Source: Brevinematales bacterium
Lineage (GTDB): Bacteria > Spirochaetota > Brevinematia > DTOW01
Reading direction: 5' to 3'
Assembly: GCA_026415355.1 (NCBI GenBank)
Contig: JAOAHF010000006.1
Coordinates: 1-64,000 of the forward strand
DNA: 64,000 nucleotides
Shown here one piece after another: positions 1-64,000 of this stretch (position 1 is the stretch's first letter; the number at the start of each line of letters is the position of its first letter). Under the pieces are notes generated by a model. It saw only the letters and a program-made list of their open reading frames with translations, did no database searches and was not told where the DNA came from. A program made the position numbers and the translations under genes.

Positions 1-1855
1 CTAGATCGCCCGTCGGGAGGGTTAAATGTGGAATAAAGGACACCTCCCACCACTGTCCATCAAACTTAACCTTTAGCCTATCATTAAACCACTTAACACT
101 TGGATGCGCATCACCACCATGAGCGTGGTTAGGAACAATGTCAAGTATTATTTTTATACCTCTATTGTGTGCTTCTCTTATTAGGTCATCAAATGTTGCA
201 CCTGGAGATTCTAAATGTGGATCAATACTATCAAAATCATATCCCCAGTATCCATGATAACCAGCTGCGTCATAGGTTTGACCACTGTTGACATATCTTC
301 CTGGTGGTTGCTTTACAACAGGAGTAATCCAAATAGCATTGAAGCCCATATTCTTTATGTAGTCAAGATTATTTATGAGACCTTTAAAATCACCACCGTT
401 ATAATACCTTAGGGCATCTGAGCTATCATTATTAGGTGCTCTATACTCATCACCATAAATATTGTTATTACCAGAAAATCCATCAACAAATCTATCAGTC
501 ATAACAAAATACACTCTCCAATCCCTAGGATCTTCATCGTCACCTGGAAAAGATATCGTACTACCTCCAGAACCTCCACCAGAACCTCCAGGAACTTGTT
601 TAATTACTGATATGCTACTCTCAGCAAAATTACCAGCAAAATCAATAACTTTTACGTACACACTATTAGTGCCGTCAACAAGTGATATCAACTTACTCCA
701 CGATGTATATCCAATGGCTTCTTCATAATTACCATTATTGAGTCTGACCATAACTTGCTTAACACCTATGTTATCACCAGCAGTACCAGAAATAGTTATA
801 CTACTATTTGTTGTGATAAAGTCGTTAGCAGGAGTATTAATAGACAAAGTAGGTTTGGTATAATCGATTCCAAAAACTTTAATAACCTCAGAACTCTCTC
901 TATTGTTACTATCCCTTACCTTAACTCTTAATACTATATTACTACTTTGCATGTTAATAGTCTTCTGAATAGTCCACTGCATAGGTGGATTTACCATCTC
1001 TTCCCAATATGAGTTATCTATGTTGAAAAACAGCTTTGTAATACTCATACCACTTGACGTGCTTACACTACCTTTGATAACTATATTAGATGTGTTAAAA
1101 AATACATAATCCGAAGGTTCAGTTATAAATACTACAGGAATATCTTGATCAACAATAACAGTAACTTCTCTTATCTCACTTAACTTACCAGAAGCATCTT
1201 TTACATAAACACTTACAGTGTTGGTAGAATTGTTAACAAAAACTAAGTTTGAATAGAATGTAAAGCTAGATGAAACTCTAGCATAATTACTCTTATTTAC
1301 AGACACGAAAATACCATCAATTTCTGTATCATCACTTGCTAGAATCGACAACTCAAAATTCGTAGATACTATCTTTAGAGAAGTATTTTCAAAACCCACT
1401 ATGCTCACAGTAGGATTGGAAACATCGACTATAACCCTAATCGAGTTCGTAAAACTATAGTTACCACTTGAATCCACAGCAAAAACTTTTATAATATTAG
1501 TACCCTTTGTTGACAGGGCAAAAAATCCACTTAATTGTGAATAAACAATTCCTTGAGGTGTTTTTACGATTTCAAGATCCTTTCCATCTATCTCTATCCT
1601 ATCCGAAGGAGTTATAAAAACAACTCTGCTTATACCTTTATTGTCACTTACAAAAGCCAAATATGAAAACACCTGATTAACTACTGCAGTATCCTTAGGA
1701 GAAACAAAGTTAACAAATGGTTCTTGAGTATCTACGTCAGATGTAGTAGAACCTAAGTCAAGATTAGATATATTTTCAAGCGTTGGCATTTTCTGGCACC
1801 CAACTACTATTGACACCCCTATTAGAATAATTAGGAATATCCTAAAAATATTCAT
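1..1855 (-). CDS. GH13 alpha-amylase-like lipoprotein with Ig-like arms (partial)
   Basis: The 3' end lies beyond the left edge; about 618 residues are visible. The start ATG at 1855 has a GGAGG ribosome site. The N-terminus is a lipoprotein signal ending VVGC (Cys20), so the protein is probably tethered to a membrane. Residues of about 30-420 form a series of beta-rich, Ig-like repeats, typical of carbohydrate-binding or spacer arms. A GGSGGGSGGS linker at about 423-432 leads into a GH13 catalytic domain: VYFVMTDRF at about 447 and conserved region I DIVPNH at about 572-577. Further catalytic residues lie outside the window. The likely role is hydrolysis of alpha-glucans at the cell surface or in the periplasm; exact substrate unknown. 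It is divergent from argS. Confidence 0.88.
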   Translation of the reverse strand, partial: MNIFRIFLIILIGVSIVVGCQKMPTLENISNLDLGSTTSDVDTQEPFVNFVSPKDTAVVNQVFSYLAFVSDNKGISRVVFITPSDRIEIDGKDLEIVKTPQGIVYSQLSGFFALSTKGTNIIKVFAVDSSGNYSFTNSIRVIVDVSNPTVSIVGFENTSLKIVSTNFELSILASDDTEIDGIFVSVNKSNYARVSSSFTFYSNLVFVNNSTNTVSVYVKDASGKLSEIREVTVIVDQDIPVVFITEPSDYVFFNTSNIVIKGSVSTSSGMSITKLFFNIDNSYWEEMVNPPMQWTIQKTINMQSSNIVLRVKVRDSNNRESSEVIKVFGIDYTKPTLSINTPANDFITTNSSITISGTAGDNIGVKQVMVRLNNGNYEEAIGYTSWSKLISLVDGTNSVYVKVIDFAGNFAESSISVIKQVPGGSGGGSGGSTISFPGDDEDPRDWRVYFVMTDRFVDGFSGNNNIYGDEYRAPNNDSSDALRYYNGGDFKGLINNLDYIKNMGFNAIWITPVVKQPPGRYVNSGQTYDAAGYHGYWGYDFDSIDPHLESPGATFDDLIREAHNRGIKIILDIVPNHAHGGDAHPSVKWFNDRLKVKFDGQWWEVSFIPHLTLPTGDL

Positions 1856-2011
1856 AATTTATCCTCCAATATTTACTAACGAAGGAAATTAATGTAAAGT
1901 GACAATTACTAAGAGATTAACTAAAAAGTGTTACTACCAACATCCGGAAGAGAAACAACAAACAACTTTCAAAATTTAAACTATATATCTGAGTTAATTA
2001 TAATTTTTGTT

Positions 2012-3583
2012 ATGGTTGTAAGGGATATACTAAAAGGATGGATAGCTGATATTGTTAAGGAACAATTTGGAATTAATTACACAGAAGATGAAATAGCCAT
2101 TGAATATCCTGAAAACAAAAATTTCGGTGATTATTCAACAACGATACCATTTAAAATAGCAAAAGAATTAAAAGCAAAAGGCCAAACCATTGCATTGCCA
2201 AACATAGCAAATACTATAAAAGAAGGACTTGAAAGTAAAAATAACAATATCTTTGACAGTATAAAAGTAGCAAATGGCGGATTTATTAACTTATGTATAT
2301 CTAATGATTCTTTAGAAAAACTAATCAAAGAAGTTGCTAACAACGAAAACTACGGTGAATCAGATTTTGGTAAAGGTAAGGGGAAAATTCTACTAGAATA
2401 TGTAAGCGCAAATCCTACAGGACCTTTACATATAGGTCACGCAAGATGGGCAGCTATAGGAGATACTCTTTACAGATGTTTTAAAACTGCTGGATACGAC
2501 ATTGATACAGAGTTCTACATAAATGACGCCGGAAAACAAGTGGAACTTTTGATAGATTCAGTTGAAGCAGTTAGAAAAGGTGAAAAAATACCTGAAAACG
2601 GATATCACGGATATTACATAAATGAACTTGCAAGAATAAACAAATCTCCTATTGATATTATACTAGAGTGGCATAAAGAAGATCTTAAAGAGTTTAGAGT
2701 ACACTTTGATAACTGGTTTTCCGAACTATCACTTCACAGAAATGGAGAAGTTGAAGAAACTTTAAAAATCTTGAGTGAAAAAGGACTCGTCTATGAAAAG
2801 GAAGGTGCACTGTGGTTTAAGAGTACTGACTTTGGAGATGACAAAGATAGAGTTGTAAAAAAATCAAACGGTGAATATACCTACTTTGGAGTAGATATAG
2901 CATACCATCTAAACAAAATAAAAAGAGGATATAGCAGGTTGATAAACATATGGGGTGCAGATCATCACGGATATGTGAAAAGACTTACTTCTGCTGTCAC
3001 TTCAATCCACAAAGATGTCAAAATTGAAATAATATTAGGTCAACTAGTTTCACTCTTCAGAGGTGGAGATCCTGTCAGAATGTCAAAAAGAACTGGAGAT
3101 ATAATTACCTTGAGAGAAGTTATTGAAGAAGTAGGAACAGACGCTGTTAGATACTTCATGATTTCAAAAAAAGTTGATACACATATTAACTTTGATCTAG
3201 AAATAGCTAAAAAACAAAGTGACGAAAACCCTGTATACTATCTCCAATACGCTCATGCAAGAATTGCAGGAATAATACGAAATTCACAAGGTCTTGGAAT
3301 AATTGAAACTCCAATAATAGATAATCAGATAGCAAGAGAAATAGCCGTAATGATTATAAGGTTTCCAGAAGAAATAATAGATATAACTTTATCATTAGAT
3401 CCCCAAAGAATGACAAACTATCTTCATGAGCTAGCAACACTATTTCACAAATTCTACTCCGAATACAGAGTCATCGACAATAACAAAGTACTAACAGGTA
3501 GAAAAATACTTGTTAAGGCTATTAAAAATGTACTTAGGAAAGGATTATGGATCATAGGAGTTTCGGCACCTGAAAGTATGTAA
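2012..3583 (+). CDS. argS: Arginyl-tRNA synthetase
   Basis: This enzyme charges tRNA-Arg with arginine. It is a class I synthetase: the HIGH signature is at residues 140-143 (context PTGPLHIGH), the KMSKS loop is represented by MSKR at 357-360, and the N-terminal region (about 1-85) matches the ArgS additive domain, with the DALR anticodon-binding domain at the C-terminus. The frame is open back to a GTG at 1928, but the ATG at 2012 (MVVRDILK) gives a 523-residue protein with a normal ArgS N-terminus, so I prefer it; no strong ribosome site precedes either start. It converges on the PorV-like gene with 3 bp between the stop codons. Confidence 0.95.
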   Translation: MVVRDILKGWIADIVKEQFGINYTEDEIAIEYPENKNFGDYSTTIPFKIAKELKAKGQTIALPNIANTIKEGLESKNNNIFDSIKVANGGFINLCISNDSLEKLIKEVANNENYGESDFGKGKGKILLEYVSANPTGPLHIGHARWAAIGDTLYRCFKTAGYDIDTEFYINDAGKQVELLIDSVEAVRKGEKIPENGYHGYYINELARINKSPIDIILEWHKEDLKEFRVHFDNWFSELSLHRNGEVEETLKILSEKGLVYEKEGALWFKSTDFGDDKDRVVKKSNGEYTYFGVDIAYHLNKIKRGYSRLINIWGADHHGYVKRLTSAVTSIHKDVKIEIILGQLVSLFRGGDPVRMSKRTGDIITLREVIEEVGTDAVRYFMISKKVDTHINFDLEIAKKQSDENPVYYLQYAHARIAGIIRNSQGLGIIETPIIDNQIAREIAVMIIRFPEEIIDITLSLDPQRMTNYLHELATLFHKFYSEYRVIDNNKVLTGRKILVKAIKNVLRKGLWIIGVSAPESM

Positions 3584-3586
3584 TTT

Positions 3587-4606
3587 CTAAAACCTAATCT
3601 CTCCACTTACATGAAGTGATATCTTCCTAGAATTTTCCGGAAATATTCTTAAAATATTAAGAAGTATTTGATCATCAAGGCAAAAGTTAACCTCAAACTC
3701 ATTTAAGTTCGGTATTTTTATAAAGAAAGTAACTCCTGCACTCAAATGATATTGTGGTATAGACCTCGAGATTACTTCTATCTGTGTTTTAGAAAATCCT
3801 GCCATAATTCTATATCCTGATACATTATCGTAGTATACTAGGCCAATTTTAGGGAAAATGTAATCATGTATTTTATCTCTAAATAGAAATATCTCAGCAC
3901 TACCTGACTTTGCAGAAACAAAGTTTAGAAACACTATCTCTAAGACACTAGATAGTATTATACCGTTATATATATGAAATGCTCCCCCTATCGACAGTAT
4001 AGGTGGAAATGTTTGAGTTATCTCTCCGTAAAAAGTATTGTAATACGACGTTGAAAAAGGAGACTTTATGACAAAAGATATACTTAAACTTTCTTCAAAC
4101 TTAAACTTAGCTCCACCAACTGCCATAAAAGAAAATACCGGAACTACATCATTTATACCCAAAACAGGGCCTACAGATATACCTACTAGGATAAATGGAG
4201 CTATTTTACCAGATACCCCGAAAAGTAAAGGTTTGTATATTGTTTCTGGACTATCAAAATCGTGTATGTAGGATGTATACAAAATAGAAAATCTTGTCAG
4301 ATTATTAATTCTTAAACTTACTCCTATATTCGCAGGATCAAAAACAAATCTTTTACTATACAACTCCATTATATTCCCTACATTCACAGACGAACTAGCC
4401 TCGTAGTACAAAAGCATATAGCTATTCTCAAGCGATAAAGAAGAAGGATTTATAATCGTAGAAGTAGGATCCTTGAAAAGATTTGCACCACTCCTTCCAA
4501 CCGCTATATTTTTTGCTCCTTGACTTAGGAACTCAAATTGCACAGGCCAAATATTAAAAGTAACACCGTAAAATAACAAAACCCCAAATAGCCTTACATA
4601 CTTCAT
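3587..4606 (-). CDS. PorV/UPF0164-like outer-membrane barrel protein
   Basis: The 339-residue protein has an N-terminal signal sequence (MKYVRLFGVLLFYG) and then alternating amphipathic beta strands typical of a FadL/PorV-type barrel. The early segment GAKNIAVGRSGAN followed by NPSSLSL resembles the start of PorV/UPF0164 proteins (aromatic residue, gene-duplicated small barrel with 'NPA'-like motif). Family members sit in the outer membrane and in some phyla act in type 9 secretion, but UPF0164 members in spirochaetes have no defined job. It ends in RF, a common C-terminal aromatic for barrel insertion. Nothing nearby indicates a substrate. Confidence 0.65.
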   Translation of the reverse strand: MKYVRLFGVLLFYGVTFNIWPVQFEFLSQGAKNIAVGRSGANLFKDPTSTIINPSSLSLENSYMLLYYEASSSVNVGNIMELYSKRFVFDPANIGVSLRINNLTRFSILYTSYIHDFDSPETIYKPLLFGVSGKIAPFILVGISVGPVLGINDVVPVFSFMAVGGAKFKFEESLSISFVIKSPFSTSYYNTFYGEITQTFPPILSIGGAFHIYNGIILSSVLEIVFLNFVSAKSGSAEIFLFRDKIHDYIFPKIGLVYYDNVSGYRIMAGFSKTQIEVISRSIPQYHLSAGVTFFIKIPNLNEFEVNFCLDDQILLNILRIFPENSRKISLHVSGEIRF

Positions 4607-4792
4607 ATACCTTGATGATAAACTTACTACAAGTCATCCTTGAAAAGCAAGTTATATAAACTAAGCTACTAGATAATTAAAAACAAACCAAATTTTCTCT
4701 TTAAAATTCTATACCCTAATACCCAATAGTTTTTCCAGATAAAGGGGAAAATTTGAGAGAAAATATTTAATTTACAAAATCCAGTTATTAGT

Positions 4793-4820
4793 TTGATTTT
4801 TTTTCGAAAGTTTGTATAAA
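4793..4820 (+). promoter_or_regulatory. Probable sigma-70-type promoter of rpmJ-rpsM
   Basis: TTGATT at 4793-4798 and TATAAA at 4815-4820 are separated by 16 bp and lie 22 bp before the rpmJ start codon. The match to the vegetative consensus is good (4/6 and 5/6), and the position suits a short leader. Inference from sequence only. Confidence 0.5.
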
Positions 4821-4842
4821 ATTTATGGTAAAAGGAGTTATT

Positions 4843-4980
4843 ATGAAGGTCAAAGCTTCAGTAAAACCTATCTGCGAAAAGTGTAAAGTAATAAAGAGAA
4901 AAGGTAGAATCATGGTAATATGTGAAAACCCTAAACATAAACAAAGGCAAAAAGGAGGTAGAATTTCATGGCACGTATAG
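4843..4980 (+). CDS. rpmJ: 50S ribosomal protein L36 (bL36), C-terminally extended
   Basis: The small ORF begins [15 protein letters not shown] and carries the bL36 zinc pattern CEKC...[10 protein letters not shown]. The usual length is 37-38 residues; here the frame runs on for 45 residues, ending GGRISWHV. The extension arises because the 3' end overlaps rpsM by 13 bp and contains the AAGGAGG ribosome site of rpsM, so the two genes are probably translationally coupled. Zinc ligands are the two cysteines of CEKC plus the later Cys and His. Confidence 0.93.
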
Positions 4981-5339
4981 CAGGTGTTGAACTACCCAAC
5001 AAAAGGCTTTTAGTAGCATTGAGATATATCTTCGGCATAGGTAAGTCTCTTGCTTATAGTATTCCAAAAAAGTTAGGGATAGATCCTAATAAGAAAGTTT
5101 CTGAACTATCTGAAGAAGAGTTTAACAAATTAAAAAACGAAATTGAAAAGAATTATAAACTTGAAGGAGATTTGAGAACTGAAATCAGGTTAAACATAAA
5201 GAGATTAATAGATATAGGATGTTATAGAGGACAAAGGCATAAAAAAGGTTTACCTGTAAGAGGACAAAGAACCAGAACAAATGCTAGAACTAGAAAAGGT
5301 CCCAGACCTCATAGACTAGGTAAGAAAACTAAGAAATAA
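4968..5339 (+). CDS. rpsM: 30S ribosomal protein S13 (uS13)
   Basis: The 123-residue protein starts [13 protein letters not shown] and ends with the basic tail [13 protein letters not shown], both diagnostic for uS13, which sits in the head of the small subunit and contacts P-site tRNA and the B1 bridge. It follows rpmJ with a 13-bp overlap and a ribosome site inside rpmJ. The usual downstream partners rpsK, rpsD, rpoA and rplQ are absent; a DUF4340-like gene follows after 13 bp. Confidence 0.98.
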
Positions 5340-5352
5340 AAGGAATTATAAA

Positions 5353-6327
5353 ATGAGGGGAAAGGCTCTTTTAATACTCTCCCTCTCAGCTATCTTACTA
5401 GGGTTGGTTGTTTTTTTCTTAATAATCGACAGAGGAGAAGTCAAGGTAATAAAAAAAAGGGACTACCTTGTAGGGAAATTCTCTTCTGATGATATTTCAT
5501 ATCTAGGGATATATTTCAGAGATTACTACGACAGAACAAAAGAATATGAGTACTTTATTATCAAATCTAACAATCTTTGGTTTGTATCATATTCAAACAT
5601 CATCGATAGAGTAGAATATAAACTTGCAAATTTCGTAGCAAACATAATAGGAGATATTGAAAATCTAGGAAGTATCTCATCAAACGAAGTTGAAGATATA
5701 ATAAACAGTTTTGGATTTTCAAGACCAAATGCTAGAATAACTTTTGTGGCAAATAACATAACAAATGAAATACTTGTCGGAAATCTTGCACCAACAAAAG
5801 ATTACTACTATGTCACCCTTAACGGAAATTACGAAACTATTTATCTTGTATATGCCTATAAAATCGATAACATACTTAAGTATCCAGAAGAAATAAGAGA
5901 CAAAAACATATTCACCCATGAATGGACTAACATTACTGGTATTGAATATAAACCAATAAGTTTTCCAAAGATTATCTTTACTAACAAAAATAACAAGTGG
6001 TTCTCGGTAATACCTATTGAAAAAGAAGTTGACAGTATATTTATTGAAAATGAATTTCTAAAAAATCTAAGGAGCTTGGCAATAGAACACTTCATTGACC
6101 AAGACAACAAATTGTACAAAAATCTTATTTTAAAAACAAATACCCCAATCTCACAGATTAAGCTTTACAATGGTTATAATGAAATGACACTTATGGTTTT
6201 GGATAAGATAAAAACAAATTTTTACTGCTACGATACCATCAGAAAAGTTATATTTGCGATCGATTACGAAAGTAGCAAGAGTTTGTTTGACGCACAGTAT
6301 GAGAGGTTTGTTAAAATTACAAACTAA
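5353..6327 (+). CDS. DUF4340-like membrane-anchored protein
   Basis: A 324-residue protein with one N-terminal transmembrane anchor (residues about 5-25), then a long extracytoplasmic region. The pattern ISSNEVEDIINSFGFSRP followed by ITNEILVGNLAP and YYVTLNG matches the DUF4340 repeat, in which a pair of beta-rich units is built around a 'G...P...YYV' core. DUF4340 proteins are often encoded beside gliding-type ABC transporters, but none is present here. It starts 13 bp after rpsM and ends 12 bp before manC, so it may be in the rpmJ-rpsM transcript. The function is unknown. Confidence 0.6.
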   Translation: MRGKALLILSLSAILLGLVVFFLIIDRGEVKVIKKRDYLVGKFSSDDISYLGIYFRDYYDRTKEYEYFIIKSNNLWFVSYSNIIDRVEYKLANFVANIIGDIENLGSISSNEVEDIINSFGFSRPNARITFVANNITNEILVGNLAPTKDYYYVTLNGNYETIYLVYAYKIDNILKYPEEIRDKNIFTHEWTNITGIEYKPISFPKIIFTNKNNKWFSVIPIEKEVDSIFIENEFLKNLRSLAIEHFIDQDNKLYKNLILKTNTPISQIKLYNGYNEMTLMVLDKIKTNFYCYDTIRKVIFAIDYESSKSLFDAQYERFVKITN

Positions 6328-6339
6328 GAGGTTCGATAT

Positions 6340-7419
6340 ATGCGGTGTGTTGTAATAATGGCAGGTGGCCGTGGAGAAAGGTTTTGGCCTAAAAGTAGGA
6401 GGAATTATCCGAAACAATTTCTTAACCTAATTGGCGATAAATCAATGCTCCAGTATGCATACGAAAGAGCTCTTGACATTGTTGACAAGAATAGGATATT
6501 TATAGTTACATCATCTGACCTAGTTAACCTTGTGGAAGAACAAATACCCAAAATACCCCAAAGTAACATAATAATTGAACCATTACCTAAAAACACTGCA
6601 CCTGCTATAGGATTAGCAGCAACTTACATAAGAAAATACTTTGGTGACTACACAATGTTCGTCATGCCTTCAGATCACTATGTAGATGATCTGAACAAAT
6701 TTTACGACGTTGTTGAAGCGGGATTTGAGGCAGCCGAAAAATACCTATCTCTAATCACATTAGGTATAAAACCTTCAAGACCTGACACCGGTTACGGATA
6801 TATAGAGGTTGGGAATATAATAGATACCTTCTTCAGCAAGAATATATTTGAAGTCAAGAGATTTGTTGAGAAACCTAACCACGAAAAAGCTGTTGAATAT
6901 CTAAGTAAGGGTAAATTCTTTTGGAATAGTGGAATGTTTATATGGAAGGTATCAACAATACTTGAAGAAATATCAAAGCACATGCCAAACCTATGGGAAG
7001 CTCTTACAATCATCGAAGATGCTATAGGTAAAGACTACGAAAGCGATGTTATAATTGAGGAGTTCGAAAAAATAGAGGGTATATCAATTGACTATGGAGT
7101 TATGGAAAAAAGTAAATCTGTTTTATGCGTTAAGAGTGACTTTATATGGGATGATATCGGATCTTGGTCAGCTGTTTATAGACTCAACGATAAAGATGAT
7201 AACGGAAATGTAATCGAAGGCAACGTTATATCTCATAATGTCAAAAACTCCTTAATAATAGGAGAAAACGATGGGGTTATCGCAGTCAGTTCACTAGAAG
7301 ATATGATAATAATCAAAGAAGGAGATAGTATATTAATAACCAAAAAATCTGAAGATCAAACTATAAGAGAACTTGTTAAAATGATGAAAAACCAAGATAA
7401 GTATTCAAAATATCTATGA
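6340..7419 (+). CDS. manC: Mannose-1-phosphate guanylyltransferase
   Basis: The enzyme makes GDP-mannose from mannose-1-phosphate and GTP. The nucleotidyltransferase signature GGRGERFWPKSR is at about residues 9-20, followed by YPKQFLNL, EPLPKNTAPAI, MPSDHYV, the substrate motif VEKP and FFWNSGMF, all in family order. At 359 residues it is the single-function form, lacking the C-terminal phosphomannose isomerase cupin domain of the bifunctional enzymes. It overlaps ruvC by 4 bp (ATGA). GDP-mannose would feed glycan or lipoglycan synthesis. Confidence 0.95.
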   Translation: MRCVVIMAGGRGERFWPKSRRNYPKQFLNLIGDKSMLQYAYERALDIVDKNRIFIVTSSDLVNLVEEQIPKIPQSNIIIEPLPKNTAPAIGLAATYIRKYFGDYTMFVMPSDHYVDDLNKFYDVVEAGFEAAEKYLSLITLGIKPSRPDTGYGYIEVGNIIDTFFSKNIFEVKRFVEKPNHEKAVEYLSKGKFFWNSGMFIWKVSTILEEISKHMPNLWEALTIIEDAIGKDYESDVIIEEFEKIEGISIDYGVMEKSKSVLCVKSDFIWDDIGSWSAVYRLNDKDDNGNVIEGNVISHNVKNSLIIGENDGVIAVSSLEDMIIIKEGDSILITKKSEDQTIRELVKMMKNQDKYSKYL

Positions 7420-7904
7420 AAGTCTTAGGAATAGATCCTGGATATTCAATCCTAGGATATGGCATTGTAGAAAACAAGGAAAACAAACTTAACCTTATAA
7501 AAGCAGGAGTTCTAGATACATCTGATAATAAAGATTTCAATGAAAAACTGTTGGAAATCCATAACTTTATCAACTCTTTAATAAAAAATTACCATCCAGA
7601 TATCGTATTCATAGAAGAGGTATTTTTTGGCAAGAATGTAAAAACTGCCACAAAAGTAGCTCAAGCTGTAGGGGTTGTAAAAATAGAAGTCTTAAAGTCA
7701 GGCATAGAGATTCTAAGTATCACACCACTTGAGGTAAAAAAATGCATAACAGGTAGCAAGGGATTCCATCCAAAAACTCAGATACAAAACATAGTAAAAT
7801 TACTACTAAACTTAGACGAAATACCAAAACCAGATGATTGCGCAGACGCAATAGCAATAGCCCTATGCGGATTATTTAGAACAATCAAATCTTTTTATCT
7901 CTAA
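7416..7904 (+). CDS. ruvC: Holliday junction resolvase RuvC
   Basis: A 162-residue endonuclease that cuts Holliday junctions symmetrically during recombination. Catalytic acidic residues are visible: D7 in GIDPGYS, E67 in FIEEVFFG, and the cluster DDCADA with D140, D141 and D144. The length and the RNase H-like fold order are normal. It overlaps the end of manC by 4 bp. The partners ruvA and ruvB are not in the window. Confidence 0.97.
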   Translation: MKVLGIDPGYSILGYGIVENKENKLNLIKAGVLDTSDNKDFNEKLLEIHNFINSLIKNYHPDIVFIEEVFFGKNVKTATKVAQAVGVVKIEVLKSGIEILSITPLEVKKCITGSKGFHPKTQIQNIVKLLLNLDEIPKPDDCADAIAIALCGLFRTIKSFYL

Positions 7905-8001
7905 CAACATAATACAAATAAAAAGACAAACATGAAACTTCAAAAAATCACCAGCAACTAGCAAATACTTAAACATTTCATAATTATTTGTTGTATAAAT
8001 T

Positions 8002-8925
8002 TCAAAAAAGATTAAGTATCTCCATCAAAACATATAATGTCACAAAACTAGCTATTGTTGAAAAAAACACAGAAATTCCTACTGTTCTAGGAATTAACCT
8101 AAAAAAAGTGGCTAAAATACTACAGTATAGCGCAGAAGGCATAGCATATTGCATAACCACAACTTTTAGTTCAGTACCATTTATTCCTAACAAAATTCCT
8201 ATTCCCAAGGCAATCAATGGAGATATTATAAGTTTCATAATCGTAACAGCAACAACAAATTTTACAGGTATAAGCTTTATTTTTATCTCACCCAAAACTA
8301 TCCCTAATTGAATAAGTCCCAAAATAAGCGCAGAAACACCAAGTCCATATACAGGTTCTCTTATAAATTGTGGTAATTTTATATTAAACATGGATAAGAC
8401 TATAGATACAAAAACTACATATACAAGAGGAAGTTTAAGTATATCAGCAATTGATTTTTTTAGGTTTCTAATAGGGCTTTCAGAGCTATTAACACCTCTT
8501 GAAACTAAGTAAATTCCATAAGTTTGCGTTGCTATTGACGTCAATACTAGTATAAGAGCAGCATAACTACTAGCACTAGCTCCAAGATACAGTTCAATTA
8601 CAGGAATACCTATATTACCTGTATTAGGTAAAAATGAAAGTAAAATAAAAGCATATCTTGATCTAACTGATAACTTAATAAAAGATGCCACATACCTTGA
8701 GATTAAATACATAACCACAGATTGAATAATAAGATGCAATAGTGTTATTAAAAAGTTTTGTAGCAAAACTGATCCATTTATATCAAATGACCTAAGTATT
8801 AATCCAGGCGTAAGGATATATATAGCCAAGACTGTTAGATTGTAAGGATCTATTTTCCTAAACTTCGAAAGCATAAAAGAAATGACAATTATTATAATCA
8901 CAGGAAAAAGAACATTAAGAAACAT
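8002..8925 (-). CDS. AEC-family (auxin efflux carrier-like) permease
   Basis: A 307-residue hydrophobic protein with about ten transmembrane segments in two groups of five, split by a short polar loop near residue 150. Conserved AEC features include FLPNTGNIGIPV near residue 100 and the matching C-terminal half with QYAMPSAL. Bacterial AEC carriers export or exchange small organic acids (malate, malonate and others); the substrate cannot be told from sequence. It stands alone, convergent with ruvC and divergent from the citrate-synthase-like gene. Confidence 0.85.
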   Translation of the reverse strand: MFLNVLFPVIIIIVISFMLSKFRKIDPYNLTVLAIYILTPGLILRSFDINGSVLLQNFLITLLHLIIQSVVMYLISRYVASFIKLSVRSRYAFILLSFLPNTGNIGIPVIELYLGASASSYAALILVLTSIATQTYGIYLVSRGVNSSESPIRNLKKSIADILKLPLVYVVFVSIVLSMFNIKLPQFIREPVYGLGVSALILGLIQLGIVLGEIKIKLIPVKFVVAVTIMKLIISPLIALGIGILLGINGTELKVVVMQYAMPSALYCSILATFFRLIPRTVGISVFFSTIASFVTLYVLMEILNLF

Positions 8926-9017
8926 ATTCTAGTAATAATAAATGTCTTATTAACTTCTCTACTAGTTGAAAAATTTTTAATTCATCATAAAACATTAAAT
9001 ACTTTGGAGGATAAGAA

Positions 9018-10379
9018 ATGAAATGGAACAAATACCAAGGTATCAAAATAACAAAAGAATATCAAACAATATACGATAAAGAAGAGTATTATAGGGAGAT
9101 ATTCCCGTACACCGAGCCCCCCATAATAGAATTCGATAATCTAATACCTCCACAAAACATACCAGACGAAATATGGATAACGGATACCACATTCAGAGAT
9201 GGACAACAAGGAAGAGATCCATACACTATAAATCAGATATATGATCTATACAAAATGCTGGTTGAGCTAGACAACAACAGTGGAATAATTAAAGAAACTG
9301 AGTTTTTTGTTTACACACATAAAGACAGAGAAGCAGTTCAAAAGTGTATGGAGCTAGGAGCAAAATATCCTAGAATCACAGGTTGGGTTAGAGCAACAGA
9401 AAAAGATATAACAATTCCTATAAACTTAGGTATAAGAAAAACAGGAATTTTAACTTCAGTATCAGACTACCACATATACAAAAAGCTAAACTTAGATAGA
9501 AAAAGAGTTGAAGAAATGTATCTATCGGTTGCTAGAAAGGCAGCGGAGTTAGGTTACTCAGAGATAAGATGTCATTTTGAGGATATAACAAGAGCAGATA
9601 TTTTCGGTTTTGTGATACCTTTCGCACAGAAACTCATGAAGATATCTCAAGAAAGCGGAATGAAGATAACAATAAGGTTGTGCGATACAATGGGGTATGG
9701 TGTACCTTATCCATCAGCAGCTTTACCAAGAGGAGTACCTAAACTAGTTTACTATCTAAGAGAAGAAGCAGGAGTTCCTTCGGAATTACTTGAAATGCAT
9801 ATGCACAACGATTTTGGAGTAGTCATTGCAAACTCTGTAGCCGGATGGTTGTATGGGGCATCTTCAATAAACGCGTCTCTACTCGGAACAGGCGAAAGAA
9901 CAGGCAATGCACCATTAGAACAAATTATATTCTGGTATTATGGAATAAAAGGTAATATTGGCAATATGAATCTAAAAGTCATTACAAAAATCAAGGAATA
10001 TTTCGAAAAAGAAATAGGAGACAAAATTGATCCCCAAAAACCTTTCGTAGGTGATACTTTCAACGTAACAAGAGCAGGAATACACGCAGATGGACTCATG
10101 AAAGATCCAGAAATATACAATATATTCGATACTGAAAAAATACTAGGTAGGAAACCTCTCGTTATAATAACAGACAAGTCAGGCAGTGCAGGAATCGCAT
10201 ATTGGATCAATACTTACTTTAACCTAGAAGGTGAAAAAAGATTATCAAAGGATCATAAAGGTATCAAAGCAATATACGAAGATGTACTTGAAATGTACGA
10301 AAAAGGTAAAGTAGGTTCTCTATCTCAAGAAGAAATGATAAGTTTGGTAAAAAAGCACATACCAGAACTCATAAAATAA
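9018..10379 (+). CDS. Re-citrate/homocitrate/isopropylmalate synthase family enzyme
   Basis: This 453-residue protein is a DRE-TIM metallolyase that condenses acetyl-CoA with a 2-oxo acid. The catalytic signature TDTTFRDGQQ is at about 55-64, and the metal ligands appear as MHMHND (H261 and H263), followed by GTGERTGNAPLE. It lacks the C-terminal regulatory LeuA dimer domain. The long N-terminal extension before the TIM barrel and the form FRDGQQGRDPYT resemble the anaerobe Re-citrate synthase group more than classic LeuA, so a role in citrate or glutamate formation is possible. No leu or lys genes are near. The start has a GGAGG site. It is coupled to the next gene (TAATG). Confidence 0.75.
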   Translation: MKWNKYQGIKITKEYQTIYDKEEYYREIFPYTEPPIIEFDNLIPPQNIPDEIWITDTTFRDGQQGRDPYTINQIYDLYKMLVELDNNSGIIKETEFFVYTHKDREAVQKCMELGAKYPRITGWVRATEKDITIPINLGIRKTGILTSVSDYHIYKKLNLDRKRVEEMYLSVARKAAELGYSEIRCHFEDITRADIFGFVIPFAQKLMKISQESGMKITIRLCDTMGYGVPYPSAALPRGVPKLVYYLREEAGVPSELLEMHMHNDFGVVIANSVAGWLYGASSINASLLGTGERTGNAPLEQIIFWYYGIKGNIGNMNLKVITKIKEYFEKEIGDKIDPQKPFVGDTFNVTRAGIHADGLMKDPEIYNIFDTEKILGRKPLVIITDKSGSAGIAYWINTYFNLEGEKRLSKDHKGIKAIYEDVLEMYEKGKVGSLSQEEMISLVKKHIPELIK

Positions 10380-11149
10380 TGGTAATATTAGGAGTTAACG
10401 ACATATCCATAAGTATCTCAGAAAATTTTAACGCAGAGTTATTATTAGGTCCATACCCTAATAAAGTAGGTCCAAAGCACAAAAATATCTCAATAAACCA
10501 TATTTCCTTAAAAAATTCTATACCCAGAAAAAAAACTCATGTCATAGACCTAACATTCAACTCAATATCATCTCTCATGATAAACGACATATGCCTAAAA
10601 TTAAGTAATAACCTTATATCACTAGTAGTATACAACTCAAAAATTGTAGTTAAGAGAGTCAGTAAAGGAAGCTGCGTAAGATGCCTTATAGAAAATAACA
10701 GGACGTTTTCAAACTATTTTGTAGTCAAGGAAATGATACCAAACTTGAATATTTTATCCGAAGCAATATCTACGGCTATCAGTAGCAACAAAAGTTACAT
10801 CATATCAGAAAACGATATAAAAGAATTTGACTTCAGCAAAGGATGTAGTTCATGCATAGATGGAAATTACAATTTCATATCCGGAGAATATGGAGAGATA
10901 ATAAATGAAAACTGTAACGATAACTCTTCTATGGTATTTCCAATAGACGACAGGCAAGTTGATATCATGTTACTTCACAATATTTTTGTAAGAAATGGTA
11001 TAAAAATACTTGATTCTACTTCAGACTATATTAACTTTGTTGCAGAAAACAAAACTATGTTTGTATTCAGAAATGGTAGATTGATAATCTCAAGCTCAAA
11101 TTCAAAAGAAGAATCTGAATACCTCTACAGAAAATACATAGGTAGCTAA
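10379..11149 (+). CDS. Degenerate ThiF/MoeB (E1-like) protein lacking nucleotide motif
   Basis: A 256-residue protein not recognised by name. The middle (VIDLTFNSISSLMINDICLK, then VVYNSKIVV and GSCVRCLIEN) follows the order of ThiF/MoeB proteins after the adenylation loop, and the end (VFRNGRLIISS...YRKYIG) matches the usual E1-like tail. Two CxxC pairs, C99/C102 and C156/C159, correspond to the structural zinc site. The N-terminal Rossmann nucleotide-binding segment with GxGGxG and the adenylating Arg/Asp residues is missing or unrecognisable. It is translationally coupled to the upstream synthase gene, and its stop overlaps the stop of the convergent HATPase gene. It may be a scaffold or a catalytically dead paralogue. 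Confidence 0.5.
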   Translation: MVILGVNDISISISENFNAELLLGPYPNKVGPKHKNISINHISLKNSIPRKKTHVIDLTFNSISSLMINDICLKLSNNLISLVVYNSKIVVKRVSKGSCVRCLIENNRTFSNYFVVKEMIPNLNILSEAISTAISSNKSYIISENDIKEFDFSKGCSSCIDGNYNFISGEYGEIINENCNDNSSMVFPIDDRQVDIMLLHNIFVRNGIKILDSTSDYINFVAENKTMFVFRNGRLIISSSNSKEESEYLYRKYIGS

Positions 11150-11991
11150 ACTATAAAAGGTATATATTGAGATTTTTCTCTACTTATGAACACACCAGCC
11201 GTCCTTCCACTATCTTTGATAGAGAAAATATCAGATAGTGTTTTTATCATCATTATACCTCTTCCTGTCGTTTTATTATGGTTAAAAGTCAAATCTACCT
11301 TCGAAATGTTAAAACCCTCCCCTTGATCCGAAACTATAACATGAAGTCCATTATTACTTATAAGAGTTTCAACTTTTATAATCTTGTTTTTATCAAATTT
11401 ACTCCCATGCTCAAGTGAGTTATCAAACAATTCATACAAAACTGTTTTAGCTTTCCAGATATCTTCATCAGAGAAGTCTACCATATTACAGAATATCCTA
11501 GACAGATATAGCTCTATATTCCTAATATCTGATCTAAGATATCCCAGTTCTCTAAAGTAATAAAAATTCCTTTTAGATATAACAGTTACCTTTTCAGCTC
11601 TAAACATTTCCGAGATTTTCGAAATTAAATCTTGAGGTTTTATATTCTCCTTCAAAATTGAGAGTTTTTTTATTACTTTTTCCGATAGCTTTAAGTTCTC
11701 GATAAGCACCAACTTCTCAAAATTAGGAATTAAAATAATTCTACTGTCGCTATTACCTACAAATATTTTTTCTTTTGAAACTAAAGCAAATGAGAACTGC
11801 TTTGATTTCACTAAATCCATATCTATAGAAGAATCAGTCATACTTACTTCAAAAATTACACTTCCTGAAAATACAAGTCTGTTTCTGGTATTACAAAAAG
11901 TAGTCATAAAACGAGAACTAGTAGTTATCCAATAACCCATATTCTGAAGCACTCTAGACAAAGGTATTGAAAAAATATCATGCCTAAGCAT
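11146..11991 (-). CDS. HATPase-domain (anti-sigma/serine kinase-like) protein
   Basis: A 281-residue protein. The C-terminal third is a GHKL ATPase domain of the RsbW/SpoIIAB kind: N-box YELFDNSLEHGS at about 188, G1 box VSDQGEGF at about 235, and G2 box TGRGIMM at about 255. The N-terminal part (about 1-150) is beta-rich, possibly a PilZ- or sensor-like region, and is not recognised. There is no His phosphoacceptor domain, so it is more likely an anti-sigma-factor or serine kinase switch than a histidine kinase. It overlaps pgsA by 8 bp in a three-gene operon. Confidence 0.7.
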   Translation of the reverse strand: MLRHDIFSIPLSRVLQNMGYWITTSSRFMTTFCNTRNRLVFSGSVIFEVSMTDSSIDMDLVKSKQFSFALVSKEKIFVGNSDSRIILIPNFEKLVLIENLKLSEKVIKKLSILKENIKPQDLISKISEMFRAEKVTVISKRNFYYFRELGYLRSDIRNIELYLSRIFCNMVDFSDEDIWKAKTVLYELFDNSLEHGSKFDKNKIIKVETLISNNGLHVIVSDQGEGFNISKVDLTFNHNKTTGRGIMMIKTLSDIFSIKDSGRTAGVFISREKSQYIPFIV

Positions 11992-12538
11992 TTTTATTCT
12001 TCCTTACAACCAAAGTATAAGAAAACAAATAATAAACTCCTGAAACAATAACTAAAAACGTTGCTACAACTTGAAGCTTTTTTACAACGATATGAGATAC
12101 TAATCCGATCATTGCCATCATAGCAATAGTGTAAACAACAAACAGCACAAAAGTTGTCACTTTACCTAGTATTGAAGCTTGTCTAACTGAATTTGTCTCT
12201 TTGATAACTTTAGTTGAAATTAACGATATAACAAAATCTCTCAAAATAACTATAAAAGCAAATATTACTGACAGAAAACCCAGTTGAGAAAAAGTAATTA
12301 CAAGTCCCGTTGAAAGTATCTTATCACCTAATGGATCTAAAACTTTACCCCACTCGGATACCTGATTAAAGTTTCTTGCAATGATTCCATCAACTGCATC
12401 TGACAAATAAGCAACTATTATCAATATTAAACAAACTATATAATATTCACTACCCTTCCACATCAGATAAACTATAGGTACAGTCAAATATATTCTAACA
12501 AGAGATATTATATTTGGAATTGTTATAAACCTATCCAT
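11984..12538 (-). CDS. pgsA: CDP-alcohol phosphatidyltransferase (PgsA-type)
   Basis: A 184-residue membrane enzyme that transfers a phosphatidyl group from CDP-diacylglycerol, most likely to glycerol-3-phosphate to give phosphatidylglycerol phosphate. The family signature DG-x2-AR-x8-G-x3-D-x3-D is complete (DAVDGIIARNF then GKVLDPLGDK). Five or six hydrophobic segments follow. It overlaps both neighbours by 8 bp in the order PSP1, pgsA, HATPase. The substrate alcohol is inferred from size and the N-terminal form (IPNIISLVRI). Confidence 0.9.
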   Translation of the reverse strand: MDRFITIPNIISLVRIYLTVPIVYLMWKGSEYYIVCLILIIVAYLSDAVDGIIARNFNQVSEWGKVLDPLGDKILSTGLVITFSQLGFLSVIFAFIVILRDFVISLISTKVIKETNSVRQASILGKVTTFVLFVVYTIAMMAMIGLVSHIVVKKLQVVATFLVIVSGVYYLFSYTLVVRKNKNA

Positions 12539-13208
12539 AAATTACTTCTTGTGAGGAATTATCAAAAATAATGTTTTTACCACATATGTAACAATGTGCT
12601 TCATAGGCAAGACAACACACTAATTTACCGCAGGGTCCTATAGTCTTGGCATTACTTTCCGTTAATCCTTGTTCCCTAACCATACTGGCGGTTATATGTT
12701 GCTTTAGATGATTAAATCTAGAACAACAAGTTTCCATACCACATATTCCTATTCCACCTTTTAGTTTGAAAGCTTCTCTATTTGATATTTGTCTCATCTC
12801 GATTCTTGTTTTGTAAACACTTGCTAGATCTTTAACTGCCTCTCTAAAATCAATTCTTTTATCACTGAAAAAATTTACGATTAACCTAGCATTGTTAAGC
12901 AAAAAGTAACAACTTACAAAGTGTGCTTCAGGATTATGCTTTGATAGTATAGATTTTATATTATTCTCTTCCTTTAAATCCTTGATACGATTCTTTTTGA
13001 AATTATTTATCTCCTCTTCAGTTGCTTTTGAAATTATACTATTTTCTACATTCATTACATCAGAAGGTTTAGACATAACTTTACCCAAATCTTTGCCATA
13101 CTTTGTTTGGATAACAACATAATCTCCAAAATCAAGGCTTTCATCACCATTTACTATAAATGGTACAACATTATTATCAAGGAAAACCTTAACGAAAACA
13201 GATTTCAT
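12531..13208 (-). CDS. PSP1-domain protein (YaaT/RicT-like)
   Basis: A 225-residue cytoplasmic protein. The central segment with INSKATEEE-like helix, FFLLNNARLIVNFFSDKRIDFRE and the Cys-rich stretch GGIGICGMETCCSRF followed by GPCGKLVCCLAYE are characteristic of PSP1 proteins. In Bacillus the homologue RicT/YaaT works with RicA and RicF to control RNase Y and carries an Fe-S cluster through similar cysteines. The cysteines here are intact. It is the first gene of an operon with pgsA and the HATPase protein. Confidence 0.88.
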   Translation of the reverse strand: MKSVFVKVFLDNNVVPFIVNGDESLDFGDYVVIQTKYGKDLGKVMSKPSDVMNVENSIISKATEEEINNFKKNRIKDLKEENNIKSILSKHNPEAHFVSCYFLLNNARLIVNFFSDKRIDFREAVKDLASVYKTRIEMRQISNREAFKLKGGIGICGMETCCSRFNHLKQHITASMVREQGLTESNAKTIGPCGKLVCCLAYEAHCYICGKNIIFDNSSQEVIYG

Positions 13209-13424
13209 AAATCTGATATAAAGTATTACAAATTATCCTTAATCATTTCAAACTAAATCCCAAACAACTAACATATTTTCATACAATTACAATCTTTACA
13301 ACTTTTTCTAAACTTCAGAAATCTATAATTTACCCAAAACTCATCTGTAATATTCCAAAAAGGCAAAGGGTCAAACAAACTAAATCAAATCTAATTACTA
13401 CTAAAAATTACATTTCTGAATCTG

Positions 13425-15131
13425 CTAGTTAGAAAGCGATGAATAGCTAGACAAGAGTTTGAAATATTCTCCTTTATTTTCAACAAGTTCTTTGTGAGTA
13501 CCAATTTCAACTATTCTTCCTTCCTTCATAACAACTATTTTATCAGCTATAAACACTGTTGAAAGTTTATGTGCTATAACTATTATTGTATGCCTACCTT
13601 TTATTTTGTTTAGAGAATCATTTATATAAGTCTCAGAAACAGGATCAAGAGAAGACGTAGGTTCATCCAGTATTAGAATTTTAGGTTTTCTAACCAATGC
13701 TCTTGCTAATGCTATTCTTTGTCGTTCACCACCAGACAATTTAACACCACCTTCGCCTAAAATTGTATCATACTTTTTTGGTAGTCTCTGAATAAACTCA
13801 TGAGCATTTGCAAGTACACTAGCCTCCATAATTTCATCATCACTAAATCCACCACCAAAGTCAATATTTTCTTTTATAGTTGTTGAAAAAAGTACAATAT
13901 CCTGTGGTACAATTGAAAGATACTTTCTATACTCTTTCAGATCATATTCTTTAATATCCACATCTCCTACAAGTAACTTACCCTTGGTAGGTATTACAAA
14001 TCCCATAATTGCCGATACCATAGTAGATTTTCCACTACCCGAAGGACCTATAAGAGCTACCATCTCTCCATCTTCTATTTTAAGGCTTATATCATTTAAT
14101 ACAAACCTTTCTCCTTCATAAGCAAAAAACACTCTCTTAAACTCAACCTTACCATTCTTAACGCTTTTTATTCCATCAATGTTTTTCTCATCATCTAATG
14201 AGAAAAGTTTTTGAATTCTTTCCAATGCTGTAAGCGCTCTTTGCAGTAACACAAACTGACTACCCATTATAGCTAGAGGCTGAGAAATAAAAAATATAGT
14301 AGTTATAAATGTTGCAAAATTCTCATAAGATAAATTACCACTTTTTATTTCAAGAGCCCCTACAACAACTACAATTACAACCGCTAAAGCTCCGAAGAAA
14401 TCTGATACCGGAACTGGTAATACTCCAAATCTACTAAACTTTATCTGTGAAGAAGTATATTCAGAACTATAACTAAAAAATTTATCTCTAAACTTACCTT
14501 CAACACCAAAACTTTTTATCGTTTCTATACCGTATATTGATTCACTCATCAATGACGTAGTATCCGATATTCTGCTCTGTATGTCTTCAGAAACCTTCTT
14601 AGCTAAATTACCAATTAGCAAAACAATACCAAATATAGGACTTATAAGTAGTATAACAAGAGTTAACTTCCAACTAGTATAGACTAGTAGTATTATGCAA
14701 CCAACTATTATCAACGGATTTTTAACAAGCTCAAGAAATCCTGTTGTTATAAAATTCTCTAAGACTTGAACATCGTTAAGGATATTAGATATAAACTCAC
14801 CACCACTTTTCTGTTTGAAAACCAAAGGTTTAATATCAGTTAACTTTCTATACATTTCATTCCTTATGTCAAAAACAACTTTTTGTGCTAACACAACTAT
14901 AGACAGAGATGAAAAGTACTTTGACAATGACCAAACAGCTATTACAGGAAGACCAACAATTACTACTCTTATTGTATTCTCTATAAGAACTTGCGGATTG
15001 AATATACCACCTAGCATTCTACCAGCTAGTACAGGTAAAACTACAGTTGTCAAAGTAGTTATGATAGTTAGCAACACACTTACTGAAAGTAGTATCTTAT
15101 GTTTTTTTATATAGCTTAAGAATAACCTCAT
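13425..15131 (-). CDS. ABC exporter, MsbA-like (fused TMD-NBD)
   Basis: A 568-residue half-transporter. Residues about 1-310 hold six transmembrane helices of the type I exporter fold; the nucleotide-binding domain follows, with Walker A GPSGSGKST, Q-loop SIVPQDIVLFS, signature LSGGERQRIAL, Walker B ILILDEPTSSLDP and the H-loop IVIAHKLS. It works as a dimer in the inner membrane. Substrate candidates are lipids or lipid-linked glycans (MsbA-like) or drugs; sequence does not decide. The 92-residue membrane gene lies 7 bp upstream, so they are probably co-transcribed. Confidence 0.93.
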   Translation of the reverse strand: MRLFLSYIKKHKILLSVSVLLTIITTLTTVVLPVLAGRMLGGIFNPQVLIENTIRVVIVGLPVIAVWSLSKYFSSLSIVVLAQKVVFDIRNEMYRKLTDIKPLVFKQKSGGEFISNILNDVQVLENFITTGFLELVKNPLIIVGCIILLVYTSWKLTLVILLISPIFGIVLLIGNLAKKVSEDIQSRISDTTSLMSESIYGIETIKSFGVEGKFRDKFFSYSSEYTSSQIKFSRFGVLPVPVSDFFGALAVVIVVVVGALEIKSGNLSYENFATFITTIFFISQPLAIMGSQFVLLQRALTALERIQKLFSLDDEKNIDGIKSVKNGKVEFKRVFFAYEGERFVLNDISLKIEDGEMVALIGPSGSGKSTMVSAIMGFVIPTKGKLLVGDVDIKEYDLKEYRKYLSIVPQDIVLFSTTIKENIDFGGGFSDDEIMEASVLANAHEFIQRLPKKYDTILGEGGVKLSGGERQRIALARALVRKPKILILDEPTSSLDPVSETYINDSLNKIKGRHTIIVIAHKLSTVFIADKIVVMKEGRIVEIGTHKELVENKGEYFKLLSSYSSLSN

Positions 15132-15138
15132 TAAATCA

Positions 15139-15417
15139 TTACTTATTTACGGGATTTACTTTTGACGCAATCCATAACACTATAGACGCTCCCAAAAGAA
15201 CAGCTATGAAATTTATATTAGTACCCATCACCAAAAAGTTAACTATAAATCCCAAATAATAAAACCCTATAACCCCTCCAAGTATTGATAATCCAGCCGC
15301 ACCTAAATACCCCAAAAGAACACTTCTATAGTAGAACTTCTCGCTTATAAAGTTCCATAAAACACCAAAAATACCACTTATCAATATAACAACAACAAGA
15401 CTCAGGAGGAAATCCAT
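15139..15417 (-). CDS. Small membrane protein
   Basis: A 92-residue, very hydrophobic protein with three predicted membrane segments (about 3-22, 35-58 and 65-85), rich in Gly (LGYLGAAGLSILGG). Size and glycine spacing are a little like GlsB/YeaQ/YmgE proteins, but I do not see a firm match. It precedes the ABC exporter with a 7-bp gap and has a GGAGG ribosome site, so it is a real gene and may act with the exporter. Confidence 0.7.
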   Translation of the reverse strand: MDFLLSLVVVILISGIFGVLWNFISEKFYYRSVLLGYLGAAGLSILGGVIGFYYLGFIVNFLVMGTNINFIAVLLGASIVLWIASKVNPVNK

Positions 15418-15654
15418 AACTTTTACCTCTTTTTAAGAATTTTAAATGATTACAAAGATAATTTATAAAGTTAGATAAATGAAAAACATAAAACTCCTTA
15501 TGTAAGTATCAAAGCGAGAATAGGTGTTTTTAAATTACTTTCATGTACATCGAAAAGTGTGATTTAAATCTTACACATAATCTTTTAACATTTATTTTAA
15601 TTTCATTGAACATTTTCATTAAAGTAAGTCTAATAAGTCATAGATAATTATCCT

Positions 15655-16161
15655 ATGGATCCCAAAATAGTACTGGAATTTGTCTCATCAAGCATAAAGG
15701 TAGTTAAAGACTTAAGTGGACTTGAGCTCTACAGAAATAAAACATCAATAAAAAAGCAAAAAAAGATAAGCAAATCTGTTGCCGTTTTAATAGAATTCAA
15801 AGAAGATATAAAGGGGTATATAATATTTGAATTCGATAGAGGCTTATCAGTAAAAATGGTTGATAACATGGTTAAAGAAGTCTATGGAAAATCAATTGAG
15901 AACATGTCAAATGAAGAATTTAAGGAATTATTTAGAGATGTTATAGGAGAAATAGCAAACCAAATAAGCGGGAATGCAATTTCTTCTTTATATAATTCTG
16001 GTGTAAAAATTCAAATTTCACCACCTCTCGTCCTGATAAACAAAGATGGTACATTACTCTCTCACAAACAGTATGTAGAAGCTATACTTGATACAATATA
16101 TGGAAGTATGGCAATATCAATATTATTTGATGAATTCCTAGATATCAATTCAATAAAGTAA
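15655..16161 (+). CDS. cheX: CheX-like chemotaxis phosphatase
   Basis: A 168-residue cytoplasmic protein of the CheC/CheX/FliY phosphatase family, which dephosphorylates CheY-P. The catalytic helix motif E-x2-N is present as EIANQISGNA with E99 and N102, and the surrounding beta strands match CheX (SVAVLIEF, KGYIIFEFDR). Only one catalytic helix is seen, as in CheX. No other chemotaxis genes lie nearby. A 237-bp non-coding region precedes it. Confidence 0.85.
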   Translation: MDPKIVLEFVSSSIKVVKDLSGLELYRNKTSIKKQKKISKSVAVLIEFKEDIKGYIIFEFDRGLSVKMVDNMVKEVYGKSIENMSNEEFKELFRDVIGEIANQISGNAISSLYNSGVKIQISPPLVLINKDGTLLSHKQYVEAILDTIYGSMAISILFDEFLDINSIK

Positions 16162-16288
16162 AATTTAAAAAATAATCTACTACCATCTAAACCTTCTAAC
16201 CTAGAATTAAAAGGTACACAGCTTTAGTTGAGTTTAAAAATCTTAATTTATCATTGTAAGCATCAAATAATTCATAATAATTAGCGAT

Positions 16289-17419
16289 ATGAACTTAACC
16301 ATAGGAATACTAGGTGGTGGACAATTAGCTAAGATGACTTCCCAAGAAGCTAGAAAGATGGGGTTTAATGTTGTAGTATTGGATCCAAAACCAGACGCGC
16401 CGGCAGGTATGGTAGCAAAACATATACTAGGAGACTACAAAAATCCAAAAGACATCGAAAAAATAATAGAAGTCTCAGATGTTATAACATACGATCTTGA
16501 AAACGTTGATACATCTATACTACATTCCTTTTCAGAAAAAGTATTTCCATCACCAAAGGTTTTAGAAACAATTCAAGACAAACTAATACAAAAGGAGTTT
16601 TTAAAAAGCAACAATATACCTACACCACAATTTAAGGTAATAAACAGTGTAGAAGAAATAGAGATATTTCCATGCGTACAGAAGGCAAGAAGAGGAGGAT
16701 ATGACGGAAGAGGCACATTTGTAATAAAAAGTAAGGATGATTTGAAAAATGCTATAAAGTCTCCTTCCTACGTTGAAGAGTTTGTCGAGATAGATAAAGA
16801 ATTAGCAACGATTGTTGCTAGAAATACGAAAGGGCAGGTTCAAGTTTTTCCTGTTGTTGAAATGGTATTCAATCCCAAAGGCAACATACTTGATTTTCTT
16901 CTAGCACCTGCTAGAATAGAAGAATCGGTTGAGAATGAGGTTAAAGAATTAGCAATACGGACTATTGAAGCACTTGATGGTGTTGGAGTTTTTGGAATTG
17001 AATTTTTCTTGACAAAAGATGGAAAAGTTTTGGTAAACGAAATAGCACCTAGACCACACAATTCAGGACATTATACTATAGAAGCATGTGCTACAAGTCA
17101 GTTTGAGCAACATGTAAGAGCAATATTAGGATTACCACTTGGTAGCACAGAACTACTCATACCTGCAGTTACAATAAATATTCTTGGGGAGGAAGGATAC
17201 TACGGAGATGTTGTATATGAAGGTGTAGAGGAAGTATTGTCAATACCTGGAACATACTTACATATCTATGGAAAACAAGAAACTTTTCCTTTAAGAAAAT
17301 TAGGACACATTACAATAATTGACAGAGATATAGACAATCTTATACAAAAAGCAAATCTTGTAAAGAGCAAAATAAAGGCAAAAGGAGATAGATATGAAGG
17401 TAGGAATAATAATGGGTAG
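16289..17419 (+). CDS. purK: N5-carboxyaminoimidazole ribonucleotide synthase
   Basis: PurK carboxylates AIR with ATP and bicarbonate in de novo purine synthesis. It is a 376-residue ATP-grasp enzyme: N-terminal [11 protein letters not shown], then [13 protein letters not shown] in the ATP-binding loop, and [25 protein letters not shown] with the metal-binding Glu/Asn. The length is normal. It overlaps purE by 26 bp and works with it. No ribosome site is obvious at the ATG. Confidence 0.97.
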
Positions 17420-17921
17420 CGATTCAGACTTACCTATTATGAAAGAAGCAGCTAAAGTACTTGAAGAGTTTGGAATAGACTACGAGATTAGGATTGTATC
17501 TGCGCATAGAACACCTCAGAAAATGTTTGAGTATGCTAAAACAGCTGAAGAAAGAGGTATAGAAGTTATAATAGCAGGAGCAGGTGGAGCAGCTCATTTA
17601 CCAGGAATGACAGCATCAATCACAACACTACCCGTAATAGGAGTACCTGTAAAAACAACTAATCTAAATGGATTAGATTCATTGCTCTCAATAGTTCAAA
17701 TGCCGGCAGGTGTACCTGTAGCAACTGTCGCTATAAACAACGCAAAAAATGCAGGTATATTAGCAGTAAAAATATTATCTATAAAATACCCAGATCTAAG
17801 AAAAAAACTAAAAGAATTTCAAAAGAAAATGGAAATAGAAGTAAACAATAAAGATAGTGAACTCATATCTCTAGGCCCAGATGATTATACAACTAAACAC
17901 AAACTAATAGGAAATCAGTAA
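17394..17921 (+). CDS. purE: N5-CAIR mutase (class I PurE)
   Basis: PurE moves the carboxyl group of N5-CAIR to give CAIR. The family signatures [20 protein letters not shown] and [11 protein letters not shown] are all present within the first 90 residues; the active-site Ser and His residues are kept. Being paired with purK marks it as the class I mutase, not the AIR carboxylase. The ribosome site AAGGAG lies inside the end of purK. A weak hairpin (TTGGT/ACCAA) follows at about 17940. Confidence 0.97.
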
Positions 17922-18103
17922 GACTATTCATTTAATAACTTGGTGAAAACCAAATTGAATGTAACTGAAATATTCATAGTACACTATCACTAGGTCTAAA
18001 TCTCCAAGATTACGATTTGTCTGTTATATTGTCTTCCAGTATCTAACTCTTGTCTAAAAAAATTTTTTTAGACAACACATTGAGGTTTTATAATATCTTG
18101 AGT

Positions 18104-20767
18104 ATGAGTAACAACAGAGAGGAAATTAGTCTAATTGATGTTAAAGTTTCAACTCCAATGATAAGACAATATTTTTCAATAAAAGAGAAGCACAAAGATA
18201 AATTGTTACTTTTTAGGTTAGGTGATTTCTACGAACTTTTTGGAGATGATGCGTACGAAGCTTCAAGAATACTAAACATAGTTTTAACTTCTAGGAATGA
18301 TTTACCAATGTGTGGGTTTCCAGCACATTCTTCAAAGAACTACATCTACAAGCTTGTAAAAAGTGGGTACAAAATAGCAATATGTGAGCAATTAGAAGAT
18401 CCATCTCTAGCAAAGGGTATAGTTAAGAGAGGAGTAGTCCAAATAATCACTCCAGGTACTATAACAGATGTTGACGTACTTGAAACAAAATTAAACAACT
18501 TTCTACTAACAATTTATTCAATAGGGAACTATATAATAGGAGTATTTGGAGATTTATCAACAGGAGAAATACTAGTTGAAAAAGTAAGACTGTCTAAAGA
18601 GATATCCAAAGTATCAGATGAAGAAGAAATGTACAAACTAAAGAAAGAATTCACGGAACTTTTCACGAAATACCAGCCAGCAGAAGTTTTGATACCTAGC
18701 AATCTACTTTCAAACCATATAATTTCTCCAATTCTATCTGGTTTTAAAAGCATAACAATAACATCCTATCCCGAATGGTTTTTCGACAAAGACGAGTGCA
18801 TTAAGTTTTTTGAAAAACACTCTCAAAATGCTAACATAAACGGCACCCTGAATGAAGAAGAGAAAATAGCAATAGGAGCAACTGTAAGATACTTTGAAGA
18901 AACTCAGATGTCAGAAGATGTAGGTATATCAAGTATCTCTTTTATTGACAACAAAACATACATGGAGATAGATGACTTTTCAATAAGGAACCTTGAGTTA
19001 GTTTCCAACTTACTCGATGGTAGTAGAAAGTACACTTTGCTTGAGGTAATGGACAAAACTATAACCCCTATGGGAGGAAGACTACTACGAAAGATGATAC
19101 TAAACCCCCCTATAAACATTGAAGTTATAAGCAATAGACTAAAAAAAACAGAGTATTTTGTTAACAATCACACAAGATTGAATGATATAAGATCTTTACT
19201 TTCGGAGATAGCAGACATAGAGAGAATAAGTAGTAGAATATCTTTCAAAAGAGCAACACCTAAAGAACTTATAAACCTGAAGAATTCTATCAAGGCTTTC
19301 ATCAAACTAGCAACTTTACTTGGTGATTACATGAGAAACTTTGATGTATCAATTCCAGAAACTACAGAACAAATCTACAAGCTTATAGATACCATTTTAG
19401 TAGACAATCCTCCAAATAGTTTTGAAAACGGTGGCGTAATAAAAGAACGAGTAAACAATGAACTCGATGAACTGAGAGAGATTACTAAAAATGTAAAAGA
19501 CTATATTGAGAAAATCCAAGAAAGAGAGAGAATCAGAACCGGTATTAGTTCTCTCAAGGTAGGATATAATAAGGTTATGGGTTTTTATATAGAAGTATCA
19601 AAACCAAATCTTAATCTTGTACCATCTGACTACGAAAGGAAACAAACACTTGTAAACGCAGAGAGATTTATAACACAAGAACTAAAAGAACTTGAATACA
19701 AGGTCGTTTACTCCTCTGAAAGAATAGAATTTTTGGAGAAAGAGATATATTCATATCTTTTATCAGAAGTTTCTAAGTATTACAAGGACATTAAGAAAAT
19801 TTCCGACGTAGTAAGTGAGATAGATGTATTTTCAGGATTTGGAGTTTTAGCAATTGAGAATGACTACTGTAAGCCGGAATTTACTGATGGAACTGAATTT
19901 ATAGTTAAAATGGGAAGACATCCTGTTGTTGAGATGTACCTTCCGAAAGGAGAATTTGTACCCAATGACACGTACATGGATAACTACAGTAATAGAATAA
20001 TAATACTTACAGGGCCAAACATGGCAGGTAAATCAACTTATCTACGTCAGAATGCACTACTTGCTATAATGGCTCACATAGGATCTTTTGTACCCGCGAA
20101 AGAATTTAGACTAGGTATCATAGATAAGATATTCACAAGGATAGGTGCTAGTGACTACATAGCATTAGGTCAGAGTACGTTCCTTGTCGAGATGATAGAG
20201 GTATCAAATATTCTCAAAAATGCAACTCCTAGAAGTCTTATAGTGATGGACGAAGTAGGTAGAGGTACATCAACTTTTGATGGTGTTTCAATTGCTTGGG
20301 CTGTAATTGACTACATAGCAAACAATCCACAGAAGTATGGGAAAACTCTATTCGCAACGCATTACCATGAGCTCACAAGGTTGGGTGATGATGAAAAAAG
20401 AGGTATTAAAAATTACACTATGGCCGTTAGAGAGTACAAAGGAGAGATAATATTTCTGAAAAAAGTCGTTAAAGGTATAGCAAACAAAAGCTATGGAATA
20501 TTTGTAGCTAAAATAGCAGGAATACCAACACCTGTAATCAATAAAGCAAATGATATTCTATATCAACTCGAAAAAACTCAAAAAATACTCAGTGAAAATC
20601 TTTCAAAAGAACAGTTAAGCACTCTAATACAACTCCCTCTCTTCTCATACAACATTCCGGAAAACATAAAAGAATTACTAGAATATATAAAATCGATTGA
20701 CATAAACTCAACTACACCAGTAGAAGCATTAAAAATATTAGAAGATATAAAATCAAAAATCACGTAG
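18104..20767 (+). CDS. mutS: DNA mismatch repair protein MutS
   Basis: MutS recognises mismatches and small loops. The mismatch-binding domain shows the FYELFGDDA motif, and the ATPase domain shows Walker A GPNMAGKST (about 637-645), Walker B SLIVMDEVGRGTSTFDG and FATHYHEL. The frame extends upstream to a TTG at 18050, but the ATG at 18104 gives an 887-residue protein with a normal start. A TATAAT at 18089-18094 lies just before that ATG, so the mRNA may be nearly leaderless. The gene converges on the FtsB-like gene. mutL is not in the window. Confidence 0.96.
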   Translation: MSNNREEISLIDVKVSTPMIRQYFSIKEKHKDKLLLFRLGDFYELFGDDAYEASRILNIVLTSRNDLPMCGFPAHSSKNYIYKLVKSGYKIAICEQLEDPSLAKGIVKRGVVQIITPGTITDVDVLETKLNNFLLTIYSIGNYIIGVFGDLSTGEILVEKVRLSKEISKVSDEEEMYKLKKEFTELFTKYQPAEVLIPSNLLSNHIISPILSGFKSITITSYPEWFFDKDECIKFFEKHSQNANINGTLNEEEKIAIGATVRYFEETQMSEDVGISSISFIDNKTYMEIDDFSIRNLELVSNLLDGSRKYTLLEVMDKTITPMGGRLLRKMILNPPINIEVISNRLKKTEYFVNNHTRLNDIRSLLSEIADIERISSRISFKRATPKELINLKNSIKAFIKLATLLGDYMRNFDVSIPETTEQIYKLIDTILVDNPPNSFENGGVIKERVNNELDELREITKNVKDYIEKIQERERIRTGISSLKVGYNKVMGFYIEVSKPNLNLVPSDYERKQTLVNAERFITQELKELEYKVVYSSERIEFLEKEIYSYLLSEVSKYYKDIKKISDVVSEIDVFSGFGVLAIENDYCKPEFTDGTEFIVKMGRHPVVEMYLPKGEFVPNDTYMDNYSNRIIILTGPNMAGKSTYLRQNALLAIMAHIGSFVPAKEFRLGIIDKIFTRIGASDYIALGQSTFLVEMIEVSNILKNATPRSLIVMDEVGRGTSTFDGVSIAWAVIDYIANNPQKYGKTLFATHYHELTRLGDDEKRGIKNYTMAVREYKGEIIFLKKVVKGIANKSYGIFVAKIAGIPTPVINKANDILYQLEKTQKILSENLSKEQLSTLIQLPLFSYNIPENIKELLEYIKSIDINSTTPVEALKILEDIKSKIT

Positions 20768-20806
20768 ATTGAATATTCAGGTTTAATAAAAAACACTTCA
20801 AGATAG

Positions 20807-21250
20807 CTAATTCCTATTATCCTTAATAGTCCTAATCACATATCTTGACAAAATCAATAAAAAAACCAAAACTTGTATAGAGAAAATAACTGCTATAAAT
20901 AGTGAAATCTTATCTATAAACAAGCTTTGGGGTTTTTGGGAATCAATAATAACGTTTCCCTTGTAATCTTCAAACCTAAAAACATACTCTCCTTCTTCAA
21001 CATCTATACCCAATCCTTTTGTTATTGATTTTCTGTACTCCACATCATTTTTCAACATTTCCAACTGTTTCTTCTTATCTTGATTCATTTTTTCCAAACG
21101 GACAACCTGCTCTTTAAGATATGCTATTTCTCTCTCTTTCTTTATAGTATCGATAATACCACCTCTTGAGAAAACAAAAGATATCGAAACTACCAAAGCT
21201 AAGATTGAAACAGATATTACAACTATTGAAAACATTATTTCACTTTTCAT
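20807..21250 (-). CDS. FtsB/DivIC-like coiled-coil membrane protein
   Basis: A 147-residue protein with an N-terminal membrane segment (about 5-28), a coiled coil (about 35-70, rich in KEQVVRLEKMNQDKK) and then YRKSITKGLGIDVEEGEYVFRF, which matches the 'LGyvkpgE.vyrf' end of FtsB/DivIC septum proteins. Unlike those, it has a second hydrophobic segment at about 112-136 and a short basic tail. It sits 35 bp after rimM in the same operon. Divisome membership is an inference from architecture. Confidence 0.6.
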   Translation of the reverse strand: MKSEIMFSIVVISVSILALVVSISFVFSRGGIIDTIKKEREIAYLKEQVVRLEKMNQDKKKQLEMLKNDVEYRKSITKGLGIDVEEGEYVFRFEDYKGNVIIDSQKPQSLFIDKISLFIAVIFSIQVLVFLLILSRYVIRTIKDNRN

Positions 21251-21285
21251 AATATGAAGTTTCGGTAAAGTTTCAAAAAATCTAG

Positions 21286-21792
21286 CTATTTAAGATAATC
21301 CTTCTCATCTGAAAAAACTTTTGTTAATTTTATGATTTTTGACTCTACATCAACTTTCTCAACATATCTAGGTGTAAATGGTATGATAAAAGAAGAAAAT
21401 TCTAAGAAGAATAATCTACCATCTGTGAGTATCCTACTGATTTTACCTAGATTATCTCCATTATATTCATAGACTACACATTCTTCTAAGTCTGCTATGT
21501 AGTACTGATTATCTTTGAGCTTAGGTAGGTTTTCGTATTTTGTATAGATAAATTTTCCTTTAAGGAAATCTAACAATTCTGGTCTGACATTCTCAACTCT
21601 GAAAATAACATTCTCTGAAGAGAAAAAATCAAAAGATAGATGCAATTCCTTAAAACCTGTTAGCGTTTTTATGTAGAACTCTTTAACTTCCTTAAGGTAG
21701 TACTTATCATCTACAAGAGGCTCTACTTTTATTTGGTTATCTAACTTAAATTTATCAACTATCTTACCTATTTCCACAAATCTATTACTCAT
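21286..21792 (-). CDS. rimM: Ribosome maturation factor RimM
   Basis: RimM assists assembly of the 30S head domain. At 168 residues the length is normal. The N-terminal RimM domain starts FVEIGKIVDKFKLDNQIKVEP, and the C-terminal PRC-barrel shows QYYIADLEECVVY, DNLGKISRI and IIPFTPRYVEKVD. The usual partners rpsP, trmD and rplS are absent; here it lies between a PIG-V-like gene and an FtsB-like gene. Confidence 0.9.
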   Translation of the reverse strand: MSNRFVEIGKIVDKFKLDNQIKVEPLVDDKYYLKEVKEFYIKTLTGFKELHLSFDFFSSENVIFRVENVRPELLDFLKGKFIYTKYENLPKLKDNQYYIADLEECVVYEYNGDNLGKISRILTDGRLFFLEFSSFIIPFTPRYVEKVDVESKIIKLTKVFSDEKDYLK

Positions 21793-21857
21793 ATAACTAA
21801 ATTTTCAAAATTCCAATCTAGCAATTACAATGTTTAAGAAGTCAGAACATAAGAAAA

Positions 21858-23006
21858 TCAACCAACCCATAGAGTATTAGAATACATATAAAACCAGTAC
21901 AAAAGGCTAATCGAAGACAAGAAAATTGTAAAGTAGAGAATAACGAAACTCAACCTACTAGGTTTGGGGATAAGCATTCCCAGTGCTAGGAATGTAGTAG
22001 GTATTGAAAAGACATACCTACCCAAACTTCTTAAATCACCATCTTGTGTAAAGAAAACAATAGCTACATGAGATATCAAAATTCCTATTGAGAACCAAAA
22101 TTCAAACTTTTTCGGTACAAACTCTGTCTCTCCAGACTTTAAATACTTAAGCACTTTATACACCAAGTATATCGATATAAATATTCCCATATACAATGCT
22201 ATTATATCCATAGTTGTACCTTTGGCCCACAGATTATGGAGGTATAAACCAACTTTTTTATCCCACAAAGACTGAACTGTGAACGGTTTAAAAAAATCCC
22301 CAGTTAAATACCACGCATACACTCCAAAAATCATATATCCCACTAATACTCCTGCGACTGACACTATTCCCAAAATAAACTCTTCTCTACTTGTTTCTTT
22401 TCTGATAATATACATCAATGACAAAGCAAGTAAGACCGAAAAGATGAATTGTAACAATACAGGTCTTGTAAGGCTTATGAGAATTGAAAGTATAAAGATT
22501 AATGGAACTTTTAAGAACAAACTTGGTTTAGCTGAAGATAAAAAGTAGATGTAAATAATAAGCAATAAAGAAAAAAGACTCTCAGTATATCCTAGGTAAT
22601 GAAAAATTATCATTGGATTTGTAAGGTATAGCAGAATAAATATGAGATACAATTTTTCATGGAGTAGTTTCTTGAAGACAACAACAGTTACTGGAATAGA
22701 AACCAAAAATACCGAAATAGACAAAACTACAGAAATCTTTTCCAAAGGTAGAGGTAATAAGATACCAAAAACTTTGGTAAACAATGGATATAATGGATAA
22801 TAAGCCCATTCTGCAGGATTTGAGTATCCATCTTTGGCAATACCGATGTAATATGGTGTATCTCCAAATCCAGGGTTTGGATCCGATACAAACATTTTTT
22901 GATAAACATTCGGAAAGAGCAAAAAAGCCAGAAGTAAAATAGCAAGACACACAAACAATGGCATGAAGTATTGCAATATTAACTCTTTTGTGTAGGATAT
23001 ATACAT
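21858..23006 (-). CDS. PIG-V-like mannosyltransferase, integral membrane
   Basis: A 382-residue polytopic protein with about nine to ten membrane segments. The first extracytoplasmic loop has GDTPYYIGIAKDGY followed by WAYYPLYPL, the form seen in PIG-V and related GT-C glycosyltransferases, where an acidic residue in loop 1 is catalytic. Such enzymes use lipid-linked sugars at the outer face of the inner membrane. The start ATG follows a GGTGG site. It heads an operon with rimM and the FtsB-like gene. The acceptor is unknown. Confidence 0.65.
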   Translation of the reverse strand: MYISYTKELILQYFMPLFVCLAILLLAFLLFPNVYQKMFVSDPNPGFGDTPYYIGIAKDGYSNPAEWAYYPLYPLFTKVFGILLPLPLEKISVVLSISVFLVSIPVTVVVFKKLLHEKLYLIFILLYLTNPMIIFHYLGYTESLFSLLLIIYIYFLSSAKPSLFLKVPLIFILSILISLTRPVLLQFIFSVLLALSLMYIIRKETSREEFILGIVSVAGVLVGYMIFGVYAWYLTGDFFKPFTVQSLWDKKVGLYLHNLWAKGTTMDIIALYMGIFISIYLVYKVLKYLKSGETEFVPKKFEFWFSIGILISHVAIVFFTQDGDLRSLGRYVFSIPTTFLALGMLIPKPSRLSFVILYFTIFLSSISLLYWFYMYSNTLWVG

Positions 23007-23092
23007 ATACCACCAAGACTCTTACATAGAATTCAAACGATGGTTATACATAACAAATATAAAACATACTACCAAAAGTTTTCCATTTGTCA

Positions 23093-23101
23093 TTATACAC
23101 A
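23093..23101 (+). other. DnaA-box-like nonamer
   Basis: TTATACACA fits the TTATNCACA DnaA-box consensus. A one-mismatch copy, TTATACATA, lies at 23044-23052 inside the palindrome GTTATACATAAC (23043-23054). Both are in the non-coding gap between the PIG-V-like gene and the CRISPR array. Two sites alone do not make an origin; they matter because of the nearby base-composition switch. Confidence 0.3.
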
Positions 23102-23187
23102 AACTCAAAGATTAAAGTCTGACAAACACCTCAATACCTAACGCCAAGAAATGGTAAACGAAAATTCAAAACACTCTCGTATGTACA

Positions 23188-24509
23188 GTTTCAATCCCTG
23201 AAAGGGTAGGTAAAAACATTTCGGAGATGATATTCAGATATTCTTCTCTTTGAGGGTTTCAATCCCTGAAAGGGTAGGTAAAAACCTCCAAGGATAGCAT
23301 CTATGCTTGTGGTCATAGCTTTTGCAGTTTCAATCCCTGAAAGGGTAGGTAAAAACTGGTTGCTAGCAATTTCAGCAAGCCATCCTTGGTAATATGTTTC
23401 AATCCCTGAAAGGGTAGGTAAAAACCTCCATCTTCTTACATCGCTTTCAGGACTTCTTGCAGTAGTTTCAATCCCTGAAAGGGTAGGTAAAAACGTGTAT
23501 ATGAGCGAGGAGAAGGATATCGTTTATTTCGAACCCGGTTTCAATCCCTGAAAGGGTAGGTAAAAACTTGTAGAAAAATATTTGAAAAAAGAAAAAGTTT
23601 ACGTGTTTCAATCCCTGAAAGGGTAGGTAAAAACTTTTTAGAGAAGGCCATTCAAAAAAGAATTTCGTATAGTTTCAATCCCTGAAAGGGTAGGTAAAAA
23701 CCTCAAGCGCATTAGCAACGACGCGTATGATAGGCTGTTTCAATCCCTGAAAGGGTAGGTAAAAACAGGTATGTGTATGAAGTTGCAAATGAAGCTCAAG
23801 GTTGTTTCAATCCCTGAAAGGGTAGGTAAAAACTCTCATCTTGAAGGATGAGACGCAGCTTGGAAATATCGTTTCAATCCCTGAAAGGGTAGGTAAAAAC
23901 TCATAATTCGTGCATGGGTCTATTCGATTTCTTGGCGTTTCAATCCCTGAAAGGGTAGGTAAAAACCTGCATTTTTTAACGCAACTTCTAACTGTTTTAA
24001 TACTACGTTTCAATCCCTGAAAGGGTAGGTAAAAACATGAAAGATAGAATAGTCTATCTAAGGATAGACGAAAGTTTCAATCCCTGAAAGGGTAGGTAAA
24101 AACACCTTGTTTTTAGAATGTCTATTGGATGCTCATTGAAAGTTTCAATCCCTGAAAGGGTAGGTAAAAACCAAAGTTCGGATCAAGCGAAAAGATCCGA
24201 AGACCAGGTTTCAATCCCTGAAAGGGTAGGTAAAAACCGATGCTAAAGAGGAAGAGATGAAGCCTATGAAGTATATCAGTTTCAATCCCTGAAAGGGTAG
24301 GTAAAAACTAGGATTGCGTAGATAGTTTTCTATCTTCAAGCCATGTTTCAATCCCTGAAAGGGTAGGTAAAAACTAAGCTTTGTAATTACTTTGGCATAC
24401 AGTCCTTACCAGTTTCAATCCCTGAAAGGGTAGGTAAAAACAGGAAAGTCTATCTTGCCGTTTACATGAACTACTACGGGTTTCAATCCCTGAAAGGGTA
24501 GGTAAAAAC
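23188..24509 (-). CRISPR. CRISPR array, 20 identical 30-nt repeats, 19 spacers
   Basis: Repeats start at 23188, 23256, 23327, 23396, 23465, 23538, 23605, 23672, 23737, 23804, 23871, 23937, 24007, 24074, 24142, 24208, 24279, 24345, 24412 and 24480. Spacers are 35-43 nt. On the + strand each repeat begins GTTTCAATCCC and ends GGTAGGTAAAAAC; the centre can form CCCT/AGGG with a GAA loop. Read on the minus strand it ends ATTGAAAC, the usual 8-nt crRNA 5' handle of type I-B and type III systems in thermophiles. Transcription is therefore inferred to run leftward with the leader at 24510-24900. All 20 copies look identical, so no decayed end repeat marks the distal end. No cas gene is in the window. 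Several spacers contain perfect short hairpins. Confidence 0.98.
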
Positions 24510-24900
24510 CATAACATAAATACAAAATATTTTGGTATTCAATTTGATATGTTTTAGAGCGACTAATAATTACAAAAGTATTATAAACATTGAGATTACA
24601 ACTTGCAACATTTTTTTCTGGAAACCTCCGATGCTGCAAAAACCCCTGGGGGTTTCCGGAAACGAACTTTTGGAGATACCAAAACATTTTGGTATCTGGA
24701 GATACGGTAAAAATATGGTTTTTAGACTACTTTGAATAGTCAAATATAATTATACTAATCTAACTGGACGCAAAAATTTTTCAGACACTCAAAAAAGGTG
24801 GGGGGTTTCCAGAAAAATTCAGATAATTGTTTGGGTTATTAGTTGAAATTCGGTTATCAATTTTCTTGAGATAACGAGTGATTTTTTTGATAATTATATT
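24510..24900. promoter_or_regulatory. Probable CRISPR leader / repeat-rich intergenic region
   Basis: This 391-bp gap has no convincing gene. It holds a 22-bp near-palindrome at 24675-24696 (arms GATACCAAAA and TTTTGGTATC, centre CA) flanked by TGGAGATAC on both sides; a further TTTTGGTAT half site at 24530; two copies of GGGGGTTTCC at 24648 and 24801; CTGGAAACC at 24618, which is complementary to the GGTTTCCAG at 24804; and GTTATC/GATAAC arms at 24853 and 24870. A leader on this side follows from the inferred array orientation. The same region could instead serve replication, since + strand composition changes around here. Confidence 0.55.
24675..24696. repeat. 22-bp palindrome in the CRISPR leader region
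   Basis: Two perfect 10-bp arms, GATACCAAAA and TTTTGGTATC, are separated by the dinucleotide CA. The direct repeat TGGAGATAC overlaps the left arm (24671) and follows the right arm. The form suggests a dimeric regulator site or a cruciform rather than a terminator, because no T-run follows. Confidence 0.75.
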
Positions 24901-25701
24901 GTGATGGTTGGAGACTTGGCACATTATAGAATAGTTTCAAATAGAACTAATTTATACGTTTTTATTAATTTGCAAACAGTTAAAGATTACGACGATTTCA
25001 AAAATATATTCTTTGTTAAATGGTTTATGAATGACTCTAGTTTTACATTTCAGAAAATTTGGAATTTTTTTTATACGACTCCAATTCTTGAGGCTTGGTG
25101 GAAGAGTGATAACATATATTCGGAGTTTATTGTAAAGGATAATAAGTTCAAGAAAATCTACTCCAAAAATAACATTGACCTTTTCATAAGTGAAAGATTA
25201 ATAACTTTAGATATTTTACCTTCGCATGTGTTTGATTTTTTGGGTATTTATTCATCTGAAGATCTTAGAATTTATGATAAGAATGCTACTCTTGCTAAGA
25301 AGGAGCTTCTGTTTTGTAAGTCTTGTTATAGACATATGTTTCCTAGTGAAATTATTGAGCAATTTAGTTATCATGAAGGGATATGTTGGTATTGTGTGAA
25401 TATTTTATCACCTTATGATAGAAGGCGTATCGAAACACCGTATCTGTTTAGAAAGAGAATAGTAGAAACTTGGAAATCCCTTAGTATAATCCAAAGGGAA
25501 CAGTTGTTATTTGGAATACTTAGAGAGTTTAGAAAACCAAAAAAAATCTCAGATGTGCATTACTTGAAACTTTTATCAAGACAGCTAGCAGAAGTAGATG
25601 ATGTTTACAAACTTTCAGGTGTGTCGAAGCAGGAATTAGAAACACTTGTGTATAAATTAGATGTTGATTATTTTATTAAGTGGTGGGAGAATATAAAATG
25701 A
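24901..25701 (+). CDS. Unrecognised protein with CxxC-x19-CxxC zinc motif
   Basis: A 266-residue soluble protein that I do not recognise. Residues 1-130 are mixed alpha/beta with many aromatic residues; C139, C142, C162 and C165 (FCKSCYRHM...ICWYC) form a probable zinc ribbon, and the C-terminal 90 residues are helical and basic (LFRKRIVETWKSL), which suggests nucleic-acid binding. The first codons are GTG ATG; an ATG at 24904 is an alternative start. Its stop codon overlaps the start of the next gene (ATGA). It is the first gene after the CRISPR leader region. No similarity to a Cas family is apparent. Confidence 0.6.
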   Translation: MMVGDLAHYRIVSNRTNLYVFINLQTVKDYDDFKNIFFVKWFMNDSSFTFQKIWNFFYTTPILEAWWKSDNIYSEFIVKDNKFKKIYSKNNIDLFISERLITLDILPSHVFDFLGIYSSEDLRIYDKNATLAKKELLFCKSCYRHMFPSEIIEQFSYHEGICWYCVNILSPYDRRRIETPYLFRKRIVETWKSLSIIQREQLLFGILREFRKPKKISDVHYLKLLSRQLAEVDDVYKLSGVSKQELETLVYKLDVDYFIKWWENIK

Positions 25702-26072
25702 AAAATAAGAATTTTAATGATCACAGTAAAAAGGAAAGGCGTAAACTGCTAAACCAAAAAAATAAGTTTGTTAAAAGTTATGTAAGTTTTTCAGTTGATA
25801 CTAGTGTAGTGATAGGTGTTTGCCCTATCTGTGGTGAGAATTGTTACAAAGATCCTTCAAATATTGTTATTTCTGATCATACTTTCCATTTTGATTGTGT
25901 TGTTAATTTTATAAAAAGTAATATCAGAATTGACGAGGATAAAAAGCTTTACTATACTGGATCAAACACTTTTGGAATAGTTTGGGAGAGTAAAACAAGT
26001 AGAAGAGTAGAGTTGATAAAAAGACTAGATCTCAGGGAGATACTTAAAGAGTATGTTTCAGAAAATATTTAG
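25698..26072 (+). CDS. Unrecognised small zinc-finger-like protein
   Basis: A 124-residue protein starting MKNKNFND at the ATG overlapping the upstream stop; a GGGAG lies upstream. Potential zinc ligands are C42, C45 and C49 (CPICGENC) and H61, H64 and C67 (DHTFHFDC), a treble-clef or RING-like layout. The N-terminus is strongly basic (SKKERRKLLNQKNK). The zinc motif shared in kind with the upstream neighbour, and the coupling to it, suggest joint function. Function is unknown. The 3' end overlaps the HD-GYP gene by 20 bp. Confidence 0.6.
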   Translation: MKNKNFNDHSKKERRKLLNQKNKFVKSYVSFSVDTSVVIGVCPICGENCYKDPSNIVISDHTFHFDCVVNFIKSNIRIDEDKKLYYTGSNTFGIVWESKTSRRVELIKRLDLREILKEYVSENI

Positions 26073-27552
26073 TTTGACAAATATATTCATGAATATTTTG
26101 AAGGAGAAGAATGATATTTTCGATGTAGATTTTCGAGAAATTTGTACATATGCTTTAGGTAAAGATATACCTTTTGGAGTTTATATAGAAACCCGTAAAG
26201 GTTTTTTGTCAATATTTAAGTCGGAGAGATCACTCCTTCTTAAGGATGTTATCCTTGAGAGTGAAATATCTAAAAAACTTAAATCTTTTGACGATGGAAG
26301 TAGTTGGTATTATTTTGATTTATTACTTAGTAGTAGAAAGCTACATAAAAAAGTATTAGTGAGGATTTTCGTTAATTCTAGTAACTTGTCTGACCAAGAG
26401 TTAAGTATGATAGAGAGTGTTGTTAGTAATTTTTATTCTTTTCAGGATTTATATGATAAAAACTATGTTTTTGGCGAACTTATTGGAATATTGAAAGAGA
26501 CTACTGAAGTTGAAGATATAAATGAGGTTATAGAGAAAATTACAAGTATAACTAAGAAACTTTTGGATGTACAAGCTTCTTCAATACTTTTAAGAGATGA
26601 GAAAAGTAATGATTTGTACTTTAAAGTTGTTGATAGTGAAAAGAGTGATAGAATAAAAGAAATAAGAGTACCAATAGATAAAGGTGTAGCTGGTTATACT
26701 GTTAGAACTGGTAAATCTCTCATAGTTAATGATGTTAGTAATCACCCAGATTTCTATAGTGGAGTTGATGAAAAGAGTGGTTTTATTACTAAATCTTTAA
26801 TGTCTGTTCCTATAAGACCTCTTGGGAAAATAATAGGTGTTATTGAGGTAATAAATAAACTTAAGGAAACAGAATTTTCAGATGATGATCTTAGAATATT
26901 AGAAACTATTAGTGAAGTCTTGGGAATCAATATAATAAATTCTCTTCTCTATGAAAGGTTAAACAGTATATCGAGTAGTATAATAAAGTCTCTTATAACT
27001 GCTTTGGAAGCTAGGGATGAATATACAAAAGGACACTCATTTAGGGTTCAAATATACTCCATTAAACTCGGTAATGCTTTGAGATTTTCTCAAAAAAGGA
27101 TAAAACAACTTGAATTATCGGCAATACTTCATGATATAGGTAAGATAGGAGTACCTGATAGTATTTTGAGAAAACCTGGTACCTTAACTGATGAAGAGTT
27201 TGAAGTAATAAAAAAGCATCCAGTGATAGGATACAATATACTTAGTTCTATAGATGGGTTGGATGAAGTTTTGGAGGGTATAAAATACCATCATGAAAGA
27301 TTTGATGGTAAAGGATACCCTGATGGACTAAAAGGTCAAGAAATACCTATATTTGCTAGAATAATCTCTATAGCGGATACTTTGGATGCTATGACTTCAG
27401 ATAGGCCTTATAGAAAAGGATTGCCTTTCGAATTTGCGTTAGAAGAAATTAAAAAATCAAAGGGTACACAGCTCGACCCTGAATTAGTTGATATATTTAT
27501 AAATTCTTTCACGAGTTTAGAGGAAATCTCTTCTATAATTAAAGAAATGTAA
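26053..27552 (+). CDS. GAF-HD-GYP cyclic-di-GMP phosphodiesterase-like protein
   Basis: A 499-residue protein: an N-terminal region of about 120 residues that I do not recognise, a GAF sensor domain (about 145-300, ending GVIEVINKL), and a full HD-GYP domain (about 315-490). Active-site motifs are intact: HDIGKIG from H360, HHERFDGKGYPDG from H413, and IADTLDAMTSDRPYR. It should hydrolyse c-di-GMP in response to a ligand on GAF. No membrane segment is seen, so it is cytoplasmic. The start at 26053 overlaps the upstream gene; an ATG at 26089 is the alternative. Confidence 0.92.
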   Translation: MFQKIFSLTNIFMNILKEKNDIFDVDFREICTYALGKDIPFGVYIETRKGFLSIFKSERSLLLKDVILESEISKKLKSFDDGSSWYYFDLLLSSRKLHKKVLVRIFVNSSNLSDQELSMIESVVSNFYSFQDLYDKNYVFGELIGILKETTEVEDINEVIEKITSITKKLLDVQASSILLRDEKSNDLYFKVVDSEKSDRIKEIRVPIDKGVAGYTVRTGKSLIVNDVSNHPDFYSGVDEKSGFITKSLMSVPIRPLGKIIGVIEVINKLKETEFSDDDLRILETISEVLGINIINSLLYERLNSISSSIIKSLITALEARDEYTKGHSFRVQIYSIKLGNALRFSQKRIKQLELSAILHDIGKIGVPDSILRKPGTLTDEEFEVIKKHPVIGYNILSSIDGLDEVLEGIKYHHERFDGKGYPDGLKGQEIPIFARIISIADTLDAMTSDRPYRKGLPFEFALEEIKKSKGTQLDPELVDIFINSFTSLEEISSIIKEM

Positions 27553-27682
27553 TCTTTCATTGTACTTTGTTAGGTGTTGACTTATTTGGTAATTTTATTC
27601 GTTTTCCAATGGAGTTTTTTTGAAACGAAAGTTTTAAGAGTTTGATAATTAATAATTAAAAAAACTAAGTTTTGAGGTAACT

Positions 27683-28828
27683 ATGTCTAATATATATAGA
27701 TCGAGAATTGATAGAATGTTGATTCAGACAGCAGGTAGCCCTTTCATAACATCAAAACTTGAAGATTTGTTTTACTTTTCAGGGTTTACTGGTGATTTTG
27801 GCTATCTTGTGTTGAGTAATCCTAAATCTTATTTGATAACGACTAAAATGTTCTTGAATGAAGTGAATAGTTCTGTGGATACTTCTATTTTTGACGTTAG
27901 GTTAGTAGATAAATCAAAGATTTTTTCTGAGCTTATCGATATACTTATAGACATACAATCTCCTGAAATATTTATATGTTCTACAAATGCAGGAGTTAGT
28001 AATTTTATAAAGGTTATTGATACAGCAAAAGATAAAAGATTATTTGGTCTTAATAAAAAGCTTTTATCTCTAAGGGATGATCATTTTTCTGTAGGAAATG
28101 TGAAGATATATTTTAGAGAGTATCTTTCAGATAAAGTAAGATCAGTCAAGGATGAGAATGAGTTGAATATTTTGAGGAATAATTTACTTCTTTCTGATGA
28201 GGGTTTTTTATACATACTCAAATTTATAAAACCTGGTGTTACGGAGAGAGAGATTTCAATAGAAATGGAGTATTACTTAAAACTTAAGGGCGCAGATGAA
28301 ATGTCATTTCAAACAATAGTTGCTTCTGGTATTAGATCTTCAATGCCTCATGGTAGAGCTTCTAATAAGGTTATATCAAATGGAGAGCCAATAGTTATCG
28401 ATTTTGGTATAAAGAAGGATATGTATTGTACCGATACAACTAGGACTGTTTTTCTGGGTACTCCGACTCAGAAAATGAAAGATGTGTACAACATAGTTCT
28501 TGAAGCTCTTAATGAAGGTATTGCTTATGTTAGAAGTGGTATAAAAATTGAAGATCTTGACAAGAGGGTTAGAAGTGTTATAGAGAAGTACGGTTATGGT
28601 GAATACTTTACTCATTCCACAGGACATGGCGTAGGTCTTGAGATACATGAATATCCTTTTATATCAAAAGACAACGAAGATGAACTAAAAGAGGGAATGG
28701 TTGTAACAATCGAACCAGGTATTTACATTCCTAATGAATTTGGTGTAAGAATAGAAAATATGGTTTTTGTTAAGAAAAATTCCTCGGAAGTTTTAACAAG
28801 TTTAACAACTGATATGATAATACTTTAA
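27683..28828 (+). CDS. Xaa-Pro aminopeptidase (M24B family)
   Basis: A 381-residue metallopeptidase that removes N-terminal residues preceding proline. The creatinase-like N-terminal domain is followed by the pita-bread domain. Metal ligands are visible in VIDFGIKKDMYCTDTTRT (two Asp), HSTGHGVGLEIHEYP (His), EPGIYIP (Glu) and RIENMVFV (Glu). A 130-bp non-coding gap precedes it, with an AGGT ribosome site. It stands alone. Confidence 0.93.
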   Translation: MSNIYRSRIDRMLIQTAGSPFITSKLEDLFYFSGFTGDFGYLVLSNPKSYLITTKMFLNEVNSSVDTSIFDVRLVDKSKIFSELIDILIDIQSPEIFICSTNAGVSNFIKVIDTAKDKRLFGLNKKLLSLRDDHFSVGNVKIYFREYLSDKVRSVKDENELNILRNNLLLSDEGFLYILKFIKPGVTEREISIEMEYYLKLKGADEMSFQTIVASGIRSSMPHGRASNKVISNGEPIVIDFGIKKDMYCTDTTRTVFLGTPTQKMKDVYNIVLEALNEGIAYVRSGIKIEDLDKRVRSVIEKYGYGEYFTHSTGHGVGLEIHEYPFISKDNEDELKEGMVVTIEPGIYIPNEFGVRIENMVFVKKNSSEVLTSLTTDMIIL

Positions 28829-28964
28829 GTTGATAACTACTTTGTATTGTACAATTTCGTTTAAATCATGTAGTTTAATGATTTTTTAAATAAATTTTTG
28901 CTCAAAATTTATACTTTCTATTTTTCAATAGCTTTATTCCACGTTTGTTTTATTGATATGTTAT

Positions 28965-29969
28965 TTATTCAAACTTATAATAAGATTGTGGGAAGTCTTC
29001 TTTGCCTAGCCTATTTATTAGAGATATACCCCTTTTCTCTCTATCATATACTGGTATTCCTGGAGGTATTTGTATAGTTGGTATAAAGTTTGCTTTTATA
29101 AACTCACCCTTTGCTGTTAGATGAACTTCAAGTATTCCACCTATACCTCCGTTACCTTTTATATTAAAGTTTCCATAGGTTAGGAAATTACCGAGAGAAT
29201 ATGCTATAAGTTTACCTTTGTATATCTCAATTGCTCTTAGAACATGTGGTCCATGTCCTATTACGAGATCTGCTCCTGCATCAATTACACCTCTTGCAAA
29301 TTTGACAACGTTACCTCTATTACTACCAAGGAAGTATTCGTTAATATCTTTAGTGTGTATGGCTGAGTTACCTTCGGCACCCCCGTGAAAAGATACTATT
29401 ACAATATCGTACTTCTCTTTCAGTGAAGTTATCGTTTGTTTTGCTTTTGGTACATCTAGTATTGAGTATTTACCTCCACTGAATCCAAATGCAACTATGC
29501 AGACTTGTTTACCTTTTACATTCATTACAGCATAGTTTTCCATATCTGCATACTTCATTCCTAATTTTTCTATGAGATGGAGTGTATAATTATATCCATC
29601 TCTACCGTAGTCCATAACATGGTTATTGTTGAAAGATACTACATTGAAACCCAATTTTTTAAACGCATTTGTTAAGTATGTTGGCATACCAAACTCGTAA
29701 CAAGAGTTTTTTTTGCCTCCACACTTTGATGGTCTGAATCCATCTTTTATGAACGCACCTTCAAGATTGGCTAATACTATGTCTGCTCCTTTTAGATAAT
29801 CTCCTATACTTTCTACGAATTCTTCTCCTTGTCTTGGGGGAAGAATTGTTTTTGGAGTTACTGACCCTAGCATGGTATCTCCGACCGCTTTTACTATTAT
29901 TGTGTCATTTCCTATTGCTATATTTGCTAAAATCAATAAGATGAGATTAAAAAAAATTACGACTCTCAT
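28965..29969 (-). CDS. CapA/PgsA-type metallophosphatase-like protein
   Basis: A 334-residue exported protein with a signal peptide (about 1-19). CapA-family motifs are in order: VGDTMLG, LANLEGAF, SFNNNHVMDYG, VSFHGGAEG and IGHGPHVLRAIEIYKGK. The fold is a calcineurin-like phosphoesterase with metal-binding Asp, Asn and His. Family members take part in poly-gamma-glutamate or capsule formation, but many stand-alone copies, like this one, have no known substrate. It is flanked by divergent or convergent genes, with no capsule genes nearby. Confidence 0.88.
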   Translation of the reverse strand: MRVVIFFNLILLILANIAIGNDTIIVKAVGDTMLGSVTPKTILPPRQGEEFVESIGDYLKGADIVLANLEGAFIKDGFRPSKCGGKKNSCYEFGMPTYLTNAFKKLGFNVVSFNNNHVMDYGRDGYNYTLHLIEKLGMKYADMENYAVMNVKGKQVCIVAFGFSGGKYSILDVPKAKQTITSLKEKYDIVIVSFHGGAEGNSAIHTKDINEYFLGSNRGNVVKFARGVIDAGADLVIGHGPHVLRAIEIYKGKLIAYSLGNFLTYGNFNIKGNGGIGGILEVHLTAKGEFIKANFIPTIQIPPGIPVYDREKRGISLINRLGKEDFPQSYYKFE

Positions 29970-30141
29970 ATGTCCTCTAAACTGCCGAAGATTTTAAATG
30001 TTAGGTATCTTGTTTTTCACAGTTTTTTATGTTTTATGATAAAATTTAAGTTTGATTAGCAGAGAATAGATTTTTACAAGATTTTCTTTACAAGTACTAC
30101 CTTCATATTTATAATTATGGTTAACTTGAGAGGAGGTATGT

Positions 30142-31434
30142 ATGTATAGGGTAAAATATTTATTCATGCTTCTTGTGTTAGCTACGAGTGTTGTGTTATG
30201 GTCGTGTGGTGCTCCACAGAATAAGTTAGTTTTTATGTATTGGGGTACTCCTGAAGAGAAAGAAGTTGTTCTTGGGTATATAAGCAATTTTATCCAACAA
30301 AATCCTGGAGTTGAGATAGAAGGAATACATGTTGATTCATTAAGTTTTGGACAAAAACTAAAAACTATGATAGCTGGTGGTACTCCTCCTGATGTTTTTT
30401 ACCTTGATATAGAGGATTTTGCTGGACTTGTTTCAAGGGGACATTTGCTACAACTTGACGATTTCTTGAACAGAGATAAAGATGAGGTTAATGTTCCTGA
30501 TTTCTTTGAGGCACCATTTAATGAATTTAGATACAAAGGAAGGTTATATGGTATAGCAAAGGACTTTACAACTCTTGTTCTTTATTACAATATTGATATG
30601 TTTGACAAATTTGGAGTTAGTTATCCTAATGATAACTGGGGATGGGATGATTTTTTAAATGCTGCTAAGAAGCTTACCAAGGATTTGAATGGAGATGGTA
30701 ATATTGATCAATATGGTTTTGTATTAGAGACTTGGGCTAACTGGTGGAGAAATTGGGTTTACGCTAACGGTGGTACTTTCTTTGATAAGGATGGAAACTT
30801 TGTTTTGGGTAAGGAGCCTTATCTCAAAGCTAATGCTGAAGCAATACAATTCTTAGCAGACCTAATTTGGGTTCATAAAGTTGTTCCTAAGATAACTGCT
30901 TCTAGAGATTTTGGTGGTGGAGAAGCTATGTTCGTTGATGGTAGAGCAGGTATGGCTGCTTATGGGAGATGGGCTACTTTGAGATTTAGAGATATAACTA
31001 AGTTCAAATGGAATGTTGCACAAATGCCAAAAGGTAAAGTTAAGAGAGCATCAACTCTATTTACTGTAGCATATTGTATATATTCTACAACTAAGAATCC
31101 AGAGTTATCTTGGAAGCTTGTTAAGTTCTTATCAAGTCCTGAGATTCAAAAAGATGTTGCTAACAGTGGTCTTGCTATACCTATTAGAAAGTCTGTTGCC
31201 TATAGTGATGCATTCTTAAAAGCATCAGCAATTGTTAGAAACCAACCACAGGTTGACAGTAAAGTTTATCTTGATGCTTTACAATATGTTACAGATTTCA
31301 AAAGGCCTGTAAAATGGGTTGAAATAAGAGATATACTTGATGAGTACATACAGAAAGTACTTAACAATGATATGAAGGCTGATAAAGCTTTAAAAGAGCT
31401 TCAACTTGATGTTGAAGATGCTATAAGCGAGTAG
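30142..31434 (+). CDS. Extracellular sugar-binding lipoprotein (ABC family 1)
   Basis: A 430-residue solute-binding protein of the maltose/multiple-sugar type. The lipobox VLWSC places the lipid-anchored Cys at about residue 22. Family features include VFMYWGTPEEKE, MIAGGTPPDVFYLD, YGIAKDFTTLVLYYN, and the late block FLSSPEIQKD. The start has an AGGAGGT ribosome site. The permease and ATPase genes are not adjacent, so it depends on components encoded elsewhere. A strong terminator follows directly. Confidence 0.95.
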   Translation: MYRVKYLFMLLVLATSVVLWSCGAPQNKLVFMYWGTPEEKEVVLGYISNFIQQNPGVEIEGIHVDSLSFGQKLKTMIAGGTPPDVFYLDIEDFAGLVSRGHLLQLDDFLNRDKDEVNVPDFFEAPFNEFRYKGRLYGIAKDFTTLVLYYNIDMFDKFGVSYPNDNWGWDDFLNAAKKLTKDLNGDGNIDQYGFVLETWANWWRNWVYANGGTFFDKDGNFVLGKEPYLKANAEAIQFLADLIWVHKVVPKITASRDFGGGEAMFVDGRAGMAAYGRWATLRFRDITKFKWNVAQMPKGKVKRASTLFTVAYCIYSTTKNPELSWKLVKFLSSPEIQKDVANSGLAIPIRKSVAYSDAFLKASAIVRNQPQVDSKVYLDALQYVTDFKRPVKWVEIRDILDEYIQKVLNNDMKADKALKELQLDVEDAISE

Positions 31435-31436
31435 CT

Positions 31437-31464
31437 AAAAGGGGGGTATCCCCCTTTTACTTTT
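31437..31464 (+). terminator. Rho-independent terminator after sugar-binding lipoprotein
   Basis: A perfect stem, AAAAGGGGG pairing with CCCCCTTTT, has a 4-nt loop and is followed by ACTTTTT. It starts 2 bp after the stop codon and isolates the gene from the cyclase-like gene that begins at 31469. Confidence 0.9.
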
Positions 31465-31468
31465 TGTA

Positions 31469-32926
31469 ATGAGTAATTTTTTAGAGATTGTTAACCTCAT
31501 TTTAGGTTCTAAAATTACAACGTTTTCATCATTAAAAGAATTTTTGGCTAAGAATGTTTCAGCGAAGATTTCAAAGCAAGAGTTAGATATTCTTTTCAAA
31601 CTTATCAAAAGGTTATACTGGGGGATATTTAGTGATTTAAACTTTGATGATTACACAGAGTTATGGAAGCTTTTAGTTATACCAGATCAGAAATATCCAT
31701 CTCTCTACGGAGACATAAAGAAGAGTATAATAATACCAAATTTATATATTTCTCTTCTTGACATCCATGGGTATACTGCGTTTTGCCAAAAAACTCGTAA
31801 GAATATAAATTCATTACATCGTCTTGATAGATTTGTTGAAAGTACAATAAAAAGTACAACCAAAAAATATGGAGTTATATCGAGAAGAGAGAGAGGTGAT
31901 GAAGTTATACTAGTAGGTGCTGATCCTGTTGATATAATTAATGCTACTTTTGATGTTGTAAATTTGTTTTCAAAAAGTATCAAACTATCCAACGTTGAAA
32001 ATGGTGAGGAACCTTTTTTACCACCTTTTGAGATATCTGGTGGTATAGTGGGAGGGTATTCTACTACTCCTTTGATTATAAGTGAGTCGGGAGATGTTCA
32101 AGGGATATTGATGAACCTTGCTTCAAGGTTGCAGTCAAGAGCAAATTCTATATCTCCAAGCAAGACAAAAATTGTAATTGATCAAAGTACATATCACAAG
32201 TTTTTGAATTCAACAAAACCTAGAACGAATTTTGTCAAAACAATAAAATTCTTGTTCAATGGTGAAATAGAATTTAAGGGAGGCAAGCTTAAAGTTTATG
32301 AGATATACTATAGAGAAAATGAAAATTATAAAGATTATATATCACAACATGTGAAAAAACTTACAGAAGCTATATCCAGAAATGAATGGCAAACAAATGT
32401 GATATCGATATTGGCAGATCTTGGTATACTAGTTTCTGATAATATGTCGAAGTTTTCTAAAAGTGTGGAAATTTATTATGATGGAGAGATGAGAATTTTT
32501 GAGGTTGATAACCAGTTTTTGTCAAACACGTTTATGAAAATAAAGTATGCTTTGTCGAATTCGAGAGATTATAAGTTTGTTGTAGAAAAAATGTCGTTGT
32601 TGGTTGAGTTACTGGATAGGATTGATGAATTTGATCAAATAGTCAAGGATTATCTGAAAGTAATCTATAGAGAGTTTAGAAAAATATTCCATGAGTATGA
32701 AAAACTTCTTCTCTTCCATGTTAAACACACACCATTAGATTTTATTGATTCTTCTGATTTTGATATTATGAATAAGTTTGATTCATATAAGGCTGCTTAT
32801 AGTTCAGTTTTGGATAAGATCCATTCAGCGCCTAAGTCTATTCAGAAGAGAGCTATTATTATGACTAGAGCATTAAACAATGTAAAGAACCAGATAGATT
32901 TTTCTATATACTCGGGTAAAAAGTGA
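31469..32926 (+). CDS. Class III nucleotide cyclase-like protein
   Basis: A 485-residue soluble protein. A cyclase-type domain spans about 90-285: metal-binding D98 (LLDIHGYTAF) and D144 (RERGDEVIL), and the transition-state pair N216/R220 (MNLASRLQSRA), all in class III order. The flanking N-terminal 85 residues and C-terminal 200 residues are helical and unrecognised. The catalytic set looks complete, so cAMP or cGMP synthesis is plausible, though the family contains divergent members and the substrate-specifying residues cannot be placed with confidence. It begins at the terminator of the upstream gene. Confidence 0.65.
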   Translation: MSNFLEIVNLILGSKITTFSSLKEFLAKNVSAKISKQELDILFKLIKRLYWGIFSDLNFDDYTELWKLLVIPDQKYPSLYGDIKKSIIIPNLYISLLDIHGYTAFCQKTRKNINSLHRLDRFVESTIKSTTKKYGVISRRERGDEVILVGADPVDIINATFDVVNLFSKSIKLSNVENGEEPFLPPFEISGGIVGGYSTTPLIISESGDVQGILMNLASRLQSRANSISPSKTKIVIDQSTYHKFLNSTKPRTNFVKTIKFLFNGEIEFKGGKLKVYEIYYRENENYKDYISQHVKKLTEAISRNEWQTNVISILADLGILVSDNMSKFSKSVEIYYDGEMRIFEVDNQFLSNTFMKIKYALSNSRDYKFVVEKMSLLVELLDRIDEFDQIVKDYLKVIYREFRKIFHEYEKLLLFHVKHTPLDFIDSSDFDIMNKFDSYKAAYSSVLDKIHSAPKSIQKRAIIMTRALNNVKNQIDFSIYSGKK

Positions 32927-33057
32927 TTTTGCTGTTTTATGTATAATTTGAATAAACCTTTCTTTGAATGATTAAAATTTGCTGAAAATCTTACCTTTAG
33001 TTTTTTATTTAGAAATTGAGATTTGTTATGATTTATAATAAAATTAAGAGGTGTTTT

Positions 33058-33348
33058 ATGCAGGATGGTGGAATTTCTTTTCTAATACTAATGATACTTA
33101 TGTTTGTAGTTTTTTACTTCCTTATAATATTTCCAGAAAATAGAAGAAGGAAGAAACTTATGCAGCAGATAAGTCAGATGAAAGAAGGTGATAGGTTTGT
33201 TACAGCAGGTGGTATAATAGCAGAATTTGTCTCAAGAGATGAGGAAAAAGGAATAATAAAAGCAAAAATATCAAAAGATACTGTTGTGGAGATAGGTAAG
33301 GATTTTGTAGTATCTGTTTTTCAGAGTAATGTTGAAGAAAAAAAGTAA
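33058..33348 (+). CDS. yajC: Preprotein translocase subunit YajC
   Basis: A 96-residue inner-membrane protein with one membrane segment (about 7-27, FLILMILMFVVFYFLII) followed by PENRRRKKLMQQISQMKEGDRFVTAGGI, the standard YajC core. YajC joins SecDF with SecYEG. The frame is open to an ATG at 33016, but the ATG at 33058 has the AGAGGTG ribosome site and gives the usual length. secD and secF are not adjacent; tRNA-Ser follows. Confidence 0.93.
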   Translation: MQDGGISFLILMILMFVVFYFLIIFPENRRRKKLMQQISQMKEGDRFVTAGGIIAEFVSRDEEKGIIKAKISKDTVVEIGKDFVVSVFQSNVEEKK

Positions 33349-33375
33349 ATTAGTTTATACTTAGCAAACAATTTA

Positions 33376-33466
33376 GGAGAGGTGGCCGAGAGGTCTAAGG
33401 CAACGGTTTGCTAAACCGTCGTAGTACCGAAAGGTGCTACCGTGGGTTCGAATCCCACCCTCTCCG
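33376..33466 (+). tRNA. tRNA-Ser (GCT)
   Basis: Cloverleaf with a 7-bp acceptor stem (GGAGAGG with CCTCTCC), anticodon GCT within GGTTTGCTAAACC, the long class II variable arm typical of serine (GTAGTACCGAAAGGTGCTAC), and the T-loop GGTTCGAATCCC. The discriminator is G. CCA is not encoded and must be added by a nucleotidyltransferase. Confidence 0.97.
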
Positions 33467-33596
33467 CACTGTGATTATACCATCGCTCTTTCTCATTTCT
33501 TGGTGGTATTTTTGTTTTGAGACACTATTAAGCGTATGCCAGAAAAGATAGTATTTCTAAGTTTGGTAATGTTTGATTTGATTACTATATTTAGTG

Positions 33597-35249
33597 CTAT
33601 TTTTTTGATACGTAGTCATATATTCTTTTGAGTTCTGGATCATTAGGATAGTATTCAAGGCCTTTTGAAGTTATTTCTTTTGCTTTTCTGAAATTTTCTT
33701 CACTAAATGCTATGTGTCTGGCCCAGCCAATGTATATGTTTCTTCTTATGTTATCAAGTTGCTTTGAGTTGTTGAGTTCTATTGATCTTTCTATAGACTT
33801 GAGAGAGTTTTCAAAATCTTTTTTGTCAAAGTGTATTTGAGCTAGTCTAGCATATGCTATTGAAGCGTTTTGTCTAAGTATATTATCTTTTGGAAGTGAT
33901 TTCATACCATCTTCAAATACTATCACTGCTTCTTCAAGTTTGCTTATATTCATAAGATCTACTCCCCACAAGTTATAATAGTAGCCAAGATTTTGTTCAG
34001 CTTCTTTACCTTCTGGAAACATCTTAAGAAACTCTTTGTGGTATTGTATAACTTTGTCATATTCTTTCATATTAGCTAGTATTTTGGATATTTCTATTAG
34101 AGCGTTTACTCCTGCGTTATATGTTCTTTTCCTGTCTATGTTTGATGAGATAGAAAATATATTAAATACTTTATCGTAGTTACCTTTCTGGATTTCAGCT
34201 TTTGCCCAGTTTATAACTAGATAATCTGTGAGTTCTGCTACACTACTATAGTATTCGGTTTTGTTGGTCTTTATGTAGTATGCTGTTTTGATAGCCTTTG
34301 GAAAATCTTTTGTTTCTATTTGGGTTAATACTAGATTATAGTAAAAAGAGGACAAAAGTTCTTTTATTTCTCTATCATTTTTGAATATTTGTAGTGATTC
34401 TTCTGCGAAGAGAATGGCATTTTCGTAATCTTTCTTTTTAACATAGTCTGTAAAAATCCCTATATATGAACTTCTTAAGTTTGTATAAGCCAGAAATAAA
34501 TTTGTTTCAAGTATCAATGCTTTTATGGAAGCCTTTAGTATTTCTGTGTAGTTTCCTGTATCCTTATAATTTAAAACCTGATTTGCGTACATAGAAGCTA
34601 TTAATCCTTCGTCACCTATTTCTACTCTAAATCCTTTACCTTCAGGTATATAAACATAAGATGTTCTTTCTCTTAATTCCTTTATTGCTTCTGGGTTCCT
34701 AACTACATCAAAGCCTTTTCTGGCAGTTGTTTCGATTTCTATTTTATAGTTGTCTAGATATATTACCGAAAAAATATGATCTGGTAATTGGACAACTTTT
34801 GGATCGAAACCAAATCTCTTTAAAAGAATGTTATAGATAGCGGTTGAATTTACGCAATTGTAGTATCCTGTATCAAAAAGTTGATCTAGGTCGGTTGATC
34901 GTTCGAGGTATGACTTAAATACGTTTTGATGTAGATAGTCAAAAATAAGTTTGGCCAAATCATATCTTGATACTCTCTTATCTTTTACTGAGTTACTTAT
35001 TTCAGATGACATTTTGTCTATTAGAGATTTGTAGTATAATATCCTATTGGGATCATATGTTCCTGATGCCAATATAAGCCAGGTTTCAATGTCTCCAATT
35101 CGTTTGGTTTTTATATATTCTTCAAACATTTTTCTCTCAAGATCAGTATTGTATATGCTACCGACTGAAGTTCTAAACTGCCAAAAATCAACTGCGAATA
35201 CTAGATTGATTGAGAAAACAAGTAAAAGTATAATTGTGAATTTTCTCAT
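33597..35249 (-). CDS. Exported transglutaminase-like/TPR protein
   Basis: A 550-residue protein with a signal peptide. The start MRKFTIILLL at 35249 follows GGAGAAAACT and is preferred over the in-frame ATG at 35261. Residues about 75-190 contain the transglutaminase-like core: a Cys in TGYYNCVNSTAIYN, a His in LPDHIFSVIYLD and an acidic IEIETTARKG, giving the Cys-His-Asp order. The rest (about 220-550) is a series of TPR repeats (EAVIVFEDGMKSLPKD, ENSLKSIERSIEL). It probably acts in the periplasm on protein or peptidoglycan, or as a scaffold. Start and domain calls are from sequence only. Confidence 0.75.
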   Translation of the reverse strand: MRKFTIILLLVFSINLVFAVDFWQFRTSVGSIYNTDLERKMFEEYIKTKRIGDIETWLILASGTYDPNRILYYKSLIDKMSSEISNSVKDKRVSRYDLAKLIFDYLHQNVFKSYLERSTDLDQLFDTGYYNCVNSTAIYNILLKRFGFDPKVVQLPDHIFSVIYLDNYKIEIETTARKGFDVVRNPEAIKELRERTSYVYIPEGKGFRVEIGDEGLIASMYANQVLNYKDTGNYTEILKASIKALILETNLFLAYTNLRSSYIGIFTDYVKKKDYENAILFAEESLQIFKNDREIKELLSSFYYNLVLTQIETKDFPKAIKTAYYIKTNKTEYYSSVAELTDYLVINWAKAEIQKGNYDKVFNIFSISSNIDRKRTYNAGVNALIEISKILANMKEYDKVIQYHKEFLKMFPEGKEAEQNLGYYYNLWGVDLMNISKLEEAVIVFEDGMKSLPKDNILRQNASIAYARLAQIHFDKKDFENSLKSIERSIELNNSKQLDNIRRNIYIGWARHIAFSEENFRKAKEITSKGLEYYPNDPELKRIYDYVSKK

Positions 35250-35358
35250 AGTTTTCTCCATTTCAGAAAATATAAAAAATTCATTTCTTTAATTCAATAA
35301 GTTTGGTGGTTAAAAAGGGGTTTTAGTGTGTAGATTGTAAGTTGAGTAGAGTTTTGTT

Positions 35359-36219
35359 TTATTTTAAAGTGTTGTATGAGATGATTTGTTCTACTATTCT
35401 ACAGGTTTGCTTACCTTCTTTGACATCGTGTACTCTTATTATTGATGCTCCGTTAAGGAGTGATATAGTATTTAACACAATTGTTCCTGGTAATCTTTCT
35501 TCGGGTGGTATTCCATCTAACATCATTCCTATCATAGATTTTCTTGAGATGCCGATTAATATTGGTTTTTCAAGTTGTTTTAGTTCTGCTAGTCGTCTTA
35601 TTATTAGTATATTATGTTCTAGTTTTTTGCCGAATCCTATACCTGGATCGATTATTATATTTTCTGGTTTTGTCCCCATGTTTTCGTAAATTTCTACTCT
35701 TGCTCTTAGAAACTCTTTTATCTCTCTTACTACATCCTTGTATTGAGGATTTTCTTGCATGTTTTTTGGGGTTCCTTTTATATGCATTAGTATGACAGGA
35801 CATTGATATTTTGAGATTACTTTTACCATCTCTTCATCGAATGTTCCTGAAGATATGTCATTTATAATATCTGCTCCTTCATCTAGAGCTATAGCTGCTA
35901 CTTTGGATTTGTAGGTATCAACTGAAATTGGTAGTTCAGGAAAATGTTTCCTGATTTCTTTAATTGCTGGTATAACTCTTTGTAGTTCTTCTTCAGTTGG
36001 TACTGGATCAGATCCCGGTCGAGTTGATTCTCCGCCAATATCAATAATATCAACTCCATCTGAAACCATTTTCTCAACTACTTTTAGAATACTGTCAATG
36101 CTTACTCTACTGTTACTGTAAAATGAGTCTGGAGTTATGTTTAAAACACCCATGCAGTATTTGTGGATTGAAAAATCAAATTCTTTACCTCGTATCTTGA
36201 TCGTTTTATTGTTCGTCAT
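35359..36219 (-). CDS. folP: Dihydropteroate synthase
   Basis: FolP condenses pABA with hydroxymethyl-dihydropterin diphosphate in folate synthesis. The 286-residue TIM barrel shows NITPDSFYSNSR, IDIGGESTRPG, ISVDTYKS, ADIINDISS, ILMHIKGTPKNMQ, IIDPGIGFGKK and ISRKSMIG in order, all binding-site motifs. Length is normal. A 216-bp gap separates it from trxA; no other folate genes are near. Confidence 0.97.
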   Translation of the reverse strand: MTNNKTIKIRGKEFDFSIHKYCMGVLNITPDSFYSNSRVSIDSILKVVEKMVSDGVDIIDIGGESTRPGSDPVPTEEELQRVIPAIKEIRKHFPELPISVDTYKSKVAAIALDEGADIINDISSGTFDEEMVKVISKYQCPVILMHIKGTPKNMQENPQYKDVVREIKEFLRARVEIYENMGTKPENIIIDPGIGFGKKLEHNILIIRRLAELKQLEKPILIGISRKSMIGMMLDGIPPEERLPGTIVLNTISLLNGASIIRVHDVKEGKQTCRIVEQIISYNTLK

Positions 36220-36435
36220 ATACTAAAAGTAAAAGATCTAGACATTTTGTTTCTAATTTATTAGTTTTGAAATATTTCATATCTATACGAATATCCTTAG
36301 TAGTTAATTTGGCAGCAAACCAAATTGGTTTAAGTATTATTCTGATTAATAGTTCGCTAGTTGATTCAACTCTATGTGTAACGGAATTTATTGGATTTTG
36401 AAATATTTTTATCTATTAATCTTCAAATTTTGTTA

Positions 36436-36747
36436 TTACAGATTTGTATCTATAAATTGCTTTATATTTTGTTTTGGTAGAGCGCCTACTGCTTTGTCGA
36501 CAGGTTGACCATTTTTGAAAAATAACAGCGTTGGTATACTGGTTATTTTGTACTTTGAGGCTATTTCTGGATTTTCATCAACGTTGATTTTAAAAAACTC
36601 GACTTTACCTTCATATTCTTTTGAGAGTTCTTCTAATATGGGTGCAATCCTTTTACAGGGTACACACCATTCAGCCCAAAAGTCAACTAAACATATAGGC
36701 GATTTATTTATGGTTTCTTCGAAAGTGTTTGTATCTAATTCTTTCAT
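36436..36747 (-). CDS. trxA: Thioredoxin
   Basis: A 103-residue thioredoxin. The active site is WCVPC (C28 and C31) in place of the usual WCGPC; the changed residue may alter redox potential. The cis-proline motif KITSIPTLLFFKNG is present. It may be reduced by the TrxB encoded at 46099. A GGAGG-type site precedes the start. Confidence 0.95.
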   Translation of the reverse strand: MKELDTNTFEETINKSPICLVDFWAEWCVPCKRIAPILEELSKEYEGKVEFFKINVDENPEIASKYKITSIPTLLFFKNGQPVDKAVGALPKQNIKQFIDTNL

Positions 36748-36861
36748 ACTTCCCTCCAGATCTCAAATCAATATAAAACATTCTTTTCATTGTTACCAGT
36801 TCCTGTACTGGTAAACTAATAAAATTTGTTTTTATTCAACAGTACTAATTATCATAGCAGT

Positions 36862-38016
36862 TTAGATGGATTTAAATATGTTAACCTTATCTATTTTTTC
36901 CCATGTAAATTCAGGTTCTTCGTTTGGATTTCTACCAAAATGTCCATAAACTGCTGTTTTTTGGTATATTGGTCTTTTTAGCTTGAGATACTCTATTATA
37001 CCTTTTGGTGTAAGATCAAAGTTTTTCCATATTGCCTTTTCGATTACTTCTTCAGGAACTTTTCCTGTTCCGAAAGTATTCACAACCAATGATACAGGTT
37101 GAGCAACTCCGATTACATATGCTACCTGAATTTCACATTCTTTTGCTATACCTGATGCTACAATATTTTTAGCTATATATCTCATCATATATGCAGCACT
37201 TCTGTCGACTTTAGTAGGATCTTTACCAGAGAATGCTCCTCCACCGTGTCTTGCCCAACCTCCATAAGTGTCTGCTATAATCTTTCTTCCAGTAAGTCCT
37301 GCATCGCCTTGGGGGCCTCCTATGACAAATTTACCTGTAGCATTTATAAAGTATTCTGTATCTTCATCTAGATAGTTTGAGGGAATTACCTTTTTTATTA
37401 TCTTGTTTATTATTGTTTCTCTGATTTCTTCTTGGGATATGTCCTCAGAGTGTTGAGCAGCAATTACAACATTTTTAACCCTTGTGGGGACTCCATCTTC
37501 ATATTCTACTGTAACTTGGCTTTTGCCATCGGGTCTTAGGAATGGTATTTCTTTTGTTTTTCTTGCTTTTGCTAATTCTCTGGTTAATTTGTGTGCTAAA
37601 TATATAGTAAGCGGCATATAATCAGGTGTCTCATCAGTAGCATAGCCAAACATCATGCCCTGGTCACCTGCACCACCTGTGTCAACTCCCATTGCAATAT
37701 CAGGAGATTGCTTCTTGATACTTGATATTATACCTACGCTTTTATAATCAAACCCCATGAAGCTATCAGTGTAGCCTATTTCCCTTATCTTTTCTCTTAT
37801 TTTTTCGTCAAGATCAATATTGTGGATATTTGAAGTTATTTCTCCAGTTACAAAAACCAAACCTGTTGTGACAACAGTTTCACATGCAACTCTTGAGTTT
37901 GGATCTCCTGATATAAACTCATCAAGTACCATGTCAGATATTTGATCTGCTATCTTATCAGGATGTCCTTCAGTTACTGATTCAGATGTAAAGAGATATC
38001 TACCAGATCTTCTCAT
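36862..38016 (-). CDS. metK: S-adenosylmethionine synthetase
   Basis: MetK forms SAM from methionine and ATP. The 384-residue sequence holds [37 protein letters not shown], and the P-loop-like [16 protein letters not shown], all conserved ligands for ATP, metal and methionine. Length is normal. A GGAGAGG site precedes the start. No SAM riboswitch was recognised in the 200-bp upstream region. Confidence 0.98.
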
Positions 38017-38227
38017 CTTCCTCTCCTAACCACGGTAGAATTCTAAGTAATTAACTTCATGTAATTCAATTAAATTTATTTTGAATTTTGCTGAAGGTTT
38101 GGTGTTTCTTTCTGGAAAAGTATTCTGGCTTTTAAGGTAACTCTTAAAAAGCTGATCTGAGAAACTTCAAAATGTTTATATTTGCAGTGTCATTAGAAGA
38201 ATTTTTATAATTCAAGTGTCATTTTAT

Positions 38228-38302
38228 GGCGGGCGTAGCTCAATCGGTTAGAGCACTGGACTGTGGCTCCAGTTGTTGCGGGTTCGAGTCCCGTCGCCCG
38301 CC
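38228..38302 (+). tRNA. tRNA-His (GTG)
   Basis: Cloverleaf with anticodon GTG in TGGACTGTGGCTCCA and a GGTTCGAGTCCC T-arm. The extra 5' guanosine (G-1, at 38228) faces C73, the identity pair for histidyl-tRNA synthetase. CCA is not encoded. Confidence 0.97.
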
Positions 38303-38342
38303 CAATCTTGTTGCTACTCGTTATTACCAATTTGAGCTTAAT

Positions 38343-38372
38343 ACCGCCATCAAACGACGGTTTTATATTTTT
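38343..38372 (+). terminator. Possible terminator after tRNA-His
   Basis: ACCG-CC and G-ACGGT can pair around an ATCAAAC loop with one mismatch, and TTTTATATTTTTT follows. It lies 40 bp after the tRNA. Confidence 0.5.
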
Positions 38373-38388
38373 TACAAATACTTGAATG

Positions 38389-38877
38389 TCAATTAGAATT
38401 TTTAGTAAGGTTTTGATAGTTTTTGTTATTTAGGTTGCTTATGATACTTTTTATAACGTTTTTTGCTTCGTTTACTGACAAATTAACTTCTTTAGATAGT
38501 GTATCTTCATATAAAACTATCTCTGTGATAGTTATCCCTATTATCCTAACCTTTTTATCAACATCTATACCAAGCTTTTTAGCAGTTTCTATGGCGAGTG
38601 GTACTTCAAAACCGTGAGAAGATATAGGTTTTAGAGAGGTTGGATAGTTTTTGTAATCTATTAGTACAATGTCACCTGCTTTCTCCCCAAAAACCGCATC
38701 AACTATCACAACAAAATCATAGTCTTCGAGTATAGATATGATTCTAGATGGATCCATAGTGGTTATAAATTCGATATTACTATTTTTTATCTCTTCCGAG
38801 AGTTCTTCAACGACTTTTATTCCGACAAAGTCATCACCACCTAATGCATGACCTACTCCAACTACAGCTAGTTTCAT
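38389..38877 (-). CDS. Hydrogenase maturation protease-like (M52)
   Basis: A 162-residue protein of the HybD/HycI/HyaD fold, which trims the C-terminus of [NiFe]-hydrogenase large subunits. The nickel-binding residues can be matched: D16 in GGDDFVG, D60 in IVDAVFGE, and H88 in SSHGFE, equal in spacing to E16/D62/H93 of E. coli HybD. No hydrogenase gene is in the window, so the substrate must be encoded elsewhere or this is a related peptidase. Confidence 0.82.
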   Translation of the reverse strand: MKLAVVGVGHALGGDDFVGIKVVEELSEEIKNSNIEFITTMDPSRIISILEDYDFVVIVDAVFGEKAGDIVLIDYKNYPTSLKPISSHGFEVPLAIETAKKLGIDVDKKVRIIGITITEIVLYEDTLSKEVNLSVNEAKNVIKSIISNLNNKNYQNLTKNSN

Positions 38878-39098
38878 TTTATTGCCTGAAATCTCAAAGA
38901 AGTTTGTAAAATAAAATAGTTGATGTTCAACTTAGAAACATATTTACAAATCTAGTAATTTCGACTTATGATGTTTTCTGAAATTATAATAACTTTTTAA
39001 CATATATAAGCATTTTATGATGTATTTGTAATGTCGAAGGTAAAACATTATTTTAGAATTTGATATGGTGTATTGAATTTAAGTTTTACCTGTAATGC

Positions 39099-40481
39099 TT
39101 ACTCATTAGTTATGCTTCTGGGTATTGAATAATCAATGATTTCTGGAGTTAGTACTATGATTATTGTTGATCTTGTAGTTGATTTTGATATGTTAGCGAA
39201 GAAAATATCTCCTAAGATGGGTATATCCATAAGGAATGGAATACCAGATTTCTTAAGAATGTCTGAAGTTTTCTCAAGTCCACCTATAACTAGTGGTACT
39301 CCATCTTTTACTACAGCTTTTATCTCACCTTCAGTAGTGTTTATTTGAGGGGACTTTAATGTTGATGTTAACTCAATAAATCTGTAAGAAGAAATACCTA
39401 CCTTAACATCAATTGATATTTCACCTTGAAGAGTTATTCTAGGTTCTACTTCCAGCTTTATACCTGCTTCTATGAAGTCAATTTGTGATGTTGTCGTACT
39501 AGTTTGTGTTTGTTCTTGAATTATACTTTTTACATATGGTACCTTGTCGCCTATGAGTATTTTTGCTTTTTGACCATTTCTGCAGACAACTCTAGGTGAT
39601 GATAGAAGTTTTACATCACCATATGTTGATAGAGTTTTTATTAATCCTGAGACAATGCTGCCACTTTCCAAAGTTCCAGAAGAAAATTTAACACTGAATA
39701 AACCAGTCCCAGAAACATTAACAGGAGCAGATTGGAAAGATAGAGATGTTATACCTTTTATTATATTATCAAGTGTTATGTCAAATCCATAATCTAAAGT
39801 GTTGTTTCTGTCAACTTGTATGATATCAACTTTTATCATGACTACCCTAGGTGATACTCCGACATCTCTTAGAAATTTTTCTATATTTTCAAAGTTCATC
39901 GTTACATCTCTTACTACCATAGTGTTGTTTTCTATGTCAATTATAACTTCACCTAGAGGAGTTAAATAGGGTTTTATGATTTCTTTTATTTCTTTGGGGT
40001 TTACAAACTTCATATCGTAGACTTTGGTTGAAAGGAAATTTTCTCTTAGAGTTTTTTCATACTCCTGGTAGGGTAAAAAAATTAGTGTATTACCATCGTA
40101 TAGAATATAAATATCAGATACTTTGAGTATTGTTTGAATAACATTGAATATTGGTACATCCTTAGAGGAAACAGATATGCTTTTTGATGGTATCTGTGGA
40201 GATATAATTGTTGGTATAGGTATTTGAGTTTTAAGAAAGTTCAAAATGTACTTAATATCTACATTATCAAAATTAATGTTTATCTTGTTTGTAAGTATGT
40301 TTGATAGCTCAAGAAAATAAAATTTAGGTACTTTTTTAGAAGAAACCTGGGAGTATGTGGGAGATGGTGGGAAACCACCAACTTCCGTATATTGTTCACC
40401 ATACTGCGGAAAAATATTTTGAGAAAGACTTAAGAGAAGTACAATATAAAAAGTTGTTAGCGGAATTTTAGCTGTATTCAT
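39099..40481 (-). CDS. Secretin (GspD/PilQ-type), short
   Basis: An outer-membrane secretin of about 460 residues. The start MNTAKIPLTTFY at 40481 places a signal sequence correctly; the frame opens further upstream at 40517. A secretin short N-domain (NINFDNVDIKYILNFL) and an NolW-like unit (VYDMKFVNPKEIKEIIKPYL) precede the secretin core: LLSSPRVVCRNGQKAKILIGDKVPY, then VVKDGVPLVIGGLEK and SGIPFLMDIPILGDIFF. It would form a multimeric gate for type II secretion or type IV pili. No other system genes are adjacent. It is shorter than PilQ, which usually has AMIN domains. Confidence 0.9.
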   Translation of the reverse strand: MNTAKIPLTTFYIVLLLSLSQNIFPQYGEQYTEVGGFPPSPTYSQVSSKKVPKFYFLELSNILTNKININFDNVDIKYILNFLKTQIPIPTIISPQIPSKSISVSSKDVPIFNVIQTILKVSDIYILYDGNTLIFLPYQEYEKTLRENFLSTKVYDMKFVNPKEIKEIIKPYLTPLGEVIIDIENNTMVVRDVTMNFENIEKFLRDVGVSPRVVMIKVDIIQVDRNNTLDYGFDITLDNIIKGITSLSFQSAPVNVSGTGLFSVKFSSGTLESGSIVSGLIKTLSTYGDVKLLSSPRVVCRNGQKAKILIGDKVPYVKSIIQEQTQTSTTTSQIDFIEAGIKLEVEPRITLQGEISIDVKVGISSYRFIELTSTLKSPQINTTEGEIKAVVKDGVPLVIGGLEKTSDILKKSGIPFLMDIPILGDIFFANISKSTTRSTIIIVLTPEIIDYSIPRSITNE

Positions 40482-40966
40482 AAAAACACTATATATAATG
40501 CATTCTGTTTTTATCAACTTTTGATAAGTGTGTTTAAAGAATTGCTGTATACCTTAAAATTAGGCATGAGAGAAATGTTTTTGTGAAAGTATATTAAAAT
40601 TGACGTTTCTATGAAATCGGATATAATCTCTCTTATGAGGAATATCAGAGAAATTTATATCTATATACAGAGAATAATCTATGAAGATTACCGCAAAAAT
40701 AGATGCAGAATAGGTGTTTTGTGGAGTTAGAAAGTTTTCTTGTAGGGAAGTAAGGTTAGTTGTGTAGGAACAATTGGGGATAGATATATACATATCAAAC
40801 AAAAATTTTTTAGCATACTATGATGGTGATGAGAGTGTTAGAATAAATAAATATTAGGAAAGTCAAAGAGATATCAAGATTGGTGTGATGACAGGTATTA
40901 GTAAAAAAGGGTAAGGCTAGGGTTGTTGAAAGTTTGACAAGAGTAGTATGCTCTGAGTAGAAGAAG

Positions 40967-41273
40967 GTGTTTCTGGACAGGAGGAGTTTTATTGAGAAAG
41001 CATTGAAGGAGAGAGTATGTAACAATATAGCATGTTTATCAGGAATAGAATACATAACAAGATGAAATATCCTTTGAGGAAGAAATGCGAGAGAGATTTT
41101 AGGAATTGCAAGTACCAGTACGATAGAGATAAATACAAGATTGAGCAGGTGATAACTCATTTTAAGAGATTTGTGAGGAGATTAGAAGTGAAGGATGTGA
41201 AAGTTGCTAGAAGTTTGGTATGATAAGTATGCATTGTTTGATGTATTTTTAGTTAACTTGAAAAGAATAAAAG
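40967..41273 (+). pseudogene. Decayed IS5-like DDE transposase C-terminus
   Basis: This lies in an 831-bp gap (40482-41312) with no intact gene. On the + strand the fragments VFLDRRSFIEKALKERV, then (after a frame change) KYQYDRDKYKIEQVI and HFKRFVRRLEV, and finally YALFDVFLVNLKR match in order the C-terminal end of IS5/ISL-type transposases, including the region around the last catalytic Glu ('YD...YK.RN.IE..F..LK.FRR'). Stops and at least two frameshifts interrupt it. No terminal inverted repeats were found by eye. The upstream part (40518-40966) is probably degraded transposase sequence but I cannot align it. Confidence 0.45.
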
Positions 41274-41312
41274 TTAACAATTATTATTGTACTCGATTTT
41301 AAGGAGGTAGTT

Positions 41313-43151
41313 ATGAGGAAAGTAGTGTTGATTTTGATGTTTAGCTGTTTGTTTAGCTTAGGGTTTGGGATGTTTGAAAAGTATGTGATTGATACGAAGG
41401 TAGGATTAGAGAGTAGTGCTAATGTTGAAGTGGTTAAGGATTTCAGTTCGAGGTCCATTGGTGGTAGTATAGTGTCACCTCTTGAAGAGGCTGGTATTTA
41501 CTTACAGAATAGGCAAATTTTTGATATTCAAAGTGACTTAACTATAAGAGGTACTAGGTTTAGTCAAACGTCTGTTGCGCTAAATGGGGTTGTTCTGAAT
41601 GATATTCAGAGCGGGCATTTGAATTTATCTTTACCTATTACTGTATATGATATTGATCATGTAGGAATTCAGAAGTCTGGTAATTCTACCATGTATGGTA
41701 GTGATACTATAGGTGGAGTAGTGGATTTTAGGATTTCTGATTCAGTAGAAGAGAATTTAAAGTTTAAGATTTACTCTGGCGACTATGGATTGTTTGGAGG
41801 TGTTGGTTCTATTTCTAAGGGATTTGGTCCTTTTGGAGTTGTACTTTCGTTTGATAAGAAACGAAGTGATGGATATAAGTTCAATACTGAATTTGAGAGT
41901 TGGGTTGTAAATGCAAAAATAGTATCCAAACTCTATGGTGCTAATACTATGCTATTCTTAGGACATCTCGAGAAGAAATATGGAGCTAGTAGGTTTTATG
42001 GTACCGAAGCAAAAGAAAAAGAGTTTGTTAACTTAGCAATGCTGAATGTTGACTATGGAATGCTAAAATTTAACTTTTTCTACAAATCTAGTTTAGATAA
42101 CTATGTTGTTAATATAACTATTCCTTCTTCACAGGTTAACAATCACTACAAACAATCTGTAGGTACTGATGTAAGTAGTTTGTTTGATTTTGGAAATTTT
42201 GGTAATCTATTTGTAAGGTTAGAAGCTAGATGGAATGGTATAGATAGTACTGCGAATATTTCTGGCAATATCACAAATCTTTTAGGTAATAGGTATGATG
42301 TACCTATGGCTATTGTTGGGGAATATGGAGTTTCGCCAGTAGATGGAAGTTTTGTTGGTTTTGGGATAAGAAGTGACTTTTGGTATTTTGGTGATAGGCA
42401 ATATGGAACGATTGTTTCGCCTTCTTTCAAAGGTTATTACTATATCACTCCTGAGTTTAAAGTTTCTCTTAACGCTAATAGGTTTTTCAGAGTGCCTACT
42501 TATGTTGAGTTGTATTACTATGATGGAGTTGCATTTGGTAATACCAACTTGAAGCCAGAGGAAGGGTGGGACTATGAGATGACCATGAATTATTACTTTG
42601 ATGGAAGTAAAGAAACCTTTTTGTACATTTCAGGATTTTGGCGTGATGCTCTGAATATAATTGATTTTGCCGATAATAAGACTATTCCGGGATCGAGGTT
42701 TGAAGCTGTTAATATAAGATGGATTAGTGGTGGTGGAGTTGAAGTAGGTTTGAATTTTGATACTACGCAAGTTATAGGTGAGAACGGTAATATAAAGCTA
42801 TTTTATAGTTATTCAAAGTTTGATTCTGGAGCTCCTAATGAATTTACATTCAGATACGACAAGTATCTTGAGCATCAGTTAAATTTATCTATATTACAGA
42901 AATTTAAAGGTTTTCAGTTATATTTGATGACAAGCTTAAGAAACAGATTTGAAGGAAAGGCTTTGGATGGTAGTTTATTACCTTATACTACTTACACATT
43001 GATTAATGGAAAGGTTTCTTACGAAGTTATAACTGGGGGTAGATTGTTTGTTGAAGGGTACAATTTAGGTAATGTAAAGTACGAAGACATAAATAGGGTA
43101 GAGATGCCAGGTAGATGGTTATGGGTTGGTTTTGAGTATAGTTTTATGTAA
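41313..43151 (+). CDS. TonB-dependent receptor
   Basis: A 612-residue outer-membrane transporter with a signal peptide (about 1-20), a plug domain (about 45-155: DIQSDLTIRGTRFSQTSVALNGV and GNSTMYGSDTIGGVV), then a 22-strand barrel ending in a C-terminal aromatic strand (WLWVGFEYSFM). It is small and BtuB-like in size. The substrate (metal chelate, cobalamin or sugar) is unknown. TonB and ExbBD are not in the window. A perfect AAGGAGG site and a strong terminator frame the gene. Confidence 0.93.
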   Translation: MRKVVLILMFSCLFSLGFGMFEKYVIDTKVGLESSANVEVVKDFSSRSIGGSIVSPLEEAGIYLQNRQIFDIQSDLTIRGTRFSQTSVALNGVVLNDIQSGHLNLSLPITVYDIDHVGIQKSGNSTMYGSDTIGGVVDFRISDSVEENLKFKIYSGDYGLFGGVGSISKGFGPFGVVLSFDKKRSDGYKFNTEFESWVVNAKIVSKLYGANTMLFLGHLEKKYGASRFYGTEAKEKEFVNLAMLNVDYGMLKFNFFYKSSLDNYVVNITIPSSQVNNHYKQSVGTDVSSLFDFGNFGNLFVRLEARWNGIDSTANISGNITNLLGNRYDVPMAIVGEYGVSPVDGSFVGFGIRSDFWYFGDRQYGTIVSPSFKGYYYITPEFKVSLNANRFFRVPTYVELYYYDGVAFGNTNLKPEEGWDYEMTMNYYFDGSKETFLYISGFWRDALNIIDFADNKTIPGSRFEAVNIRWISGGGVEVGLNFDTTQVIGENGNIKLFYSYSKFDSGAPNEFTFRYDKYLEHQLNLSILQKFKGFQLYLMTSLRNRFEGKALDGSLLPYTTYTLINGKVSYEVITGGRLFVEGYNLGNVKYEDINRVEMPGRWLWVGFEYSFM

Positions 43152-43156
43152 TATTT

Positions 43157-43188
43157 AAAAGAGGAGCAAAGCTCCTCTTTTATCTTTT
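43157..43188 (+). terminator. Rho-independent terminator after TonB receptor
   Basis: An 11-bp perfect stem (AAAAGAGGAGC with GCTCCTCTTTT) with a 3-nt AAA loop is followed by ATCTTTT. It is only 5 bp past the stop codon, and its A-rich and T-rich flanks make it able to act in both directions, toward the convergent GH57 gene too. Confidence 0.92.
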
Positions 43189-43330
43189 GTAAGAGTAGTT
43201 ATTTCTCTACTAGAAGATATTTAGGTAAATTTATCTATATTTGGTTTGGAATTTTCAAACTGGGGATTGAGTTTCAATGTCCTTCTAGGGTTTTTATACA
43301 TTAATCAATATAAGATCGGGATTTTTAATG

Positions 43331-45820
43331 CTACACTATTGTTCTAAATTTTAGTGTTGAGATATTAAATTTCTCAAACACATCAAGTAGCTTTAAGATA
43401 TCTTTATCTCTTTTCTGGCTTCTCCAAATTTCCATTTTATCTTTTAGATCTTTAGAAGATAGAAATTCGTATATTTTATTTTCTAACTCTCTTCTGTTAT
43501 GTATTTGAATACCGTTTTTTGTTATGAAATCCATGACTGTTGACAGTTTTTCAATCTCATCTTCATTTAGACTTATAAGTACCTTCTCAATTTTGTTCAG
43601 AAGGTAATGATACAATGAATTTTCTAGGTTTAGGAATGATATATCGAGATTGTTTTCTTTTATGACTTTCATAACTTTAGATAGGTAAATTGTGTCGATG
43701 TCTTGTCCTTTCAGTATGTTTTCTGCTTGTTTATCTATGTATTCTTTGAAAAGGTAGGATATAAGCGTTCTTTCATTTTTAGGGAGTTTAACTCCTAGGA
43801 TTGAGTAACTTTCTATTATCTTTATATACTCTTCCATCTCAAAATCAGACTTTGCTCTGAGAGATTTGAACTTGCTTTCGAATATTTTGTATAGAATTTT
43901 TTCTCTTACTTCATACTTGATATCTATTAGCGAATATCCTCCTGAAAACCAATCATCAAAAAATCTTCTAACCTTGCTGAAAGGTAGTTCTTTTACCACT
44001 TTTTGTATGTATGTTTCTATTCCTTCGTACATGTACTCTTTTGCGTATATGTGTACTTCGCCTGTAGCGAATGAAACAAATATATAGTAGATAAATTTTT
44101 GGTTCTCTAATGTTATATTGTTGAATATATCTGCTATTCCTGAAAATACTTTAAAGTTGTGTATTTCAAAAGAAGAAGGGTTATATACAGATATTGTATA
44201 GAAGTAGTAATCTTCATTTGATGATATTTTACCATCGTTGACTAAGAATTTATATAGTATGAATTGAGAAAGTAGTCTTTCGGGAGTAAATTTATATTTC
44301 TCTATCCAGTTTTCAAATATCCATCTACCGTCATTGAATTGTCTTATGTTACTTTTGGCTTTAGATAGTATTTCCAGAAAGTGTTCTTTTATCTCAGGTC
44401 TTATGTACTCATTTAGTAGGAAGAAAATATATGATGAGTATCTCATTACTTGTACTGTTTCTATACCTGATATATCTGCAAAAAACCATCCACAACTTGT
44501 ATACATAAGCATTTCGTTATAGAGTGCTTCCATAAACTTTAGTACTTTTATTTTTTCGCCTATTGATAATTCTTTCTTTTTATGTTTGGAAAGGAATTCT
44601 TCTAACTTTGACTTCCATTTACTGGGTTTGAGAGAAGATCTTATGAAGACAACGTCAATATAGTCGTTTCTTGCCTTCCATACATTGTTTATTAGATCTT
44701 TTGTTTCTTCTTCTGCTAAGGAGTATAATTCTTCTCTTAGGTAATCAAGAGCATTTCTTAAAGGTTCTCTCCAGGACTGATTCCATCCCGGTTGTGATCC
44801 TGTTGTACATCCACAATCTCTGTACCATCTGTCAACTCCGTGTGCACAACTCCAGGAAGTACCAAGGTTATTGTTTCCCTTCTTGAGTACTACCTCATAC
44901 CTTGGCTTTATAATCTCAAGCACGTTACCGAAGTTTGTGAAAATAAAGTTGTTTTCAAATCTATTCCTATAGATGAGTGATGAAAGACACATATCTGCAA
45001 ATGGTTCGTGATGTCCGTAAATTTCACCATCGGTTGCTATTGAGAGTAAGAAATCATCTTTGTTAGGATTTCTATATGATAGTATAGCATCTCTAAAACT
45101 TTCGGAATTCCTCAGGAGATGATTAAAACTAACAGCGTGTGATAAGGGGCCATTATAGAAGAATGCTACGATTTCACCGTTAGGTTGCCTTATTATGTAT
45201 GGTTCAGAAAAATCAATGTTACCTTTTGAAACATCAATCCACTCTTTTCCATTTATAAATCGTATTTTTTCAGCTTGATGTGGTGAAAGTATTATAAACT
45301 TTATTCCATATTGTATCAAAAATTGTACCACAACGTCATTTACTGCAGTCTCTGGTAACCATATTCCTTCAGGATATCTCTCAAAACGTTTCTCAAAGTC
45401 TCTTATTCCCCATTCTATTTGAGTTATTTTGTCTTTATCTGATGCCAATGGTAGAATCATATGATTATATGCTTGAGCTATTGCGTTTCCATGCCCGTTG
45501 TTTCTTTCTCTACTTTTGAAATCTGCCTCGAGTATTTTTTCATAAGTTCTTCTGTGATATTTCTCTAGATATGTAAGTAGAGTAGGTCCAAAATTAAAAC
45601 TTATGTACTCGTAGTTGTTAATTATTTCTTGGATGTGACCAAAATTGTCGAGTACTCTTGAAAATGCATTTGAAGTGTAGCATTCCTCTGTTATTCTGTC
45701 ATTCCAGTCGTGCCAAGGATGAGCACTATCTTGTAAGTCTATTTCTTGTGTATATGGATCTTCTCTAGGAGGTTGGTAAAAATGTCCGTGAATAACTAAA
45801 TAGAAATTATTCTTTTTCAT
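43331..45820 (-). CDS. GH57-family glycoside hydrolase (DUF3536 type)
   Basis: An 829-residue enzyme. The GH57 (beta/alpha)7 barrel starts LVIHGHFYQPPREDPY, and continues with NFGPTLLTYLEKYH, GHGNAIAQAYNHMILPLA, EGIWLPETAVN (conserved acid region) and ATDGEIYGHHEPF (second acid). The C-terminal half (about 420-830) is the DUF3536 region, helical. No signal peptide is seen, so it is cytoplasmic; likely substrates are alpha-glucans such as glycogen. It is convergent with the TonB receptor gene. Function among family members is mostly untested. Confidence 0.88.
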   Translation of the reverse strand: MKKNNFYLVIHGHFYQPPREDPYTQEIDLQDSAHPWHDWNDRITEECYTSNAFSRVLDNFGHIQEIINNYEYISFNFGPTLLTYLEKYHRRTYEKILEADFKSRERNNGHGNAIAQAYNHMILPLASDKDKITQIEWGIRDFEKRFERYPEGIWLPETAVNDVVVQFLIQYGIKFIILSPHQAEKIRFINGKEWIDVSKGNIDFSEPYIIRQPNGEIVAFFYNGPLSHAVSFNHLLRNSESFRDAILSYRNPNKDDFLLSIATDGEIYGHHEPFADMCLSSLIYRNRFENNFIFTNFGNVLEIIKPRYEVVLKKGNNNLGTSWSCAHGVDRWYRDCGCTTGSQPGWNQSWREPLRNALDYLREELYSLAEEETKDLINNVWKARNDYIDVVFIRSSLKPSKWKSKLEEFLSKHKKKELSIGEKIKVLKFMEALYNEMLMYTSCGWFFADISGIETVQVMRYSSYIFFLLNEYIRPEIKEHFLEILSKAKSNIRQFNDGRWIFENWIEKYKFTPERLLSQFILYKFLVNDGKISSNEDYYFYTISVYNPSSFEIHNFKVFSGIADIFNNITLENQKFIYYIFVSFATGEVHIYAKEYMYEGIETYIQKVVKELPFSKVRRFFDDWFSGGYSLIDIKYEVREKILYKIFESKFKSLRAKSDFEMEEYIKIIESYSILGVKLPKNERTLISYLFKEYIDKQAENILKGQDIDTIYLSKVMKVIKENNLDISFLNLENSLYHYLLNKIEKVLISLNEDEIEKLSTVMDFITKNGIQIHNRRELENKIYEFLSSKDLKDKMEIWRSQKRDKDILKLLDVFEKFNISTLKFRTIV

Positions 45821-46098
45821 GTTCTACCACCTTAGATTAATATTATTTATACCTTTATACGCAAAATTCATCTTCTATAAAACTTGACCTTGTTAATAAA
45901 ACAATTTTTAATTATTATTCACCTGTCTATAGTAGAGTACTAAGAGTATTTTCGAGAGGGCAATTGTAGAAACATCTTGGTTTGGGTGAAAACTATTTGA
46001 AAAAATAATAAAGTTTACAGAATTATTATGGTTAATTTGACATGGAGTTGGAAAATTGTTATATTTACATACCCCGTATAGAGTATGGAGGATGTTTT

Positions 46099-47082
46099 AT
46101 GGATATTAAGTTGGGGACTTTTGTAAAGCCTAGTAAATCTGAAATTAGTGAAGATCACATATATGATCTTATAATAATAGGTGGTGGAGTTGCTGGTTTT
46201 TCTGCTGGTTTGTATGCTTCTAGAGCAAAGTTAGATACTATACTTGTTGAAAAGTTAGGACCTGGGGGGCAGATTGCAACTACGGATTTAGTTGAAAATT
46301 ATCCTGGTATTCCTGAAATAAACGGATATGAGCTTTCTATTAGAATTGAAGAGCAAGCAAAAAAGCACGGTCTTAATGTTTTGTTGGATGAAGTTATTTC
46401 GGTTCATCTTGGGGATGAAGTAAAAAGAGTAAATCTTGCTAGCGGTAAAACTTTGAAATCTTATTCTGTTATAATATCTACTGGGGCTAATTATAAGAAG
46501 TTAGGAGTTCCGGGTGAAGATAAGTTTTTAGGTAAAGGGGTTTCTTTTTGTGCTACTTGTGACGGTGCCTTTTTTAAGGACAAGGATATTGTTATAGTTG
46601 GCGGTGGTAATACTGCTTTAGATGAAGGGCTTTTCTTGACTAGATTTGTAAAAAGTATAACTTTAATACACAGAAGGGATACTCTAAGAGCTGAAAAAAT
46701 ATTACAAGAAAGAGCGTTTAATCATCCTAAATTCAAATTTATCTGGAATAGTGTTGTTGAAGAGATACTTGGAAACGATAGAGTTGAAGCAGTTAGGATA
46801 AAGAATCTAGTAAACGGAGAGGAGAAGATTTTAGAGACAGAAGGTGTTTTTGTTTTTATAGGTATGGTTCCAAATACGTCTATTTTTACTGAAATTGAGA
46901 AGAATGAAAATGGTTATATCAAGGTTAATTTGTATGATATGAGTACTAATATACCGGGTGTTTTTGCTGCTGGTGATTGTGTTGATAAATTCCTAAGACA
47001 GGCAATAACTGCTGCAGGAGAAGGAGCAATTGCAGCTGTTGCCGCCGAGAAGTATATTGAAAAAATAAAACATCAAGTATAA
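46099..47082 (+). CDS. trxB: Thioredoxin reductase
   Basis: An FAD/NADPH enzyme that reduces thioredoxin. The start ATG at 46099 (MDIKLG) has a GGAGG site, better than the ORF start at 46042. The protein is 328 residues; N-terminal FAD motif GGGVAGFSAGLYASRA, active disulfide CATC (C151 and C154), NADPH motif VGGGNTALDEGL and the end ...VFAAGDCVDKFLRQAITAAGEG. It presumably reduces the TrxA encoded at 36436. Confidence 0.96.
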   Translation: MDIKLGTFVKPSKSEISEDHIYDLIIIGGGVAGFSAGLYASRAKLDTILVEKLGPGGQIATTDLVENYPGIPEINGYELSIRIEEQAKKHGLNVLLDEVISVHLGDEVKRVNLASGKTLKSYSVIISTGANYKKLGVPGEDKFLGKGVSFCATCDGAFFKDKDIVIVGGGNTALDEGLFLTRFVKSITLIHRRDTLRAEKILQERAFNHPKFKFIWNSVVEEILGNDRVEAVRIKNLVNGEEKILETEGVFVFIGMVPNTSIFTEIEKNENGYIKVNLYDMSTNIPGVFAAGDCVDKFLRQAITAAGEGAIAAVAAEKYIEKIKHQV

Positions 47083-47217
47083 ATCTCAAAAATATTTTCT
47101 TTACTTTTGTTTTAAGTTCTTTCTGGGTGTTTTGTTTTTGGTTTCCTACTTCTATATTGCCATAACCGTTAGCTTTTGTTTATGATTCTATAAATAATTT
47201 TTAGTTTAGAGGAATTT

Positions 47218-48345
47218 ATGAGGTGTTGTGTAAGACACATAATTGTTGGTATTATGTTGGTTATTGTAAGTACTGTGATATTTAGTTGTATTCCCAAGAG
47301 TAGTTTAAAGTCTTACGTTGATAATCAAGTTATACGAGTTTTGATAGGTAATGAGAAAGAGAGGTTTAGTTTATTGTCTAGAGGATTTTTTCTTGTTGAT
47401 GGTATTCCTTTTGATGGTGAAATTGTAGTAGAAATTAGTAATTCATGTATGGTTATAAATGGTATTCAGAAGGATAAGAAGGTAGAAATATATTCTGATG
47501 ATTATATATCTTACAGAGGTACAGAGTATTCGGGTACCATAACTCTTATATTTACAAACAAATCTGTAATGGTTGTAAATAATGTTGATATAGAGGAATA
47601 TTTAGAATCTGTGGTACCTTCTGAGGTACCAGCTCTGTGGCCTATAGAAGTACTTAGGGCTCAAGCAATTGTTTCAAGGACATACGCGATTAGAAAGATG
47701 ATAGATAATAAAAATAAAGATTATGATGTTGTTTCAACGTATATGTCTCAAGTTTACTCAGGTAGAAAAAGGGTTCACCCGAGGACTACGAAAGCAGTTA
47801 GAGATACTCGCGGTGTAGTTATTACTCACAACGATGAGATAATATTGGCATTTTTTCATGCGAATTCTGGAGGACTTATAGAAACTCCTGAGGTAATAGG
47901 AGGTAGAAAATTACCGTATCTCAAGCCTATGAGGGACAATTTTTCAAGAAATACTTTTAGGTCTTATTGGAGTAGTAGTATAGATAGTGATGAGTTTGTT
48001 TATAAACTTTTTGGTAGGAGAGATCTCAAACTTGTTAGTATAAATCTACCTAAGCGACTTCCTTCAGGATCAGTAACACAAGTTGAAGTATTAGTAAAGG
48101 ATAATAGGACTACTTATTCTAAGGTATTATCTATCAGTGAGTTGAGAGGAATTTTTCCTGTTATAATGAGTCCTAAATTTGAGATTGACATAAATGGTGG
48201 TGTTATTAATTTCAGAGGGATTGGATGGGGACATGGGGTTGGTATGTCTCAATGGGGAGCCAATAAAATGGCTAAACAAGGGTATAGCTATAAAGAAATA
48301 ATTATGTATTACTACGATGATGTAAAACTTGTTAAGCTGTATTGA
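47218..48345 (+). CDS. SpoIID/LytB-domain lipoprotein
   Basis: A 375-residue protein with a lipoprotein signal (VIFSC, Cys at about 24). The SpoIID core is clear: VDIEEYLESVVPSEVPALWPIEVLRAQAIVSRTYA at about 120-155 with the catalytic Glu, and near the end GIGWGHGVGMSQWGANKMAKQGYSYKEI. SpoIID enzymes are lytic transglycosylases acting on denuded peptidoglycan; in non-sporulating bacteria they work in division or wall remodelling. It stands alone. Confidence 0.93.
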   Translation: MRCCVRHIIVGIMLVIVSTVIFSCIPKSSLKSYVDNQVIRVLIGNEKERFSLLSRGFFLVDGIPFDGEIVVEISNSCMVINGIQKDKKVEIYSDDYISYRGTEYSGTITLIFTNKSVMVVNNVDIEEYLESVVPSEVPALWPIEVLRAQAIVSRTYAIRKMIDNKNKDYDVVSTYMSQVYSGRKRVHPRTTKAVRDTRGVVITHNDEIILAFFHANSGGLIETPEVIGGRKLPYLKPMRDNFSRNTFRSYWSSSIDSDEFVYKLFGRRDLKLVSINLPKRLPSGSVTQVEVLVKDNRTTYSKVLSISELRGIFPVIMSPKFEIDINGGVINFRGIGWGHGVGMSQWGANKMAKQGYSYKEIIMYYYDDVKLVKLY

Positions 48346-48503
48346 GTTTTGTTTGATGTTAGGTATTTTTTGAAAGAATTTGTTTCAATAAGAGGTTAGC
48401 TTTTCGATTTTTATGTTTCTACTTACCAGGTTTGTATTTTCTAAGTTGCGGATGAATTCAGAGAAGCATAGTTAATTGATGATAGTTGTGTGGGTTTTGA
48501 TTG

Positions 48504-49445
48504 TTACACTATTATTACGAAATAGTATAGTAAAACTCCGAAGCTAGCAAACATTACCCCGTCAAATACATCAAAAACTCCACCAAGTGACATAAGTATA
48601 TTACTAGAGTCTTTAGCTTCAAAAAACCTTTTGATTGTGGATTCAATTATGTCTCCAAAGAAGCAGAATAAAACTACTATAGAAGACAAGATTATGGTTT
48701 CTTCATACGAGCTTAGGAAGATAGGATTTTCATATCCAAAGATGTTAACTGCCAACTTGAAAATTATCCCACCTAGTATTCCAAATATAATCATACCAAT
48801 AGTACCTTCTAATGTTTTGTTAGAACTTGAGATTGCTGAGAGTTTTATTCTTCCTATGGTTTTGCCTATTATCAAACCACCTGCTTCTGAAAACCATCCT
48901 ACACCAAGCGTAAAAGCTAGGAAAAATGTTCCATTTTCTATGTCGATGAGTCTTAGAACTAACATTGATCCTATTGTTACTACCAAGTAGATTAAAAAGG
49001 TTGAGAAAACGCCGTCTACAATAAGATAATTGTGTTTTGATACGTTCAAAGATGAAATAGCTAAGTTTAGCAATACAAAGATTATGTATAGTGAGAAAAC
49101 TATTGTAAAGACTGAACCTATGTCTGCTTTTACATCAAAAAACTCTATATTAAAAAGGCTCAACGAGGATATAGTAACAACTGAGATTAGTGAGAAAATA
49201 ATAAATAGTGTTTTTTTAATTTTTGGTATGTAGAAATATTTGCTTTCAAACATTCTAATGGTTTCAAACATTATTATAAGTAGGATTGAGATGAAAAACA
49301 AATATATGAATGCTATGTATATAGGTATATTCCAAATAGGTAGCGACGAAATTATTACGAGTGGTGCTATGACTATGGAAATAAAAATTCTTTCTTTTAA
49401 CTCTTTTTCAAACATATAACTACTGGTATGCGATATTTTATACAA
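48504..49445 (-). CDS. cdsA: Phosphatidate cytidylyltransferase (CdsA)
   Basis: CdsA makes CDP-diacylglycerol, the precursor used by PgsA. The 313-residue protein has eight or nine membrane segments and the C-terminal signature STIKRFFEAKDSSNIL followed by SLGGVFDVFDGV. The consensus after KD is ...PGHGGxxDRxD; here SLGG stands for GHGG and DV for DR, a notable change. An ATG at 49415 is an alternative start. The gene converges on the SpoIID gene. Confidence 0.88.
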   Translation of the reverse strand: MYKISHTSSYMFEKELKERIFISIVIAPLVIISSLPIWNIPIYIAFIYLFFISILLIIMFETIRMFESKYFYIPKIKKTLFIIFSLISVVTISSLSLFNIEFFDVKADIGSVFTIVFSLYIIFVLLNLAISSLNVSKHNYLIVDGVFSTFLIYLVVTIGSMLVLRLIDIENGTFFLAFTLGVGWFSEAGGLIIGKTIGRIKLSAISSSNKTLEGTIGMIIFGILGGIIFKLAVNIFGYENPIFLSSYEETIILSSIVVLFCFFGDIIESTIKRFFEAKDSSNILMSLGGVFDVFDGVMFASFGVLLYYFVIIV

Positions 49446-49503
49446 TGTTATTCTAATCTTTCCAAATACTAAATTTTATTAATTTGTATTAATCCGAATA
49501 TCT

Positions 49504-50172
49504 ATGTGTATGAGAAAATTTTTTTGTTTCATATTTATTTTAACTTTACTAGTTATTTTCAATATGGGAAATATTTTTTCAGATTCTGATGATTTTAAGT
49601 TTAAGGCTATAAATAAACGTCTTAAGTATGTTGAGGATTTTTTTAAGATATACAATGAATGGCTGTACCAAGATCTTGACAACATTTCAAGGAATATATA
49701 CTTTCTTGAGCTTGCATGGGTTTTGCCATTTGATCATCCTATTAGAGCTATGACACCTATAAGCAATGAGATGCATTGGCAAAGGTACAAGTTACTTGTG
49801 AAAACTCATATAGCATTGCTACTTACTAAAAACTATCTTGACTTTGGAAAGCAGTTCTACAAGGATAATATACACTTTTATAGCAAAGAGTATGAGAAAG
49901 AGCTTTTGGAGGGGTATGATATAGCGGAAACTTATTTTAAATCTGCCTTAGGTTGGTTTGAAATTGCGAAGAGATATGCTAAATTGGTTTCAAAGTTTGA
50001 TTCTCAAGTTTATGCTACTACTCTATACTATATGGAAGATGAGTATAGAAAACTCCTGAATGGTGAGATTTATTACGATGTTACTATAAAAAGACTTTTG
50101 AAAAAAATTTCTTTAAACAGAGAGAAGCTTAAAAGATTAAGGGATTTTGAATGGATAGAACCTATACCTTGA
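49504..50172 (+). CDS. Exported helical protein of unknown function
   Basis: A 222-residue protein with a signal peptide (about 1-26). The mature part is mainly helical, with motifs DLDNISRNIYFLELAW, LPFDHPIRAMTPI and MHWQRYKLLVKTHIALLL, the last two strongly patterned as if conserved. It has TPR-like spacing in IAETYFKSALGWFEIAKRYAK. I do not recognise the family. It starts 58 bp from cdsA in the opposite direction and has no clear operon partner. Confidence 0.7.
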   Translation: MCMRKFFCFIFILTLLVIFNMGNIFSDSDDFKFKAINKRLKYVEDFFKIYNEWLYQDLDNISRNIYFLELAWVLPFDHPIRAMTPISNEMHWQRYKLLVKTHIALLLTKNYLDFGKQFYKDNIHFYSKEYEKELLEGYDIAETYFKSALGWFEIAKRYAKLVSKFDSQVYATTLYYMEDEYRKLLNGEIYYDVTIKRLLKKISLNREKLKRLRDFEWIEPIP

Positions 50173-50383
50173 GAGTTTTATCTTTTTATGTTTACTGATT
50201 ATTCCGATGTATATAACTTTATGATGCTTTTCTGTTTGAGTGAGTAGATCTTGGTTTTTTTTTTTACAGATAGTATTTGCTGGTGATGATAGTTTAGTTG
50301 ATTTTGTGATTTTAGTGTTGGAATTTGATATAAGATATTAGGGTTTTTATAATTCTAGATAAGGTAACTATAGGAGGTTGTTA

Positions 50384-51859
50384 ATGTCTAATTTTAGAAA
50401 TCCTTTAATACCGGAGGGAATGTATCAAAATTATGAGTTTTACTCTTACAGGGTAAGAGATTTTTTCATAGGGGTAGGAATTTTTATAGTAGTTTTTGTT
50501 AATTATCTGCTTACGTTAACTCCTTCAGTTGCTGCTGGAGACCATGGAGAGTTAGCGGCTACTACTTATGCTTTTGGTGCACCTCATCCATCTGGATACC
50601 CTATATTTGCCGTTTTAGGTAAGTTTTTTACATACTTTCCTTTTGGTAACGTAGCATATAGGATTAATATGATGTCAGCTTTTGCTGGGGCTTCGACCGT
50701 ATTTGTTTTCTTCTTGTTTGCGTTGAAGATATTGGGTATAACTAGAAAACCCGATATTGTACGAAATACTCAGGGATTTGACTTAAGGATATATATACCT
50801 GCTATACTTGGAGCATTACTGCTTGGTTTTTCAAATCTTCTTTGGGATCAATCTATAATAGGTGAAGTTTATTCGTTACACAGTTTTCTCAATGGACTTA
50901 TTCTCATAGTTTTTATGTTATGGTATGAAGATGTAGTTTTTAACTACTATCATACTAAAGAGCCATATATAGGTAGTAGATACCTAATGTTATTGTTTTT
51001 TACTATGGGATTAAGTTTGACAGATCATCATCTGTCTGCGGGTTACATAATACCTATAAGTTTGGTTATAGTATTAGTTATATTTTCTGCTTTGTGGGGT
51101 AAGGTGTCGATAAGCTGGAAAGATGTTTTATCAACAGGATTTTTGTTGCTTATAGGATTTTTAATACTCTTATTAGTTGCTATAATACTTTTCTACTATA
51201 ATGGATGGCGTGTTATAGGTCCTATATCTTCTCAGCAAGCATACATAATTACTATAGCACCTTTCATACCCATGTTATTTGCAGGTATTGCTGGTTATCT
51301 TTACCCTGAAAGAAAAGAAGATAAATGGATCAAAGAAATACTACAGGTGTCTTTCTGGGGTATTTTACTGTTTATGATACCCATAGTTGTTTTCTATGGA
51401 TATCTTTGGATAAGGAGTGTTATGATTTATGAGATGCCTGAAGCAGAAATAAGAATACTGACTTGGGGGGAGATAAGAACTCTGGATGTTTTATGGACGC
51501 ATATATTAAGAAAGCAGTATGGTGGTATTTCAGGTACTCCACTTTATTACAATCTCTTGCAGATGTGGGATCTTATAAAGATACATTTACAGCAGTTTCA
51601 TATAGTTTTATATGTGTTATTGATACCTGGACTAATAGGGCTTGTCAAAAAAGATATGAACTTTTCATTTTCTCTATTATTTATATGGCTTACTTTTGTT
51701 GTTTTATTTGCTTTGTTTATTCAGGGTGAACCTGTCGAAAGATCTAGAGCATTTTGGAGTGTATTTTTACTCCAGTCGTATTTCATAATGACTTTATTTA
51801 TTACACAGGGTATGCAAACTACTATGGATTGGTTTGAAAAGGTCTTTCTGAAGAAGTAA
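50384..51859 (+). CDS. DUF2723 membrane glycosyltransferase-like protein
   Basis: A 491-residue polytopic protein. The start ATG at 50384 follows TAGGAGG; an in-frame TTG at 50378 is less likely. The DUF2723 signature is present: TLTPSVAAGDHGELAATTYAFGAPHPSGYPIF, with the acidic residue of a GT-C type enzyme in loop 1 (AAGDHGE). Family members include O-mannosylation-type transferases acting on lipid-linked donors. It is the first gene of a four-gene cluster (HEAT, MBL, propeller/VWA). Confidence 0.8.
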   Translation: MSNFRNPLIPEGMYQNYEFYSYRVRDFFIGVGIFIVVFVNYLLTLTPSVAAGDHGELAATTYAFGAPHPSGYPIFAVLGKFFTYFPFGNVAYRINMMSAFAGASTVFVFFLFALKILGITRKPDIVRNTQGFDLRIYIPAILGALLLGFSNLLWDQSIIGEVYSLHSFLNGLILIVFMLWYEDVVFNYYHTKEPYIGSRYLMLLFFTMGLSLTDHHLSAGYIIPISLVIVLVIFSALWGKVSISWKDVLSTGFLLLIGFLILLLVAIILFYYNGWRVIGPISSQQAYIITIAPFIPMLFAGIAGYLYPERKEDKWIKEILQVSFWGILLFMIPIVVFYGYLWIRSVMIYEMPEAEIRILTWGEIRTLDVLWTHILRKQYGGISGTPLYYNLLQMWDLIKIHLQQFHIVLYVLLIPGLIGLVKKDMNFSFSLLFIWLTFVVLFALFIQGEPVERSRAFWSVFLLQSYFIMTLFITQGMQTTMDWFEKVFLKK

Positions 51860-51882
51860 TAAGTAAGTTAATTGGGGGGGGT

Positions 51883-52524
51883 ATGAAAAATGTTGTTTTA
51901 TTGATTGCTATTTTGTTAATATCTTGTGGTTTGGGTTATTCTCAAATCAAAGAAGATAAAAAAGATAAACATGATCCTTCGGATGTTATATTCTCTATGG
52001 GGCTTGAAGATACTCAGCTACTTATAGACCTTACGTATTCTGATAACTTCAGAATAGCTCAAAAAGCAGTGTATAGGCTTGGGCAGATAAAAGCTACAAA
52101 TGCTTTTTATAGACTTATCTCGATATTCCTCACGTTTGGTACATTTGTTCAGAAAGGATTTGAAGATGTTATACTTGCTTCAGTTTGGTCTTTGGGGGAG
52201 ATAGGTGATAAGAGAGCATTAGATCCATTAATCGATAACTATAATAGGTTTAACTCCGTGCCTTATAGAATTGAGACAATAAGAGCAGTATCAAAGCTAG
52301 GTAAAGATTCCGATAAAGCATTTGTTTTTCTAGATACTATCATAAGGACTACTGATAATAATATGATTGCTTTTGAAGTAGTAAAAGCATTCAAGAATAT
52401 AGGTAAAATAGAAGCTATTAAAACATTATCTGAGGTTTTGAAAAGTGGTAAATTTGAGAAATGGGTGAATTTAGAGATAGAGAATGCTATTGTATACCTA
52501 GGAGGGGCTAAAAAGGAGAAATAG
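51883..52524 (+). CDS. HEAT-repeat lipoprotein
   Basis: A 213-residue protein with a lipoprotein signal (LLISC, Cys at about 15). The rest has four or five HEAT-like repeats (DNFRIAQKAVYRLGQIKAT, SVWSLGEIGDKRALDPLIDNY, FEVVKAFKNIGKIEA). Likely a protein-binding scaffold in the periplasm. It follows the DUF2723 gene by 23 bp and lies 5 bp from the MBL gene. Confidence 0.8.
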   Translation: MKNVVLLIAILLISCGLGYSQIKEDKKDKHDPSDVIFSMGLEDTQLLIDLTYSDNFRIAQKAVYRLGQIKATNAFYRLISIFLTFGTFVQKGFEDVILASVWSLGEIGDKRALDPLIDNYNRFNSVPYRIETIRAVSKLGKDSDKAFVFLDTIIRTTDNNMIAFEVVKAFKNIGKIEAIKTLSEVLKSGKFEKWVNLEIENAIVYLGGAKKEK

Positions 52525-52529
52525 TAATA

Positions 52530-53420
52530 ATGATTGTAAAATTTTGGGGCGTTAGAGGATCAATACCTGTTCCTGGGCTTCATACTGCTGTCTATGGAGG
52601 TAATACATCTTGTATAGAAATAAAAAATGGAGAGGATATATTTGTAATTGATGCTGGTTCCGGAATTAGGTTATTAGGAGATAGTATAAAGTCTAACTTA
52701 CAAAAGTACGAGATAAATTTATTTCTAACTCACACTCATTGGGATCATATTCAAGGATTACCTTTTTTTTCTCCTATATTCGATTATAGGTACAAAATCA
52801 TTATACATGGGCCAAGTATGTTAGGAAAATTGAAAAATACAATAAGTGGCCAGATGGGATATATTTACTTTCCAGTTAAAACTGATGACTTAGCTTCTTA
52901 TATTGAGTTTAGGGAGCTAGAAGCAGAAGTTTTCAGAATAGGAGATACAAAAATCTCTTCCATATACCTATATCATCCAACTGCTTGTTTAGGGTATTCC
53001 TTTGAGTATAAGAGTAAAAAAGTTGTTGTTCTTTTTGATTTTGAGGCTGATATTGATAGAGATTTAATAATTAGTGGTAATTATTTCAATCAAATGGTTA
53101 GGATAATCGGTAGGGAAAAAGTTCCAAAGATAGAGGATATTGTAAGTTTTGCTAGTGATGCTGACGTACTTATCATAGATGCTCAATATACTAAGGCTGA
53201 GTATCAAACCAAAAGGGGGTGGGGACATTCTTCTATTCCTAGTGCTATAAATATAGGTTTTAAAGCAAAATCCAAAAGAATAGTATTATTTCATTTAGAT
53301 CCTTCTAGGAAGGATGAAGATATGATGCTTATAGAGCATTACATTGAAAATTACTTTAAGATGAAAGGCATAGAGAATAGGGTTTATGTTGCTAGGGAAG
53401 GTATGGAAATTGAGGTATAG
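52530..53420 (+). CDS. Metallo-beta-lactamase-fold hydrolase
   Basis: A 296-residue cytoplasmic protein of the GlnZ/RNase Z-like 'KFWGVRGSIPVPG' group. The metal motif THTHWDHIQG (H-x-H-x-D-H) is at about 69-78; later metal residues appear as YHPTAC, FDFEADID and the C-terminal FHLDPSR. The likely role is a hydrolase, perhaps of a cyclic nucleotide or ester; substrate unknown. It overlaps the next gene by 35 bp, suggesting coupled translation. Confidence 0.85.
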   Translation: MIVKFWGVRGSIPVPGLHTAVYGGNTSCIEIKNGEDIFVIDAGSGIRLLGDSIKSNLQKYEINLFLTHTHWDHIQGLPFFSPIFDYRYKIIIHGPSMLGKLKNTISGQMGYIYFPVKTDDLASYIEFRELEAEVFRIGDTKISSIYLYHPTACLGYSFEYKSKKVVVLFDFEADIDRDLIISGNYFNQMVRIIGREKVPKIEDIVSFASDADVLIIDAQYTKAEYQTKRGWGHSSIPSAINIGFKAKSKRIVLFHLDPSRKDEDMMLIEHYIENYFKMKGIENRVYVAREGMEIEV

Positions 53421-55476
53421 ATTATTATCTCTGTTACTAATAGTGGCAATTTTAGGATGTGAGCAAGTTACGGATGAACAGACTAAAGCACATTTTTCAG
53501 AGAATATTGTTTCGGGGTCTGATACTTCTAAACGATCATCAATACTTGAGCAAGTTGAGAAGTTTAAAGATGTGAAGTTTGGTTTAGGGGAAAAGTTCTT
53601 TATAGAGGGAGTAGATTTCTTATCTACTATGAACTATGATAGAGCTATATATTCATTTAATAAGTCAATTTTTTACAATCCTATTCCTCCAGAGACTAAG
53701 TATTTCTTGGCAAAGTCTTATCTTAACGCTGGTTTTATTAAAAACTCTATAGATATTTTCGAAGAGATAAAGAATACCGATTTATCGAGTTTTGTATTAC
53801 CCAAATTATCCTCTATTTATTCTAGATTGTCACTATCGTTTGGATATAATCCTCCAATAGAATATTACTCAATAACCAATATTTCGGGTATACAAGGTAG
53901 AAACAGATTTTTTGCGTTGCCTAGCAGTATAAGGTTTGCAAAGGATCTGGGAATTGTTTTGAATTCTTTTTCTGACAATTTGTTTCTTACCGTGGATAAC
54001 CAACTTTCATTTAAAAACTTTAATCTTGGTAAGAGGGTTATTGATGTAGTTTATCAAGATAGTGATAATTCTTTTTGGATTATAACATTTTCAGAGATTT
54101 ATAAATATCAGCCAGGATGGTTTAACCTTAATGTCTTCGGTTTAAATACTCTTGTGGAGTTTTCTTATAGCGGTGTTAATTTCAAAAGAATAGTTGAAAT
54201 TGGAGAGTTTTTGTATGTGCTTGATGAGATTTCAAAGAAGATACTGATTGTAAGTAAGTATGATGGTAAAGTTATGATGACATTCCCAGAAAGACCTTTT
54301 GACGCACCTACTGATCTTGAGAAAGATGGAGAAAATATACTAGTTTCGGATAGCAAGACAGTGAAAGTTTTTGGTAAATATGGTGAAATACTAAGGCAAT
54401 TTGAGTTTCCCTATAATTTGAATGGTTTTTGTGTTTACAAGGATGGGTTTATCCTAGCTACGGATAATGGTTTGATAATTTACAACTTAAGAGATAATAA
54501 GTACCAAATTGTAAGTGATAAACCTTACGATGATGTTGTAATGGGTAATGAAGATAAAATATATGCTATAAGTACCAAACGAAATGAAATGGAAGTTTTT
54601 GGTAATGTTTATCAATTGACTCATAACTTAGATGTTGATATCAAAGGAATTTTCGTTGGTAAGTTCCCAGTTATAGGAATGCTAGTGGGTGTTAGAGATA
54701 TTAATCAAAATATTATTCATAATCTTAATAGAGGAAACTTTGAGGTTTTAGAATCTGGAGTAAATGTTTTTATGCCAGAAGTTGAAATGACATATTCTTT
54801 TTTGAAAAAGAAAAATCTACATATAGTTATAGAGAAAAGCCGAGAGGTTTATGAGTATATTGATGAAATCAAGAGTTTTGTTAGATACATTCTAAATAGG
54901 CTTGATGCTTCTGATTACGTTAATATTACTATTGCTGGTGAAAACTTAGTAAGTATGGGACAAAGAAATATTTCTGTGTTGTATCCTTTGGATTTTATAG
55001 ACAAAAATTTTTCAAAACCTGATAGTAGTTATAACACTTTTGATGGTGTTTCTAAAGCAATCACTGAATTATTTTATTCTGTAAGAAATAATGTGGTTTT
55101 GCTAATAACATCTGGAAACCTAGAAAGGGATACATCTTATAGAAATATATATAATGTTATTGATTATTCATATTACAACTATATACCTATTTATGTAATA
55201 TCAATAAACAATAGCAAGGAAATGGAAATGTTGACCTCTTCTGTTGGTGGTAAGTACTACAATAAGACTGTTTTTCTTTCACCTGACATTTTTTTAGAGG
55301 ATTTTAATAAGAATAAAGTTTTTAGATATCTTGTTGTTTTCAAAAGTGTTTATGAGACTGTATATCCTGATGAAAGGGTAGTTGATGTTGAGGTCAGAGT
55401 TAGGTATAATAATATTGTGGGAAAAGACAAGATAAAATACATTTTCCCTAAAGCTAAAAAGCCAGAAGGACAGTAG
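53386..55476 (+). CDS. Propeller/VWA-like lipoprotein with N-terminal TPR
   Basis: A 696-residue lipoprotein (lipobox AILGC). The ATG at 53386 lies inside the MBL gene; a TTG at 53410 with AGGGAAGG upstream is an equally good start. After a short helical repeat region (about 60-140, DRAIYSFNKSIFYNP), a beta-propeller spans about 170-430 (VSKYDGKVMMTFPE, DGENILVSDSKTVKVFGKYGE). The C-terminal 230 residues look like a von Willebrand A fold (VVLLITSGN, YIPIYVISINN), but the MIDAS DxSxS is replaced by EKSRE. It may bind partners without metal. Confidence 0.65.
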   Translation: MLLGKVWKLRYRLLSLLLIVAILGCEQVTDEQTKAHFSENIVSGSDTSKRSSILEQVEKFKDVKFGLGEKFFIEGVDFLSTMNYDRAIYSFNKSIFYNPIPPETKYFLAKSYLNAGFIKNSIDIFEEIKNTDLSSFVLPKLSSIYSRLSLSFGYNPPIEYYSITNISGIQGRNRFFALPSSIRFAKDLGIVLNSFSDNLFLTVDNQLSFKNFNLGKRVIDVVYQDSDNSFWIITFSEIYKYQPGWFNLNVFGLNTLVEFSYSGVNFKRIVEIGEFLYVLDEISKKILIVSKYDGKVMMTFPERPFDAPTDLEKDGENILVSDSKTVKVFGKYGEILRQFEFPYNLNGFCVYKDGFILATDNGLIIYNLRDNKYQIVSDKPYDDVVMGNEDKIYAISTKRNEMEVFGNVYQLTHNLDVDIKGIFVGKFPVIGMLVGVRDINQNIIHNLNRGNFEVLESGVNVFMPEVEMTYSFLKKKNLHIVIEKSREVYEYIDEIKSFVRYILNRLDASDYVNITIAGENLVSMGQRNISVLYPLDFIDKNFSKPDSSYNTFDGVSKAITELFYSVRNNVVLLITSGNLERDTSYRNIYNVIDYSYYNYIPIYVISINNSKEMEMLTSSVGGKYYNKTVFLSPDIFLEDFNKNKVFRYLVVFKSVYETVYPDERVVDVEVRVRYNNIVGKDKIKYIFPKAKKPEGQ

Positions 55477-55627
55477 TTAATATTTGTTATTTCTTGAGGA
55501 ATTACTTACTTCTTAGGGTGTTGTTAAAAGTGATCTTTTTTAGTTTTATGGTTTACTTCTAGCAAGATATCAACTAGAAAAATGTAGGTGATAAAGATTA
55601 AAATTCATTTTCAGTTTGGAGGTAGCT

Positions 55628-56080
55628 ATGATACTTGATAGAATAAATGAAGACTACAAGGATGCTGTTAAGAATAAAGATGAAGTTAAAAGGGAAACTC
55701 TTAATATGCTTAAGTCTGCTATAAAGTACAGAGAGATAGAATTGAGAGTAAGCAATAAGGAATTAACTGAGGAAGAGATTATATCAGTTATACAAAAGGA
55801 AATAAAGAAGAGAAAAGAAGCTATAGAACTTTATGAAAAAGGTGGTAGAAATGACTTAGTGCAGAAAGAGAAACAAGAGGTTAGTATCCTTGAAAGTTAT
55901 TTACCTAAACAACTATCTGAAGATGAAATAAGAAACATTGCTAATGAGATAATATCTTCAATTGGTGCAGCATCTCCTTCTGATGTGGGAAGGGTTATGA
56001 AGGAAATTATGCCTAAAGTAAAGGGTAGGGTAGATGGGAATCTTGTAAAGAGAATAGTTGAAGAATTGCTTTCAAAATAG
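55628..56080 (+). CDS. GatB/YqeY-domain protein
   Basis: A 150-residue protein of the YqeY family, with homology to the C-terminal domain of GatB. The start ATG at 55628 has a GGAGG site; an in-frame start at 55616 is less likely. Features: LNMLKSAIKYREIEL, EIKKRKEAIELYEKGGRNDLVQKEKQE and SILESYLPKQLSEDE. Function is unclear; it may aid tRNA-dependent amidation or bind tRNA. trpE starts 4 bp downstream. Confidence 0.92.
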   Translation: MILDRINEDYKDAVKNKDEVKRETLNMLKSAIKYREIELRVSNKELTEEEIISVIQKEIKKRKEAIELYEKGGRNDLVQKEKQEVSILESYLPKQLSEDEIRNIANEIISSIGAASPSDVGRVMKEIMPKVKGRVDGNLVKRIVEELLSK

Positions 56081-56084
56081 TTTT

Positions 56085-57545
56085 ATGAAGCTAGTTATTA
56101 ATGAAAAAACACTTCCAGGAGATGTAGAAACTCCTGTTTCACTTTATCTGAAGTTAAAAGACTTATCTCTCTACTCATTTCTTCTTGAGAGCGTTGTCGG
56201 TAATGAGATCGTGGGTAGATATTCGTTTATAGGGATTAAACCTTTTCTTGTATTTAAAGCTTTGAAAAAAGAAACAATTAATAATAGAAGTGTAGCGAGT
56301 TATAGTGTAGATGGAGTGGAGAGTATAGTTGGTATTACAGATGATCCTTTTGGAGTGTTACAGGGACTTTCAGAAGCTGAAATTGTAAAGGTTTTTGGAA
56401 ATCCTTTTGAGATACCTTTTTACGGGGGTGCTGTAGGTTATCTTTCTTATGATGCAATAAGATACATAGAGAAGATACCTGATAAAAATCCAGATCCGAT
56501 GGGACTTCCTGAGTTTTACTTTGTATTCCCATCAATACTTCTATGTGTTGATAATATATCGAAATTGATTAAGGTTATATCAGTTGAGCCAATTTTATCT
56601 TACGAGAGTGATGCTGTAGTTAATTCAAATAGAAAGATAGAAGAGGTTGTTGAAGTAATAAAGTCTCCTTTGAATATCTACTCAGATAGAAATGTTGGTA
56701 GTAGGCCTATTTCTTGGAAGTCTAACTTCACTAAAGATGAGTTTGTCAATATGATTGAGAAGTCTAAAAAGTACATAGAAAATGGTGATATATTCCAAGT
56801 TGTATTGTCCCAAAGATTGAGTTTTAACATTGATGTTGATCCATTTGAGGTTTATAGAAGATTGAGAATGATAAATCCTTCCCCTTATATGTACCATATA
56901 AATTTTGAAGATGTGGTTATCTCTGGGTCTTCACCTGAGATGTTAGTTAAATTTTGGGATGGTATAGTTGAGACAAGACCTATAGCGGGTACCAGACCTA
57001 GGGGTAAGAATTCTGATGAAGATAGAATGTTGGAAAGAGAACTTCTTTCGGATCAGAAAGAACTTGCTGAGCATGTAATGCTTGTAGATCTAGGTAGAAA
57101 TGATATAGGTAGAATATCAGAGTATGGTAGTGTTAGAGTTGAGGAATATATGGTTGTAGAGAGGTACTCTCATGTTATGCATATAGTTTCGAGTGTTAAA
57201 GGAAGAGCCAGAAGGGGTATAAAACCTATTGAAATTATGAAATCGGTATTTCCTGCAGGTACTGTTTCTGGATCACCTAAGATAAGAGCTATGGAAATAA
57301 TTGATAAATTTGAAAATGTTAGAAGAGGACCTTACGCTGGTGCTGTTATGTATCTAGGATTTAATGGTAATATGGATTCAGCTATTACTTTGAGAAGTAT
57401 GGTTGCTAAAGGTAACAATGCTTTTGTGCAGGCAGGAGCAGGGGTAGTTTATGATTCTGTGCCTGAAAGTGAATATTTTGAAACACTTAATAAGGCAAAA
57501 GTGGTTTTAAAAGCAGTAGAACTAGCAAGTGGGGGTAGTATATAA
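56085..57545 (+). CDS. trpE: Anthranilate synthase component I-like
   Basis: An enzyme that turns chorismate into anthranilate. The 486-residue sequence starts MKLVINEK at 56085 (the frame opens at a TTG at 56058). Family motifs: LLESVVGNEIVGRYSFIG (regulatory tryptophan site with the LLES element), ETRPIAGTRPRG, LLSDQKELAEHVMLVDLGRNDIGR, PAGTVSGSPKIRAMEI, and GPYAGAVMYLGFNGN. No trpG/trpD is near; TrpG is needed for glutamine use. PabB is less likely because of LLES and length. It is between yqeY and mraY. Confidence 0.9.
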   Translation: MKLVINEKTLPGDVETPVSLYLKLKDLSLYSFLLESVVGNEIVGRYSFIGIKPFLVFKALKKETINNRSVASYSVDGVESIVGITDDPFGVLQGLSEAEIVKVFGNPFEIPFYGGAVGYLSYDAIRYIEKIPDKNPDPMGLPEFYFVFPSILLCVDNISKLIKVISVEPILSYESDAVVNSNRKIEEVVEVIKSPLNIYSDRNVGSRPISWKSNFTKDEFVNMIEKSKKYIENGDIFQVVLSQRLSFNIDVDPFEVYRRLRMINPSPYMYHINFEDVVISGSSPEMLVKFWDGIVETRPIAGTRPRGKNSDEDRMLERELLSDQKELAEHVMLVDLGRNDIGRISEYGSVRVEEYMVVERYSHVMHIVSSVKGRARRGIKPIEIMKSVFPAGTVSGSPKIRAMEIIDKFENVRRGPYAGAVMYLGFNGNMDSAITLRSMVAKGNNAFVQAGAGVVYDSVPESEYFETLNKAKVVLKAVELASGGSI

Positions 57546-58637
57546 ATGCTTTATGAAATATTCTTTCCGTTGAGAGATTTATTTTTTGGTTTTAATTTGT
57601 TCAAATACATAACATTTAGGACATTGATGGCATCTCTTACGTCGTTTTTGATAGTTTTTTTACTCATGCCGAAGTTTATTGAAATAGTTTCTAATCTACA
57701 ATTCAAACAAACTGAGAGAGAGTTTGGTCCTTCAACTCATCTTAAAAAGCAAAATACTCCTACGATGGGTGGATTTTTGTTTGTGCTTGCTAGTATATTA
57801 GCTTCCCTACTTTGGGCTAGACTTAATAATGTTTATGTTCTTTTGGTTATATTTATTTTGGTTTCTTTTGGATTTATAGGTTTCTTGGATGATTATTTAA
57901 AAAAGCTTAGGAAAAGTCATAAGGGTTTGTCAATACTTCAGAAATATTCTTTACAATTGTTATTTTCTCTTACATTTATATTTGCTTTGTATTTCTACCA
58001 ACCGTTTACTCCTTATTTTGACAAGGTTTTTATCCCTTACACAAACGGAGTTGTATTCACGATTCCGATTATTTTAGCATTTTTGCTCTATATACTTGTG
58101 ATAACAGGTGCTTCGAATGGTGTTAATTTAACCGATGGTATAGACGGACTTGCTGCTGGGTTAGGGGGTATATCTTTTGCGGTTTATGGTGTTTTTGCTT
58201 ATCTTGCAGGTAATATAGTGATTGCTAATTATCTTCTTATACCATATATAGATAAAGTAGGAGAAACTGCTGTTGTTGCTGGTAGTATAGTTGGAGCTTT
58301 AGGTGGTTTCCTTTGGTACAATGCTCATCCTGCTAAAATATTCATGGGAGATACAGGAGCTTTGTCAATTGGAGCGACTTTGGGTGCTTTTTCAATAATA
58401 ACTAAACAGGAATTACTACTTGTTATTGTAGGAATGGTATTTGTTATGGAGACAGTGTCAACTGCCTTACAGATAGTGTATTATAGAATTACAGGTGGAA
58501 AAAGAATATTTAGAATGGCACCATTGCATCATCATTTTGAACTTGGTGGTTGGAGTGAAACGCAAGTTTTGATTAGATTTTGGATATTGGGAATTATATT
58601 CGCTATTATTGCTTTGGCAAGTCTCAAGATAAGGTAA
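57546..58637 (+). CDS. mraY: Phospho-N-acetylmuramoyl-pentapeptide transferase
   Basis: MraY makes lipid I in peptidoglycan synthesis. The 363-residue protein has about ten membrane segments and active-site motifs: GFLDDYLKKLRKSHKGL, NLTDGIDGLA, FMGDTGALSIG and APLHHHFELGGWSE. It begins 1 bp after trpE's stop and is apart from the usual mur cluster. Expression with yqeY-trpE is implied by the tight spacing. Confidence 0.96.
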   Translation: MLYEIFFPLRDLFFGFNLFKYITFRTLMASLTSFLIVFLLMPKFIEIVSNLQFKQTEREFGPSTHLKKQNTPTMGGFLFVLASILASLLWARLNNVYVLLVIFILVSFGFIGFLDDYLKKLRKSHKGLSILQKYSLQLLFSLTFIFALYFYQPFTPYFDKVFIPYTNGVVFTIPIILAFLLYILVITGASNGVNLTDGIDGLAAGLGGISFAVYGVFAYLAGNIVIANYLLIPYIDKVGETAVVAGSIVGALGGFLWYNAHPAKIFMGDTGALSIGATLGAFSIITKQELLLVIVGMVFVMETVSTALQIVYYRITGGKRIFRMAPLHHHFELGGWSETQVLIRFWILGIIFAIIALASLKIR

Positions 58638-58936
58638 GTTTTATCTTATATTTGGTCTTAGTGTATGATATTCAGGATATATTGTTCACTTAGAAATAAC
58701 TTGATTAATGTTGTATTTTGGATTGTCTATTGAGACAAATATTGTTGATTTTGTTTAGTTAGAAGGTATTATAAAAATAATATGAGATTTAAATTTTAGA
58801 TTAAAGTAGGTATTTTGGGAGTTTGGGAATGTAAAAAGTAATTAGCACTGTTATTGGTTTATTTTTGATTAAACTAGAAATGTTTAATTTGCAAGTTATA
58901 ATATTTTAGGTAATTAGTTTCAAATAGAGTTGAAAT
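58638..58936. other. Non-coding gap with no recognised element
   Basis: Between mraY and glf. AT-rich; I see no gene, tRNA or repeat. The 20 bp before glf lack a strong ribosome site, and the promoter cannot be fixed. Confidence 0.5.
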
Positions 58937-60100
58937 ATGTTTAGATATATAGTAGTTGGAGCAGGTTTTGCGGGTAGTGTTATAGCTGAGAGAATAGCAA
59001 ATGTATTGGGGCAAAAGGTTTTGGTAGTCGATAAAAGGTACCATATAGGTGGAAACTGTTATGACGATAGAGACGAAAATGGTATAATATTTCACAAATA
59101 TGGACCACATCTTTTTCATACGCCATACCAAGAAGTTGTGAATTATCTTAGTGAGTTTGGTGAATTTGAGGAGTATCAGCATAAAGTTTTGGGATATATT
59201 GATGGGAAAAAAGTACCTATACCGTTCAATTTCAAATCTCTTGAAATTCTTTTTCCAAGTGAGCTATCGGAAACTATAAAAAAGAAGTTGCTTTCGAGGT
59301 ATGATTTAGGGCAGAGAGTGCCAATACTTGAGCTTATGAGTAGTGATGATTATTATATTAGAAAATTTGCTGATTTTGTTTACGAAAAAGTTTTTAAAAA
59401 CTATACTGCTAAGCAGTGGGGTAAAAAACCTGAAGAAATTGATTCGTCTGTTACAGCTAGAGTCCCTGTTGTGGTGGGTTATGATGATAGATATTTTTCA
59501 GATAAGTATCAATTTGTACCTATTAATGGTTATACAAGTATTTTCAAAAAAATGTTGGATCATCGTAACATAAAACTTATGCTGAATACTTCGTTTAGCG
59601 ATATAGGTTCTTTAAGAGATGGTGAGATTTATATATTTGGTAAGAAGTTTAAAGGAATTTTGATTTATACTGGTGCTATTGATGAGTTGTTTAAATATGA
59701 ATTTGGTTATTTGAGATATAGGAGTTTGAAATTGGACTTTGTGGTTGTTAATAGAGAATATTTTCAAGAAGTTAGTGTTGTAAATTATCCCAATGATTAT
59801 GATTTTACTAGAATAACTGAGTTTAAACATATACATAGACCTAGAGTTAGAGTTAATAAAAGTTTGATACTTAAAGAGTATCCAAAGGAATATGATCCAA
59901 GAGAAGATATACCATATTATCCATTTTTGGAAGATGAGTCTAAGAGAGCCTATGAAAAATATCTAGAGATTTCTAGAAGATACAAAAATTTAGTTCTTGT
60001 TGGTAGGCTTGCAGAATACAAATATTACGATATGGATGATATCATCAAACGTGCCCTAGATGTTTTTGAAAGTTCTATTCTTCCTAGGCAATTGAATTGA
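58937..60100 (+). CDS. glf: UDP-galactopyranose mutase
   Basis: Glf converts UDP-galactopyranose to the furanose form, the donor of galactofuranose in cell-surface glycans. The 387-residue flavoenzyme starts with the FAD motif GAGFAGSVIAERIA, then DKRYHIGGNCYD, GPHLFHTPYQEV and KQWGKKPEEIDSSV, with the substrate arginines (VTARVPVV) and the Tyr/Arg end YYDMDDII. A glycosyltransferase gene follows by 58 bp, consistent with a galactofuranose step. Confidence 0.96.
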   Translation: MFRYIVVGAGFAGSVIAERIANVLGQKVLVVDKRYHIGGNCYDDRDENGIIFHKYGPHLFHTPYQEVVNYLSEFGEFEEYQHKVLGYIDGKKVPIPFNFKSLEILFPSELSETIKKKLLSRYDLGQRVPILELMSSDDYYIRKFADFVYEKVFKNYTAKQWGKKPEEIDSSVTARVPVVVGYDDRYFSDKYQFVPINGYTSIFKKMLDHRNIKLMLNTSFSDIGSLRDGEIYIFGKKFKGILIYTGAIDELFKYEFGYLRYRSLKLDFVVVNREYFQEVSVVNYPNDYDFTRITEFKHIHRPRVRVNKSLILKEYPKEYDPREDIPYYPFLEDESKRAYEKYLEISRRYKNLVLVGRLAEYKYYDMDDIIKRALDVFESSILPRQLN

Positions 60101-60158
60101 GTTAAATTTTGATAGTTTTTTGTATTTTTTGGAGTTACTATGATTTGTGGAGAATAGT

Positions 60159-61238
60159 ATGATAGAGGTTTATAGGGATACCAAAATTTATGTAGTAGCA
60201 CCCAATGGTGTAGTGACGGGTGGTCCTGAGATGTTGCACGGTTTAGTACATAATCTTAGAAAAGACCTTAAGGTAGAGGCATACATTTACTATTACCCTA
60301 AAACTGCAAAAGAAGTTAATAAGGCTTACTCTGATTATGATGTTGTCTTAGCTGATAGGATAGTTGATGATTACAGAAATATTATAATAGTTCCTGAATT
60401 AGTTGATTTTATAAATTTTTCTCGTAGTTTCAAAAAGATAAGGAAGGTAATTTATTGGTTAAGTGTTGACTTTTTCTATCAATCAATATTTTATAAAAGA
60501 CCAATAGGACTGTTTATGGCGATTGCTAATAGAATAAATATGGTATCAATAGAGAAATTAAACAAAACATTTTTACCGCATTTTGATATTTCTTCTGAGG
60601 CAATAAAGTTTTATTCGAAACTTGATTTGAAAAACTTAGATTTGTTTTCGGATATAAGTTTTCATCTTGCTCAAGGAGTTAGAATACTTGATTTTTTGAG
60701 AAATTGTGGTTTCGAGAATGTTTCACTTATAGGAGATTATATAAACAAAAGTTTTATGGAGAGTGGATATAACGTTGTAGATAAACAGGATTTAGTTTGC
60801 TATAATCCTAAGAAGGGATTCGAATTTACATCAAAGATAATAGAATACGTTAAGTGTAATAATTTAAGTATAAAATTTGTTCCGATGATTGGTATGAGTA
60901 GAAGAGAGGTTATATCGTTGCTTAAAAGGTCTAAGTTGTATATAGATTTTGGTAGTTTTCCAGGAGCTGATAGAATACCAAGAGAGGCTGTTATATTGGG
61001 ATGTTGTGTTATAACTGGTAAAAGAGGTGCAGCGAGGTATTTTGATGATGTACCCATACCTGATGAGTATAAGTTTGAAGATAAAGTTGAAAGTATACCA
61101 GCTATAGTTAGTAAGATACAGGAGTGTCTTAGTAATTACGAAAAGAAGGAAAAAGACTTTGATATTTCTCGAAGTATTATTCGAGAACAACCAAAAAAGT
61201 ATGTACAACGCCTTAAGAATATATTTATCAAGCTTTGA
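60159..61238 (+). CDS. Probable GT-B glycosyltransferase
   Basis: A 359-residue protein; the start ATG at 60159 follows GTGGAG, while a GTG at 60147 is in frame. The start VVAPNGVVTGGPEMLHGLVHNL resembles the GT-B N-terminal loop, and the C-terminal block SKLYIDFGSFPGADRIPREAVILGCCVIT has the acceptor E-x7-like donor motif (EAVILGCCVI) of GT4-like enzymes. The sugar donor is not clear; UDP-galactofuranose is possible because of glf next door. A weak family match only. Confidence 0.6.
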   Translation: MIEVYRDTKIYVVAPNGVVTGGPEMLHGLVHNLRKDLKVEAYIYYYPKTAKEVNKAYSDYDVVLADRIVDDYRNIIIVPELVDFINFSRSFKKIRKVIYWLSVDFFYQSIFYKRPIGLFMAIANRINMVSIEKLNKTFLPHFDISSEAIKFYSKLDLKNLDLFSDISFHLAQGVRILDFLRNCGFENVSLIGDYINKSFMESGYNVVDKQDLVCYNPKKGFEFTSKIIEYVKCNNLSIKFVPMIGMSRREVISLLKRSKLYIDFGSFPGADRIPREAVILGCCVITGKRGAARYFDDVPIPDEYKFEDKVESIPAIVSKIQECLSNYEKKEKDFDISRSIIREQPKKYVQRLKNIFIKL

Positions 61239-61318
61239 GTCTAGTATTATTTTTATTGCTTTTGGAGTTTTTGTTTAAAATTTGGTAGGTGATTGTGTAA
61301 CATTTATAATCCTTTAAT

Positions 61319-61615
61319 ATGGATTATGATAAGTTAATTAAGGCAATAGAGTTTTTTGGTTTAAAAGGCAAGATCTCCATTAAATCGTTTAGGCGCCTGT
61401 ATAAAAAGAAATCAAAGGAATTACATCCCGATATAGGTGGTGATGAAGAGCAGATGCAAAAACTTAATGAGTACTATAAAGTCATAGTAGAGTATTTAGA
61501 GTCTTATGAAATACCTGTAACTAGAGAAAGTATTATGAAATCATCTCCAGATGCTTTTGTATATTTCCAGTACTATCGCAAAGGTGGAGATAAGGATGAT
61601 AGAATTGGGTTCTAG
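61319..61615 (+). CDS. Small J-domain-like protein
   Basis: A 98-residue protein with a J domain: helices LIKAIEFFGL and SIKSFRRLYKKKSKEL, the HPD tripeptide at 36-38, and MQKLNEYYKVIVEYLE. There is no zinc or C-terminal DnaJ region, so it is a short DnaJ-type co-chaperone or DUF variant. The HPD motif should permit DnaK contact. A decayed region follows. Confidence 0.8.
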   Translation: MDYDKLIKAIEFFGLKGKISIKSFRRLYKKKSKELHPDIGGDEEQMQKLNEYYKVIVEYLESYEIPVTRESIMKSSPDAFVYFQYYRKGGDKDDRIGF

Positions 61616-61826
61616 AATTCTATGTCCAACTTTTATAGATGAATGTTGTGCTTTTCATCTTACTACCTTTGATGAATATTTTGACAGTGTTGTCCATTGT
61701 TTTTGGAAGGAATTTCCCTATTACTATTCCATCAAATTCATCGGTGAAAGCGTTAGTGATCATTTTATTTAGAAAAACAAATATTATGGTTATTTGTGAA
61801 ATTCTCCTTTTTATAACTACCTTCTT

Positions 61827-62928
61827 CTAGACTTTTTTATCTTTTGTATTCTTGTTTATTAACTCAAGAGAAGCTGTACCAAAAGCTACAAGAGTTACTA
61901 ACAATATAGTATAGTTATTTCTGTTGATATATCTGTTATACTTAGTTGTTTAATGATACTTTCTTTGTATATTTTGTACAATATTATGGGGTGAATAAGT
62001 ATACGATAGGTCTTAACTATGATGGTATTGCCTCCATAGGTAGGATTACATTAGCAAAAAATATGGATAACATGGAGATTAGTATTCCTATTCTTATTTC
62101 TTCAAGCTTTTGTGATATGATTCATATGAATAATCCTATAGACATTGAAGTCAAAATGAAAACGAAAATACCAATTGTTGAGATACATGTACATGAAGTT
62201 AGATTTACATATAAAAAGGAATTGATACACAGAGTATGCTAAAGCTATGCTTAAAAATATCACTAATGTGAAAATTGCAAGATGTGGTAGAATTGTTTCT
62301 GTAGCTTTATATCTGTACAAGGAGATTTTTTGTTTATTTCTAATTATTGTTAGATGGACTAGGGTTACTCCTAGTACTAAGGATAGCAAACTATTACTTC
62401 TGATATGATATGGGCTCCAAATACAGCATTTTCAATTCCTATTGCAGTTTGAACTTAGATAGGTAGTAATGACATTCTTCCTCTCTGCTTTGGTATATCC
62501 ATGAAAATTTTGAGAATTATTGACGTTATAACTCCTGATATTATTGCAGTGCTTTTGTCTAGTTTTATAAATGTCTTTCTGAAATCTGATAAAAAGGATC
62601 TTCCATTTTTTACTAGTGTTTCTTTTGTAAAATTTTCTGGAAATGTTATGATTACAAGAATTTTCCATTTTCTTGTTATGTCTATTACTTATTTTTCGTT
62701 ATCGACTTCAACTATTTTTATTGTGTTTTTGTTAATTTTGTTTAGAAATTCTTGAGATGTTGATGTTTTACCAGCAAAAGGTAGTTCTATACAGTGTCTT
62801 TGTTTATAGTTGCTATTGGTACTTCCCTTACATCATCTTCAAGTGTTAAACCTTATCACGCTTATGATAAGTGCTGGTGCTATTATAGTTTCTCTATTTT
62901 CTTGTAGGATTGTTCTTAGAAATTCCAT
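61827..62928 (-). pseudogene. Decayed ABC-2 type permease
   Basis: On the minus strand an ATG at 62928 opens MEFLRTILQENRETIIAPAL, followed (with frame changes and stops) by DVREVPIATINKDT, STSQEFLNKINKNTIKI, LVIITFPENFTKE, a hydrophobic segment with ILPHLAIFTLVIFLSIALAYS, and SMLSIFFANVILPMEAIPS then LRPIVYLFTP near the end, closing with LVTLVAFGTASLELINK. This is the order of an ABC-2 permease with a large extracytoplasmic loop. No reading frame joins it, so it is inactive. 61616-61826 upstream of its 3' end holds a further minus-strand relic (MITNAFTDEFDG...). Confidence 0.7.
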
Positions 62929-63014
62929 AACCTAACTCTCAAAGGAATTGTTTACTTTAAGTTAGGATTTTTCAAATTGCTTTTGGGTATGAAAATTTGT
63001 TAAACTTCTACATT

Positions 63015-64000
63015 ATGCCTTTTGTTCATCCTTTAGCAGATAGATATGCTTCAGAAGAGATGATTGATATCTTTTCAGAGGAGACTAAGTACAGAACTTG
63101 GCGTAAGTTTTGGATAATATTGGCAGAGACGCAAAAGGAATTAGGGTTACCTATAACCGATGAGCAGATAAGTGAAATGAAAAGATTTGAAAACGATGTT
63201 GATATTAGTAGAGCTAAGGAAATAGAAAAAGATCTCAATCATGATGTTATGTCTCATATTGAAGCATATGGGGAGCAAGCAAAAAAAGCGAAACCTATAA
63301 TACATCTTGGTGCTACAAGCTCTGAGGTTACGGATAATTCGGAAATGTACATAATACTTAAGGCATTAAAGATTGTAAGGTCTAAGGTTGTAAGTGTGAT
63401 AAAATCACTTATTGATTTTGGTAATAAATATAAATCTTTGCCGACACTTTCGTACACACATCTTCAACCAGCGCAACCAACTACTGTTGGTAGAAGAGCT
63501 ATACTTTGGGCTTATGATTTATTTCTTGATCTTGAGGAACTTGATATTTTACTAAAGAATATTAAGACTAGGGGGGTGAAGGGTACTACAGGAACGCAGG
63601 CAAGTTATCTTGAGTTATTTGAAGGGGATGATGCAAAGGTAAAATTGCTCGATGATTTGGTTTCTAAAAAACTAGGTTTTAAAGAAAGTTTTTGGATTAC
63701 TGGCCAAACATATTCTAGAAAGTACGACTATGTTATACTATCTAAATTAGCTTTGATAGGTGCTTCTGCTTCGAAATTTGCTAATGATATTCGTTATCTT
63801 CAAAGTATAGGTGAGCTTGAAGAACCTTTTGGTAAAAAACAGATAGGATCTTCCGCTATGCCTTATAAGAGAAATCCGATATTGAGTGAGAGAATAAATT
63901 CTCTTGCTAGATATTTGGTTATGTTACCCAGTGTTGCTATAAATAATCATTTGACTCAATTTCTCGAGAGAACGCTAGATGATTCTGCTAATAGGCGAAT
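63015..64000 (+). CDS. purB: Adenylosuccinate lyase (partial)
   Basis: PurB cleaves SAICAR and adenylosuccinate in purine synthesis. The protein runs past the right edge; about 328 residues are visible. Start ATG at 63015 (MPFVHPLADRYASEEM). Features: HDVMSHIEAYGEQ, LGATSSEVTDNSEM, the region LPTLSYTHLQPAQPTTVG, and the catalytic loop IGSSAMPYKRNPI. Other pur genes here (purK, purE) are 45 kb away in a separate locus. Confidence 0.95.
   Translation, partial: MPFVHPLADRYASEEMIDIFSEETKYRTWRKFWIILAETQKELGLPITDEQISEMKRFENDVDISRAKEIEKDLNHDVMSHIEAYGEQAKKAKPIIHLGATSSEVTDNSEMYIILKALKIVRSKVVSVIKSLIDFGNKYKSLPTLSYTHLQPAQPTTVGRRAILWAYDLFLDLEELDILLKNIKTRGVKGTTGTQASYLELFEGDDAKVKLLDDLVSKKLGFKESFWITGQTYSRKYDYVILSKLALIGASASKFANDIRYLQSIGELEEPFGKKQIGSSAMPYKRNPILSERINSLARYLVMLPSVAINNHLTQFLERTLDDSANRR

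Follow-up and report, generated by a model that had tools for sequence, protein, structure and literature searches.

CRISPR loci were found at sites of chromosomal inversion in a genomic study of the Thermotogales (DeBoy et al. 2006, J Bacteriol 188:2364), as that work is cited in two later papers (PMC5052741, PMC5637354). The locus described here resembles those CRISPR-associated large inversions in that a CRISPR array lies at what is probably an inversion site, and it differs in the kind of evidence: the Thermotogales association comes from a genomic study, whereas here the event is deduced from the base composition of the strands and from forks in the assembly of a single draft genome, in which the reciprocal junction was not seen. 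With bacterial oriC regions that carry parAB/parS and DnaA boxes the locus shares the minus-to-plus polarity of its skew switch, but it has no box cluster, parS, par genes or AT-rich region, and the box cluster, parS and par genes of this genome lie on another contig (C3). Like the repeat-induced contig chimeras of short-read de Bruijn assemblies, it shows exact 77-bp overlaps with contig ends at the array repeat and the leader; unlike them, unique spacers anchor its array halves, and a sign change is left however the known flanks are paired.

The window, that is, the whole stretch of DNA analysed, comprises bases 1–64,000 of contig C6 (106.6 kb), which belongs to a draft genome of 80 contigs and 1.76 Mb. 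Genome-wide statements refer to the 1.71 Mb contained in contigs C1–C33.

Strand composition on the two sides of the CRISPR array

Genes were called with a simple codon model, and the third codon positions of each gene were scored for leading- versus lagging-type composition as a log-likelihood ratio (LLR), using a model trained on ten other contigs with C6 excluded. The leading-type third-position frequencies in the training contigs were G 0.17, C 0.07, T 0.44 and A 0.32, and the lagging type was approximately the mirror image. The + strand was C/A-rich at third positions in 20 of the 21 genes to the left of 23,006 (LLR sum −615), comprising all 11 plus-strand genes and nine of the ten minus-strand genes. 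To the right of 24,901 it was G/T-rich in every window gene (31/31, LLR +1406), on both coding strands, and from 24,901 to the end of C6 in 62 of 63 genes (LLR +3029). None of 20,000 random-sign trials matched the observed contrast. These scores bear out the first-pass annotation, which had described an A/C bias on the left and a T/G bias on the right, extending also inside minus-strand genes, from base counts in 60-nt lines; all four of the quoted counts were exact on recount.

The minimum of the per-gene cumulative score lies between genes 21858–23006 and 24901–25701, in the gap with the CRISPR array. The non-coding strip at 23,007–23,187 (181 bp) has a GC skew of −0.40 and a TA skew of −0.29, and the non-coding 74 bp past the leader (24,827–24,900) have values of +0.56 and +0.32, respectively. 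Since these flanking strips still carry opposite signs, the sign change is confined to 23,188–24,826, in agreement with its earlier placement by eye inside the array and its leader. Raw cumulative skew was rejected as a locator of the switch: its extrema in the window, a GC minimum at 15.4 kb and a TA minimum at 27.5 kb, mislead, as codon usage obscures the replication signal. The cumulative extremum that had been expected at the array was found with the third-position score but not with the raw GC and TA curves, and the switch is one of third positions and non-coding DNA. It is thus confirmed that the two halves of the window carry opposite replication-strand signatures, which meet inside the CRISPR array. 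The arms and the features around the junction are listed below.

1–23006, no strand: left arm; + strand C/A-rich at third codon positions (lagging-type), at least 23 kb long and reaching the contig start
18050–20767, + strand: mutS (MutS domains I–V)
20807–21250, − strand: gene for a DivIC-like septum protein
21286–21792, − strand: gene for a PRC-barrel protein, probably RimM-like to judge by its length; its own skew sign is unclear
21858–23006, − strand: gene for a 382-aa predicted membrane protein (hydrophobic sequence, no Pfam family), the last gene of the left arm
23007–23187, no strand: non-coding strip at the leader-distal array end, still C/A-rich
23188–24509, − strand: CRISPR array with 20 identical 30-bp repeats and 19 spacers
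23871–23947, − strand: assembly-graph fork; these 77 bp, made up of one repeat, spacer 11 and a further 11 bp, match the beginning of C16 without a difference, after which C16 diverges
23901–23936, no strand: spacer 11, the ninth counted from the leader; shared with the beginning of C16
24510–24826, − strand: leader, with related copies in C20, C30 and C2
24743–24819, + strand: assembly-graph fork of 77 bp, with the same sequence as the opening 77 bp of C20
24827–64000, no strand: right arm; + strand G/T-rich at third positions, extending to the contig end at 106.6 kb
24901–27552, + strand: first operon of the right arm, with two orphan ORFs and a gene for a GAF/HD-GYP protein; G/T-rich

The array is probably read from the right, on the − strand, as suggested by the repeat end (ATTGAAAC) and the position of the leader. 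No self-targeting spacer was found, none of the array's spacers matching its own genome. In the left part of the window (4968–7419), rpsM is followed by genes for a DUF4340 protein and a sugar nucleotidyltransferase, not by rpsK-rpsD-rpoA, that is, the ribosomal operon is split.

Candidate origin and terminus on other contigs

Most large contigs have one sign throughout. When at least 15 kb of clear sign was demanded on both sides, only three large switches were found in 1.71 Mb: those on C6 and C3 (119.0 kb), which are sharp, run from minus to plus, and that on C5, which is diffuse (about 46–54 kb), from plus to minus. Islands of near-zero or weak strand bias were also observed within strongly biased contigs (C3 40–80 kb, C7 45–85 kb, C12 30–55 kb and C17 5–20 kb); these may be foreign DNA or recent inversions whose composition is re-equilibrating.

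Contig C3 carries parA and parB at 102.6–104.3 kb, and the genome's only two good parS sites are located beside parB at 104.07 and 104.29 kb. In addition, nine of the 75 TGTGCAT boxes of the genome are found within 256 bp at C3:124,860–125,115, the next best cluster having two; several of the nine are spaced 11 bp apart, and the cluster falls inside an 867-bp non-coding gap (C3:124,591–125,457; L053:4591–5457). A comparable cluster of ten TGTGCAT boxes, three of which match the DnaA-box consensus TTATGCACA (perfect DnaA boxes), is present in another genus of the family (G004:C61:1041–1557), in a 0.7-kb non-coding gap at a minus-to-plus switch, the genes bounding this gap scoring −0.146 and +0.144 per codon. 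All eight relatives tried have parB with an adjacent parS. The search for clusters of the canonical DnaA box TTATCCACA gave none that was convincing. On C3, 5.8 kb separate the composition switch (119.0 kb) from the box cluster (124.9 kb), as would result from a small local inversion beside the origin, and the assignment of oriC to C3 near 119–125 kb is strong but not perfect. A candidate terminus is located on C5 near 46–54 kb, where a dif-like palindrome, ATTTCCGATAATAAATATTATGTTAACT (46,059–46,086, locus L061), sits at the edge of the plus-to-minus switch, between genes that end at 46,022 and start at 46,166. The chromosomal start-of-replication site thus appears to lie on another contig than that of the window, and the window switch comes in addition, with C3 already accounting for one origin and C5 for one terminus. 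A palindrome of the ACCAAAATATTTTGGT type recurs in the leader (window 24516–24546 and 24680–24700), in the candidate oriC (L053:4790–5290) and in other intergenic regions.

The first-pass annotation had proposed that the window switch marks an origin. Its turn from minus to plus in GC and TA skew on the + strand, its sharpness and the long non-coding tract are those of an origin, but the remaining features make an origin here, chromosomal or of a second replicon, very improbable. Between 22.5 and 25.5 kb there is no cluster of DnaA boxes, only one TTWTNCACA and no TGTGCAT being present, with a single TTATACACA at 23,093, and no parS, parA/parB or rep gene was found near the switch. An AT-rich unwinding region is likewise absent from the array, because the array is richer in G+C (0.35–0.36) than its surroundings (about 0.31–0.33). 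The sole box cluster of the genome lies with parAB/parS on C3, and a cluster of the same kind coincides with a skew switch in the other genus. The right flank is not an old origin neighbour, because its operon (24901–27552), which occupies other places in two relatives, lies within a region of uniform skew in the relative G001. The polarity of the switch and its place in the array and leader stand, and its role as an origin marker is not supported, the origin features being on C3. An objection raised together with that proposal, that ribosomal genes would then be on the lagging strand, has little weight, since the genome shows almost no overall gene-strand preference; the accompanying remark that dnaA is not near was correct, dnaA being near neither the window switch nor the C3 candidate. 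The adjacency of mutS and parB in the MAG RSWP19 was considered as an origin hint and rejected: mutS there adjoins parA-parB with an IS transposase in between (L121:6554–10408), an arrangement limited to that genome and absent in seven other relatives.

Assembly forks and the formation of the junction

An assembly graph with k=77 was deduced, because many contig ends share exactly 77 bp. Two such forks are found at the junction, as in chimeric contigs. The first 77 bp of C16 correspond to window positions 23,871–23,947 reversed, and C16 enters the array at the repeat 23,871–23,900; C16 is opposite in sign to the left arm of the window, and its reverse complement has the sign of the right arm. 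The 30-bp repeat of the array is found on two further contigs, where C13 ends on its right and where C16 begins on its left. At the other side, copies of the leader open C20 (98% over 84 bp) and end C30 (98% over 99 bp, beside cas2-cas1-cas4), and a degenerate copy is present in C2 (74%). In the orientation of the window array, the distal flank is minus for the left part of the window and plus for C16 and C13, and the leader flanks of the window (right side), C20 and C30 are all plus. The leader of C30 was considered as the missing C/A-rich exit and rejected, its sign being G/T-rich like that of the other leader copies. The path from C16 through the shared half to the right arm has no sign change; only the path from the left arm switches sign. 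At the end of C13 (66,625–66,730, locus L065) the last array spacer is tandemly duplicated, which is a graph loop, and some contig ends (C6, C11, C15 and C19) bear a sequence resembling a transposase adapter (CTGTCTCTTATACACATCT). Forty-one contigs (C33–C73) are pure homopolymer, junk left in the draft.

The explanation that we favour, giving it slightly better than an even chance, is that the window switch reflects a rearrangement within the CRISPR array, a junction that arose by inversion between arrays and is not a chromosomal origin, the true origin being on C3 and the terminus on C5. The several arrays with the same 30-bp repeat would serve as recombination substrate: recombination between two of them in opposite orientation on one replication arm would invert the intervening DNA and join a leader-distal half-array with a C/A-rich flank to a leader-proximal half-array with a G/T-rich flank, so that the array would become the point where the bias turns. 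The array that opens C16 is the likely partner; it meets the window array at the single repeat 23,871–23,900, and the unrearranged order would be C16, the shared half and the right arm, all G/T-rich. If only part of the population carried such an exchange, the graph would show a fork at a single repeat like that of C16, and the best reading is an inversion between arrays that is either fixed or mixed in the population. The sign change is located in the array, further arrays with the same repeat are found at the ends of C13 and C16, and the C16 fork would give the uninverted order as an alternative path; the relatives are too rearranged for comparison. The model predicts a partner with a plus distal flank, which C16 or C13 fits, and a minus leader flank. 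Against it, the flanking DNA is G/T-rich at each of the three leader copies where a flank can be read, and the reciprocal junction, with a G/T-rich distal flank and a C/A-rich leader flank, is not in any contig. To close the circular map, a further plus-to-minus switch is required, which must be hidden in a contig gap. The data show directly the window switch and the two others, parS and parB, the box clusters, the forks and the sharing of spacer 11; we infer that recombination between arrays made the junction, and likewise the direction in which it acted.

The main rival is an artefact of assembly or strain mixture, in which the array of the left arm was joined to the leader half of another array through a shared spacer or leader and no single chromosome carries the switch. 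We consider it unlikely, with a weight well short of that of the inversion. The forks in the array and in the leader, each an exact match of 77 bp, point to it, as do the contigs that end at the same repeat elsewhere, the leader of C30 that has no neighbour, the alternative path from C16 through the shared half to the right arm, which lacks a sign change, and the quality of the draft itself, with at least 41 of its 80 contigs homopolymer junk. However, the assembler did not guess blindly at the step from spacer 10 through the 30-bp repeat to spacer 11, which at k=77 must exist in the reads, and no fork separates the left arm from ten unique distal spacers. Moreover, since every readable leader flank is G/T-rich, one minus-to-plus junction remains however the three known distal flanks are matched with the three known leader exits. 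Two stable arrays having the nine youngest spacers and the leader in common would also give the forks, and the sign change would remain. An old inversion or translocation with breakpoints near the array that was not made by CRISPR recombination but, for instance, through mobile elements or illegitimate joining, and for which the array was simply a place that tolerates such events, is improbable, more so than the artefact. Such events would fit a group in which most positions are reshuffled between species, mostly without CRISPR arrays, and C3 shows that switches can occur in plain intergenic DNA; but the window breakpoint is resolved no further than the array plus leader, the only repeated DNA there, and the C16 fork falls exactly on a repeat.

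The inversion between arrays may further be present in both orientations at once in the population. In that case the arrays would be live inversion hot spots that flip large segments against the replication fork, and array halves would be swapped between loci, one leader half serving two sets of old spacers. This part of the interpretation is put forward tentatively and is rather doubtful.

Gene order in relatives and implications

Relatives were found by a MutS search; one of them is a MAG labelled 'Spirochaetes bacterium', and the organism is accordingly regarded as a low-G+C spirochaete. Synteny with them across the window junction and the C3 switch was rejected as a means of dating the junction, the order being too reshuffled. 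In two of them (G003:C22 and G001:C92; L122–L125) gene order is almost wholly reshuffled within the genus and strand bias is still very strong. Rearrangements are common in the genus, as its gene order is heavily reshuffled between species.

A sharp skew switch seen on both coding strands, the textbook signature of an origin, can thus be a rearrangement junction, and CRISPR arrays may be a substrate for recombination. The oriC, parS and dif candidates given here are testable, and they belong to a poorly known family of spirochaetes in which gene order is strongly reshuffled and strand bias is very strong.
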